A stretch of 41,843 nt of DNA from a virus: the IMG/VR virus record IMGVR_UViG_3300042503_001060, positions 1-41,843 of that record; one strand, given 5' to 3'. The notes under the pieces were generated by a model, which made no database searches, was not told the origin of the DNA, and was given only the letters and a program-made list of their open reading frames with translations. A program made the translations under genes and the position numbers. Within the stretch, counting starts at the first letter, position 1; each line of letters opens with the position of its first letter. Of this stretch, positions 1 through 41,843 are shown piece after piece.

Positions 1-236
1 GTGCCAACTGAAATTGTTATTTCCGCAATCCGCCACCCACATCGTTTCGTTGGGCCGGACAAAACACAGCCACTGCCTGCCATTCTGCAATAGGCATCCG
101 TCTTGCCATGGCGTCCAACACAGCGCCGGCTTTTCCGGCTTTGGCTCAGGCTTGGCGGTTGCAGCCTGGTCAGCCACCAGCCGGGACAGCCGGGACAGTT
201 TGACGGCAATGCGGGCGTCAACGGCATCAGCCCCAA
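1..236. repeat. Terminal overlap, copy 1 (matches 41608-41843)
   Basis: The first 236 bases recur at the other end of the window, offset 41,607, with one difference: T at 109 against C at 41716. The repeat lies inside one reading frame (the MazG-like gene) that is restored only when the ends are joined. This points to a circularly assembled or circularly permuted genome rather than a physical direct terminal repeat. Confidence 0.95.
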
Positions 237-423
237 ACAGCAGGCGCATCTGGCCGACAGTGATAAGCACGTCCGCCACCTCGTCGATCACCGCCTCCGC
301 GCTAGCCTCGCCGTGCCGGTGCGACAACAGCGCGTCAGTCAGTTCGGCCATCTCTCCGATGCACTTGTCTGTCTGACGCACGGGCCCGAAGGCGTCCAGC
401 GCGGCTTGCATCACTTCTTGCAT
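1..423 (-). CDS. MazG-like nucleotide pyrophosphohydrolase, N-terminal 141 codons (gene continues at 41607-41533)
   Basis: The ATG at 423 has a GGAGG five bases upstream. The frame stays open to base 1 and, in the circle, continues at 41607 to a stop at 41533, giving 165 aa. Residues about 24-60 read GEMAEL, then an Ala-rich helix and DEVADVLITVG: the ExxE...ExxD-type metal-binding helices of all-alpha MazG/HisE NTP pyrophosphatases. The fit is by motif only, and the first half is short for a full MazG. After a Pro/Lys-rich linker a C-terminal domain (CWTPW...SWHST) resembles the 82-aa protein at 40536-40784. MazG-type enzymes hydrolyse NTPs to NMPs; in phages they may adjust nucleotide or alarmone pools. 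The start overlaps the 42-aa gene upstream. Confidence 0.7.
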   Translation of the reverse strand, partial: MQEVMQAALDAFGPVRQTDKCIGEMAELTDALLSHRHGEASAEAVIDEVADVLITVGQMRLLFGADAVDARIAVKLSRLSRLVADQAATAKPEPKPEKPALCWTPWQDGCLLQNGRQWLCFVRPNETMWVADCGNNNFSWH

Positions 424-539
424 TGCACCCTCCAAGCCCCTTGCGGCTGTGCCGGCGGCGTCCACTTGTGCCAGCGGTAGTCCTTCTTCCAGCCTACGTC
501 GGCGGTATCACGCCCGATTGTTTCAACGGTTTTTTTCAT
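411..539 (-). CDS. 42-aa protein of unknown function
   Basis: The ATG at 539 overlaps the stop of the RuvC-like gene (ATGA), and the stop at 411 overlaps the MazG-like start by 13 nt, which is the spacing pattern of this whole operon. The peptide begins MKKTVETIGRDTADVGWKK and ends in QCKK. It is basic and Trp-rich with no recognisable domain. The overlaps, rather than similarity, are the reason to call it; the longer frame reaching back to 815 is a shadow of the resolvase gene. Confidence 0.5.
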   Translation of the reverse strand: MKKTVETIGRDTADVGWKKDYRWHKWTPPAQPQGAWRVQCKK

Positions 540-1096
540 GCCGCCCCCAAATGCTTGCCCAACGTCCAAGCAACGGCCAACGCGGCCCTTGCGTGCGAGC
601 TCACCCCGTACAGCGGGCCAGCCTCTACGGCGTCCACAGCGGGCCTTGTGCGCGTCGCAGGCTTTGCAGCCACGGGTCGCTGTGCTGCGCCGGGATGCAG
701 CGTACACAGGGCTTGCCAGACCCCCGCGTCCCCTTTGACCGACTGACCAACGGCGGCGGATAGAGCACCGACCACAGCACGGCGCTCCAGCGTGTAGACC
801 AATCGAGCCCCGCACTCTTGGATCGCGTCCTTGCCGTCTGGCAGGTCCGCCCAGAGGCTTGCCAGCAACCAGCCAACTTGCTCAATCGTGTTGGCCACCG
901 ATGCCCCGCCAGCGCCGTAGATGCGGGCCCGCTCGATGCCGATTGCCCCGACAACGTGCGTTTGCCGGACCGCCCCGACGTAGTGCGTCACCTGCAACGG
1001 GTCGCGGTACTGCGCCGAATACAGCACGCGGCCCGCAGCCGTGTCATAGACAGCCACGCCAATTGTCGCGCCGGGGTCGATTCCGATGACGATCAC
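536..1096 (-). CDS. RuvC-like Holliday junction resolvase
   Basis: 186 aa from a GTG start preceded by GAGG; the start overlaps the RecT stop (GTGA). The N-terminus MIVIGIDPGATIG is the RNase H-fold beta strand with the first catalytic Asp (D7). IGIERAR near residue 55 supplies the Glu, VKGDAGVW near 120 fits the RuvC Lys/Gly helix, and a C-terminal Asp in PAVDAVEAG can complete the site. Length matches the RuvC family (about 160-190 aa). The enzyme would cut four-way junctions or branched replication intermediates before packaging, which fits its place beside the annealase and exonuclease. The assignment is good to fold level; exact substrate is not shown. Confidence 0.75.
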   Translation of the reverse strand: MIVIGIDPGATIGVAVYDTAAGRVLYSAQYRDPLQVTHYVGAVRQTHVVGAIGIERARIYGAGGASVANTIEQVGWLLASLWADLPDGKDAIQECGARLVYTLERRAVVGALSAAVGQSVKGDAGVWQALCTLHPGAAQRPVAAKPATRTRPAVDAVEAGPLYGVSSHARAALAVAWTLGKHLGAA

Positions 1097-1932
1097 GGCT
1101 GCACCTCGTCGCCCTGGTCAGCGGTCAAAACCAACTGCTCCGGCTCCGGCTGGACTTCCTGCACCAGACGCAGCGGCGCGGCAGCAACGCCAATCGACAG
1201 CGGCTTGCGCTCCTTGGGCGTCGGGTCAAAGTCCAGTTCCTCCGCCATGGCAAGCGCGGCTTGCACGTCAGCAGCCAGCGGGAACCAGCGACGGCTAGCG
1301 GCTTGGTGAAACACGGTCTTGCTGACCATCGCGGCAAAGTCGCTGTTCCAGATGCTTTGCGTCTTGGCCGCCTTGTTTGCCCGCTCGATACGCTCCAGCG
1401 GGACCATGCGGTAGATGGTCTCACCTGTCCGCAGGTTGATGCCCTTGGCGTATGCCCCGCGCAAGTTGGCCTTGGTCACAACGCGGCTGAACGGGTCAGC
1501 GTAGTCGTGACGCAACACGTCGAACTCGTCAGGGCCAACGGTCGCCAGTTCCAGCCGGTCATCGTGCAGGACGATGTGGGCCGACACTGCCCAGCCACCT
1601 TGCCGCAGAACGTATTGCACGCCTTGCCATTGCGCTTGCACGTCCAAAGTCTGACCACGCGGGACGCGGGCAACGTGTTTGCAGGGGCCCGGCATCATGC
1701 CCATGCGGGCAATTGTCAGGTAGCCGCGGACCAGCTCAGGCAACGGGACACTGGCCAGCGCCGGGTCGGCGGCATCGGCGGCGGCTTGTGCGGCGAACTC
1801 CTGCCGGTCAATCCACGGCGGGACAACAGACAATGCGGCTTGCATTTCCACGCTGCCAAAGGCGTCCTGCACTTGCTGGCGGACTGACTTCACAACTTGC
1901 CGCGCTTGCGGCTGGGTCTGCAACTCACTCAT
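1093..1932 (-). CDS. recT: RecT-family single-strand annealing protein
   Basis: 279 aa. The ATG at 1932 follows GGAGG with good spacing, so the longer frame reaching 2001 was not used. Residues about 30-130 show the RecT pattern: an Ala/Pro-rich lead, a DPALASVPLPELV segment, TIARMGMMPGPCKHVARV, then QGVQYVLRQGGW. MVSKTVFHQAASRRWFPL near 210-230 is the usual C-terminal RecT helix. RecT anneals complementary strands exposed by a partner exonuclease, which is encoded immediately upstream. The C-terminal 40 residues are acidic and Gln-rich, as often in the family. Confidence 0.88.
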   Translation of the reverse strand: MSELQTQPQARQVVKSVRQQVQDAFGSVEMQAALSVVPPWIDRQEFAAQAAADAADPALASVPLPELVRGYLTIARMGMMPGPCKHVARVPRGQTLDVQAQWQGVQYVLRQGGWAVSAHIVLHDDRLELATVGPDEFDVLRHDYADPFSRVVTKANLRGAYAKGINLRTGETIYRMVPLERIERANKAAKTQSIWNSDFAAMVSKTVFHQAASRRWFPLAADVQAALAMAEELDFDPTPKERKPLSIGVAAAPLRLVQEVQPEPEQLVLTADQGDEVQP

Positions 1933-1933
1933 T

Positions 1934-2743
1934 CTACACCTCCAACTGGTAACGGGGCGCCCACTGCGGGCGGTCCAACTTCGCTGGCCAACGGCGCTCA
2001 CCGTTGACCGTCATGCTGCCCGGTCCCGGCCACACGCCGGCGTCTGTGCAGGCTTGCCAGACTTCTGCCAGCAGCTCGGCTTCTTGCGCGGCTTCTGCCA
2101 GCCATGCGTCGTCGAGCTGGACGCACACAACGGCGTGCGGTGCGCTGCTCTCCACAAAGATGAACCAGAAGTCCGGCTTGACGCCGTGCGTTGCCTCGTA
2201 GGCCTGGCTGTACCACGCGGCTTGCAGGTCATAGCCCCACTTGGCGACGGCGCCTGCAATGTCTTTGGGGGTCAGCGCGTCGCTCGTGGTCTTGATGTCC
2301 ACAACCAGGTGGCGACCAGTGTCCACCGCATCGAACAACGCCTTGCGAGCCTGACCGTCCTGTGACCAGTAGCACGGCTGGCCAAACTCGCAGCCGGCCA
2401 GCAATGACGCAGCCTGCGGGTCTTGACGCAGTGCGTTGGCCATAGCCTCGGCGCGGGTCCAGTCGTCAGCCGGAAGCAACGGGTAGCCAAGCGACTCGGC
2501 ATGCGCGATTGCAACCTTGCCGACGGTCGTACGCCCATCTGCGGGCTTGACTGCCATACGCAGGTCGTCAGGACAGGCGATCAGGCGCTCGGTCAGTACA
2601 CCCAGCGCCATAGCGGCGCTTTGCTTGCGCGGTGCCTCTGCGGCGTGCTTGGCGTGCTGCGGTGACAGTTTCAGCGGCTTGAGTGCGCTTTGATTCAAGC
2701 CCGGTGCAGCGCGGTAGGTAGCCTCGCGGTCATGGTAGTTCAT
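1934..2743 (-). CDS. RecE/YqaJ-like PDDEXK exonuclease
   Basis: 269 aa; the ATG overlaps the upstream stop (ATGA) and has AGGTGG upstream. The core reads KALFDAV then VVDIKTTSDA (the D...(D/E)xK nuclease signature, about residues 134-155) followed by GYDLQAAWYSQAY, the Q/Y motif of RecE C-terminal and lambda-Exo-like nucleases. The N-terminus has LNQSALKPLKLSP and a long Ala-rich helix as in the DUF3799/RecE-like group. It would resect duplex ends 5'-to-3' to load RecT. Adjacent exonuclease and annealase genes are the classic phage SynExo pair. Confidence 0.85.
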   Translation of the reverse strand: MNYHDREATYRAAPGLNQSALKPLKLSPQHAKHAAEAPRKQSAAMALGVLTERLIACPDDLRMAVKPADGRTTVGKVAIAHAESLGYPLLPADDWTRAEAMANALRQDPQAASLLAGCEFGQPCYWSQDGQARKALFDAVDTGRHLVVDIKTTSDALTPKDIAGAVAKWGYDLQAAWYSQAYEATHGVKPDFWFIFVESSAPHAVVCVQLDDAWLAEAAQEAELLAEVWQACTDAGVWPGPGSMTVNGERRWPAKLDRPQWAPRYQLEV

Positions 2744-3063
2744 GCCGCCACCTGCACTTTGCCGGCTTGGATTGCATCGTCAACTTCGCCCAGGCTGGCA
2801 AGGTTGAGCATGTAGAGCAGCGTGTAAGCGGCTTCGCGGTCGGTCTTGCACTCGACAGACTTACCGCCACGGGTGCCACGAGTATCGACCAACACAGGGC
2901 AGCCAAGGTCGTTGCCCAGCCCGGTCAGACAGCCGACTGACACCGGGTCGCCGTCGCGCATAAGCAGCACCTGTGCGCCGGAATCGTGGTTGAGCAGCCA
3001 GCTATAGCCAGCCGGCGCTTCTGGCAGGTCAACGTCGATCGTCATGGTACGGGTCAAAATCAT
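2740..3063 (-). CDS. 107-aa protein of unknown function in the recombination operon
   Basis: Begins MILTRTMTIDVDLPEAPAGY; the ATG at 3063 has AAGGGG upstream, although the internal ATG at 3045 could also be used. The sequence is mixed alpha/beta with a Gly/Arg patch (DTRGTRGGKSVECK), no Cys pairs and no membrane segment. It is the first gene after a strong minus-strand promoter and its stop overlaps the exonuclease start, so it is co-translated with the recombination enzymes. Function unknown. Confidence 0.7.
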   Translation of the reverse strand: MILTRTMTIDVDLPEAPAGYSWLLNHDSGAQVLLMRDGDPVSVGCLTGLGNDLGCPVLVDTRGTRGGKSVECKTDREAAYTLLYMLNLASLGEVDDAIQAGKVQVAA

Positions 3064-3099
3064 CGGGTTCCCCTTTGCGCTGTTGCGCCTTGTGCTGTC

Positions 3100-3128
3100 A
3101 TGTTACCGGCGACACTTGTGCGTGTCAA
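3100..3128 (-). promoter_or_regulatory. Sigma-70-type promoter driving the recombination genes leftward
   Basis: On the minus strand: a perfect -35 TTGACA (3128-3123), a 17-nt spacer, and -10 TAACAT (3105-3100). It lies in the 85-nt gap between the SSB-like gene and the 107-aa gene and points into 3063 to 411. Confidence 0.7.
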
Positions 3129-3148
3129 CTATGTTGTGCAAGGTCAGG

Positions 3149-3544
3149 TCAGAAGGGCACGAAGTCAACATCATCAGCGGGTTGCCCAGCCAGACCAGCC
3201 TCCGGCGCCACAACTTCCTCGCCATGAATCCACAGGTCGTCGACCCAAAGCACAAGGTCTTGCCGCACCTCGCCTTGCTGCGTCGTCCACGGCGACCCCA
3301 TCACCAGGTTGCCCAACACGTCTACCCAGTCGCCCTTGCGGACCCGGCCAACCTTGGCAGCGCATGACCGCTTGCCGGAACACTTGACCGCCAGCCACAG
3401 AGGCGCCGTGCCTTTGGTCGGGTCGTCACGGTCCAGCCGTTCACCCGGCCCGATTGCGCGGAACGTCACGAGGCTGCCCTCTTTGGCGTCTGCTACTGCC
3501 TTGACTGTTGCTCGCACTTGAATCGCCATCTTCGGCTGTTCCAT
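3149..3544 (-). CDS. Single-stranded DNA-binding protein (OB-fold, SSB-like)
   Basis: 131 aa from the ATG at 3544 (AGGTGG seven bases upstream); a start at MAIQV, six codons in, is possible. The body alternates beta strands (IQVRATVKAV, WLAVKCSG, KGDWVDVLGNL, DLVLWVDDLWIHG) as in an OB fold. It ends in DDVDFVPF, which mirrors the acidic ...DDDIPF tail by which SSBs recruit partners. It is short compared with bacterial SSB (about 175 aa) but usual for phage versions. It would coat single strands during replication and RecT annealing. Confidence 0.7.
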   Translation of the reverse strand: MEQPKMAIQVRATVKAVADAKEGSLVTFRAIGPGERLDRDDPTKGTAPLWLAVKCSGKRSCAAKVGRVRKGDWVDVLGNLVMGSPWTTQQGEVRQDLVLWVDDLWIHGEEVVAPEAGLAGQPADDVDFVPF

Positions 3545-3577
3545 CACTCACCCACCTTTGCCGTCGCCGGCTGTTGT

Positions 3578-4162
3578 CTACTTCGCGCCGGCTCCCTGCC
3601 CGCACGATCCGCACTTGCCGCACGGCTTGCCGTCTTGCGGCTGGTAGCAGCTCCAAGCCTTGTCCAGCGGCGCATCCAACGCCTTGCCCATTGCCAACAC
3701 CTCAGCGCGGTGCAGGCCCAGCAACGGCGCCTCAATGGTAACGCCCCAAACGCTAGCCAGTGCCGACATTGCAGCCACAAACTCAGGCCGGCAATCCGCA
3801 TACTCGGCCAAGTCCTCAGCCGTCGCACCGAACACCACGCGGGACAGTCCAAGCGACGCGGCTACGTTGGTGGCGACCGACAACAGACAGGCATTGCGCC
3901 CCGGCACCACTCGCGGACCAGCTGCGCCAGTGCCTGCGTCGAGCTGGCTTGCGGCAATGTCCACGGCCACAGTTTGCAGCGGTAGCAACACGCCGCGCTT
4001 GCTGTACGCCAGCCGGATAGCGGCGACCGCGTGCGCCTCCGACAACTGCGCTGGGTGGCTGTAGGACACATGCAACGCGGCGCCTAGCCGGCCCTCTGCG
4101 ATTGTCTTTGCGACCAACACGGCACTATCCACGCCACCAGAAAACAAGACCAAGGTATCCAT
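3578..4162 (-). CDS. queC: QueC, 7-cyano-7-deazaguanine (preQ0) synthase
   Basis: 194 aa. The N-terminus LVLFSGGVDSAVL holds the SGGxDS PP-loop that binds ATP. VVPGRNACLLSVA near 85-98 and DCRPEF near 122-128 are QueC signatures, and the C-terminus carries the zinc site SCYQP...CGKCGSC. QueC converts 7-carboxy-7-deazaguanine to preQ0 using ATP and ammonia. FolE, QueD and QueE are absent from the genome, so the host must supply the substrate. The gene sits 3 nt after the DpdA-like gene, a pairing that in phages serves 7-deazaguanine DNA modification rather than tRNA queuosine. It is about 30 aa shorter than typical QueC. Confidence 0.9.
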   Translation of the reverse strand: MDTLVLFSGGVDSAVLVAKTIAEGRLGAALHVSYSHPAQLSEAHAVAAIRLAYSKRGVLLPLQTVAVDIAASQLDAGTGAAGPRVVPGRNACLLSVATNVAASLGLSRVVFGATAEDLAEYADCRPEFVAAMSALASVWGVTIEAPLLGLHRAEVLAMGKALDAPLDKAWSCYQPQDGKPCGKCGSCGQGAGAK

Positions 4163-4165
4163 GTT

Positions 4166-4771
4166 TCACCACATCCCAATTTGTTGCGGACCATCCCGCC
4201 AGCCAGCCATTCGCTCTGCATGAATGGCAAACCTTGTCGCTCCGCTGCCGTCACATGACTGCCAGCCAGCTTCCATCGCGGCCTTGAGGCGGCCCCGTGT
4301 ATTGACCCGTAGCACGTGCCTGTCTGCGATTGCGCGCCACGCCGGGTTGTGTATCTGCTGCTCTTTCCATTCGGTTGATCCGCCCAACGCCACGGCATCG
4401 GCGCCCAAGTCTGCGACCTCTTGCGCTGTCGCGCCGTCTTGCGCTGCAATGCAAACCTTGTGGCCCATTGCCCGCAGACGCGGCGCCCACTCGGCAAACA
4501 GCCGCACAGTTTCTTGCCAATCGCCTACCACGTCAGGCGCCACAATCCACGCGGCCCTACCGGCCCAACGCTCGGCAAAGTCTGCAAACGCGGCAAAGTC
4601 AAACGGCCTGCCTGACTGGTGCGCAGTCCAAGCGCCATTGTCCAACACAACTTGACCGCGCCAATCGGCTGCCATGCGCTCAGTCACAGGCGACACGATC
4701 AGGCCAAAGCTTAACGCTGACAGCGCGGCCTTGTTTCTGTGTCCCCCTGGTGGTGAAGCATAGAGCATCAC
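4166..4771 (-). CDS. DpdA-like 7-deazaguanine DNA transglycosylase (Tgt-related)
   Basis: 201 aa; the GTG at 4771 overlaps the upstream stop (GTGA), and an ATG follows one codon later. Motifs include LDNGAW near 42-47, IVAPDVVGDW near 75-84 (candidate catalytic Asp), a TIM-barrel-like strand/helix series, AVALGGSTEW near 126-135, and HVLRVNTRGRL. Tgt-family enzymes swap guanine for a 7-deazaguanine base; DpdA members act on DNA. The protein is far smaller than bacterial Tgt (about 370 aa), as are several phage DpdA proteins. Direct adjacency to queC strongly supports insertion of preQ0 (or a derivative) into phage DNA. The exact base and target motif cannot be read from sequence. Confidence 0.72.
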   Translation of the reverse strand: MMLYASPPGGHRNKAALSALSFGLIVSPVTERMAADWRGQVVLDNGAWTAHQSGRPFDFAAFADFAERWAGRAAWIVAPDVVGDWQETVRLFAEWAPRLRAMGHKVCIAAQDGATAQEVADLGADAVALGGSTEWKEQQIHNPAWRAIADRHVLRVNTRGRLKAAMEAGWQSCDGSGATRFAIHAERMAGWRDGPQQIGMW

Positions 4772-4950
4772 GGCGTCGTCACCCCTTCCAGCATCTGCAC
4801 AAACCCACGGCGGGCCTCTGCGGTTTTGAGTATCAGGCGCAGGTGGGCCAAGACTGCCGCTAGGTGCGCGTCATGGTGGATCCCCTGCATCCGTCTCAGT
4901 TGGTCCAGTTGGCGCCTTGCCTCCCGGTCTAACGTTTGTTGGTCTACCAC
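4768..4950 (-). CDS. 60-aa helical protein of unknown function
   Basis: Begins MVDQQTLDREARRQLDQL from a GTG with GAGGTGG upstream; the start overlaps the helicase stop and its own stop overlaps the DpdA-like start. It is nearly all helix-forming with repeated Leu, Arg and His and no Cys. Its position between helicase and base-modification genes suggests a small accessory factor, but no function can be assigned. Confidence 0.6.
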   Translation of the reverse strand: MVDQQTLDREARRQLDQLRRMQGIHHDAHLAAVLAHLRLILKTAEARRGFVQMLEGVTTP

Positions 4951-6320
4951 TTGCCACCTCTTGCGGTACTGCTGCCGTCGCTGACTTGCATCAGGTAATC
5001 GTCAATGCTGTCGGCAAAGCTCTGCGTCTTGCCGACCCATTGCACGCGAGCCCGGCCCAACTTGGTCCGGCGACCCTTGACCGTGACCAACTCCGCGTAC
5101 CCCTCTGGCGCCCCGCTGCCGTCCTTGGGTCGCCACGGCACCACAACGCAGTCGGCATCCATGGCAATCTGGTCAGCACCTGACAGCGTTGCAGCGGTCG
5201 GTCGCTCGGTCGATTCTGCCTCACGGTTCAGCTGCGCGGCGGCGATAACGGCCAGCCCTTGGAGCGCGAGTTGCTTGCACAGGCGGCTTGCCTCCCCGAT
5301 GCGCTCGAACGCCGCTTGCTTGGGCTGTCCCGCAAGGATCTGGATGTAGTCCACCGCCACAACCTTGACGCCCAGCCGCTGTTGCAGGTCACTGGCCCAG
5401 CCGACTAGCTGTTGCGCGGTTGTCGTCTTGCAACGCAGGTGCAGCGGCCAGCCGCGGATCTCGGTTTGGGCATCTTCCAGCGCCACCCGCTCGTCGTGCG
5501 ACAACGGCCAGCGGGCATAGTCCCGATCCATCACAAACACGCCGCTGACATAGGCTGCCAGCCGCAGGATCAGGTCTGTCTCAGGCATTTCCAGCGACAC
5601 GAACGCGCACGGGATGCCCTGCCTGCAAGCGGCTGCCACCCATTGCAAGGCCATCGCTGTCTTGCCCCAGCCCGGACGGCCTGCCAGAACGTACAGCCGG
5701 CCCGGATGCAGTCCCCCGCCGTTGCGCTCGTCAAAGGCCCGCAAGCCTGTCGGGCATACCCATAGCGAAGTCGCTTTGCCGTCTAGGACCGACGCAAACA
5801 CATCATCCGTGTGGTCTGCCGTTGTGGCCTCTGTCGCGGCTCCTGCGGGCTGTGGAAGGTCACGAATTGCGTTTGCAATGATTGCGCGGGCATCTAGGTT
5901 TGACTCCGCGTCAAGCTCGGCTGTCAACCGTGCCACGGCTTGCCGGTAGCGGGCTTGTGCAGCGTAGGTGGCGACCGACTCGCAAGCGTGCCACAGGTTG
6001 TGCTTTACAGGGCTGCCAAAGCGGGCAACGCAGGTTGCCAGCAACCCGTTGATGCGCTCCGCGACCTTGGCTGACTGGCTGTCAATCTTGGGCTGGATGC
6101 CGATCCAAAGCTCGGTATCGTCTCGCTGGTCAACGGGCAAAGCAGCGGAGTAGTCCGCCAGCATCTGCCACACAAGCGAGTGGTCCGGGTCTACAAAATC
6201 CTTTGCTGCCACCTTTGGCGCTGCGTCCGGGTACAGGTCAGGGCATAGCAGGCATGTCCCCAAGATGATCCGCTCGTAGCTCAGGCACTCCAGGTCAATC
6301 GCTGTCGGGTTAGAACTCAT
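4944..6320 (-). CDS. DnaB-type replicative DNA helicase
   Basis: 458 aa, the normal DnaB length. The N-terminal 100 residues match the DnaB collar domain (LECLSYERIILGTCLLCPDL). The RecA-fold ATPase shows Walker A GRPGWGKTAM near 213, LSGVFV/LSHDERVAL DnaB-like segments, Walker B VVAVDYIQIL near 325, and the late SGADQIAMDADCVVV strand with the arginine finger region behind it. It unwinds the fork as a hexamer. No polymerase or primase gene is present, so it would couple the origin to the host replisome. The start overlaps the end of the initiator gene by 11 nt. Confidence 0.93.
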   Translation of the reverse strand: MSSNPTAIDLECLSYERIILGTCLLCPDLYPDAAPKVAAKDFVDPDHSLVWQMLADYSAALPVDQRDDTELWIGIQPKIDSQSAKVAERINGLLATCVARFGSPVKHNLWHACESVATYAAQARYRQAVARLTAELDAESNLDARAIIANAIRDLPQPAGAATEATTADHTDDVFASVLDGKATSLWVCPTGLRAFDERNGGGLHPGRLYVLAGRPGWGKTAMALQWVAAACRQGIPCAFVSLEMPETDLILRLAAYVSGVFVMDRDYARWPLSHDERVALEDAQTEIRGWPLHLRCKTTTAQQLVGWASDLQQRLGVKVVAVDYIQILAGQPKQAAFERIGEASRLCKQLALQGLAVIAAAQLNREAESTERPTAATLSGADQIAMDADCVVVPWRPKDGSGAPEGYAELVTVKGRRTKLGRARVQWVGKTQSFADSIDDYLMQVSDGSSTARGGKW

Positions 6321-7548
6321 TGTTTGCCGCCGCTACTTTGTTGTTTAGTTCCGCCGTCTCGACAGCCAAGCGCCAGTCGCGCAAGGTCCGCTCAATGTCC
6401 ATCGTCAGCACCTTGCCGTCGCCCTTGTGCGTCCGGTAGGAAGCAAACACGGCTGACAGGTGGTCGGCGGTTAGCCAGCCCTGCAACGTCCACGGCTTGC
6501 CCTGTCTGCCGGAGTGATACGGGTCGATAGCCATGGCCCAGTCAAACAACCATCGGGCATCCTCCAGCGGTTCGCGGTGCTGGAACTTGGCAAAGTTGGC
6601 CATGAGCGTTCCAGCCATGGGCATCACGGTCTTGGGCACGCAAGGCGCGTTCTTGCCGGCCATTACCTCGTTCCAGTGGTTGACTACCTCCAGCATCTTG
6701 CGCTTGGCAAAGATGGCATCCAGTTGGCCCGGTGTCAGTTCCTTGCGCACAGGCTTCCCCGCTGGCAGGTCCATGGCCAGTTGCGGCGGCTCGGCTGGCA
6801 GGATGCCTTTGCGCTTGGCGTCGGCTTGGGCCAGCTTCAATGCGGCTTCTGGGGTCAGCTTGGGCGGGACTCGAAAGTCTGCCCGGTTGGCCATCGGGTT
6901 GTCGTACTCGGCTTGCAGCTTGGCCCAAGGGTCCGGCATGTCTGGCCCGTCGTATTCGTCCGGCTCTTTGGCGATAGCCCGGACCTCGGCTGCGGTAGCA
7001 GACGTGTCTGTAGCTTTAGCTACAGAAGGTTCATCGTTACCGTTCCCGTTAGCGTTACTGTTACTGTTACTGTTACCGTTACTGTTGTCGATACCGTATC
7101 CAGACGGTTGCGATACGGTATCGACACGGTCTGCATACGGTATGCAAGGGGTATCAGATTGCCAAGCAACCCCTGCAAGCTCAGACTCGAACGCCAGCCT
7201 GACCGGACCAGCCGGCAGACCTGCAGCCACCTTGATCCAGCCGCTTCGGTTCTTGTCGTTGTAGCAATGACGCAGTGCGCTACCGGCGTGGTAGGCAATG
7301 CGGTTCTTTGCGTCATAGGCAATCAGGCAAGCGCCAACAAGCTCGGCAAGCAGCGCAGGAATCTGCGTACCAGGTATGCCAGATTCTTCCTCTAGCAGTG
7401 CTGGCCGAACGTCGACAACGCCGTGCTTTGTCTTGCCAGCCGCGCAGAACAGCTCAAGGTACAGTGCGCGTGCGGGGTAGCTAACCTTGCGCAAGTCACA
7501 GACGTTCCGGTAGTCAACCGGGTGGTATTCGTGTTCAAGGATTGGCAT
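6310..7548 (-). CDS. Replication initiator / helicase-loader-like protein (phage replisome organiser)
   Basis: 412 aa from the ATG at 7548 (GAGG seven bases upstream; a GTG two codons earlier is possible). Residues 1-115 look like a winged-helix DNA-binding domain (LYLELFCAAG...LLAELVGACLIAYD). A low-complexity Asn/Ser/Gly linker (about residues 153-173) follows, then a C-terminal region with WNEVMAGKNA, ARWLFDWAMAIDPYHSG and WTLQGWLTADHL, typical of phage O-type proteins that recruit DnaB. Directly upstream of dnaB. The DNA encoding the linker and the segment before it holds hexamer repeats and phased palindromes, so the protein probably binds its own gene as the origin. Confidence 0.75.
   Translation of the reverse strand: MPILEHEYHPVDYRNVCDLRKVSYPARALYLELFCAAGKTKHGVVDVRPALLEEESGIPGTQIPALLAELVGACLIAYDAKNRIAYHAGSALRHCYNDKNRSGWIKVAAGLPAGPVRLAFESELAGVAWQSDTPCIPYADRVDTVSQPSGYGIDNSNGNSNSNSNANGNGNDEPSVAKATDTSATAAEVRAIAKEPDEYDGPDMPDPWAKLQAEYDNPMANRADFRVPPKLTPEAALKLAQADAKRKGILPAEPPQLAMDLPAGKPVRKELTPGQLDAIFAKRKMLEVVNHWNEVMAGKNAPCVPKTVMPMAGTLMANFAKFQHREPLEDARWLFDWAMAIDPYHSGRQGKPWTLQGWLTADHLSAVFASYRTHKGDGKVLTMDIERTLRDWRLAVETAELNNKVAAANNEF
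7036..7089. repeat. Nine tandem GTTNNN hexamers
   Basis: Plus-strand units: GTTACC, GTTCCC, GTTAGC, GTTACT three times, GTTACC, GTTACT, GTTGTC. They encode the Asn/Ser/Gly linker of the initiator on the other strand and abut the palindromes at 7086-7146. The tract is richer in A+T than its surroundings. Confidence 0.85.
7086..7146. other. Probable replication origin: three palindromic iterons at exact 22-bp spacing
   Basis: Three odd palindromes share the core ATAC(C/G)GTAT: GATACCGTATC centred on 7095, GATACGGTATC on 7117, and TGCATACGGTATGCA on 7139. Centres are 22 bp apart, two helical turns, so all face one side of the helix. The first two also form a perfect 15-bp inverted repeat (7086-7100 with 7112-7126). 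Iterons plus a flanking repeat tract inside an initiator gene is the layout of the lambda O origin. Confidence 0.65.
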
Positions 7549-7732
7549 CGGCACACCTCACAGTTGAATCACCGAATCCCACGCGCCAACGTGGCAAACC
7601 TCTGCCGGCCACAACTGCACGAACAAAGGTGCAGCGGGTCCAGACTGGATCTGCGCCAACGTCAAAGCGGGAGGCACACCGCAGGCGACGTTGACGGTTC
7701 AGTGATTCAAGTGTGAAAGCGTGACGATACAC
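7535..7732 (-). CDS. Possible 65-aa leader ORF before the initiator gene
   Basis: A GTG at 7732 has GAGG only four bases upstream, follows the 7796-7769 promoter, and the frame ends overlapping the initiator start, as neighbouring genes do. The product is Arg-rich with no domain, so it may equally be an untranslated leader. Listed with low confidence because otherwise this 200-nt stretch has no gene. Confidence 0.28.
   Translation of the reverse strand: MYRHAFTLESLNRQRRLRCASRFDVGADPVWTRCTFVRAVVAGRGLPRWRVGFGDSTVRCADANP
7615..7634 (-). other. Hairpin in the initiator mRNA leader
   Basis: Perfect 6-bp inverted repeat CTGCAC/GTGCAG with an 8-nt loop in the leader of the replication operon. A 10-bp direct repeat GCGCCAACGT (7583-7592 and 7653-7662) flanks it. 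It may be a protein-binding or translational control site; it has no T-tract, so it is not an obvious terminator. Confidence 0.4.
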
Positions 7733-7766
7733 GGTGCCTCGGTAGCCCTTGGCGGGGCTGTCCTGT

Positions 7767-8681
7767 CTATTGTGCCACAGTCGCGGCAGGGGTCAAGGCG
7801 TCAAGCTGCGCCTGCAACTTGGCCAGCCGTGCGGTAGTGACCCGGATCCGCTGTTGAATCTCGCGGACCTTGCGGACCCGGTCGTACTCTGCCCGCTTGG
7901 CAATCCGCGCCAGCTTGATCTCTTGGGCCTGCTCTTTGCCGGCTGACGATTGCCGCCAGCGGTCGGCACAGGCGCAGTCGTCGCTACTGCGTCGCAGATT
8001 CTGGACGCCTACCTTCCAGCGTTTGGCGCAGACGGTGCACTCTGCGATAACCGTCCGGTTCTTGCCTTGCTTCTCTGCCTCCTCGATGACCTTGAGGCTG
8101 CCGAACACGTCACCAGGTAACGCAACGGTTCGCATGTTGTGCCGCAGGTCGGTGGCAGAATCCCGGCTACAGCCGCAAGACTGGACGGTCCCCTTGGCGA
8201 CGTGCCAGCGATGCACGTCTTTGACCACGCCGCACTCGCAGCGACAGCGGACCATGGCGCGGCCCTTTTGCGTCTCACTGTCGCCCAGCACTGTCAGCCG
8301 GTGGCAAACGTAGCCAACTGGCACGGTGACCCGCAGGCGGTAGCGGCTTGGCTTTGCCGGCTTTGGCTCCGGCTGTTTAAGTGTAACCGGCGCCAGCCCC
8401 AGCACGTCGAACAAAGCATCGACAATCTGCGGGCTTGGCATCTTGTCCACAGGCTTGTCGACAGGCACAAACGGCTGCCCCGGCCCCGCTCGCAGCTGGG
8501 TTATTGGCGGCGGTGCATGTACCGGCTTGGCCGCACTTGCACCGCACCGCTTGCACCTGGGCGGGCGGGCAGTTATGAGCGCCTTTGCGCACGACATTGT
8601 GTAACCGCAATAACACCTTGCGCTCCAGATTGCGCCGTTATGGTCCGTTATGGTCCAGTTTTGGATTTGCATCACATCCAC
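7767..8681 (-). CDS. Zinc-ribbon repeat protein, possibly nucleic-acid binding
   Basis: About 304 aa; possible starts are the GTG at 8681 and the ATG at 8672 (TGATG overlap with the upstream stop). The N-terminus has CYCGY...CKRCGA. The middle carries a repeat seen in many phage proteins: VCHRLTVLG, RCRCECGVVKDVHRW, GTVQSCGC, then a diverged second copy (VFGSLKVIE, CTVCAKRWKV, DDCACADRW). The C-terminal 80 residues form a charged coiled coil (IQQRIRVTTARLAKLQ). Paired CxC/CxxC knuckles suggest zinc-stabilised DNA or RNA binding. No catalytic HNH motif is visible, although such ribbons often accompany HNH nucleases. It sits directly before the replication operon. Confidence 0.6.
   Translation of the reverse strand: MDVMQIQNWTITDHNGAIWSARCYCGYTMSCAKALITARPPRCKRCGASAAKPVHAPPPITQLRAGPGQPFVPVDKPVDKMPSPQIVDALFDVLGLAPVTLKQPEPKPAKPSRYRLRVTVPVGYVCHRLTVLGDSETQKGRAMVRCRCECGVVKDVHRWHVAKGTVQSCGCSRDSATDLRHNMRTVALPGDVFGSLKVIEEAEKQGKNRTVIAECTVCAKRWKVGVQNLRRSSDDCACADRWRQSSAGKEQAQEIKLARIAKRAEYDRVRKVREIQQRIRVTTARLAKLQAQLDALTPAATVAQ
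7769..7796 (-). promoter_or_regulatory. Predicted promoter for the replication operon
   Basis: Minus strand: -35 TTGACC (7796-7791), 16-nt spacer, -10 CACAAT (7774-7769). It overlaps the 3' end of the zinc-ribbon gene and points to the initiator, helicase and modification genes. Confidence 0.5.
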
Positions 8682-8941
8682 CCCTTCTCCCGCAAAACCG
8701 CCTCGATACGGTCTTGCCGCGCCTCTATGTCAGCCAGTCGGGCCAGCGCGTCCGCGTTGGTCCGGTTCGCCGCACGGTGGGCGCAGTCGCGTTGAGCCTG
8801 TTCTTCTGCCTCGCTGGCGGCTTTCCAGCGCTCACCAGCCTCTTTGCTGCCCTTGGCTTGCAGCCATGCGTAGGCGACGCGCTCGTCTGACCCTGCGGCA
8901 TCAGCACGGCAGTCCGGGTCTTTGCAGTTTTGGCAGGTCAC
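8672..8941 (-). CDS. 89-aa Cys-rich N-terminal zinc-knuckle / coiled-coil protein
   Basis: A GTG at 8941 (GAGG seven bases upstream) overlaps the preceding stop (GTGA). It begins MTCQNCKDPDCRAD, one CxxC plus a further Cys, followed by an Ala/Glu/Arg helix with heptads (ARLADIEARQDRIEAVLREK). One of four consecutive small Cys-rich genes. Function unknown. Confidence 0.6.
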   Translation of the reverse strand: MTCQNCKDPDCRADAAGSDERVAYAWLQAKGSKEAGERWKAASEAEEQAQRDCAHRAANRTNADALARLADIEARQDRIEAVLREKGWM

Positions 8942-9339
8942 GGCAGCACCTCGCAAACTGGCAAGCCGTGGTGTGCCTCGACCATTCGCCGTGCCGCGTC
9001 CATGTCAACGTGTTGGGTCACGACGCCACCGCAGCGACTCCAAAAGTGCCCAGCCCAAAACCAAGCGCGGCCAGCCTCGCCACCGTAGGACCGCAGCACC
9101 AAGTCTGTCGGGCGGAATTCGTCCGCCTTCCACTTCGGCAGCACCTCCCGAAACTTGGCCAACTCGGCTTCTGCGGCAAGGCAGCGATCGCGCCAGTTGA
9201 CGGTGTGGTCGGCGCAAATGGCAGCGGCATCGGCAAAAGCCTGCAAAGAGTCGCCTGGCGCGTCGTGTGCCAGCATCACGGCTTTGCACGAGCCTCTTTC
9301 GCACTCTGGGCGGTCGCATCTTTCGCAGTTCGTGTTCAT
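8938..9339 (-). CDS. 133-aa Cys-rich protein of unknown function
   Basis: Begins MNTNCERCDRPECERGSC, a dense CxxC...CxxxxC cluster like its downstream neighbour, then a helical region and a compact C-terminal segment RAWFWAGHFWSRCGGVVTQH rich in Trp. ATGA overlap with the gene before and GTGA overlap with the gene after indicate coupled translation. No known family recognised. Confidence 0.6.
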   Translation of the reverse strand: MNTNCERCDRPECERGSCKAVMLAHDAPGDSLQAFADAAAICADHTVNWRDRCLAAEAELAKFREVLPKWKADEFRPTDLVLRSYGGEAGRAWFWAGHFWSRCGGVVTQHVDMDAARRMVEAHHGLPVCEVLP

Positions 9340-9548
9340 GGCACCCAGTCCAGTCCAACGTCTGCGTCGGGTTCGGTGTTGCGTTGTCCTGTGCCGCCAC
9401 AGGTCGGGCAGTCAAAGTATCCGTGGGACAGCGGATCCCACTGGCGACCCATGCCGCCGCAGGGCTCGCACTCCGGCGGGTCGTCGTCGTCGGGCGGGTC
9501 AAAGTCGCCGGTCCCCGGCAGGTTGCGGGCGGTCAGTAAGGTTCCCAT
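9336..9548 (-). CDS. 70-aa zinc-finger protein with DnaJ-like CxxCGG knuckles
   Basis: The ATG at 9548 has GGAGG at ideal spacing. After an acidic stretch (FDPPDDDDPPE) it carries CEPCGGMG and CPTCGGTG, the CxxCxGxG pair found in DnaJ zinc fingers, about 20 residues apart. One such pair can hold a single zinc ion. It may bind protein or RNA; there is no J domain. Confidence 0.6.
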   Translation of the reverse strand: MGTLLTARNLPGTGDFDPPDDDDPPECEPCGGMGRQWDPLSHGYFDCPTCGGTGQRNTEPDADVGLDWVP

Positions 9549-9549
9549 G

Positions 9550-9735
9550 TTAGCCTCCAAGCAAGCCGACAGTGCCGGCAATGGACAAGGCGCCGACGAC
9601 AAACGCGACGATGGCGCAGACGGTCCAGACAACAAGGCGGGTCTGTTCTGCCTGTTGGCAGTCGCAGCGTTGGCGCCAGCAGCCGCGGCAGGTGTCGACC
9701 AGGTGGCGGTCGTGGTAGCGGTTAGGGGTTCCCAT
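9550..9735 (-). CDS. 61-aa single-pass membrane protein with Cys cluster
   Basis: The ATG at 9735 follows GAGG and overlaps the regulator gene's end by 14 nt. The N-terminal half has CRGCWRQRCDC; the C-terminal half is one hydrophobic helix (VVWTVCAIVAFVVGALSIAG). It would sit in the host inner membrane. An early membrane-active or superinfection-exclusion role is possible but unproven. Confidence 0.6.
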   Translation of the reverse strand: MGTPNRYHDRHLVDTCRGCWRQRCDCQQAEQTRLVVWTVCAIVAFVVGALSIAGTVGLLGG

Positions 9736-9934
9736 TGGCCACCTCGCACAGGTCAGAAGTCTGGCAGCCGTACACAGCGGCAATCGCCCGCAAGTCGCGG
9801 TCACTCGGCTGGGTCGTGCCAGCTTCCCAGCGGCCTACCGTGCGAAGGCTGCAGGACAGGTCCGCAGCGGCGGCTTGCTGAGTCAGGTTGGCGGCCTCTC
9901 GGGCTTGCCTCAGTCGTTTGGGGTCGGGTGTCAT
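9722..9934 (-). CDS. XRE/Cro-type helix-turn-helix regulator
   Basis: 70 aa. RLRQAREAANLTQQAAAADL, SLRTVGRWEAGTTQPSDRDL and IAAVYGCQTSDL follow the HTH_XRE pattern end to end, so it is a minimal Cro-like DNA-binding domain. GGAG lies before the ATG. It probably represses a nearby promoter; the tandem promoters at 10.3 kb or the palindromes at 12.5-12.8 kb are candidates. There is no integrase, so a Cro-like role in timing is likelier than lysogeny control. Confidence 0.85.
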   Translation of the reverse strand: MTPDPKRLRQAREAANLTQQAAAADLSCSLRTVGRWEAGTTQPSDRDLRAIAAVYGCQTSDLCEVANGNP

Positions 9935-9957
9935 GGGGCTCCAATAGGTCAGGGTGG

Positions 9958-9980
9958 CGAGCAGTTTTGCGACTTGCTCG
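9958..9980 (-). other. Hairpin between the 79-aa gene and the XRE regulator gene
   Basis: Inverted repeat CGAGCA/TGCTCG with an 11-nt loop in a 56-nt gap. No T-tract on either side, so it is more likely an RNA processing or pausing structure, or an operator half-site pair, than a terminator. Confidence 0.35.
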
Positions 9981-9990
9981 GGTCGGGTGG

Positions 9991-10230
9991 TTAGGCAACG
10001 ACAGTCACGCGCCAGTTGTCGCCGTCGCCAGTCAGGTCACCCCAGAATGAGCGCGATCCATCATTTTCGTCGCAGGCGTCGTCACTGCTGTGGGACAAGC
10101 GATACCGTGCGCCGTCAGCATCATCGCCGTCGGGAATCTCAATGTGGACGATGCGGTTTTCTGCGATCGACAGGTTGATGGCGGCGTCAATGTCGTTGGC
10201 GTTGTTGCAGGTGATGGTCTGGCTGGTCAT
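9991..10230 (-). CDS. 79-aa acidic protein of unknown function
   Basis: Begins MTSQTITCNNANDIDAAI and is very acidic (SSDDACDENDGS, LTGDGDNW). GGGAG lies eight bases before the ATG. It is the first gene after the tandem promoters at 10.3 kb, so it should be strongly expressed early. The acidic, compact make-up would suit a DNA-mimic or a host-protein inhibitor, but that is speculation. Confidence 0.6.
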   Translation of the reverse strand: MTSQTITCNNANDIDAAINLSIAENRIVHIEIPDGDDADGARYRLSHSSDDACDENDGSRSFWGDLTGDGDNWRVTVVA

Positions 10231-10279
10231 GGTGGTGTCTCCCGTCAGCGTTTGGCGTCATTGCCTGCTGACATAAAGG

Positions 10280-10308
10280 AGTATGCGGACACCCTGACTA
10301 CAAGTCAA
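10280..10308 (-). promoter_or_regulatory. Tandem promoter, proximal copy
   Basis: Minus strand: -35 TTGACT (10308-10303), 17-nt spacer, -10 CATACT (10285-10280), upstream of the 79-aa gene. Confidence 0.55.
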
Positions 10309-10321
10309 GCTGTCTACACAA

Positions 10322-10351
10322 AGTATTTTGTGGGTGGTGTACGATTGTCAA
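10322..10351 (-). promoter_or_regulatory. Tandem promoter, distal copy
   Basis: Minus strand: -35 TTGACA (10351-10346), 18-nt spacer, -10 AATACT (10327-10322). The -35 begins within the T-rich tail of the terminator just upstream. Confidence 0.55.
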
Positions 10352-10387
10352 AAACACAAAAGCCCGCAGCGGGTTAGGCTACGGGCT
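10351..10387 (-). terminator. Rho-independent terminator after the 107-aa regulator
   Basis: Minus-strand transcript: stem AGCCCG/CGGGCT (10387-10382 with 10366-10361) followed by TTTGTGTTTTT. A nested CCCGC/GCGGG alternative exists. It ends the 13.7-10.4 kb transcript just before the tandem promoters start a new one. Confidence 0.75.
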
Positions 10388-10417
10388 CTTGCTGTGGGGC
10401 TGGGTTGTCGGGAAGGT

Positions 10418-10741
10418 CTACGCCGCGGTATCCTCGCGCCACTGCTGGATCGTGATGCGGGCCCGATGCGGCGGGCACTCGGCCTTGTACCGCTCCAGCT
10501 CTGCGGTCAGGCGCTTGTCGTCTGCGGGGTCACAGACCAGGACAGCCGGCTTGACACCGTACACACGGGCGATTGCGTGCAGCCTGCCGCCCATCAAAGC
10601 CAAGGAACCGCGTTCGGCGTGCCTCAGGGTGGTGATGCCGATTCGCGCGCGTTGCGCGGCAACCTCGGCTGTAATGCCGCTACGCTGGCGGTAGTCGATC
10701 AGGTGCAGGGGATGGGCTTGGGGGAGGGTTACGATGGTCAT
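10418..10741 (-). CDS. 107-aa XRE-like helix-turn-helix regulator
   Basis: The ATG at 10741 has GGAG nine bases upstream, inside a 25-bp repeat shared with the next gene. Residues about 10-65 fit an XRE fold: LIDYRQRSGITAEVAAQRA, IGITTLRHAERGSLALMG, RLHAIARVYGVKPAVLV. The C-terminal 40 residues are charged (RLTAELERYKAECPPHRAR). Probably a transcription regulator; last gene before a terminator. Confidence 0.72.
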   Translation of the reverse strand: MTIVTLPQAHPLHLIDYRQRSGITAEVAAQRARIGITTLRHAERGSLALMGGRLHAIARVYGVKPAVLVCDPADDKRLTAELERYKAECPPHRARITIQQWREDTAA

Positions 10742-10757
10742 GGGAAGCTCCAGAGGG
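10733..10757. repeat. 25-bp direct repeat over a translation start (copy 1)
   Basis: Identical to 10993-11017. It covers the Shine-Dalgarno GGAG, the ATG and first codons (Met-Thr-Ile) of the 107-aa regulator. Confidence 0.9.
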
Positions 10758-10779
10758 TGGAAGGGGTAGGGGTTGCGGG

Positions 10780-11001
10780 TTAGGCGCCAAACCAGAACTT
10801 GTGCTCTTGCCAGCCGTCCCAAGTGGTCACTGGGGAGTTGTGGCTGGTCTGCACAACATCGCAGCCGATTTTGACGATCGCCGCTTGTTTGGCCAGTTGG
10901 AACGGGTTTTGCGGGCCATTGTGGCGGGCCAGCTCCTCGTTGTTGCAGTAGACAATGTGCCGATCTGCAAGGCTGCAGACTGTGATGGCATAGATGGTCA
11001 T
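10780..11001 (-). CDS. 73-aa protein of unknown function
   Basis: Begins MTIYAITVCSLADRHIVYCN and ends EHKFWFGA. Mixed alpha/beta with several aromatic residues and no membrane segment. Its ribosome-binding region is a perfect copy of that of the downstream regulator, suggesting equal translation rates or a shared control. No family recognised. Confidence 0.65.
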   Translation of the reverse strand: MTIYAITVCSLADRHIVYCNNEELARHNGPQNPFQLAKQAAIVKIGCDVVQTSHNSPVTTWDGWQEHKFWFGA

Positions 11002-11017
11002 GGGAAGCTCCAGAGGG
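10993..11017. repeat. 25-bp direct repeat over a translation start (copy 2)
   Basis: Identical to 10733-10757, here covering the start of the 73-aa gene. Both proteins therefore begin MTI although they are otherwise unrelated. Confidence 0.9.
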
Positions 11018-11031
11018 GTCAGAGGGTTTGG

Positions 11032-11274
11032 CTAGACGGTGTGCCACTTCATTTCTTGGTCGCGACGAGTCAGGCCGTCCTCGCTGACAACCAGCAAGGC
11101 CCAAGAGATTGGGGTGTACCCTTCGTCGTCGGCGTCAAACTTCTCAAGAGCGTGCTCGGCAGAGTATGCCCAACAGCCCCATTCGCTGGTCGGGTCAATG
11201 GTCGGATCGTCGCTGTACCGGATGCGGTATCGCTTGAGTGTTCCGTTTGCGCCTGGTTTGGTCAGGTGTGGCAT
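11032..11274 (-). CDS. 80-aa protein of unknown function
   Basis: The ATG at 11274 follows AAGGA at good spacing, so the frame's extension to 11412 is not needed. Sequence MPHLTKPGANGTLKRYRIRY ... SAEHALEKFDADDE ... DQEMKWHTV resembles small phage proteins with a single beta-hairpin and helix, but no function is recognised. Confidence 0.65.
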   Translation of the reverse strand: MPHLTKPGANGTLKRYRIRYSDDPTIDPTSEWGCWAYSAEHALEKFDADDEGYTPISWALLVVSEDGLTRRDQEMKWHTV

Positions 11275-11323
11275 GGTTTGTCCTTTGAGCGTGATTGGTA
11301 TGCGCTCCCCACCTGTGGAAAGT

Positions 11324-11677
11324 TTACGGAGCGAGATACAGCCAGCCCTGCTCGCGGCAGATGTCCGGCAAGGTTTTGTACCCGCGGTAGTCAGAATGAT
11401 CGCCAATGACATTGCCGCAAACGGTCATGCCAGCCAAAGCTGCAGCCAGCTTGTCGTACCCGTACCCGTTTGCCGTCGCATAGTGCCACCGCTTGCCGTC
11501 GTCGGCAGTGTGGTCATACAGGGCAACGCGCAAGCGACCTGCGCCGTCCACGGGGTAAACCACGTCGATACGGGCGATGACTTCGGGCAGGCCGTCGCTA
11601 CCGGTGCGCACAACGCGACCGCTGCAGCATCGAGGGTGGTTTGCCAAAGTCCAGGGCTTGTTCTTGTAGTCGGTCAT
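11324..11677 (-). CDS. 117-aa protein of unknown function
   Basis: The ATG at 11677 has AGGAG upstream. Beta-rich, with ARIDVVYPVDGAGRLRVALYD and YDKLAAALAGMTVCG, and a Tyr/Gly-rich middle (ATANGYGYDK). First gene downstream of hammerhead element A, so its message would begin with a ribozyme-generated 5' end. Function unknown. Confidence 0.65.
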   Translation of the reverse strand: MTDYKNKPWTLANHPRCCSGRVVRTGSDGLPEVIARIDVVYPVDGAGRLRVALYDHTADDGKRWHYATANGYGYDKLAAALAGMTVCGNVIGDHSDYRGYKTLPDICREQGWLYLAP

Positions 11678-11706
11678 TGTGTGCTCCTATGTGCCAAAGG
11701 CGGTCT

Positions 11707-11758
11707 GGCCTCGTCAGGCAGCGCGATACGCTGCGACACCCCGTGGGGTGTTTCGGCC
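11707..11758 (-). ncRNA. Type II hammerhead ribozyme, element A
   Basis: Read on the minus strand: stem II 5' side GGCC, GAAA core, stem III (6 bp, tetraloop CACG) closed by the A15.1-U16.1 pair, cleavage triplet GUC, stem I (GCAGCG/CGCTGC, loop TATCG), core CTGACGA, stem II 3' side GGCC. All invariant hammerhead residues are present. Predicted cut lies between 11735 and 11734. It starts 9 nt after the stop of the 101-aa gene. Confidence 0.88.
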
Positions 11759-11767
11759 TGTGTTGGT

Positions 11768-12073
11768 CTATTCTGCGGCAATGCCCAGCTTGCCATGCTC
11801 GCGGGTCATCGGCACAAACCACGCCGCACCATCGCTGTCCTGCGTGAAGTAGCCGACAATGCGCTGACCCTTGCAGCGGGTTACGGCTGGGATGCTGAAA
11901 TAGGTGTCAGCGTAGGCCGTGGCATAGCAGGTCAGGCGCTTGTCGGTCCCTTGGATCGGGCAGTTCTTGACCTTGGCCCATGGCCCGAGGCAGTCAAACG
12001 GGCCGCCTGGCCGATAGCCAATTGCACCGTTAGCAAACTCGTACTTCTCACGTGCGGCAAACTTCTGTTCCAT
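11768..12073 (-). CDS. 101-aa protein of unknown function, flanked by two ribozymes
   Basis: The ATG at 12073 has GGAG upstream. Begins MEQKFAAREKYEFANGAIG and includes TCYATAYADTYFSIPAVTRC and IVGYFTQDSDGAAWFVP. Beta-rich, soluble, four Cys. If hammerheads B and A both cut, this gene is released alone on an RNA of about 395 nt (12129-11735). Function unknown. Confidence 0.65.
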   Translation of the reverse strand: MEQKFAAREKYEFANGAIGYRPGGPFDCLGPWAKVKNCPIQGTDKRLTCYATAYADTYFSIPAVTRCKGQRIVGYFTQDSDGAAWFVPMTREHGKLGIAAE

Positions 12074-12100
12074 GTGCTGCTCCTGTTGTGTCGGGTAACT

Positions 12101-12153
12101 GCCCATCGTCAGTGCAGGCGATACCTGCAGACACCCTAGCGGGTGTTTCGGGC
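12101..12153 (-). ncRNA. Type II hammerhead ribozyme, element B
   Basis: Minus strand: GCCC, GAAA, stem III ACACCC/GGGTGT with tetraloop GCTA, GUC, stem I TGCAGG/CCTGCA with loop TATCG, CTGACGA, then one extra T before GGGC of stem II. Predicted cut is between 12130 and 12129. The element begins on the base right after the stop codon of the 109-aa gene. The extra T could weaken stem II. Confidence 0.85.
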
Positions 12154-12483
12154 TCAATACGCGCTGTAGTGCACGGTCTCGTTTGGCTCGCGTGAACCGG
12201 GCCAGCCACAAACCACGTCCTCTACCGCCTCAATGGCTGACAGCAGCGCCAAGTAGCCTTCCTCATCTTCGGGCTGGCAAAGGGGCAGGCAGTCGCGGAA
12301 ATCGGCCAGAGCCATCGCGTAGTCGTCCCAAGTCATGTAGGACCATTCGCCACACTGCAACTTGTACAAGGGGCAGCCAATACCGCCATGCCAGTCTGTA
12401 GCGGTGAAGGCAGCGGCGAGCAGATCGCAGCTTGGCTCGTCGACGTGGTAGGTTCCTGCGGTCAGTTTGTAAGTGGTAGCCAT
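12154..12483 (-). CDS. 109-aa protein of unknown function
   Basis: MATTYKLTAGTYHVDEPSCD..., start ATG at 12483 with GGAG upstream. Acidic C-terminal half (LCQPEDEEGYLALLSAIEAVEDVV) with aromatic WSYMTWDDYAMALADF. No membrane segment and no known motif. Preceded by a predicted promoter and immediately followed by hammerhead B. Confidence 0.65.
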   Translation of the reverse strand: MATTYKLTAGTYHVDEPSCDLLAAAFTATDWHGGIGCPLYKLQCGEWSYMTWDDYAMALADFRDCLPLCQPEDEEGYLALLSAIEAVEDVVCGWPGSREPNETVHYSAY

Positions 12484-12524
12484 GGTCTGTTGCTCCAAGG
12501 GGCCGCAGTAGCGCGGCAGGTGAA

Positions 12525-12553
12525 CCCTAACAAACTCAGCGCAATGCTGTCAA
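12525..12553 (-). promoter_or_regulatory. Possible promoter for the 109-aa gene
   Basis: Minus strand: perfect -35 TTGACA (12553-12548), 17-nt spacer, but a poor -10 TTAGGG (12530-12525). The adjoining palindromes could be activator or repressor sites that compensate. Confidence 0.35.
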
Positions 12554-12574
12554 GTAGGGTCAGGTGAGAAAGTT

Positions 12575-12608
12575 AGCCAAGGGATAACAATGCGTTATGC
12601 GATTGGCT
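12575..12608. other. Nested palindrome (cruciform-like)
   Basis: Outer arms AGCCAA (12575-12580) and TTGGCT (12603-12608) enclose inner arms ATAAC (12584-12588) and GTTAT (12594-12598). Lies in the 302-nt gap 12484-12785, just upstream of the -35 at 12553. Candidate regulator-binding site or RNA hairpin. Confidence 0.5.
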
Positions 12609-12626
12609 GTCTAGGCAGGGCGGAAT

Positions 12627-12653
12627 GTGATCATGCGGCTTTCGCAGGATCAC
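12627..12653. other. Imperfect hairpin GTGATC...GATCAC
   Basis: Outer 6 bp GTGATC/GATCAC, one A-G mismatch, then TGCG/CGCA around a 5-nt loop. In the same gap as the nested palindrome. No T-tract, so not a simple terminator. Confidence 0.5.
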
Positions 12654-12741
12654 GCTGCTTTGCAGGAATCCGCCTCTGTCGTGACGAATCCCTATTATCC
12701 CTACTGCTCCCCTAGACTTGTGCTAGATAACCGCTCTTGAC

Positions 12742-12758
12742 ACTTGGGCGCACCAAGT
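12742..12758. promoter_or_regulatory. Operator-like inverted repeat ACTTGG-5-CCAAGT
   Basis: Perfect 6-bp half-sites separated by five bases, the size of a dimeric HTH repressor site. It lies 27 nt downstream of the 73-aa gene's end. The two XRE regulators encoded nearby are candidate ligands. Confidence 0.4.
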
Positions 12759-12785
12759 TTGACAAGCGGGGAGGGTAGGGCGGGG

Positions 12786-13007
12786 TCAAGATGCAAGGGT
12801 GACCGACCATTGTTCCCACATGGATTGCAGGTCAATGCTGTTGGAGCCAGCTACAACGTTGCATGGAAGTGTCCAGCGAGTCACGCAAGCCTCTGGAAAG
12901 ATTGAGCGCAGGTGGTCGGCAAAGGCATCCATGCGAGGGTCGGAACCGCCAATACGGATGTCTACACCGAGGCGTTTGGGAGCTTGGGTTTGTGGCTGTT
13001 GGTTCAT
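12786..13007 (-). CDS. 73-aa protein of unknown function
   Basis: MNQQPQTQAPKRLGVDIRIG from an ATG with GGAG upstream. A Gln/Pro-rich lead, then DPRMDAFADHLRSIFPEACV and a Trp-rich end (SMWEQWSVTLAS). First gene downstream of hammerhead C. No family recognised. Confidence 0.65.
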   Translation of the reverse strand: MNQQPQTQAPKRLGVDIRIGGSDPRMDAFADHLRSIFPEACVTRWTLPCNVVAGSNSIDLQSMWEQWSVTLAS

Positions 13008-13040
13008 GGTTGGTTGCTCCTAAGTGTGTGGAAGGGTTGG

Positions 13041-13092
13041 GGTCTCGTCAGTGCCCGCAGTACGGACAGACAGCCTCGCGGCTGTTTCGACC
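13041..13092 (-). ncRNA. Type II hammerhead ribozyme, element C
   Basis: Minus strand: GGTC, GAAA, stem III ACAGCC/GGCTGT with GNRA tetraloop GCGA, GUC, stem I TGTCCG/CGGGCA (one G-U) with loop TACTG, CTGACGA, GACC. Stem II GGTC/GACC is perfect. Predicted cut between 13069 and 13068. It begins 3 nt after the stop of the 83-aa gene. It differs from A and B mainly by paired, compensating changes. Confidence 0.88.
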
Positions 13093-13095
13093 TGA

Positions 13096-13347
13096 TCAGT
13101 CTTGCCAAGTGGCAAAGCCTACGATGCAGTGGCCCTTATCAGCCGGACGGATGGTGATGTCGTCGCCGTAGTTGTCGACCTCTGCCCGCTGTCCGGTAAT
13201 GCCCATCATCGCTTTGAGCGCACGAACCACGCCGCGATCGGTCAGGCTGCCGTTTACAGTGTCGCGGCGAACCCAGTTGTAGTTCGCTTCACCGCCGAAG
13301 GTGTCGGTGACTTCAAACATCCACTTGCCATTGTTCTTGCTTGCCAT
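13096..13347 (-). CDS. 83-aa protein of unknown function
   Basis: MASKNNGKWMFEVTDTFGGEANYNW..., ATG with GAGAGG upstream. Contains SLTDRGVVRALKAMMGITGQ (a helix) and IRPADKGHCIVGFATWQD. Similar in layout to small phage proteins in early regions; the fold looks like a beta sheet plus one helix. Directly followed by hammerhead C. Function unknown. Confidence 0.65.
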   Translation of the reverse strand: MASKNNGKWMFEVTDTFGGEANYNWVRRDTVNGSLTDRGVVRALKAMMGITGQRAEVDNYGDDITIRPADKGHCIVGFATWQD

Positions 13348-13393
13348 TGTGTGCCTCTCAGAGTGTCAGTGTGTTGTTGTTGTGGTTCAGTGG

Positions 13394-13642
13394 TTAGACA
13401 AAGTGAGCGATGCGTGCCCAGGCTACTGGCGCGCCGTTGTCGTCTCCGTAGGGAGTTCCGTCCGTGGTGCTGTCGACGTAGATCTCGCCGCAATCGTCAA
13501 CGATGCGCGCATCCACAATGCCCAGCAGCGCCATAAGTGTCGTGACAATGACGTTTGCGTCTTCGGTCATGATTGTGCCGGCAAAGTCACAACCCTCTGG
13601 TTCGCCACCCAACTTTGTCGACGTGTACAGTTCCCAAACCAT
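13394..13642 (-). CDS. 82-aa protein of unknown function, first gene of the leftward arm
   Basis: The ATG at 13642 (MVWELYTSTKLGG) has GAGGG upstream; another ATG at 13672 is only a few bases from the predicted transcription start. Acidic, with a helix (VIVTTLMALLGIVDARIVDDCG). Layout parallels the next gene: a beta-rich start, then a Leu/Met helix, then an acidic strand. The two may be distant paralogues. Function unknown. Confidence 0.65.
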   Translation of the reverse strand: MVWELYTSTKLGGEPEGCDFAGTIMTEDANVIVTTLMALLGIVDARIVDDCGEIYVDSTTDGTPYGDDNGAPVAWARIAHFV

Positions 13643-13685
13643 GTGACCCTCGCTTGTGTGTGTCACCGTCATTGGCGACATCCAC

Positions 13686-13714
13686 AATCTAGGACTGCCC
13701 CACAACCCTGTCAA
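13686..13714 (-). promoter_or_regulatory. Main leftward early promoter
   Basis: Minus strand: -35 TTGACA (13714-13709), 17-nt spacer, -10 TAGATT (13691-13686). It begins the leftward gene block and directs the transcript that carries all three hammerheads. Confidence 0.7.
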
Positions 13715-14170
13715 GAACAATTCAGCACAAGATGCAAGATGGTTCGACAATAGGCTTACCGATCACGTTTACACAGCAGTTGTCAGGGCTGCAAGGTCTG
13801 CAAAGACAGCCAAACCCGACGCAGCAGGATGCCCTACAAGGCGCGCGAACGGTCTCAGGCAGGGGTCAGGTAGGGGTCAAACCGCAGCACCTTGCAGCGT
13901 AGGGGGGTCTGCTAGCTGGCATGGCTGGCGAGTCTGCAGGAATCCCTACAGCCGACCCATCGCCCTGCTGCCAGACAATGCTCGGGCGGGTGCAGTGCGT
14001 GCGCGTAGACCGTGCCCAGGCGTGCGTGCGTGCGTGCGGCCAGGCGCGTGGGTGCTCGAGCGTGCGCGTAGGGGCCGGGTATAAGGGAGGGTGTTCCGGC
14101 GCGGGTGTTACTCTTATACTACCAACACCCCATCCAAAAAATTTCCCCTACCCTTTCCGCCGGAGTCCCG
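13715..14170. other. Non-coding region between the divergent arms
   Basis: 456 nt with no convincing gene. It holds a tandem AGGGGTCA (13861-13868 and 13872-13879, one helical turn apart), a GCGT-rich alternating tract around 14028-14070, and the inverted repeat at 14103-14130. Short plus-strand frames here lack ribosome-binding sites. Likely the main regulatory region for both arms. Confidence 0.6.
14103..14130 (+). promoter_or_regulatory. Inverted repeat around a TATACT element (possible rightward promoter/operator)
   Basis: GGGTGTT (14103-14109) and AACACCC (14124-14130) flank TATACT (14115-14120), a good -10. The matching -35 (TGTTCC, 14092-14097) is poor. It may be a repressed or activator-dependent promoter for the two genes at 14171-14598. 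A third GGGTGTT lies at 14089-14095. Confidence 0.4.
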
Positions 14171-14380
14171 ATGCAGCCAATTCCCGACAACAAGACCGGA
14201 TACAGCTTGGCGCTGCTGTCCGGCGTACTCGTATTCATCGCCAGCCTGTCCTCATTTTATGCGGGACGGCGTTCGGTCGAAGTGGGCGGAACGGTGTTGG
14301 CCTCTGACGGCTGTCCTATCTGCGACTGCAGTCGGGCGGTAGTTGCCTTACCCGGTGCAGTTTCTGCGGTAGCCCAATGA
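14171..14380 (+). CDS. 69-aa single-pass membrane protein
   Basis: The ATG at 14171 follows CGGAG at good spacing. A hydrophobic helix (LALLSGVLVFIASLSSFYAG, about residues 13-32) is followed by a short domain with CPICDC. It is the first rightward gene, and its stop overlaps the next start (ATGA). Membrane location is clear, function is not. Confidence 0.62.
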   Translation: MQPIPDNKTGYSLALLSGVLVFIASLSSFYAGRRSVEVGGTVLASDGCPICDCSRAVVALPGAVSAVAQ

Positions 14381-14598
14381 ACTTGGCAAAGCCAATGAGA
14401 ACGCCCGAGACAGCCATAGAGGTACAGTGCTGGCGCTGCAGGTGGGTCCGGTTTGTCGACCTGACAACAGCGCAGCACATACCGGCGATAGGGCCGTTTG
14501 CTTGGGGCTGCAAGATGTGTCGGGCGGACAACCACCTGACCCGAATACAGGCTTGGCGGCTGACGCTGGATGCTAGGTACTTGAATAGACGGTGTTAG
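14377..14598 (+). CDS. 73-aa zinc-finger protein (Com-like layout)
   Basis: Two Cys pairs, CWRC (about residue 18) and CKMC (about 45), separated by a 24-residue loop, then an Arg-rich helix (RIQAWRLTLDARYLNRRC). This resembles small phage Com-type zinc fingers that bind RNA or DNA, by layout only. Co-translated with the membrane protein through an ATGA overlap. Confidence 0.58.
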   Translation: MNLAKPMRTPETAIEVQCWRCRWVRFVDLTTAQHIPAIGPFAWGCKMCRADNHLTRIQAWRLTLDARYLNRRC

Positions 14599-14663
14599 TT
14601 GTAGCTGCAGGACCACAAGGCTTTACTGCCGGCGTGGGTTCACGAATACACCCGGTTAGCCCC

Positions 14664-14732
14664 GGGTCCCTAGACGCTTCGAAAGCTATCCGTCGCGCCG
14701 TCACTGGCCCCTTGCGGGTCTCGCTAGACGCT
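14664..14732. repeat. Direct repeat GGGTC(n)CTAGACGCT upstream of the late promoter
   Basis: GGGTCCCTAGACGCT (14664-14678) and GGGTCTCGCTAGACGCT (14716-14732) share both ends, with starts 52 bp apart. They lie in the 283-nt gap 14599-14881, which otherwise holds a CCCCCTT/AAGGGGG interrupted hairpin (14732-14768) and the promoter. Possible activator or terminase sites. Confidence 0.45.
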
Positions 14733-14784
14733 CCCCCTTTGCCACAAATAAATGCAAAGATCAAGGGGGCGTTTGGAAACGGTG

Positions 14785-14813
14785 TTGGCAAGGGCTGCGT
14801 CTTGCTGTATAGT
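14785..14813 (+). promoter_or_regulatory. Rightward promoter of the structural operon
   Basis: -35 TTGGCA (14785-14790), 17-nt spacer, -10 TATAGT (14808-14813): ten of twelve consensus bases. It sits about 70 nt before the first gene of the packaging and structural block. Confidence 0.7.
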
Positions 14814-14881
14814 CAGGCTGACTGCTGGGCTGGAGCGGAAACGCCGCGTCTTGTAACAGCAAACACGACTCATGGAGCAAC

Positions 14882-15247
14882 ATGACGACCCTAGAACAAC
14901 CGGATTTAGACGACGACGAAGTGGACGACGACGAAGTGGACGACGCGCCAACCGATTTGCCAATTGTCACCCGTTGGACAGCCTGCGTTGAGTGCGGCTG
15001 CGAACTGTCGGAAAGCAGCAAGTCCCTCTGCGTTCAGTGTGCAAACGACACGACGCACAAGTACGCGCACGACACCGGCGATGGGCAACCCATAAACCTT
15101 GAGGCCGAGTACGCCACGGTGTACAGAAAGCTGCTGGACGTTGCCGACGACAGGCTCAATGTCGAAACGTCGCCTGCTTCGCAAACAGCCGCCCTTATCG
15201 CCGCAACCTCGGTCCTCAACAGCATCCGTTCACTGCGTGACCAATGA
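14882..15247 (+). CDS. 121-aa acidic zinc-ribbon protein; candidate packaging accessory (possible small terminase)
   Basis: Starts MTTLEQPDLDDDEVDDDEVD; the tandem DDDEV comes from a repeated 15-bp unit. CVECGC and CVQCAND form a zinc knuckle, followed by helices (EAEYATVYRKLLDVADDRLN and LIAATSVLNSIRSLRD). Two genes before the large terminase, where a small terminase is expected, yet no HTH is obvious. GGAG precedes the ATG. Confidence 0.55.
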   Translation: MTTLEQPDLDDDEVDDDEVDDAPTDLPIVTRWTACVECGCELSESSKSLCVQCANDTTHKYAHDTGDGQPINLEAEYATVYRKLLDVADDRLNVETSPASQTAALIAATSVLNSIRSLRDQ

Positions 15248-15465
15248 GTAAGCCCCTCCTGCCGGACCTCTACGAAGAAGCCACCGCTGTCTACAAAGAC
15301 CTTGTTTCCGCCTCCGAAGATGCCCGCGAGTGGTTCAAAATCCGGGTCGCTGTCGCCGGCAAGATCGACCAAATCAACAAGATGAAGCGACCGGGCGGGA
15401 AGGCCAAAGGCGACCGCCTCCCTGACGACGGCGGCTTTGACGACGGATTCCCCGACATAGAGTAA
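15244..15465 (+). CDS. 73-aa helical protein upstream of the large terminase
   Basis: MSKPLLPDLYEEATAVYKDL ... FKIRVAVAGKIDQINKMKRP then an acidic Gly/Asp tail (DDGGFDDGFPDIE). ATGA overlap with the previous gene and 34 nt before the terminase. Together with its neighbour it is the best place for the small terminase function, but size and motifs do not prove it. Confidence 0.5.
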   Translation: MSKPLLPDLYEEATAVYKDLVSASEDAREWFKIRVAVAGKIDQINKMKRPGGKAKGDRLPDDGGFDDGFPDIE

Positions 15466-15499
15466 GCTGTCCTTGCCGGGCGCACGGCGGAGGCGGACA

Positions 15500-17551
15500 A
15501 TGACCAAGGCAATCGAGCGGGGAACAGACGGCGGCAAGAAGGCGGTGCCGGGCAAGCCCAAGAAGAAGAAGGGGCCTGTGTCCCGCGTGCAGGCTTCTCA
15601 GGCAGAGAGGCGGCGCACAGACCCGGTTACGGCCTACAAGGTGGCTGTGACCAACCGCGACCCCTTGACGCCGCAGGTCTTGCCCCAACACGAGAACGCC
15701 GTCCGCAAGCAACTGTCTGCGGGCAAGCAAGACTTCGACCTCCGCACAGAGGAGGGTCTTGCCGAGTTCCGTGCAGCAGCCCGCAAGAACTTCCAAATCT
15801 TCTGCACCCGCGTTGCCGTCATCCAGCCCAAGTCCGGCCCCAAGGAGCGGTTCAAGTGGAACCGTGCCCAGCGGCGTCTTGCAGCGACTATCATCGCCCA
15901 GTTGGCAGCCGGCAAGCCGATGCAAGCCGTAGTTGCCAAGGCACGGCAGTGGGGCTGTTCGACCCTTATCACCGTCCTTATCTCGTGGCTCATGGTCCGC
16001 ACGCCTTCGTACAAGGCAGCGGTTGTGCTGCACGACAAGCGGTTTGCCCCCAGTTTTAGGGACAAGTACCGGATGATCATGCAGTCCGCTTGCCGGCTGT
16101 TGGGGCTGTCCATCACCGTGGACAACAACAACCGACTGCAGTTGTCCAACGGGAGCATGGTTGACTTCTACTCGGCGGGCACCAAGGCCACGGCGGCCAA
16201 CGTCTGTCGGTCGGAGACATACCAGGTCCTGCACCTCACGGAAATCCCGTACTGGTACGATGTCCAGACCACCATGACCGCTTGCCTGCAGTCGGTCGAG
16301 TTGGAAAAGGGCAACGGCGTCTTTATTGAGTCCACGCCCCGCGGCAGAGGCGATGCGTTTCACAACCTGTACCTCAACGCCAAACTCGGCAAGACCGGTT
16401 ACGCCCCTGTCTTTGTGCCGTGGCACGAACTGGACGGGCACAGCACCCCGTTGACAGACATGCAGTGCGAAGTTGTCCGCAACTACCTGTCGGGCGCTTT
16501 GGGGACCAATGCAGCCGCCGCAGCAGAGCGCGAGTACGGACTTGTGCCAGACGTTGAGGAGCGAGTGCGACGGTTCGGCCTGTCGCCGCAGCAGTATGTC
16601 TGGTGGTGCCGCAAGCTGCGGGACAAGTTCAACCTCAACATCTCTGGCATCAAGACCGAGTTCCCCGACGACGACGAGACGTGCTTCTTGACCTCTGGCC
16701 AGACCGTGTTGTCCGGCGAACAACTGCAGGAGATGGGCAAGCAGGTCATGCTGGAGCGCGATAGGTGGAAGCGCGGCGTTGTGGTCGACGGCAGGTGGCA
16801 GGAGTGCGTCGGCGGCTGGTTCGAGAAGCTGTCGGACTACGACCCGCAGGCGCAGTACCTCATGGCTGCGGACATCGGCCAAGGCGGCACCGACGGCGAC
16901 ATGACGGTCATCGGCGTGGCCAAACTGTACGGCGGCAAGCTGCACATGGTCGCGGGATTTGCTGGCTGGTGCGACCCTTCCGAAGCTGCCGACAAAGCCA
17001 AGGAGATGTGGACCTACTACGGCAAGCCGATGATGGCACCCGAGGCCAACGGCCCCGGCGTGGCGTTTATTCAAGCCTGTCGTGGGATTGGCATCTACAA
17101 CATGTGGCTGCGGCAAAAGCTCAATGCGGTCGAGCACGCGCTGGAAACCAAGATCGGCGTGCAGACGACTTCGGCCACCAAGCCGGCGATGATTGCGGCG
17201 CTTCGGACGGCGTGCAGGCAGAAGCAACTGGTCTGCGGCTGGGAGCCTGTCTACGGCCAGATGTCGACCTTCTGCTGGACCGACATCAACTGCGTCACGG
17301 CGCGGGCAGTCAAAGGCGCCAAGGACGACGCGGCGATGATGACAGCCATTCTGTGCTGGGTAGCCGGGCAGTTGCCGGACCAAGAGCGGCTACAGCAGCA
17401 AACGACACAGCGACCGCTGGACTTCTTGCGCTCGGAGCCCGCCGTTGCCGATTGGCAGTCCCCTGGCATCACCCATCCAGCGCACTTGCCGCCCGTGTCT
17501 GCGGTGCCAACAGCCCCCCGACAGTCCGGTTCGGTGCTGGATTTCTTGTAG
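15500..17551 (+). CDS. terL: Large terminase (ATPase/nuclease packaging motor)
   Basis: 683 aa from the ATG at 15500 (GGAGG upstream; an earlier TTG in frame was not chosen). Basic N-terminus (KPKKKKG). ATPase: Walker A-like KARQWGCSTL near 150, Walker B-like VLHLTEIPYW near 245 with the catalytic Glu, and STPRGRGDAFHNLY coupling motif. RNase H-type nuclease: MAADIGQGGTDGD near 455, APEANGPG near 513, and KGAKDDAAMM near 606 give the metal-binding acidic residues. It cuts concatemers and pumps DNA into the prohead through the portal. Confidence 0.93.
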   Translation: MTKAIERGTDGGKKAVPGKPKKKKGPVSRVQASQAERRRTDPVTAYKVAVTNRDPLTPQVLPQHENAVRKQLSAGKQDFDLRTEEGLAEFRAAARKNFQIFCTRVAVIQPKSGPKERFKWNRAQRRLAATIIAQLAAGKPMQAVVAKARQWGCSTLITVLISWLMVRTPSYKAAVVLHDKRFAPSFRDKYRMIMQSACRLLGLSITVDNNNRLQLSNGSMVDFYSAGTKATAANVCRSETYQVLHLTEIPYWYDVQTTMTACLQSVELEKGNGVFIESTPRGRGDAFHNLYLNAKLGKTGYAPVFVPWHELDGHSTPLTDMQCEVVRNYLSGALGTNAAAAAEREYGLVPDVEERVRRFGLSPQQYVWWCRKLRDKFNLNISGIKTEFPDDDETCFLTSGQTVLSGEQLQEMGKQVMLERDRWKRGVVVDGRWQECVGGWFEKLSDYDPQAQYLMAADIGQGGTDGDMTVIGVAKLYGGKLHMVAGFAGWCDPSEAADKAKEMWTYYGKPMMAPEANGPGVAFIQACRGIGIYNMWLRQKLNAVEHALETKIGVQTTSATKPAMIAALRTACRQKQLVCGWEPVYGQMSTFCWTDINCVTARAVKGAKDDAAMMTAILCWVAGQLPDQERLQQQTTQRPLDFLRSEPAVADWQSPGITHPAHLPPVSAVPTAPRQSGSVLDFL

Positions 17552-17589
17552 ATTGTCCTTGTGCTTGCAAAGTCCAGCCGATTGTCGCA

Positions 17590-17615
17590 GCATTGTCCCG
17601 TGCCCTGCACAATGC
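17590..17615 (+). other. Hairpin in the terminase-downstream gap
   Basis: Perfect 7-bp GCATTGT/ACAATGC around a 12-nt loop in the 77-nt gap before the 115-aa gene. The hairpin ends 13 nt before that ATG and could limit its translation. No T-tract. Confidence 0.45.
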
Positions 17616-17628
17616 GGGCGGGTGTTTC

Positions 17629-17976
17629 ATGCAAACTGCCGTCCTTGTACTGTCCGCTGTTTGCGCCTTGCTTGCCGTGACTACGGTGCATGCCGTCTTG
17701 TACGCGCAGCTTATCAAGCGGGAAGCGCAGCGGCAGAAGCAGGCGCACAAAGAGCAGTACGACGCACGCGGAACACGGCTGCTGGACCTCGACTACGCCA
17801 TGACCAAGGTGCAGTCGGACCTTGCCGCAGAGCGACACCTTGTAAGAATGATGCTTGCCGCGTCCGCGCCTACAGCCGTTGCAGCCGCAGTCGGCTACCA
17901 GCCCGCCGTAGAGCGCGTCGAACAGACCAAGGCAGCCCAAGACCTCAACGACATTTTGCTGTCCCGCGGAGGCTAG
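17629..17976 (+). CDS. 115-aa membrane-anchored coiled-coil protein
   Basis: Begins MQTAVLVLSAVCALLAVTTV, a membrane helix or signal anchor, followed by a long charged helix (QRQKQAHKEQYDAR...LDYAMTKVQSDLAAERHL). The ATG at 17629 has GGGCGGG upstream; upstream extension of this frame only overlaps the terminase. Location between terminase and virion genes suggests a virion-associated or ejection-channel part, without proof. Confidence 0.6.
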   Translation: MQTAVLVLSAVCALLAVTTVHAVLYAQLIKREAQRQKQAHKEQYDARGTRLLDLDYAMTKVQSDLAAERHLVRMMLAASAPTAVAAAVGYQPAVERVEQTKAAQDLNDILLSRGG

Positions 17977-17977
17977 T

Positions 17978-19492
17978 ATGCCCAAGAACGAAAGTTTCGG
18001 TCTATTGCGCGATGCACAGCGTTCGGCAACCGGTCCCGAGATGCGCCAGCGTGCAGGTCAGAAGTTGGGCGAAGTCGGCAAGTCCTTTGGCACTGCGACT
18101 GACAGCCTGCTTGAAGCCATTCGCCCCAAAGAGCCACGCATTGCCGGCGTCGACAAGAACGGCCAACCGCTGTACGAAGACCCGTTTGGCTTCGGTCCAC
18201 CGATTACCAAGCGCGAGTACGACATCGCACAGATGGCGTTGGGCATGATCGGCGGCGGCGGCGGTCCTTCGGGCATGGCTATGGGCGCCCGCTTGCCTGC
18301 TATGGGTCGCGGTCCTGTAGGTCGCGGTCTGCCCCGCCCGACAGCCGAAGTCCTGCCCCCTGACCCGTCGATCTTCAACCGCGGTCCCGGTCGCATCATC
18401 GACCCGTTGCCGCGGAGTCCAGAGATTCTGCCACCCGGCAACAATCCGTTCGCCCGTCCCGGCGCCGTCATTGACCCGCTATCCCGCGGCGGTACAGGGC
18501 TTGCTACTAGAGGCGGCAGCGGTCTTGCCACAACGGGCGGAGCTCCGGCTGGACAAGGCGGCGGCCTAGGCTTTCCGCGTCCGACAGGTATGCGCCCCGG
18601 CGAGTCCGGCCCCATGCCAATGCCCGGCGGCCAGCCGGTTCCCAAAGACCCCTTTGCCGGCTTTGGCAACCAGTTCTCCAACATCAAATACGGGCCAGAC
18701 TTCGGCGGCATAGCCAAAAAGGTCGGCGGCGCCATGCTCGGTAGCGGCGCTCTTGCCGCAGGCGCCGGCATGTTGTCCGCCCGTGACCCGCAAGCCCCCG
18801 CTGCAGGTCCGCAAGCCGCAGCCCCGCCGTACCCAACGCTCATGGGCGCTGGCATTGCCGCAGGAGCCCCGTACCTCAAGGATGCGGTAGGCGCTGGCAT
18901 GGAGGCGTTCCGTGGCTTGGGCGACCCGCAGTTGCCTCCAGAGCCCATCCGTGCCAGCGGTCGCGACAAGAAGCGCGGCGTGCCAGTGCAGCAGTCCGGC
19001 AGTGCGACACAAGCCGTGTCCAGCGCGATGCAGCAAGGGCAGGGTCAGCCGTCGCAGTCCATGCAAGGCGGCGGTCAACAAGGCGGCGGTACAGGCCCCG
19101 GTTACTGGATTGACATGCTGCAAGCCGCGGACACCGGTGACGCCTATGCGCGTGACCTGGTTGCCCTACGCGAGCAAGCCCGCGGTGCTGCCATCCAAGC
19201 CGCCCAGCGCGGCGAAGAACTGCAGTTTGTCCCGGTCATGGACTACCGCGGCAACAAGATGCACTTCGTCAACGCAGGCGGCGGCGACGTTGTGCTGGAC
19301 ATGAACGACGAACAGGACCGAGCGCAGTACCAGCGCATCGTGTCCAAGACCGGCTTTGCACCGGAGCAGTTGCAGCAGTGGGCCAGTCGCACGTCCGCGC
19401 CCCTTATGGGCTACTTCGAGCGCGGCGGCGGTCCACGGCGTCCAGACTTTGACCCCAACCAGCGCATCGAACTGCCGTCGCAAGTTCGCTAG
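17978..19492 (+). CDS. 504-aa Gly/Pro-rich protein, probable virion component
   Basis: GGAGG precedes the ATG. The N-terminal 90 residues are charged and helical; residues about 90-320 are Gly/Pro/Arg-rich low complexity (GRGPVGRGLPRPTAE, RGGTGLATRGGSGLATTGG); an Ala/Gly helix (AMLGSGALAAGAGMLSA) could insert into membrane; the C-terminus regains globular character (FVPVMDYRGNKMHFVNAGGG). Position between terminase and portal with similar Gly/Ala neighbours suggests a minor head or ejection protein. No named family recognised. Confidence 0.6.
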   Translation: MPKNESFGLLRDAQRSATGPEMRQRAGQKLGEVGKSFGTATDSLLEAIRPKEPRIAGVDKNGQPLYEDPFGFGPPITKREYDIAQMALGMIGGGGGPSGMAMGARLPAMGRGPVGRGLPRPTAEVLPPDPSIFNRGPGRIIDPLPRSPEILPPGNNPFARPGAVIDPLSRGGTGLATRGGSGLATTGGAPAGQGGGLGFPRPTGMRPGESGPMPMPGGQPVPKDPFAGFGNQFSNIKYGPDFGGIAKKVGGAMLGSGALAAGAGMLSARDPQAPAAGPQAAAPPYPTLMGAGIAAGAPYLKDAVGAGMEAFRGLGDPQLPPEPIRASGRDKKRGVPVQQSGSATQAVSSAMQQGQGQPSQSMQGGGQQGGGTGPGYWIDMLQAADTGDAYARDLVALREQARGAAIQAAQRGEELQFVPVMDYRGNKMHFVNAGGGDVVLDMNDEQDRAQYQRIVSKTGFAPEQLQQWASRTSAPLMGYFERGGGPRRPDFDPNQRIELPSQVR

Positions 19493-19500
19493 GAGGACCC

Positions 19501-19959
19501 ATGTTTCGAGCCTACAAGCCCCCTCCGCGCAACGCGTCGCGGGATACCATCAATTCGGCGGCAACTGCCGGCGGCTCAGTTCTTGGCGCACTTGCCGGCG
19601 CCAAACTGGCAGGGCCAGAAGGCGCACTTGCCGGCGCTCAAGCCGGCGCAGGTATTGGCGGCGCGGCAGCCGGCTTGTTTGGTGGCGGCGAACAGCAAGA
19701 GCAGCGCGTTGGTTCCGGTCTTGGCCTGTCTATGATGGCCGCGCAAAAGTACTTTGAAAACAAGAAGAACTACGGCGAAGTCCAGACCAAGGACGGCGGC
19801 AAGGAGCCTGCAAGCGGCAACATTACGTCGCAACTCAAGCCCATGGCGTCGTCCATGATGATGACCTCACCCATCCCGACCGATGTCATGAACGAGGAAA
19901 CGAACCCCAGCAAGTGGAACTACCGCGGTCGACCGATGATGTCCAAGCCGATCTACTAG
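19501..19959 (+). CDS. 152-aa glycine-zipper protein, candidate ejection/membrane-penetrating protein
   Basis: AGGAGG before the ATG. Residues 18-62 are a run of small residues (GGSVLGALAGAKLAGPEG, ALAGAQAGAGIGGAAAGLF) with Gly every fourth position, the glycine-zipper pattern that packs membrane helices. The remainder is polar with Met-rich SSMMMTSPIP. P22-like phages eject small proteins of this type to form a channel, but those genes normally lie after the tail genes; here it lies directly before the portal. Confidence 0.6.
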   Translation: MFRAYKPPPRNASRDTINSAATAGGSVLGALAGAKLAGPEGALAGAQAGAGIGGAAAGLFGGGEQQEQRVGSGLGLSMMAAQKYFENKKNYGEVQTKDGGKEPASGNITSQLKPMASSMMMTSPIPTDVMNEETNPSKWNYRGRPMMSKPIY

Positions 19960-19967
19960 GATAGCCA

Positions 19968-21923
19968 ATGCCCTACGATGACCGCGACGAAATGACGCCA
20001 GAGGAAATCGTCAAGGACGCTTTCGAGCGTGCCGAGAACGGCATGGCGCTCATTTCCTACGACTGGCTTGCCAACAAGCTGTTCAACGGCGGAGAGCAGT
20101 GGCTTGAAGCAGACGGCGTGGCACGCGGCAATCTGGTCCGTACCGCCAACAACGACAACGACCGGCGCAATCGGCTTATCACCATCAACGTCTACCAAGC
20201 GCATGTCCGCACGATTATCTCCAAGCTAATTGCCCAGCAGCCCATCCCGGTTGTCACGCCGGCCACGTCCAGCAGCGACGACCGTGCGACAGCCAGAGCC
20301 TGCGAGCACCTGCTCAAATACTTCTGGCGTTCCAAGCAGTTGCAGCAAGAGTACATCTACCTTGTGACCGACATGACCATGTGCGGCGGCGGGTGGTGGT
20401 ACTGCGACTGGGATCCAGACGCGGGCGAAATGGTCGACGTTGTGGCCGATGCGTCAGAACTGGAAGGCGAGCCAGAATCCAAGCAAGTCCGTACCGGCGA
20501 CGTTGTGACGCGGTTTGTGTCCAACTTCGAGATGCGCGTCGACCCCGGCGCCAACAGGTGGCAGGACGCCAAGTGGTGCGGTCGCGTCTATCCGCTTGGC
20601 ATCTCTGAGATTCACGAGAAGTACGGCATTGAAGTATCGCCCGATTGGCCAACGTCCAACACGGCAGTTGTCAGCCCCGACTACTGGATGAACCCCCAGC
20701 GGCTGCAAGACAACCGGCTGTGTGCTGTTCGGGAGATGTGGCACCTGCCCTGCGAGGAGTATCCCAAGGGCGCTCACTGGATGGTCATTGCCGATAACCT
20801 GGTTGTCGACGAACCGCTGCGAGGCGAAGTCCTGCCGTTCGAGTACGCGGAGTTCATGCCGGACCCCGACAACTTCTACGGCAGCACGCCGATGTCGTTT
20901 GCCCGCCAGCCCCAGCGGCAGCTCAACACCAACATCACGCTTATCTGTGAGGGTCGCAACCGCAATCTGTTCGGCACTTGGCTTGCTGCCCGCGGTGCTC
21001 AGATGGACACGCCCACCGGCAAGGCAGGCGAGATTCTTGGCTACAACGACAACGCCCGGCAGCCGGAGTTTGTGCGACAAGAACCCATCTCCCCGCAGAT
21101 CTTCCAGTTCAGCCAGTTGCTTGCCGACAGCATGTCCCTGACTACTGGCATCGGTATGTCCGCCCTTGGCGACCAGTCTGCGGCCACAAGCGGCAAGGAC
21201 CGGCTGTACGCGGCAGAGGAGGACAACACCAAGCTCGGCATCACCTTGCAGTGCTTGCACGCCTTCCTCAAGCGCATTGCCATGAAGGTGCTGAACAACT
21301 GGCGCGACAATGCGACGCTGCCGTTGAAGTACGCCGTGGGCGACCCGAACGCCATGGGCGACATTCAAGAGTTCGACGCGGCCAACATCACCTACCGCGA
21401 TGTCGAGATGTCCATTGACAGCACCTTGCCGCTGAACCGGCAGGCGCGTCGCGAGGAGATTCTGGCGCTGTACCAAGGCGGGCTGATTGACCAAGCCAAG
21501 GCGCTCAAGCTCATGGAGTTTGGCGACGTGGACGAAGCCATCGGGTCCAAGAACTTGGACGTTGAGCGTGCGCGGAACGAGAACCAACTGCTGTACATCC
21601 AAGACATTCAAGCGCAGGAATGGGAGGACCACGCGGCCCACCTTGAACAGCACCTGTCTGAAATCAAACAGCAAAAGGCATACGACGACATAGCTGCCCA
21701 GCAGCGCATCAACAACCACATGATGCAGCACAAGATGTTCCTGCAGATGGCGCTTGGCATGGGCGGCGCTGTTCCACCAGAGGGACAATCGGAACAGGGC
21801 TTGACAGATACTGCGAGTTTTCAGGACAATCAGACCGGCGACGGGTCTTTGATCCCAAACGCCGCGCCGGTAAGTCCTCGCGATGAGCAGGCGCTGGCAA
21901 TCATCAACGGCAGAGCAGCGTAG
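19968..21923 (+). CDS. Portal protein (P22-like)
   Basis: 651 aa, close to the size of P22 portal (725). Features of P22-type portals: DRRNRLITINVYQAHVRTI near 65, GGGWWYCDWDPDAGEM, SNFEMRVDPGANRWQDAKW, YGSTPMSFARQPQRQLNTN near 305, then AATSGKDRLYAAEEDNTK near 405, and a long C-terminal helix (EDHAAHLEQHLSEIKQQ) matching the barrel. Twelve copies would form the vertex through which terminase drives DNA. Followed by scaffold and capsid genes. Confidence 0.9.
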   Translation: MPYDDRDEMTPEEIVKDAFERAENGMALISYDWLANKLFNGGEQWLEADGVARGNLVRTANNDNDRRNRLITINVYQAHVRTIISKLIAQQPIPVVTPATSSSDDRATARACEHLLKYFWRSKQLQQEYIYLVTDMTMCGGGWWYCDWDPDAGEMVDVVADASELEGEPESKQVRTGDVVTRFVSNFEMRVDPGANRWQDAKWCGRVYPLGISEIHEKYGIEVSPDWPTSNTAVVSPDYWMNPQRLQDNRLCAVREMWHLPCEEYPKGAHWMVIADNLVVDEPLRGEVLPFEYAEFMPDPDNFYGSTPMSFARQPQRQLNTNITLICEGRNRNLFGTWLAARGAQMDTPTGKAGEILGYNDNARQPEFVRQEPISPQIFQFSQLLADSMSLTTGIGMSALGDQSAATSGKDRLYAAEEDNTKLGITLQCLHAFLKRIAMKVLNNWRDNATLPLKYAVGDPNAMGDIQEFDAANITYRDVEMSIDSTLPLNRQARREEILALYQGGLIDQAKALKLMEFGDVDEAIGSKNLDVERARNENQLLYIQDIQAQEWEDHAAHLEQHLSEIKQQKAYDDIAAQQRINNHMMQHKMFLQMALGMGGAVPPEGQSEQGLTDTASFQDNQTGDGSLIPNAAPVSPRDEQALAIINGRAA

Positions 21924-21931
21924 GAGACAGC

Positions 21932-22807
21932 ATGGCTGACGCATCTGACACAGGCATGGAACTATCGGTCGACAGCGACGACTCGTTTGGCGGAGAAGCC
22001 TATGAGCTTGTTGGCTGGGACGGCGAAGCAATGGAAGCGCCCGCCCAAGAGGACGGCGACATTCTTGCCCCCGTGGCTGAGTCCGGCGACGTGTCTGACG
22101 TGGACCCCGTTGCCGCCGCGCCCGCCAAGCCCAAGAGCGAAGTTGCCGCTGCTGTAGAGGCTGTCGCCCAACAGACTCAGCTTGCGTTGCAGGCCATGCA
22201 GTTGCAGATGCAGCAGCAGAACCAGCAGTTCATGCAGGTGTTGCAGCAGTTGGCCCAGGGCAATGCGCCCGCCCAGCAGTTGGAGCCCGACCCGCTGGAA
22301 GCACTGGACCCGAACGACCCTGACTTCTACTTCAAGCAACTGGAAATCAAGAACCAGAAGCTGGAGCAACGGCTGGCCAAGTTCGAGGGCAAGCTGACGC
22401 AGGCCGAACAAGAGCGCCAAGCCCAACTGGAGTCTGCCAAACAGCAGAAGCAGTGGGAGGAGATGTCCAACTGGCGCGACGGCAACGTCACCAAGGGCGT
22501 CGAGTACCTGTTCAAGGGCTTCCCCAACTCGCCGCAAGTCGACGAGGCCAAGGACACTGTTGCTGCCCTGTTTGACTCGCAGTGGCGCCGGCTGTCCAGC
22601 GAACGGTACAACACTGAGTACCACGTCGATGCCTACGGTGAAGCCGTGGCTGCCGTCCAGAAGCGCATGAAGCTGTACGACGGGCTGAGGGCCCGCCCAA
22701 CCACGGCTGCCAGACAGCCACAGAACACGGCGGGCGCAAATGGCGCTCCGCGTGTGCAGCAACCTCAGAGCCTTGGTCCATACAAGAGCTACTGGGACCG
22801 CAAGTAG
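21932..22807 (+). CDS. Scaffolding protein
   Basis: 291 aa directly between portal and capsid. Acidic N-terminus (SVDSDDSFGGEAYELVGWDG), a Gln/Met-rich coiled coil (ALQAMQLQMQQQNQQFMQVL) and a second coiled coil (NQKLEQRLAKFEGKLTQAEQ), ending in a basic tail (GPYKSYWDRK). Highly helical, low complexity and ending with a positively charged hook are hallmarks of phage scaffolds, which organise capsid subunits and then leave the prohead. Confidence 0.8.
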   Translation: MADASDTGMELSVDSDDSFGGEAYELVGWDGEAMEAPAQEDGDILAPVAESGDVSDVDPVAAAPAKPKSEVAAAVEAVAQQTQLALQAMQLQMQQQNQQFMQVLQQLAQGNAPAQQLEPDPLEALDPNDPDFYFKQLEIKNQKLEQRLAKFEGKLTQAEQERQAQLESAKQQKQWEEMSNWRDGNVTKGVEYLFKGFPNSPQVDEAKDTVAALFDSQWRRLSSERYNTEYHVDAYGEAVAAVQKRMKLYDGLRARPTTAARQPQNTAGANGAPRVQQPQSLGPYKSYWDRK

Positions 22808-22846
22808 TCAGCAAGACCGCGGCTGCTGCCGCACACAGAGGGAACC

Positions 22847-24193
22847 ATGGCGACGATTGTTACCACAGGCGCAAACGCCTTCGACTCACTGCTCAAGATC
22901 AAATACGGTGACCTGTACAAGGCCATCAAAGAGCAGTCGGTCACGCTCAACGCCGTCAAGGCCAAGAAGACCAAGAGCGACGGTCTGAAGTTCTTGTGGC
23001 CGATCATGACCGGTCGCGCCGGCGGTACGACCACCAACTACAGCGAAGGTGGAACACTGCCGCAGGGCGTCAAGCCCATTATGCCGCAGGCCGAAGTCTA
23101 CACGACCCGCATGGCCTCTGTGCTTCGCGTGTCGGGCGACTTGGTTCACAAGGGCGACCGCGGTGAAGCGGCCATTGAGTCCGAACTCAAGCTGCTGCTG
23201 CAGAACCTGGTCGAGAACCACGCTCGCCAGATCAACCAGCAGATGCTCGGTTCGCCGGTGCGGACGCTGACCAGCGGCACCTTGGGCACCGTGTCGACCA
23301 ATGGCGTACTTGGCCGGTGCGCCACGGCGACCAACGTGTCCGGTTCGACGTGGACCTTTGCGGTTGACCAGCCGTTGGGTTACGCCAACGCCGACTTGGG
23401 TTCGAACTGGTACAGCAAGAACTTCCGCATCAACGACTTCCTTGCCTACGGCGGCGTGTCCGGTGCGACGTTCACCCCCGACGGCTATGTGCAGGTGACC
23501 GCTATCGACGCGGCCAACTCCACCTTGACCGTGACCGTCATCTCGTCCACCGGCAACCCCGCCAACGGCGACTGGCTGGTCCCGTGCAGCGGCGCGTCGG
23601 CTTCGGTCAACAACTACGGCAAGGCCCTGAACGGCTTTGGCATCTTGCTGAACCAGACCGACTCTGGCGGCAACCTGACGTTCCAAAACGTCGAGTTGAC
23701 CCCCAACAACATCCGTGCCTACGGCACTGCCAAGGTGCAGTCCAGCGGCACGTTTGTCGAGTCCGACTGGCACAGCTTGCTTGCCAAGATTCGGGCGGCG
23801 CACATGGGCACCCCGTCGATTGCGCTCATGGACGAGACGCTCCGCAACTTGTTCATGGAAGTGACCAAGGCCGACGTGCGGTTGACCCCGTGGAAGATCC
23901 AAGGCGGCTTCACCAGCGTCGAGTTTGCCAGCCAGCAGAAGGTCGACCTGATCTGCGAGCCGGAAATGCCCTACGGCATGGCGTTCTTCTTGGACCCGCA
24001 GAACTTGCGTTGGCTCAACCTCAGCGAGCCGGCTTGGGAGTCGGGCGGCGCTACCTTTGGCAACCACCTGCGCCAAATCCCCGGCGAGGATGCGTTCGAG
24101 GCTGTGTACACCCACCGCTGCCAGTTCGGCTTTGACCTGCTGAACGCCCACGGTGTCTACTACGGCTGCAGCATCACCAACCCGTCGCTGTAA
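22847..24193 (+). CDS. Major capsid protein
   Basis: 448 aa with a strong AGAGGG site. Features: IKYGDLYKAIKEQSVTLNAV at the N-terminus, GGTTTNYSEGGTLPQGVKP, RMASVLRVSGDLVHKGDRGE, a long spine-like helix (IESELKLLLQNLVENHARQ) and late ADVRLTPWKIQGGFTSVEF with FFLDPQNLRWL. Size, position after the scaffold, and this HK97-like order support the call. A beta-rich insertion (residues about 155-250, Thr/Ser/Asn-rich) may be a surface domain. Followed by a strong hairpin, consistent with high expression. Confidence 0.88.
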   Translation: MATIVTTGANAFDSLLKIKYGDLYKAIKEQSVTLNAVKAKKTKSDGLKFLWPIMTGRAGGTTTNYSEGGTLPQGVKPIMPQAEVYTTRMASVLRVSGDLVHKGDRGEAAIESELKLLLQNLVENHARQINQQMLGSPVRTLTSGTLGTVSTNGVLGRCATATNVSGSTWTFAVDQPLGYANADLGSNWYSKNFRINDFLAYGGVSGATFTPDGYVQVTAIDAANSTLTVTVISSTGNPANGDWLVPCSGASASVNNYGKALNGFGILLNQTDSGGNLTFQNVELTPNNIRAYGTAKVQSSGTFVESDWHSLLAKIRAAHMGTPSIALMDETLRNLFMEVTKADVRLTPWKIQGGFTSVEFASQQKVDLICEPEMPYGMAFFLDPQNLRWLNLSEPAWESGGATFGNHLRQIPGEDAFEAVYTHRCQFGFDLLNAHGVYYGCSITNPSL

Positions 24194-24206
24194 GCGATGC
24201 CCACTT

Positions 24207-24244
24207 GCAGGCGGCGGTAGTTTGCTCCAGCTACCGCCGCCTGC
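24207..24244 (+). terminator. Perfect 14-bp hairpin after the capsid gene
   Basis: GCAGGCGGCGGTAG (24207-24220) pairs perfectly with CTACCGCCGCCTGC (24231-24244) around a 10-nt loop. No T-tract follows, so it is probably a partial terminator or, more likely, a 3' stability/processing element that raises capsid mRNA relative to downstream genes. Confidence 0.7.
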
Positions 24245-24274
24245 TACCCCCGAACTTCACCTATCGAGGACACC

Positions 24275-24721
24275 ATGCCTATCGTCTCTCACAGCGTAGC
24301 CCGTGGCTCCGTCCTCGGTGTTCACCGTTACAGCCAGACCGTGGACAATGTGGCCACCGGCGATGTCTACATCCCGCTGTTCGGCAAGTTCCGCATTGTG
24401 GCCATGGCCATTGTCCCGCTGGTGGACCAGTCGGGCTTCACTGGTGTTACAGCCGAGTTATTCGCGCCTGACGGGACAACGTCGCTGACGCAGGCCGTGG
24501 AAATCGACGTTGCCGCTGGAGTGCAGGCTTCCAGCCCCGGAGTGGCACCAGACAACAACCTGGTGGACTGCGAGACTGAGCCGCTAGTCCTGACCGTGAC
24601 CAACGCGGGCAGCGATACGCTCAAGTTCCAAGTGCTGGTCCTGTACAGCACCGCGTTGTCCAGCGACGCCGGCCAGTATCAGGACTACCTGTTGACCGTC
24701 AACGGCGCACCGATCTTCTAG
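24275..24721 (+). CDS. 148-aa probable head decoration / minor head protein
   Basis: MPIVSHSVARGSVLGVHRYS... is almost all beta strand (VYIPLFGKFRIVAMAIVPLV, LVLTVTNAGSDTLKFQVLVL). Follows the capsid hairpin with a clear GAGGA site. Resembles small beta-sandwich decoration proteins in position and make-up; its neighbour at 24730 is alike, so one may be cement and the other a fibre. Not proven by motif. Confidence 0.6.
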   Translation: MPIVSHSVARGSVLGVHRYSQTVDNVATGDVYIPLFGKFRIVAMAIVPLVDQSGFTGVTAELFAPDGTTSLTQAVEIDVAAGVQASSPGVAPDNNLVDCETEPLVLTVTNAGSDTLKFQVLVLYSTALSSDAGQYQDYLLTVNGAPIF

Positions 24722-24729
24722 GAGGCGTC

Positions 24730-25191
24730 ATGCCAGCACCCAACCCGCTTCTGCCAAGCGACATTCAATGGGGCTACCGCAGCGGCGTAGAGCGTCACTC
24801 GTTTCGCATCACGTCTGCTGCAGCCAACGAGGTCTACTCGCTGATTTGCACGGGCAGCAAGCGGTTGCTGGCGCTCAACGTCATCAACGTGTCTACGCCT
24901 GCTGGCGCCAATGCGACCGTCACCGTTGCGGCAACTACGTCGGGCGGAACCGGCAGTCAGGTTCTGATTAGCGAGCAAGCATTGACCGCTAGCACGGCGC
25001 AGTATGTGCCAGACACCAACGCTGGGCTTGCCAACATCAGCCGGACCCGCAACGTGTTTGGTGTCGTCATCGACAACCCCGACACCGACTCGCTAGACTT
25101 GCTCTGCGAACTGGTTTGGGTACCCGCCGCCGACAGCAGCAATACCGCGATTGACAGCCAAGCCAGCGTGACTGCAATGACCTTTCCGTAG
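24730..25191 (+). CDS. 153-aa beta-sandwich protein, probable head decoration
   Basis: Contains RHSFRITSAAANEVYSLICT, KRLLALNVINVSTPAGANAT and NVFGVVIDNPDTDSLDLL: alternating beta strands and Thr/Ser loops with no charged helices, typical of capsid-surface or neck proteins. AGGAGG before the ATG. Shares length and overall pattern with the preceding gene; possibly a diverged duplicate. Confidence 0.58.
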   Translation: MPAPNPLLPSDIQWGYRSGVERHSFRITSAAANEVYSLICTGSKRLLALNVINVSTPAGANATVTVAATTSGGTGSQVLISEQALTASTAQYVPDTNAGLANISRTRNVFGVVIDNPDTDSLDLLCELVWVPAADSSNTAIDSQASVTAMTFP

Positions 25192-25199
25192 GAGCCTGC

Positions 25200-25625
25200 A
25201 TGAGCCGGGAGCAAGCCAAGCAGCGTCTCTTTCAAGACGACCGATACCGGATGGCGTGTCACTACGGCTTCCCGCTGTATTGGTACGAGTTGATCCGCCA
25301 CGACTTTCCAGAAGTAGAAATTGCCTACGACCTGCAAGACCACAAGATGAAAGCCTTTGCTCTGACCAGCGGCGGCTTTGCCCATGTTGTAGACACATGC
25401 ATGTCCAGCGACGATGCCCCTCGATTGTACGACCGGCTTGTCGAGTCCCGCGGCGCAGCGTTGTCAGACGGCTTGAAGCAGTGGATTGACCAGGACAAGG
25501 CAGCCCGCGCCAAAGCCAAGCAGGACAGCACAGACAAGGCGCTGGACAAGCTGGACCCAACGCGGTGGGCAGACGACTACCGCAAGTCCACCGGCGTCAA
25601 GGGCGCGACCGTATCGCTTTCCTAG
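25200..25625 (+). CDS. 141-aa protein of unknown function between head and tail genes
   Basis: MSREQAKQRLFQDDRYRMAC then GFPLYWYELIRHDFPEVEIA, a central alpha/beta region, and a Lys/Asp-rich C-terminal helix (KAARAKAKQDSTDKALDKLD). It could be a chaperone or head-completion factor given its place and charged helical tail. No family recognised. Confidence 0.6.
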   Translation: MSREQAKQRLFQDDRYRMACHYGFPLYWYELIRHDFPEVEIAYDLQDHKMKAFALTSGGFAHVVDTCMSSDDAPRLYDRLVESRGAALSDGLKQWIDQDKAARAKAKQDSTDKALDKLDPTRWADDYRKSTGVKGATVSLS

Positions 25626-25634
25626 AGGTGACAC

Positions 25635-26420
25635 ATGACTCTGGGAGAAGCACGGGCACTTGTCCGACTGTACATCAACGAACCCAAAGCAGCGCACTGG
25701 ACCGATGCTCAACTGGACACGCTTATCAAGCTGTCCAACATCGACGTGTTCCACCAGCTTATCGCACAGTCGCCCGATAGCTTTGTTGCCTTTAGCCAAA
25801 TTGAAATTCCCGCCCAAACGGGTGCCATCGACTTCGCCTCTGCACCGTTGAACTACAGTGCATCGCTCAAGAACGGCTTCTTTACCCGCATCTTGGGCAT
25901 CGCTACGGCCAACGCCAAGTATGTCGCGTCAACCAACGCCAACTTCTCAGGCGCACCCGGCACAGCAACGTCGCCCATCCCGCCTGTGACGCGCATCACC
26001 GACCTGTACTCGATTGGCAATGTGCAGGACAACGCCTCGCTTGGCATCAACAACAGTCGTCCGCTAACGTGGAAGGCAACCAACAACACGCTGCTGTACC
26101 TGTACCCGCACCCGCAGCAGGTGACGTGGTTGTGGGTTTGGTACATCCCAGGATTGCGCCAGCCAACGACCGACAACAGCAATCTGCTGGCAGCCGGAGA
26201 TGCTACGGGTAGCGGCTGGACCGTAGCCAACAACATTGCCATGTTCGACGAACTGGTCCCCTTGCTTGCCGCCGTCAAAGCCAAAGCCTCGGTAGGCGAC
26301 CAAGACGACGGGCTTGCCGGCATCTACCGCAGCCGCGTGGACACCATGAAGCAGGTGCTGGCATCCAGCCTGCAGAACATGACCCCGCAGACCATCATGG
26401 GCAACAACATCGGGCGGTAG
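25635..26420 (+). CDS. Head-tail adaptor / connector protein
   Basis: 261 aa. MTLGEARALVRLYINEPKAAHWTDAQLDTLIK is the N-terminal helix bundle common to head-completion adaptors (LVR..IND....W.D..L..LI). The middle is beta-rich with LLYLYPHPQQVTWLWVWYIP, and the C-terminus is helical (AMFDELVPLLAAVKAKASVG, YRSRVDTMKQVL). It lies between head and tail-hub genes, the location of P22 gp4-type or T7 gp11-type adaptors that dock the tail on the portal. Confidence 0.7.
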   Translation: MTLGEARALVRLYINEPKAAHWTDAQLDTLIKLSNIDVFHQLIAQSPDSFVAFSQIEIPAQTGAIDFASAPLNYSASLKNGFFTRILGIATANAKYVASTNANFSGAPGTATSPIPPVTRITDLYSIGNVQDNASLGINNSRPLTWKATNNTLLYLYPHPQQVTWLWVWYIPGLRQPTTDNSNLLAAGDATGSGWTVANNIAMFDELVPLLAAVKAKASVGDQDDGLAGIYRSRVDTMKQVLASSLQNMTPQTIMGNNIGR

Positions 26421-26422
26421 CC

Positions 26423-28669
26423 ATGCAGACCAACGTGGCTCCCCGCATCCAAGGCATGACCTCGCAGATTGTCGAGCAGCAGTCGCTGGACTTCGACGGC
26501 GTGCTGAACTTCGACTTGTCGGGCGGTACGGCTATCCCTCGGGCTGGCTGGAACATCCTGCGGGCGCCGGACAGCTACAACGAAGTTGCGGACCCCATGT
26601 CGCCGGACGGCTTCTCTTACGAGGTCGCGACCTACACCTACGCCGCGGTCAAGGAGTCGGACCCGCTTGGCAGTTTCTTGTGGTCAGGGCCGGACGGCGA
26701 GGACTTCATCATCTCCCTGTCGCTGCGGTACAATCTTGTCTTTGCCGTATTGCAACAGGGCAACGTGCAGATCAAGGTCTACGACACGCAGGGCAGGACG
26801 GTCTACGAGCGGGCGCTGCTATCCGACACCGACACCGAATCCCGCAACACGCCCTACACCTTCGCCCGCCTGTACGACACGGTGTACTTCGCCAACGGCG
26901 GTCTGCTGTGGCAATGGAATCCCCTGGTCAACATGCGGCCAGCGCCGGTAGAAGCGTTCCACAACCCGCAGCAAGTCGGCGTGGACACCTACCTGCTGGG
27001 CTACATCCAAGGCGCCAGCATCGTTGCTGCACACCAGCAGTCTCTTGTGCTGTCGGGCTTTGCCAGCGACACCTCGGTTGACGTGGACGCGCCTATCGAC
27101 ACGAACGGCGACGGCATTGTGACCGTGCTGGACTACAGCAAACAGGGCGGCTTTCGGCTTGGGCCAAGTGCCACATCCTTGCTGTTGACGCCCTACACCA
27201 TGCTTGTCAGCGACCCGCTGCTGCCCAACTGCTTCTCTGTGCAGGGCATTTACAACATCGGCACTCAGATGCCTGTGACAGGCATTGCGTCGCACTATGG
27301 GCGCATGGTGGTTCTCACATCGTCGGAGTGCTTTGTCGTGGACGGTCCGGCTGCACAAGCCAGCCAAGCGACCATTCAGCCCCTGTCCACTTACATCGGT
27401 TGCGTGTCTCACCGAACATTGGCGCAGTCCGACGACGGCTTGCTGCTGTGGCTGGGCGACGACGGCGTGTATGCGTGGGACGGCAGCGGTCTGCCGGCTA
27501 TGGTCGCCAACCAACTACAGGACTTGTTCAACCAAGGCTGGACGGTTGTTTGGCAACAGCCGCTGAACACCAACGGCTTGAACTCCAACATCACCAGGGA
27601 CTCGTCCCGCTTCTTCCGGTTTGACCGTTCAGCGTCCAGCCTTGCTTGTGCCGTATGGGTAGCGCGAGGCGGGTACTACGCCTTGGCAATGGCTGCGTCG
27701 CCCGTGCCTGAGTACAACAACGCCATTCTCTGCTGGTCGCCGTCACGCAAGGTCTGGTGGATCTACGGCAGCGAACCGACAACGGTGGACTGGACGCAGC
27801 AAATCTCTGGCACGGACGTGTACTACACCCCGGCTGGCACCCCGGCTGGCAGCGTTTACCGCGGGTCTGCCACGTCCGGTCACTGCACACTCATGGTGTC
27901 GCCCAACGAACCGGGCTTGCTGTTCAGCCAAGGATTCTACAACGAGTACCCGCAAGGGCAGATTGGCGGCGCACAGGCGTTCCCGTACCCGTACCACCAC
28001 TGCATTGCGGCGTTGACCGGCGACACCGACAACAAGCTCACATGGTCTGGCACAAGCCCGATTGTCGGGCGGTCGACCTTTGTTGCCTTGCTGCAATCGG
28101 CGCCGTTCTACTTGGAACAAGACGACTACAAGCGCAACAAGTGGCTGCAACTCAAGCTGCGGGCTTCGCGCAATGTCACCACCGCTTGCATGTCCGATAG
28201 CAACTTCGCCAAGACCGAGACAATCGGTATTTGGTCCATGTCGGAAAACGCGCACTTCGACGTGCTGGACTGCTCTGTGTCCAGCGCGGAATTGCAAGAC
28301 ATTACGCCCAGCGGAACGGTTGCCAGCGGCGACGGCGTTGTTCAGCCATGGCCGGATGCCTTTATCCGAACCGACCTGACCTACTTCTGGCAAGACGATG
28401 CGACCAACGACCCGCTGCTTGGCGCTTGGTACGACGCCCTGATTTACCCGCGGCCAGACATTCCGCCATTCAAGCGGTGGATGCCCGACACGTTCTTCAA
28501 CAAGCGGGTCAACCTCAGCCAGCGGGCGTCGCAGTGGTATCGCGTCATGCTGTTCACCAAATGCACCGGCTGCTGGGATGACGGCGGGCAGTCTGGCAAC
28601 GGCAGCAACAGTCTGGAGCTACTTGGCTGGTCCATTGAACTTGAGCCGATGACCGGCCAAAGGAAGTAG
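26423..28669 (+). CDS. 748-aa tail hub / nozzle protein with a dockerin-like calcium loop
   Basis: Beta-rich throughout. Blade-like repeats such as GIASHYGRMVVLTSSECFVV and RTLAQSDDGLLLWLGDDGVY recall the propeller of podovirus tail-hub proteins (P22 gp10, T7 gp12 group). Its position after the adaptor and before spike genes fits. Residues about 226-237 read DTNGDGIVTVLD, a complete EF-hand/dockerin-type calcium loop (D1, N3, D5, G6, I8, D12). A short direct repeat encodes TPAGTPAGS near residue 475. Only three bases separate it from the gene before, with a weak ribosome site. Confidence 0.75.
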   Translation: MQTNVAPRIQGMTSQIVEQQSLDFDGVLNFDLSGGTAIPRAGWNILRAPDSYNEVADPMSPDGFSYEVATYTYAAVKESDPLGSFLWSGPDGEDFIISLSLRYNLVFAVLQQGNVQIKVYDTQGRTVYERALLSDTDTESRNTPYTFARLYDTVYFANGGLLWQWNPLVNMRPAPVEAFHNPQQVGVDTYLLGYIQGASIVAAHQQSLVLSGFASDTSVDVDAPIDTNGDGIVTVLDYSKQGGFRLGPSATSLLLTPYTMLVSDPLLPNCFSVQGIYNIGTQMPVTGIASHYGRMVVLTSSECFVVDGPAAQASQATIQPLSTYIGCVSHRTLAQSDDGLLLWLGDDGVYAWDGSGLPAMVANQLQDLFNQGWTVVWQQPLNTNGLNSNITRDSSRFFRFDRSASSLACAVWVARGGYYALAMAASPVPEYNNAILCWSPSRKVWWIYGSEPTTVDWTQQISGTDVYYTPAGTPAGSVYRGSATSGHCTLMVSPNEPGLLFSQGFYNEYPQGQIGGAQAFPYPYHHCIAALTGDTDNKLTWSGTSPIVGRSTFVALLQSAPFYLEQDDYKRNKWLQLKLRASRNVTTACMSDSNFAKTETIGIWSMSENAHFDVLDCSVSSAELQDITPSGTVASGDGVVQPWPDAFIRTDLTYFWQDDATNDPLLGAWYDALIYPRPDIPPFKRWMPDTFFNKRVNLSQRASQWYRVMLFTKCTGCWDDGGQSGNGSNSLELLGWSIELEPMTGQRK

Positions 28670-28671
28670 CC

Positions 28672-29349
28672 ATGCCTATGCAGCGCACTTCCACCCGCGG
28701 AACCGGGCTTGCATCGGTCAAGGCGCCTATGCGTAGCGGCAGCAAGGACACCGACCTGTGCCTGCAAGCGTGGGCGCAGTCGCTGCAGGTGTTTCGCGAC
28801 GTGGCCGGGGTTGTGCTGACGCCAGGGGACGACATCTCCGCAGCCCTGTCCGCTTGCCGTGACGGCGACCGGGTGCTGCTACTTCCCGGCACCTACTTCT
28901 TGCGCCGGTCGATTGCCGTGTCCAAGCGCGTCACAATCATGGGCTACGGCGCGACGCTTGAATTTGACGCAGGAGCCTCGCTATCGGTCACGGCGGACTA
29001 CGCGGTGCTTGAAGGTTTTGCGTGCGTCCAGCGGGCAGCCAGCGGCCTTGTTCCGGCCTTCCTGACTGTGACCGCCAACCGAGTGTTGCTGCACCGGCTG
29101 TTTGTGGACGTGGACGCCGACCAAGCCGTGCGCGTGACGGGCGACTACTGCTCTGTGCAGGCTTGTCGGTTCGACGGCAGCCGCCCTGCCTTGGGGTCTG
29201 ACGTGTACTTTGCAGACGGCGCGACATACGGCATTGCTTGCGGTATCATGTGGTCTGCGGCGGCGGGTGCGTACTCGCTGGACTACCGCGCCATTGACCT
29301 GACCAGCGAAGCGGCAAACGGCCCAGCGGCCATCATCAACGTGCGGTAG
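28672..29349 (+). CDS. 225-aa beta-helix protein, probable tail spike / receptor-binding part
   Basis: After a short N-terminal adaptor, ALSACRDGDRVLLLPGTYFL and AVSKRVTIMGYGATLEFDAG start a right-handed beta-helix of the pectate-lyase type, with further rungs (VTANRVLLHRLFVDVDADQA, VRVTGDYCSVQACRFDGS). Such helices form phage spikes that bind or cut surface glycans. At 225 aa it is short for a spike and lacks an obvious C-terminal trimer domain, so the next gene may complete it. Confidence 0.65.
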   Translation: MPMQRTSTRGTGLASVKAPMRSGSKDTDLCLQAWAQSLQVFRDVAGVVLTPGDDISAALSACRDGDRVLLLPGTYFLRRSIAVSKRVTIMGYGATLEFDAGASLSVTADYAVLEGFACVQRAASGLVPAFLTVTANRVLLHRLFVDVDADQAVRVTGDYCSVQACRFDGSRPALGSDVYFADGATYGIACGIMWSAAAGAYSLDYRAIDLTSEAANGPAAIINVR

Positions 29350-29356
29350 GTGGACT

Positions 29357-29962
29357 ATGGCGCTCGGACCAAAGCTCAACTTCATCAATCCCGGAGATGC
29401 CTTGCGGTCCAGCAAGGTCATGCAGAACTTCCAAGCGATTGCGGACTTCTGCCGTGCCATTCCGGTCAACAACCTGCTGCAGCCCTACCAGACGACAAGC
29501 TACGACATGGAGGCGTCCGACACGATTGCCTCTGCTGTAGCGCCGGGTACAACATCGTACTTTGGCTACATGCGGGTCAAGTTGGGGCAGTCGCCAACCA
29601 ACCTGACCGAAGGTGCCAGCGCCTGGTTTCGCGGTCCAGCGGGCGGTTTGGCGGCTGGTCAGACAGTTGTATTCGACCTGCAGTACACATCGCCAAGCGG
29701 CAGCGGCGGTCGCCCTGTGTCTGCTGACGCATGGGCAACCATGCTACCTGCCGTCATTACGTTCGACAGCACAAATGCTGTGGCTGGCACGGACGATGCG
29801 GCAGGCGACAACGGCTTGTTTGTCCGCACCGCCAGTCCCAACGTCTTGCTTGACGACGGCGATTGGGTACGCTGGAAAGTCACCGTCACCGACGCGGGCG
29901 CTGCGTACAACGTAACCGAGTGTGGTGGGCAACTGGCTATCAAATCGTACCTGCGCTCATAG
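29357..29962 (+). CDS. 201-aa tail fibre / spike-associated protein
   Basis: Starts MALGPKLNFINPGDALRSSK, then VMQNFQAIADF; the 'INPGD..RSS..NQNF' type lead is common at the virion-attachment end of phage fibres. The rest is a beta-rich domain (YFGYMRVKLGQSPTNLTEG, DGDWVRWKVTVTDAGAAYNV). Lies next to the beta-helix gene. Function inferred from place and lead motif. Confidence 0.55.
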   Translation: MALGPKLNFINPGDALRSSKVMQNFQAIADFCRAIPVNNLLQPYQTTSYDMEASDTIASAVAPGTTSYFGYMRVKLGQSPTNLTEGASAWFRGPAGGLAAGQTVVFDLQYTSPSGSGGRPVSADAWATMLPAVITFDSTNAVAGTDDAAGDNGLFVRTASPNVLLDDGDWVRWKVTVTDAGAAYNVTECGGQLAIKSYLRS

Positions 29963-29970
29963 GAGGCACC

Positions 29971-31203
29971 ATGGACTTGCAGCCCAATCGGCGCGGCATC
30001 GACAACAACCGGACCAAAGAAGCGGGTATGCCGTCCAGCGGCGGTATGTCTGCTGCAGGCGGTCTATTGCCCGCACAGCGGCAGCAACAGCCGTTTGAGG
30101 GCGTTGGCAACCAGCCTCCTATGGCCAGCCCCAAACCAGCAGCGGGCGGCGGCGGTGCGGCAAACGGCACCATCAACGGCGGCGCGGTCCAAGGCGCACA
30201 ATTCAAGACTACGGCACAGCCAATGTCGCCAGGTGTCGCCAGTTACCTGAGCATCCCCAGCCAGCAGTTCATGGCACCGCAGGCGCAAGCCACCGGGACC
30301 ATGTTGCCAGCGCGGCAGATGCAGCAAGGACCGATGCAACTGAACATGCAGCAAGGTCCGGTTGCGTTCAAGGCAGACCAGCCAACGCCCAACTTTGGCA
30401 AGCCGCTGCCCAACAGTCCGCAGCAAACGACCGAGCAGTATCCTGCCGCTACGCCGCCTCCGGTAACAACCGACCAGACGACAACTCAGGCCGCTTGGGA
30501 TCCCCGCGGCGAGATTGACAAGATCCGGTCCTTCTACAACGAAGGCGGCGCTTGGGATGCCAACACGCGGCTTGCGTTGCAGAACCAAATGGCGGGCAAC
30601 AGTCGGTCGCAGATGCTGCGGGACGCGCTTGCCGGTCGCGGTAGCAACTTGGGGCAAATTGCGTCCGACCGCAGCAACCTTGACACGATGACCTCGTATG
30701 AGGCGCAGCGCGGGCAGTTGCAAAACCAAGCACAGCAGGACGCCTACGGTCGCGAGATGCAGTATGCGGAGATGCTGAACAAGACCAAAATAGACCTGAT
30801 CCGTTTGGCCGGCGAACTCAACATTGGGTTCGATGACGCGGACTTCAACACAATGGCCAAGGAGGTTTTGACTCAGTTTGGCGCCAACGCGGGCCCTGGT
30901 TCTTTGGTGGAAATCATTGACAAGGGCACCGCCAAAAATGCCAGCCCATACGCCAAGCTGACAAGCGGGCAGGTGCTGGACAAGATCAAGCAATACTGGA
31001 CGCAAGACACGTTTGCCATGCAGGACGAAGAAGCCGGCGTTGCCTTTGTCGAGGGCTTGTCAAACGCCCAACTCAAGGAACTGTACAACCGACCAGACGG
31101 TCGTGAGTGGCTGGCAAAAGCGCTGGACGACAGTTGGGGCGACGACTGGGACCGCCTCGCCGCCAAGCTGCAAGAGGCCGGCATCCCAATTTTGGAGTAC
31201 TAA
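29971..31203 (+). CDS. 410-aa probable internal virion protein
   Basis: AGGAGG before the ATG. The first 170 residues are Gly/Pro/Gln/Met-rich and disordered (QQQPFEGVGNQPPMAS, QMQQGPMQLNMQQGPVA); the rest is helical (NEGGAWDANTRLALQNQMAG, YGREMQYAEMLNKTKIDLIR, QYWTQDTFAMQDEEAGVAF). Three such genes in a row (this, 31204 and 32050) after the tail genes match the place of ejection proteins in short-tailed phages. Confidence 0.55.
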   Translation: MDLQPNRRGIDNNRTKEAGMPSSGGMSAAGGLLPAQRQQQPFEGVGNQPPMASPKPAAGGGGAANGTINGGAVQGAQFKTTAQPMSPGVASYLSIPSQQFMAPQAQATGTMLPARQMQQGPMQLNMQQGPVAFKADQPTPNFGKPLPNSPQQTTEQYPAATPPPVTTDQTTTQAAWDPRGEIDKIRSFYNEGGAWDANTRLALQNQMAGNSRSQMLRDALAGRGSNLGQIASDRSNLDTMTSYEAQRGQLQNQAQQDAYGREMQYAEMLNKTKIDLIRLAGELNIGFDDADFNTMAKEVLTQFGANAGPGSLVEIIDKGTAKNASPYAKLTSGQVLDKIKQYWTQDTFAMQDEEAGVAFVEGLSNAQLKELYNRPDGREWLAKALDDSWGDDWDRLAAKLQEAGIPILEY

Positions 31204-32046
31204 ATGGCCACCGTAAAGCCGATGCAAGCATGGGCGCTTGAACAGCAGATGGAGCGCCAGCGGGAAAGCCGTCCGGTTGCGACCGAGGCGCTGCTACCCG
31301 TTGCTGCCGCCATGCCCAAGTTTCGCGAGAACACGACCGAGCCGATCCACAACTGGGCGGCTTCGGATGCGCGGGGCGCAGAGTTTGCCCAACGCGGCGA
31401 GTTGCAGCGGCGCGACTATGAGCAGCGCGGCAAGTTGCAGGACAAGGAGTTTGGCCAGCAGAAAGAGATGCTGGACTACCGGATGCAGTTGCAGCAGAAG
31501 TACGCGCCCAAGAAGCGGGCAGGCGGGCTTGGCCCTATCGCCAAGGACATGCAGGAGTACATCAAGATTGCCAGCGGCGCTCCACCGGCTGACGAACGGC
31601 AGGCTACCGCCAACCAGGCTAGACTGAAAATCATCGCGGCACGGCTTGCACGCGGCGGCACATCCGGTCGCAATGCGCTGTCTGAATTGGAGCGCGTCGG
31701 CTTGATGCCTGACTTCTACAAGCCCGCCGCCAACAAGCGGGTGTACGAGAAGGAAAACATTGCCGCCAAGGGCGAAGGTCAAAGCGAAACCGCGACACTG
31801 CGGGCGCAGACAGCCAAGGAGATTGCGGCACTGCGGGCGCTTGGCAGCGACCCGTCATTGCGTCCGCCCAAGGATACCTTGCTGGAAGATGCCAAGGTCA
31901 CTGCCGAACGTGCTGCCAGACAGCAGCAGTTCCGCGACATGGCTACCGGCATGATGGAAGGCGGCGGCAAGAAGGTGCGGGCCAAGGTCCAGCGAAACGG
32001 CAAGACAGTCACCATCTACACCGACGGGTCGATGGAAGAGGAGTAG
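31204..32046 (+). CDS. 280-aa coiled-coil protein, probable internal virion protein
   Basis: The start overlaps the previous stop (TAAATG) with GGAG upstream. Charged heptads (GELQRRDYEQRGKLQDKEFG, QQKEMLDYRMQLQQKYAPKK) and a second helix (ATLRAQTAKEIAALRALGSD) dominate; the C-terminus is basic with VRAKVQRNGKTVTIYTDGSM. Elongated and soluble; part of the putative ejection set. Confidence 0.55.
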   Translation: MATVKPMQAWALEQQMERQRESRPVATEALLPVAAAMPKFRENTTEPIHNWAASDARGAEFAQRGELQRRDYEQRGKLQDKEFGQQKEMLDYRMQLQQKYAPKKRAGGLGPIAKDMQEYIKIASGAPPADERQATANQARLKIIAARLARGGTSGRNALSELERVGLMPDFYKPAANKRVYEKENIAAKGEGQSETATLRAQTAKEIAALRALGSDPSLRPPKDTLLEDAKVTAERAARQQQFRDMATGMMEGGGKKVRAKVQRNGKTVTIYTDGSMEEE

Positions 32047-32049
32047 CAC

Positions 32050-35000
32050 TTGGCGCGGCCAATCACAGACCCCAAGGAGCGGGCAGAGCTTATGGCCTTG
32101 GTCAACATGACCGAGCCAGCCGATAGCCTTGCGCCCGAACCCGTGTCCGCGCCCAAGCCCCTTATGGAGCCCGAGAGCGACACGCCGGCAACGCTGGACT
32201 GGGTACGCGGCGCACTGTCCGGTGACGCTCTTGCCGCAGCCCCAGCCTTGCTAGGTGCCCGCGGTGCTGCTGCCCTGGACGAAGCCCGCCGTACCCGCGG
32301 ACAGTCGCCAGAGCTTCGCGCCGTAGAGGACATGGGTCCGCAGAGCATCCTACAGTTCGGCACCAACGTCATGGCTGACGCCGTGGGCATGGTCGCCAGC
32401 AAGGTTGCGGCACCCATCGAGCTTGCCGTCCTTGGCAGCCGCATCGGCGGACGCATGGCAGGCGCCTACGTTGGCGACATGGCCGGCGTTGCACAGCAAC
32501 GCGGCTACGACGAAGTGGCGGACTGGCTGATTGGCAAGACTGCAGCCAAGGCTATTGCTGCCCAACAGCGACGCGGCGAGTTTCAACAGCAGAAGGCAGC
32601 CGGCGACGCATTGCCGATTGCCAAGGAGTTCGCGCTTGGCTTTGGCTTTGGCATGAACCCCGCCATTTTTAGCGCGGCGCAGACCTATGCCGAGACGGGC
32701 GACAAATGGAAGGCGTTTGACGAAGGTTGGGACAACTTCAAGAAGTACCCGCTGGCGTCTATGGGCATCCCCATGGGCATCACGCGGGCGGCTGCGACTA
32801 TCGGTGGCGACCCGCTTGTCCGTGACTATGAGCCAGTCCAGACCGTGCGCGGCGAACCCGTCAGCGTCAACCGTCTTGGCGGGGCGCTATTCGAGCCACT
32901 GACCAAGATTACCAATACCAAGTTGGCAGCCAACGCCACATCGCCGTGGGGCAAAAAGTTGGCCGAAACTGTCCAAGCGGCAGAGGTCAACCTGCAGCCG
33001 TCTTGGCAGCGGCTCATGTTTGACGTGGTGCCAAACGACTCGCTCAAGGCGCAACGGGCACAAGCGGCTGCCGTCCGCGCAGCCAACAACGTGTCGCCCG
33101 CGGTCAAGGGTATTCAGAACGTGGTGCAGCGGTACAACGTACTGCGCGACCTTGACGCAGAGCTATCAGACCCCGCATTTGCCGCTGCAAACGCCGCAGA
33201 GAAGTTCGGTGCGGTAGAGGGTAGGCTTGCCGATACAGAGGCCGTCTACAACGCTCCTGTGTCGCTGGACGGGGATGCCAGACAGCAGGCGCAAGCCCTT
33301 GGCCAGACGCTTGTGGACGCGGGTATCGACCAGACGCTGGCGCAGCAGATGGTGCCGTATGTCATGTTCGAGGGCGTGCGGGCTACCCAACGCGGGCAGA
33401 TGCAAAATCCTGTGTCCGCACTTGAGGCGACCAATACGCAGTTGCAAGGTCTGGCCATGGCTGACCGGCAGGTGCAGGCGCAGAAGCTGGCGGCGGTTGT
33501 TCAACAGCAGATGCAAGACCCCGTGTTTTTGGCGGCGGCTGACCAAGCCTGGTCAATGCCTGCTGGTGGCTACAAGTGGGTGCCGGGTAGCGAGGTCCGC
33601 CAACGCGACGGCTACGTTGCTGCTATGAAAGCTGTGCGCGACGCCGATGCTGCCGCGGGGCGCAAGGTGTTCAACGTCGACAACCCGGAGCTTGGGCAGT
33701 TACAGCGGGACTACACCGCAGCCATCTTCACCAAGCTGGTAGACGACGTTGCCAGCACGCCGGACGGGCGTATGCGCGTGGCTGCAGCCCTGCGTAGCCA
33801 GCCGATGTCGCGGTTGCAAGCCAACCCGTCAGCGCCAGCCCACATTCAGGCACTTGCCAACTGGTCCAATAGCAGCCCGACTCGCCGCAAGTATGTGGAC
33901 GCCATCAACAAGGCGTCGCTGGAAATGGCGGACAACTTGGGCGTCGACCCGGTTGTCATTGCCCGCAACTACGACCGCTATTTGTCCCGCGCCTTTACCG
34001 ATGCACTGGACGCTCAAGAACAGTTACAGAAGAAGTTCGGCTTGCTGGACATGCTGCCGTCCGCGGTTGGCTCGTTTGGCACCAAGCAGACTGGGCGCTT
34101 CAAGCGCATGCTGGGTCGCGAGGAAAGCGACAACCGGCTGATGGACGCCATCACCAACGGCAAGTTTGACCTCAACGACGCGCTTGCTGGCACTGCCAAG
34201 CAGATGATCGACACGACGCAGTTGCTGCACAAGATGTCGCTTTGGCACGACGAACTGGCTGCGGCTGGCATGGTCAGCGACAAGCCGCGCCCCGGTTGGG
34301 TCTACACCGGCGACAAGAAGGTGGCCGGCAAGAAGGAAGCTGCCAGCAGCGACCCGTACAACTTCGTCTACGGCAAGTTGGCCAACAAGTACGTTCACCC
34401 GCAGGTTGCCCGCCAGCTTGGTTTGACTAAAGCCGCCATGCAGAAGGCGTGGCCAATCATGCAGACGTGGCGCCTGATGCACACCGTCTACAACCTGCCC
34501 ATTTACCCGCTGCGAAACTTTGTGCAGGACCACGGCTACATCTACGCTGTGACCGGGCTCAAGCCAACGCATGGCGAGGGGCGGCGCTTTCGGCTGGAGG
34601 CGCAGTCTGAAATCGACAACTATGCCCTGACCCGCGCACAAGGCGGTACGCCAGCCGTGTCGCCAATGCTGCTGGAAGCCATTGAGAACGGCGTTGTCGA
34701 CCCCGAGGCGACCGTGGCCGAGTTGGCGCAGATGCCAGCCGCCATGCAAAGCACTGTCAGCCGAACTGCCGCAGCGATTGCCAACGGCGCCATTCGCCAG
34801 CCGGACCCCATCAAGAGCATGGAGTTTGTCGCAGAGGCAGCGCTGGCACTCAAGGCTGGCGGCAAGTTGCCCGCTGAGCTGGCGCAAGGCGCAATCAAGG
34901 CGTGGCAGAAGACCAAAGGCGAGTCCAGGTGGCGTGACCGACCGTCGAAGTGGTTGGAGGAGTTCAACAGCGAAGCCGCCCGCACGACCGTTGCTACCAT

Positions 35001-36312
35001 GATGGCGATGGCCGAGCAGAGCCGCCGTTTGTACACCTACAAGGTCGCCCGCGAGCACATGAAGATGTCGCCAGAACAGGCGGCGATGCTGGCGCAGCAC
35101 GCGGTCTACGGCGTAGAGAAGTCGTCAACAACCGGCGACGCCATTATGAAGTCCGGCCCCGGCCAGATGTTTCTGCCGCCGTTCTTACGCTTCGGCGCGT
35201 GGCAGGCAAAGAACTACATGCAGCGGGCGCTCAACGACCCGTCACTGCACACCGCTTGGGCCATTACGCAGGGACTGTCCGCTGCCAATGAGGAGGACTT
35301 GCTACAGCACTACGGGCGCGGGCAACTCAACGGGCGGCTGGCACAAGCCTACCTACAGCGCAACAGCGCGCCCGACGTGGGGCTCGGTAGCGCGGAGGAC
35401 GTAGCCGAAGTCGTGCGTACATTCTCGCCACGGCTAGCTGACAACATTGCGCGGCGAGCGACGTTCCTGACCACCAGCCTCAAGGACGTTGGCGGGTACA
35501 ACAGCTTTCTGTCCAACCTTGACCCGTCGCTGTCCGGCACCGCGTCCATGGTCCAGCATAACCCGTTTGCTCAGGTTGCTGCGACGCTCATGGACCCGCA
35601 GATGGTCAATCCAATGACCGGGCGCCCCGCCGTCATGGAAGGCGACCCGAGTTTGACGCGCCGCGCTATGACCGGCGTTCAACTGCTGACTGCCGCCATG
35701 ATGCCACAGTATCTGTGGTCAGGCATTGGCCAAACCGCCAAGGTAGCCAAGAGCCTTGCGACCGGCGAAGGCGTACCCGTCAGCAGCACCGGCAAGCAAG
35801 CCAACATCATGGACCTGACTAAGTACTTTTTGGCTCCGCTGGGTATGCAGACGGTTGACCAGATAGCTTTGGTCGAAGGCTTGGAACGCAGGACGAACGC
35901 CAAACTGCGCCAGTCCGGCATGCGTGCGGCTCAGTACGAGGCCGGAGTTCCGCTGGACCTTCCCGATGAGGTCCGCAAGAAAATGCTGTCAGAGGCGAAC
36001 ATCAACGCGCAAGCCAAACTGTATCAGATTGAGCTTTCCGCGGCTCTCGCCTACGGAAACGCAGACCCGCGTGAAGTGGCCAAAGCCCGCCAAACCATAG
36101 AGGAACGCCGTAAGAAGGCCCTGCAAGCAAGGGCCATTGGTGAGTCGCCAGTCGATGTATTGTCCCAAGAGTTGGACAATGGTAAGCTCAGAGCGGTGAT
36201 TGACGCCATCAGAGCATCAATCGACGAACTGACCGAGGAGCATCTCAATGAGCGCAACGACACCAACGCACCCGATGGCACCGGAACCGGAACCGCAGAC
36301 CGACCGCTATGA
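32050..36312 (+). CDS. 1420-aa giant virion protein, probable ejection protein
   Basis: TTG start with GAGGAG eight bases upstream. Largest gene in the genome (10%). Mostly alpha-helical and Ala/Gln-rich, with few Cys. Segments include a Gly/Ala helix (ALGFGFGMNPAIFSAAQ), YNLPIYPLRNFVQDHGYIYA near 825, AAMLAQHAVYGVEKSSTTGD near 1015 and FLPPFLRFGAWQAKNYMQRA near 1045. I see no lysozyme or SLT motif. Size, order and composition recall the large internal proteins of podoviruses (T7 gp16 or N4-like) that enter the cell with the DNA; membership in a named family is not established. Confidence 0.55.
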   Translation: MARPITDPKERAELMALVNMTEPADSLAPEPVSAPKPLMEPESDTPATLDWVRGALSGDALAAAPALLGARGAAALDEARRTRGQSPELRAVEDMGPQSILQFGTNVMADAVGMVASKVAAPIELAVLGSRIGGRMAGAYVGDMAGVAQQRGYDEVADWLIGKTAAKAIAAQQRRGEFQQQKAAGDALPIAKEFALGFGFGMNPAIFSAAQTYAETGDKWKAFDEGWDNFKKYPLASMGIPMGITRAAATIGGDPLVRDYEPVQTVRGEPVSVNRLGGALFEPLTKITNTKLAANATSPWGKKLAETVQAAEVNLQPSWQRLMFDVVPNDSLKAQRAQAAAVRAANNVSPAVKGIQNVVQRYNVLRDLDAELSDPAFAAANAAEKFGAVEGRLADTEAVYNAPVSLDGDARQQAQALGQTLVDAGIDQTLAQQMVPYVMFEGVRATQRGQMQNPVSALEATNTQLQGLAMADRQVQAQKLAAVVQQQMQDPVFLAAADQAWSMPAGGYKWVPGSEVRQRDGYVAAMKAVRDADAAAGRKVFNVDNPELGQLQRDYTAAIFTKLVDDVASTPDGRMRVAAALRSQPMSRLQANPSAPAHIQALANWSNSSPTRRKYVDAINKASLEMADNLGVDPVVIARNYDRYLSRAFTDALDAQEQLQKKFGLLDMLPSAVGSFGTKQTGRFKRMLGREESDNRLMDAITNGKFDLNDALAGTAKQMIDTTQLLHKMSLWHDELAAAGMVSDKPRPGWVYTGDKKVAGKKEAASSDPYNFVYGKLANKYVHPQVARQLGLTKAAMQKAWPIMQTWRLMHTVYNLPIYPLRNFVQDHGYIYAVTGLKPTHGEGRRFRLEAQSEIDNYALTRAQGGTPAVSPMLLEAIENGVVDPEATVAELAQMPAAMQSTVSRTAAAIANGAIRQPDPIKSMEFVAEAALALKAGGKLPAELAQGAIKAWQKTKGESRWRDRPSKWLEEFNSEAARTTVATMMAMAEQSRRLYTYKVAREHMKMSPEQAAMLAQHAVYGVEKSSTTGDAIMKSGPGQMFLPPFLRFGAWQAKNYMQRALNDPSLHTAWAITQGLSAANEEDLLQHYGRGQLNGRLAQAYLQRNSAPDVGLGSAEDVAEVVRTFSPRLADNIARRATFLTTSLKDVGGYNSFLSNLDPSLSGTASMVQHNPFAQVAATLMDPQMVNPMTGRPAVMEGDPSLTRRAMTGVQLLTAAMMPQYLWSGIGQTAKVAKSLATGEGVPVSSTGKQANIMDLTKYFLAPLGMQTVDQIALVEGLERRTNAKLRQSGMRAAQYEAGVPLDLPDEVRKKMLSEANINAQAKLYQIELSAALAYGNADPREVAKARQTIEERRKKALQARAIGESPVDVLSQELDNGKLRAVIDAIRASIDELTEEHLNERNDTNAPDGTGTGTADRPL

Positions 36313-36502
36313 GGCCACCAGCCTTGGTCTGTCGCAGTACATCAAGCGGTGCAAGCAGTCGTCCTTTCCGCTCAAGAGCGGCGCTCACGAGTTTGGCTAC
36401 CTGCTGACCGAACTGGACAAGGCGCTTGTCCGCATCAAGGCGCTTGAAGCTGCCCTTGAAGCCAAGACCGCCTCCCGCAAGCCCAAGGACAAGGAGGCGT
36501 AA
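36248..36502 (+). CDS. 84-aa protein overlapping the giant gene
   Basis: MSATTPTHPMAPEPEPQTDR... with GAGGAG before its ATG, so it overlaps the last 65 bases of the 1420-aa gene in another frame. A Leu/Lys helix (TELDKALVRIKALEAALEAK) ends in a Lys-rich tail. Possibly a small virion or assembly factor; function unknown. Confidence 0.6.
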   Translation: MSATTPTHPMAPEPEPQTDRYEATSLGLSQYIKRCKQSSFPLKSGAHEFGYLLTELDKALVRIKALEAALEAKTASRKPKDKEA

Positions 36503-36822
36503 TGGCCGGCAACTTCACGACGACATGGTACACCAGCGGCATCATTGACGTGTCGGCTGACGCTGTGTACCCCGGCACCGCACAAGTCGACATGGGCACG
36601 TTCCGCCCGTCTGAAGTCGCCATTGTCCTGCAGGGCGACTCACTGGCGCACATCGAGTACAGCCTCGACGGCACCAACACTGTCGGCACCTTGAAGTCGG
36701 ACACCATCTCGGCCATTCGTCGCGAGATGACCGGCGGCCAGACCTACCCGCGCATTTGGTTCAAGACCATTGCCGGCACCACCGTCAACGTGCTGGTCGA
36801 AGCCGACAGCGCTTTCCGCTAG
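36502..36822 (+). CDS. 106-aa beta-rich protein, possible minor virion protein
   Basis: MAGNFTTTWYTSGIIDVSAD...; starts at a TAATG overlap. Alternating strands (PSEVAIVLQGDSLAHIEYSL, PRIWFKTIAGTTVNVLVEA) with no long helix, similar in style to the head decoration candidates. No family recognised. Confidence 0.6.
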   Translation: MAGNFTTTWYTSGIIDVSADAVYPGTAQVDMGTFRPSEVAIVLQGDSLAHIEYSLDGTNTVGTLKSDTISAIRREMTGGQTYPRIWFKTIAGTTVNVLVEADSAFR

Positions 36823-36830
36823 GAGTCGCC

Positions 36831-37226
36831 GTGCCAACACCTATCCTGACACTGACGCCTGGACAGATTGCCAAGCTCAACGCCTTGCCGCAGTCCTATT
36901 CGTTCACCGGCGAGACAATCGACGCTGCGACGCTTACCGTCCCGCTTGGCACTTTTGCTGTTGGCGAGACAGAGTGGCTGCGCCTGACGGTCGACGGTCA
37001 CGACGGCGCTGATGCTGCTGGCTGGAACGCCAATCAGCTTTGGCTCAACGATGCTGGCGTCATGACCAGCATCAACAACCCGGCTGTTGGCGTCCCTCGT
37101 GCTACTGCGGCATTGTCTACCGCCACGCTGGTAGTTCAAGACGACGGCGCGGGCGAGTTGGAAGCCGTCATCACCGGCGTGCTTGGCCAAACCGTCGAAT
37201 GGCACCTGTACTGGCATTTTGAGTAG
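36831..37226 (+). CDS. 131-aa beta-rich protein, possible minor virion protein
   Basis: GTG start at 36831 with GGAG upstream: MPTPILTLTPGQIAKLNALP. Beta strands with Thr/Val (IDAATLTVPLGTFAVGETEW, GAGELEAVITGVLGQTVEWH) fit a small jelly-roll or immunoglobulin-like domain. The track of similar beta proteins before the lysis genes suggests surface or fibre-tip parts. Confidence 0.58.
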   Translation: MPTPILTLTPGQIAKLNALPQSYSFTGETIDAATLTVPLGTFAVGETEWLRLTVDGHDGADAAGWNANQLWLNDAGVMTSINNPAVGVPRATAALSTATLVVQDDGAGELEAVITGVLGQTVEWHLYWHFE

Positions 37227-37236
37227 GAGACTCGCC

Positions 37237-37539
37237 ATGACCAGGCTGGAAGCCAAACTATCCGCGTGGGATACCAACCCGACTATCAAACTGGTCGGGC
37301 TTATTCTCAGCACATCACTGCCGGTCTGTTTCAGTTCCTTTGGGCTGGCATGGAAGTTGGGCGTAGAGGCCGAGACAATCCGGTCCAAGCTCGACAACGT
37401 GACCGTGCAGCACGCCAGGCTGGAAGCCGATGTCAAAGACATTCGCCTCAAGCATGACGGGCTAGAAATCAAGGTCGCCCGATGCTGCCACACACTGTCC
37501 AAGGTGCAAGGCTTTGGCATCATTCGCACAAGTTGGTAA
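37237..37539 (+). CDS. 100-aa membrane protein with coiled coil; holin- or spanin-like
   Basis: AGGAG before the ATG. A membrane helix (LVGLILSTSLPVCFSSFGLA, about residues 18-37) is followed by a heptad-rich helix (IRSKLDNVTVQHARLEADVK). N-terminal anchor plus coiled coil is the inner-membrane spanin layout, but a holin or anchoring role is equally possible. Encoded right before the endolysin, so part of the lysis cassette. Confidence 0.6.
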   Translation: MTRLEAKLSAWDTNPTIKLVGLILSTSLPVCFSSFGLAWKLGVEAETIRSKLDNVTVQHARLEADVKDIRLKHDGLEIKVARCCHTLSKVQGFGIIRTSW

Positions 37540-37542
37540 ACC

Positions 37543-38097
37543 ATGGACGGAGCAACCATTGTTACCCGCGCCTTGTCTGCAGTCGGCAAGGGCATCGTCT
37601 ACAAACTTGGCAAGGGCGGCTTGACGGCGATTGGCAACCTGCCGTCTGAACCGTACAAGACCAAGGAAGGCCAAATCAAACAAGGCTGCGACTGTTCCGG
37701 CTTTGTCGCTTGGTGCCTGCGTCGGTCCCGCCGTCCACAGCCAGACTTCGGTAAGTGGTGGCTGTCTACCGACAGCATCTGGTCTGACGCGGTTGGCAAG
37801 TTGTCCAAGACCGGCACGGCCAAGCGCATCTTCAAGCAGATCCCCGTTGAAGAAATGCAGGCCGGCGACATCGTGGTGTACCCCGACGGCTACCGCAACG
37901 GCAAGAAGCTGCACGAAGGGCACGTCGCAGTTGTGGTCGACGCCGGCAAGCGGTTGCTTGTGGACTGCAGCAGCACGCAGAACGGCATCAAGATGCGCCC
38001 CATCCCCGTGTTCTTTGACTACGGCAAGGAAGGGTCGCCGCTGCGGACTCACCGCAACCAGGTCATCTGCCGCTACAACCAAATGGGCTGGGAATGA
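37543..38097 (+). CDS. Endolysin of the NlpC/P60 family
   Basis: 184 aa. GCDCSGFVAWCL near 48 contains the DCSGF catalytic Cys motif; EGHVAVVVDAGKRL near 128 supplies the catalytic His; VDCSSTQNGIKM near 145 gives the third polar residue. AGDIVVYPDGY precedes the His, as in the family. NlpC/P60 enzymes cut D-Glu-to-diaminopimelate peptide links in peptidoglycan. No signal peptide, so release would depend on a holin. Flanked by small membrane proteins on both sides. Confidence 0.87.
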   Translation: MDGATIVTRALSAVGKGIVYKLGKGGLTAIGNLPSEPYKTKEGQIKQGCDCSGFVAWCLRRSRRPQPDFGKWWLSTDSIWSDAVGKLSKTGTAKRIFKQIPVEEMQAGDIVVYPDGYRNGKKLHEGHVAVVVDAGKRLLVDCSSTQNGIKMRPIPVFFDYGKEGSPLRTHRNQVICRYNQMGWE

Positions 38098-38342
38098 GGG
38101 TCGCCCGCGCTGCCGTAGCTGCCGCTGGCACGCTGCTGCTGGACGTGGCCTTTGTGCTGTCCACGGGCTTTTGGAGCGCCGGCTGCAGTGCGACTTGGCG
38201 CAAGAACGGCTGCGTGACCTACTACGGCAAGGACGAACCGGACGTGCCGCGGCGGTACTTCAAGGCGCTGCAGTGCCCCAACAAGCCCGACAAGCTGCTG
38301 TGCGACAGCGACCGCCCGTTGCCCAATGAGGAGTGCCAATGA
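38094..38342 (+). CDS. 82-aa exported Cys-rich protein; possible outer-membrane spanin-like lipoprotein
   Basis: ATGA overlap with the endolysin stop. An N-terminal hydrophobic helix (AAVAAAGTLLLDVAFVLSTG) ends near FWSAGCSA, close to but not a perfect lipobox. The mature part has four more Cys and a Pro/Lys-rich tail. As small exported protein after an endolysin it suits a spanin or a disulphide-stabilised inhibitor. Confidence 0.55.
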   Translation: MRVARAAVAAAGTLLLDVAFVLSTGFWSAGCSATWRKNGCVTYYGKDEPDVPRRYFKALQCPNKPDKLLCDSDRPLPNEECQ

Positions 38343-38578
38343 GCGCCAAGGCAATCACCAAGAGCCGTACCAATCGCACGGTCGCCGTACTGGTAGCCAC
38401 CGTTGTAGGCGAACGTATTGCCCGCAGGGCTGGCGTAGAACCAAGCACGGTCACCGAGGCCCTACTTGCCGTCAGCGAGGTCGCTATGGGTATCCTAGCG
38501 GTCTATTTTAGGCAGAAGGCCGGGGAGATAGAGGACCGTCAAGACCGCGTGTCCAAGAAGCCGCGGCGCGACGACTGA
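38339..38578 (+). CDS. 79-aa holin-like small membrane protein
   Basis: ATGA overlap with the preceding gene. MSAKAITKSRTNRTVAVLVA... has two moderately hydrophobic helices (TVAVLVATVVGERI and EALLAVSEVAMGILAVYFRQ) and a strongly charged tail (DRQDRVSKKPRRDD), the outline of many phage holins. Last rightward gene; its end overlaps the opposite-strand gene by 40 bp. Confidence 0.58.
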   Translation: MSAKAITKSRTNRTVAVLVATVVGERIARRAGVEPSTVTEALLAVSEVAMGILAVYFRQKAGEIEDRQDRVSKKPRRDD

Positions 38579-38994
38579 GAGTGGACCCTGCCAAACGCAT
38601 TGCCCCTTGCCGCAGCCTCTACCACGTCATCTGGCGCTTGACCTTTGCGCCACCAGCACGGCCAAGTGTCGCGGTTGCCGCCTGCCAAGAACGCCCGCAC
38701 CGGACCCAGTTCCCGTAGTCCAACCGGCTCCTCTCTCAGCAGTCGGTTGCCGTGGTCGAACGGAATGTGGCACTTGACCGTGACGCTCATCCAGACGGGC
38801 TCAACCAACTCGCAATACTTGCCGCTGAACAGCACCGCGGACGCCCTGCCTACAATGCAACCGCTTGCCCGGCAGTACAGCCACGGGTCCAGTATGCGGT
38901 CGACGCCGGCTTTCTCGTAGTCCTTGGAGCGTGAGGTCCAGCGGATTGTGGCCTTGCGGATTGTTCGGCCTCGTAGGGCTACGACAACGCTCAT
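38539..38994 (-). CDS. 151-aa basic protein of unknown function
   Basis: The ATG at 38994 overlaps the previous stop (ATGA). MSVVVALRGRTIRKATIRWT..., with CRASGCIVGRASAVLFSGKY and PVWMSVTVKCHIPFDHGNRL: beta-rich and Arg-rich, with one Cys pair. Its last 40 bases overlap the convergent rightward gene, so the two transcripts collide here. No family recognised. Confidence 0.55.
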   Translation of the reverse strand: MSVVVALRGRTIRKATIRWTSRSKDYEKAGVDRILDPWLYCRASGCIVGRASAVLFSGKYCELVEPVWMSVTVKCHIPFDHGNRLLREEPVGLRELGPVRAFLAGGNRDTWPCWWRKGQAPDDVVEAAARGNAFGRVHSQSSRRGFLDTRS

Positions 38995-39254
38995 TTGCCG
39001 CCAACGCGCCAATTACACTCGTGGTCTGCATAGCCGTTGCCCAGCAGCATAGTTTTGTTCGGCAGAGGAATGTTGTTGAATTGGTCGGGGTCCCGCAATT
39101 GACCGCGACCCTCCAGCGCATCGACTCGCAATTGCAGTTCCTGCACCTTTTCTATCAGGACAGCAAACGCGACTTTGATTTGCACGCCGTCACCGCCAGA
39201 CCTCCTGCGAGCTTCAGCCTCAATTTCATTGAACAACAAGCAATTGACTTTCAT
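38991..39254 (-). CDS. 87-aa protein of unknown function
   Basis: The ATG at 39254 has GGAGG five bases upstream and overlaps the lytic-enzyme stop (TGATG). MKVNCLLFNEIEAEARRRSG, then a heptad helix (VAFAVLIEKVQELQLRVDAL) and a loop ending YADHECNWRVGGK. Probably a small oligomeric accessory protein. Confidence 0.55.
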   Translation of the reverse strand: MKVNCLLFNEIEAEARRRSGGDGVQIKVAFAVLIEKVQELQLRVDALEGRGQLRDPDQFNNIPLPNKTMLLGNGYADHECNWRVGGK

Positions 39255-39580
39255 CACAACCTCCCGCACTCAATAGAAACAGCCACTGCATACAACTGCC
39301 CCTTGTCGCCCCGGACACCAGCCCAGCCGTAGCGGTAGCCCCGTAGAGCTCCACACCAGCTACCGGACTGCCGGTGCCAGTAGGTCAGGTGTCGCCACGC
39401 CTCAAACCGTGCGACGGGTTCCACGTGCAGCGCCCACCACGGCAGGCGACTGAACCGGCTGCTGACCTGGTACGGTCCCCGATGACTGCCGGCGCGTGCC
39501 GTCCAGACGTGGCGGGACTCTACGCGGGCGACGCTGACCAGCAGCGGTTGCGGCGGTAGGAGTAGGGCTAGCCAGATCAA
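39254..39580 (-). CDS. SLT-like lytic transglycosylase with N-terminal hydrophobic segment
   Basis: About 108 aa. A TTG at 39580 is the best start: GGAGAGG sits five bases upstream and the codon overlaps the stop of the 31-aa gene. A hydrophobic lead (IWLALLLPPQPLLVSVA) precedes VARVESRHVW (catalytic Glu candidate), HRGPYQVSS and GALRGYRYGW, which parallel the ES...G..Q...AYN.G motifs of SLT/goose-lysozyme-type enzymes. It would cleave glycan strands, either at entry or lysis. It lies apart from the main lysis cassette and on the other strand. Confidence 0.5.
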   Translation of the reverse strand: MIWLALLLPPQPLLVSVARVESRHVWTARAGSHRGPYQVSSRFSRLPWWALHVEPVARFEAWRHLTYWHRQSGSWCGALRGYRYGWAGVRGDKGQLYAVAVSIECGRL

Positions 39581-39672
39581 GCGCACCTCTCCGCAAAGTA
39601 GAACCCAAACGCCAGCGCCACTACAGCGACGGCTACCAGCGTGATAAGCGCGTCTATGGCTAGATCAAGCAT
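39577..39672 (-). CDS. 31-aa single-pass membrane micro-protein
   Basis: ATG at 39672 with GAGG six bases upstream. Reads MLDLAIDALITLVAVAVVAL then AFGFYFAERCA: one nearly pure membrane helix. It overlaps the double-HTH gene's end by 8 nt and the lytic-enzyme start by 4 nt, so coupling is tight. A pinholin-like or export-helper role next to an SLT-like enzyme is plausible. Confidence 0.5.
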   Translation of the reverse strand: MLDLAIDALITLVAVAVVALAFGFYFAERCA

Positions 39673-40180
39673 CGGACACCTCAGCCAGCCAAACAGCCAG
39701 CGGCTCACCTGCTTCTTCCCGCCACCTAGCGACAAGCGCCCTGCCCATCGGATGCGGGTTGTTCAGGCAGCTTGGGCACACCTTGCCCAACGCCGGCCAA
39801 TACGCGGCGATTGGCTGCGACTTGCCAGCCAGCCAGCGACGCAGCACGCCTACGGGGACGCCTGACACGGCTGCCAGTTTGGTTGCAGTCCAGCCGACGC
39901 GCTCCAGGTGCATCGCCATCGTCAGCGGACAAGGCCCACCTGGTTTGCGCCCGCGGCTGACCTGTTGGCGTTTGGTCGCCAGCCGTGCGTGCGCGGCGTG
40001 CCACGGCAGGACCAGCGCCTCGTGACCGCCCAACTGCCGCAGCAACTGCAACGGCATCAGCCTAGCGCCAGACTCCCACCGGGACCACGCGGCTTTGGTC
40101 ACGCAGACAAGGTGCCCCGCAGCGGTCTGCGACAGGTTGCGCGATTGGCGCCAGTCTCTCAGGTCTTGGGCGAAGCTCAC
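39665..40180 (-). CDS. 171-aa protein with two helix-turn-helix domains
   Basis: GTG at 40180 with GGAGG seven bases upstream, overlapping the previous stop (GTGA). Residues 1-55 form an XRE-like HTH (DLRDWRQSRNLSQTAAGHLV, KAAWSRWESGARLMPLQLL). A second HTH begins near 90 (VGWTATKLAAVSGVPVGVLR, RWLAGKSQPIAAYWPAL), followed by one CxxC (VCPSCLNN). Probably a transcription regulator of the leftward arm's distal part. Confidence 0.7.
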   Translation of the reverse strand: MSFAQDLRDWRQSRNLSQTAAGHLVCVTKAAWSRWESGARLMPLQLLRQLGGHEALVLPWHAAHARLATKRQQVSRGRKPGGPCPLTMAMHLERVGWTATKLAAVSGVPVGVLRRWLAGKSQPIAAYWPALGKVCPSCLNNPHPMGRALVARWREEAGEPLAVWLAEVSDA

Positions 40181-40539
40181 GGCGCAGCCTCCAAGGCGCA
40201 GACAAGGGCCATGGCCTCTGTTGCGCCCGTGAACCCGCGATGGTCCATGCGAAGAATCCAATCGCTGTAGCCCTTGTCATAGCGGCAATACGCGCCAGCA
40301 TCACCCCAAGCCTCGCGAACAAGTCCCAAAACCGCCCCGACGGTAGCCGCGTCTGACAGGTCGGGGTACACCTCAGACAGCGCATTGCCGCCGCGACCGA
40401 CGCCACCGCTAACAACGGGCCGGCCATTGTCGGCAACGCGGACAACGATGGTCCCGTCTGACAGCGACATGCCCTGACGCCACCGCCACCCCTTACAAGC
40501 AACCGCCCGCCGTCCAAGTGCCTCAAGTTCCTGATTCAT
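40177..40539 (-). CDS. 120-aa protein of unknown function, WRW-GM / DLSD type
   Basis: AGGAGG before the ATG. CKGWRWRQGM near 16-25 and LSEVYPDLSDAATVGAVLGL, REAWGDAGAY follow a pattern recurrent in small phage proteins (a Trp-rich start, P-D-L-S/T-D, a Leu helix, R-x-A-W). No enzymatic motif. Possibly a metabolic or host-interaction accessory factor. Confidence 0.6.
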   Translation of the reverse strand: MNQELEALGRRAVACKGWRWRQGMSLSDGTIVVRVADNGRPVVSGGVGRGGNALSEVYPDLSDAATVGAVLGLVREAWGDAGAYCRYDKGYSDWILRMDHRGFTGATEAMALVCALEAAP

Positions 40540-40784
40540 GGTACCTCCTGCTTTACGTTACCACCTGCACCTGTCCGCGTCAACGCAGACAACTGCACAC
40601 CTTGCGCCTCAAGCATGGCGACGCAGTAGCTCATCGCCGCCGCGTCTGTGCTGTGCCAACTGACTGCCCCGCCGATAACCGCCGTGTGGTCGTCAAACAC
40701 CGTCGCCACCGTTTGGTTGTGCCGGTCGCGCAAGGTCTTGCTGCGGCTGCCCTTGTCGTAGATCCATCGGTTGCCTTTCACCAC
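40536..40784 (-). CDS. 82-aa protein sharing a domain with the MazG-like C-terminus
   Basis: GTG start at 40784 or 40781, AAGGGGG just upstream, overlapping the methyltransferase stop. MVKGNRWIYDKGSRSKTLRD ... VIGGAVSWHSTDAAAMSYCV. The SWHST..xAM segment and spacing match the C-terminal domain of the MazG-like protein (FSWHSTMQQAM), suggesting a common origin. Function unknown. Confidence 0.58.
   Translation of the reverse strand: MVKGNRWIYDKGSRSKTLRDRHNQTVATVFDDHTAVIGGAVSWHSTDAAAMSYCVAMLEAQGVQLSALTRTGAGGNVKQEVP
40555..40583 (-). promoter_or_regulatory. Weak predicted promoter
   Basis: Minus strand: -35 TTGACG (40583-40578), 17-nt spacer, -10 TAACGT (40560-40555), within the end of the 82-aa gene and upstream of the 120-aa gene. 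Its -10 resembles the TAACAT of the 3.1-kb promoter. Confidence 0.3.
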
Positions 40785-41545
40785 AAACCCCCTTGCTCAC
40801 CCTTGGGTGCCACATCTAGCCAATCCACCGCTACAGGCGTGTCCCGCAGGCGCTTGGCGGCTTTGGCGTAGGTCAGCGGGTCCATCTCACAACCGACGCC
40901 CCGCCTGCCCGTCTGCGCGGCTGCCAGCAGGGTCGTCGCCCCTCCGGCGCACGGGTCGCAGACAAGATCCCCCGGTCGGCTGTAGTCGCGGATCAAGGCA
41001 CGCATGAGCCACGACGGTTTGCTGCCTGTCACAAGCCCGCGTTCGGCGTGACCGGGCGGCAGAATGTAGGCGCCGGGAAGCGTGCCCCAATGCTGAAACG
41101 CCCGCGTCTTGGGTCGTGCCACTACCACCTGACAGGTCCAGTTGCTTGGACCGTCGCCAGCCAGCCGGACGCGACTGCCCACGGCGACATACGGCAGCGG
41201 CGCAAAGACGTAGCGCCCTGTCCGCTCAAGCTCGGCTTCCCAAACCCGCGCTAACACATGGTCGGTCACGGTCACGATCCAGCCAGTACACCGCGGCGCC
41301 CAGAAGTCGCAGAAGTCTGCCACGTCTTGCTGACCCCAGCCGGCGTAGTCAATGCCGTTGCGAACCTTGGGCGGGTCAATAGTGCCGTCAGACTTGAGCC
41401 AGCCGCGAGGCTCACGCACACCTGCCGCCCCTTCGTGCCCGTCATGCGTCCGCAAACTGTACGGGCAATCCGTGATCAATGCCTGACACACCACATCCCC
41501 CAGCACGTCCTGATACCTGCCAAGGCGAAGATCTAGGGCTTCCAT
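40778..41545 (-). CDS. DNA methyltransferase (N6-adenine/N4-cytosine type) with variant DCPY motif
   Basis: 255 aa. GGAGG before the ATG; the start overlaps the MazG-like stop by 13 nt. ALITDCPYSLRTHD near 22-35 is motif IV but with Cys in place of the first Pro of DPPY. PGDLVCDPCAGGATTLLAAA near 190-205 is the AdoMet-binding motif I (variant of DPFxGSGTT), followed by GVGCEMDP, the acidic residue that binds the AdoMet ribose. Motif IV before motif I places it in the beta-class layout. No partner nuclease is seen, so it is an orphan, probably protecting phage DNA. Confidence 0.82.
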   Translation of the reverse strand: MEALDLRLGRYQDVLGDVVCQALITDCPYSLRTHDGHEGAAGVREPRGWLKSDGTIDPPKVRNGIDYAGWGQQDVADFCDFWAPRCTGWIVTVTDHVLARVWEAELERTGRYVFAPLPYVAVGSRVRLAGDGPSNWTCQVVVARPKTRAFQHWGTLPGAYILPPGHAERGLVTGSKPSWLMRALIRDYSRPGDLVCDPCAGGATTLLAAAQTGRRGVGCEMDPLTYAKAAKRLRDTPVAVDWLDVAPKGEQGGLW

Positions 41546-41843
41546 AGCGGCACCTCCGGCAGTCCACGGAACTGCTCAGATGCCCGCATGGCTTGCTGCA
41601 TAGTGCTGTGCCAACTGAAATTGTTATTTCCGCAATCCGCCACCCACATCGTTTCGTTGGGCCGGACAAAACACAGCCACTGCCTGCCATTCTGCAATAG
41701 GCATCCGTCTTGCCACGGCGTCCAACACAGCGCCGGCTTTTCCGGCTTTGGCTCAGGCTTGGCGGTTGCAGCCTGGTCAGCCACCAGCCGGGACAGCCGG
41801 GACAGTTTGACGGCAATGCGGGCGTCAACGGCATCAGCCCCAA
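41533..41843 (-). CDS. MazG-like gene, C-terminal part (5' end lies at 423 in the circle)
   Basis: Open from the window edge to a TAG at 41533. An internal GTG at 41784 could be mistaken for a start, but joined to base 1-423 the frame becomes a 165-aa protein. This part encodes the Pro/Lys-rich linker (AATAKPEPKPEKPALCW) and the WHST-type domain. See the entry at 1-423 for the whole gene. Confidence 0.75.
   Translation of the reverse strand, partial: GADAVDARIAVKLSRLSRLVADQAATAKPEPKPEKPALCWTPWQDGCLLQNGRQWLCFVRPNETMWVADCGNNNFSWHSTMQQAMRASEQFRGLPEVPLWKP
41608..41843. repeat. Terminal overlap, copy 2 (matches 1-236)
   Basis: Second copy of the end overlap. Its C at 41716 replaces T at 109. On the coding (minus) strand this is CCG against CCA, both proline, so the difference is silent. 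It may be a real polymorphism in the sampled phage population. Confidence 0.95.

Follow-up and report, generated by a model that had tools for sequence, protein, structure and literature searches.

The window, a stretch of 41,843 nucleotides taken from an IMG/VR virus record, has its large genes, among them those for the terminase and the portal, on the plus strand. RecT, a DnaB-like helicase, an HNH protein and an HTH regulator are encoded on the minus strand, as is a string of small ORFs punctuated by three hammerhead-like elements, A (13041–13092), B (12101–12153) and C (11707–11758). Read in the direction of transcription, an 83-aa ORF (13096–13347, minus strand; phrog_22729, unknown function) ends 3 nt before stem II of A, and a 73-aa ORF (12786–13007, minus) without an assigned family begins with an ATG 33 nt past the element. 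A 109-aa ORF (12154–12483, minus), which has 84% identity in close relatives, ends at B, a 101-aa ORF (11768–12073, minus) without a family lies between B and C, and a 117-aa ORF (11324–11677, minus) follows C. The HTH transcriptional regulator (PF13560; 10418–10741, minus) is the final gene ahead of a terminator-like hairpin with a T-run (10356–10392, minus). Upstream of the unit, a consensus scan, which was also the source of the terminator-like site, identified a weak promoter-like TTGACA-17-TAGATT sequence (13686–13714, minus), one of four such sites found in the region against 1.5 expected from shuffled sequences. The promoter-like site at 13714–13686 and the terminator-like site at 10392–10356 could bracket the ribozyme unit. 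A setting in a replication or early operon, the latter as proposed by an earlier sequence-only reading of this DNA, agrees with the strand shared with RecT, DnaB and the HTH regulator; the early timing and the single transcript are our inference.

Between the 73-aa and 109-aa genes lie about 285 nt of non-coding sequence (12500–12785), which are approximately 88% conserved in the relatives although the preceding gene has been replaced. This stretch has no Rfam match at the cut-off and may hold a promoter or an operator. A blastn comparison of the early region with named phages returned no match, and the portal and terminase gave only remote matches to named phages, at less than 25% identity.

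Each of the three elements is supported by the core pattern, the Rfam model, its orthologues and the minimum free energy (MFE) fold. Element A consists of stem II GGTC/GACC, GAAA at 13088–13085, stem III (A)CAGCC/GGCTG(T), stem I TGTCCG/CGGGCA with the loop UACUG, and the core CTGACGA, with predicted cleavage after C13069 and a conserved A at 13093. Element B has stem II GCCC/GGGC, stem III (A)CACCC/GGGTG(T) and stem I TGCAGG/CCTGCA with the loop UAUCG; cleavage is predicted after C12130, and its conserved A (12154) is the final base of the upstream TGA stop codon. Element C combines stem II GGCC/GGCC, stem III (A)CACCC/GGGTG(T) and stem I GCAGCG/CGCTGC with the loop UAUCG, predicted cleavage after C11735 and a conserved A at 11759. 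The core CUGANGA, the GAAA and the A15.1-U16.1 pair are perfect in all three elements, and the NUH cleavage triplet is GUC in each. MFE folding produced the expected three-way junction from every element (z-scores of -1.9, -3.7 and -2.9); stem II is open, and stems I and III are closed by loops, in these folds, an arrangement also backed by covariation among orthologues and across the family. The core pattern CGAAAC-N12-GTC occurs three times against 0.33 expected, a count reached by no shuffle. The order of the elements, their stems and cores had been described correctly on the minus strand and agree with the MFE folds, but that description had missed an additional U that separates A9 from stem II in B (CTGACGA-T-GGGC) and a U-G wobble among the stem I pairs of A. 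The cut sites it predicted, 13069/13068, 12130/12129 and 11735/11734, coincide with the C of GUC, after which a cut is expected from the established chemistry of hammerheads. No loop I-tail pairing of four or more nucleotides, as needed for a pseudoknot, was found in A, B or C.

Of the Rfam families, RF02276 (Hammerhead_II) matches best in the region for each of the three elements, with scores of 30.7 bits for A (E = 7.9e-4), 30.7 bits for B (E = 7.7e-4) and 26.5 bits for C (E = 9.8e-3) in a 1.6-kb search. Across the entire 41.8-kb record, the model is placed at A, B and C only, and no Rfam family reaches its gathering cut-off. The covariance-model check suggested with the initial reading thus has a divided outcome, in that A, B and C are the best RF02276 matches in the region but none attains the curated gathering score of 37 bits, which is a database threshold and no biochemical definition. 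The absence of a covariance-model hit, which had been named as a refutation, needs to be handled with care because the gathering cut-off misses most of the compact form described below: it was passed by only three of 59 descriptor-found compact elements from 14 loci. Our full type II descriptor matched 193 times in 1.2 Mb of real loci and not once in 2.4 Mb of Markov-simulated sequence, a comparison that shows only that chance matches are rare, as most of the real loci had been chosen for containing the core. Neither the missing Rfam score nor the missing pseudoknot defines the class, and A, B and C remain members of the type II hammerheads.

Two contigs (L004 and L005) encode a terminase 99% identical to that of the window, and both carry A, B and C at the same junctions. 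In these relatives, stem III of A has changed from CAGCC/GGCTG to CCGTC/GACGG and stem I from TGTCCG/CGGGCA to TGCCTG/CAGGCA, stem III of C has changed from CACCC/GGGTG to CAGCC/GGCTG, and B differs in a loop only. The relatives' C also has GUA, the core CTGAAGA and an extra U. Counted by hand, four pairs are changed on both sides and one through a wobble, and none is broken; the covariation that had been proposed from the window is supported by double compensatory changes between orthologues. The neighboring genes have fared differently. Four of the five ORFs adjoining the ribozymes (before A, after A, between B and C, and after C) are not detectably related to the genes at the same junctions in the relatives, leaving the 109-aa ORF before B as the only conserved neighbor. 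The homology blocks are confined almost entirely to A (97 nt) and C (58 nt); the A block reaches from the stop codon of the preceding ORF as far as the following start, and the C block is the ribozyme itself. Ribozyme linkers are conserved between unrelated ORFs. A conserved linker without a ribozyme also occurs (block 6154–6206 of L007). The identity, conservation, compensatory changes and position of the ribozymes, together with the replacement of genes around them, can be read directly from the aligned nucleotides.

A core-only pattern, in which the inner pair of each closed stem is the sole pairing demanded, matched at least 120 stretches in viral contigs. All three stems form in 138 of the 140 distinct matches, and in 139 of them stem II is directly preceded by an A that the pattern does not specify. 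The same pattern applied to bacterial genome contigs, which serve as a yardstick for chance, gave 121 matches, of which only 60 form every stem. A second pattern that leaves loop I unconstrained yielded 142 structured elements out of 145; in this set stem I always closes at 6 bp, and loop I always begins with U and ends mostly with G (112), less often with U (23) or A (7). Among 128 sequences collected without a pairing filter, 98% of the stem cells are paired compared with 25–48% in slid controls, and the stem pairs mostly occur as three to six pair types each. Stem II measures 4 bp in nearly all family members, and the extra U before stem II seen in B recurs in 33 of 181. A loop I-3' tail pseudoknot was ruled out for the compact form, since it can be drawn for 18.9% of the family and for 20.1% of shuffled sequences.

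The sequences place A, B and C in a widespread compact form of the type II hammerhead with a 4-bp stem II, a 6-bp stem I, a 5-nt loop I with an invariant U, an A before stem II and no pseudoknot. By analogy with known hammerhead tertiary pairs, the invariant loop I U and the A before stem II may form a contact between stems I and II in the pseudoknot's stead; the family shows almost no variation in its core or at these proposed tertiary positions. The RF02276 matches, the compensatory changes in orthologues and well over a hundred relatives bear out the type II identity first proposed, so that we consider A, B and C practically certain to be type II hammerhead ribozymes, and their sequences make it very probable that they cut themselves.

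Several further features were observed among the family members. Arrays in metagenomic phages reach 11 type II hammerheads (L033, in the 67.6-kb virus record G013), and the stem sequences shared by this set suggest spread via duplication inside the genome. Stem II sequences are shared between members in many arrays. The sequence GUCAG immediately follows stem II in 24 of 180 elements (L028, L046, L062, L108, L121, L134 and others) and is absent from the window; it complements CUGAC of the core, and a hairpin formed after the cut could make the reaction irreversible. The second linker of L025 (5529, ribozyme strand) has the core TTGACGA where its L027 orthologue has CTGACGA, apparently a decayed array member. 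Methylophilales phage MEP301 (L337) contains at 715–790 an intergenic half-hammerhead-like sequence, CCGAAACGCCC...GGGTGTCTGC, which lacks the full core and is a possible remnant. Inspection of 128 ORFs behind ribozymes for a bias in function revealed no dominant family, with single matches to ArdA, ArdC, anti-restriction and methyltransferase proteins.

We compared the position of 182 elements with sufficient flanking sequence against random places. An ORF stop lies ahead (-8 to +25 nt) of 160 elements as opposed to 23 random places, a Shine-Dalgarno (SD) sequence and start lie behind 142 as opposed to 42, and both are present for 125 as opposed to four of the 182 random places. The stop is located -3 to +5 nt from stem II in 136 of the 160 stop-preceded elements, and in 48 of those stem II begins with the final base of the stop. 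The adjacency to stop codons may only reflect the compactness of phage genomes. In pairs of related loci, ribozyme-touching ORFs have no relative in 52% of the comparisons, compared with 33% for the ORFs within 3 kb and 16% for those farther away; the excess over nearby ORFs does not reach significance when tested by locus (Wilcoxon p = 0.10). A count of junction 'islands' (18/34 versus 5/46) is biased because the ribozyme itself keeps the junction alignable, and the ORF-level test supplements it. An extra unit of ORF and ribozyme distinguishes L025 from L027, which lacks it. The aligned loci place the ribozymes in the variable part of the genome, where they persist while genes change; a special excess of turnover right at the ribozymes is suggested but not proven.

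Clusters of type II hammerheads flanking genes in prophages were already published in 2011 (Perreault et al., 2011; PMC3088659). In that work, tandem arrays from bacterial genomes cut in vitro, a phage-linked triple also did so in E. coli, and the authors proposed processing of the arrays into gene-length mRNAs (PMC3088659). The published type II ribozymes (RF02276) resemble those of the window in the core CUGANGA/GAAA/GUC, the A15.1-U16.1 pair, the open stem II and the closed stems I and III, and are likewise phage-borne in prophages, often with several flanking single genes. The window form differs in having a 4-bp stem II and a 5-nt loop I without the loop I-3' tail pseudoknot, which was reported for most type II hammerheads and is common yet not universal (PMC3088659). 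A close parallel is the Agrobacterium tumefaciens triple around ardA, in which three hammerheads also flank small phage genes on one transcript; it is a different element with different genes, and its cleavage was demonstrated in vitro and in E. coli. Accordingly, clustered phage type II hammerheads are known, and A, B and C add members. In the text of the 2011 survey, we did not find ribozymes shown to persist through the replacement of genes between close relatives, nor a description of the compact form or its fixed place behind stop codons; the novelty of the compact form was judged from that text.

Cultured phages carry comparable arrays. Streptomyces phage Salutena (NC_054657.1, L338) contains 12 hammerheads in a 16-kb stretch and Streptomyces phage Paolo (PP978823.1, L339) six in 6.5 kb, all passing the Rfam cut-off and all missing from the annotated features. 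As in the window, these type II hammerheads lie between small hypothetical genes, but they mostly have a 3-bp stem II, an 8-bp stem I and a longer loop I, nearer to the Rfam consensus. A 71-codon gene lies between two ribozymes in Salutena; the Paolo stretch has no relative of it and one ribozyme fewer at the matching place. In the open-access papers searched, hammerheads and Streptomyces phages were named together only in one, on antibiotics and phage infection.

If the minus-strand operon is transcribed, each hammerhead would cut itself after its GUC. The upstream RNA would then end in the stem III hairpin roughly 25–35 nt past the stop codon, and its downstream counterpart would start with the stem I hairpin, bearing a 5'-OH, followed by the next Shine-Dalgarno sequence and start. 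This would split the polycistronic RNA into mRNAs of one or two genes, all with standard ends, and identical trimming of every insert would allow accessory genes to be swapped without disturbing the expression of the others. We infer cleavage in the cell, division of the mRNA and the insulating benefit. The best explanation overall, and in our judgment a probable one, is that cutting at each junction gives exchangeable small genes a standard, hairpin-ended mRNA. That the ribozymes insulate the swapped genes is about evenly balanced; insulation is favored by the predicted hairpin ends and by the precedent of RiboJ, a ribozyme with a hairpin that standardizes 5' ends and gives more mRNA and protein, with protein increased two- to tenfold in E. 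coli (PMC6206723). The cut of RiboJ, built from the sTRSV ribozyme and a hairpin, likewise leaves a standard hairpin-headed 5' end before the ribosome binding site, although RiboJ is engineered, is inserted downstream of a promoter and ahead of the gene instead of at gene junctions, and is not of type II. We propose the window elements as its natural counterpart.

Four other explanations were weighed, given here in falling rank. The terminating ribosome might cover stem II and GAAA and so delay folding, in which case cutting would report upstream translation and uncouple the next gene. The narrow spacing of stop and stem II in 136 of 160 elements (-3 to +5 nt), the shared base in 48 and the gaps of 3, 0 and 9 nt in the window fit such a switch; compact packing alone gives the same spacing, and the 9-nt gap belongs to element C, so that we regard it as unlikely. 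The linkers might instead serve mainly as homology for phage recombination, RNA cutting being incidental, as they form homology islands amid unrelated ORFs and an ORF-ribozyme unit differs between L025 and L027. This role at the DNA level appears quite improbable, as the compensatory substitutions keep RNA pairing yet lower DNA identity, and the core and proposed tertiary positions hardly vary.

Two cuts could also free a single-gene RNA with a 5'-OH and a cyclic phosphate, which would then be circularized either by RtcB or by the reverse of the cleavage reaction. The right end chemistry is expected between A and B and between B and C, and stem II sequences are common to the members of many arrays. 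However, stem II differs among A, B and C, which would make chimeric re-closure poor, and Perreault et al. report that their search for spliced or circular products was negative (PMC3088659); circular RNAs are accordingly very improbable. Decayed remnants or an inactive chance resemblance would accord with the scores of A, B and C below the Rfam gathering threshold and with the apparently decayed TTGACGA copy in L025, but the perfect cores of all three elements, the compensatory changes between orthologues and the lack of descriptor matches in simulated sequence make this reading barely credible.

What purpose hammerheads serve in bacteria and phages was left open in the text of the 2011 survey, and we found no later answer in the open-access literature. 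Returning to the preferred explanation, mRNA division at gene junctions, the retention of the ribozymes in close relatives whose genes have changed suggests that the cut at the gene boundary matters rather than any one gene. Standard annotation misses most members of the compact form, and the arrays in cultured Streptomyces phages, such as the 12 hammerheads of Salutena, make the question testable. We tentatively extend the idea, with somewhat less than even confidence, to the compact, pseudoknot-free type II hammerhead behind the stop codon as a general punctuation of phage accessory-gene strings, which would make each ORF an insulated, self-trimmed mRNA and permit gene gain and loss without upsetting the neighbors. 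If true, phages would have evolved RNA insulators like those that synthetic biologists build with RiboJ.
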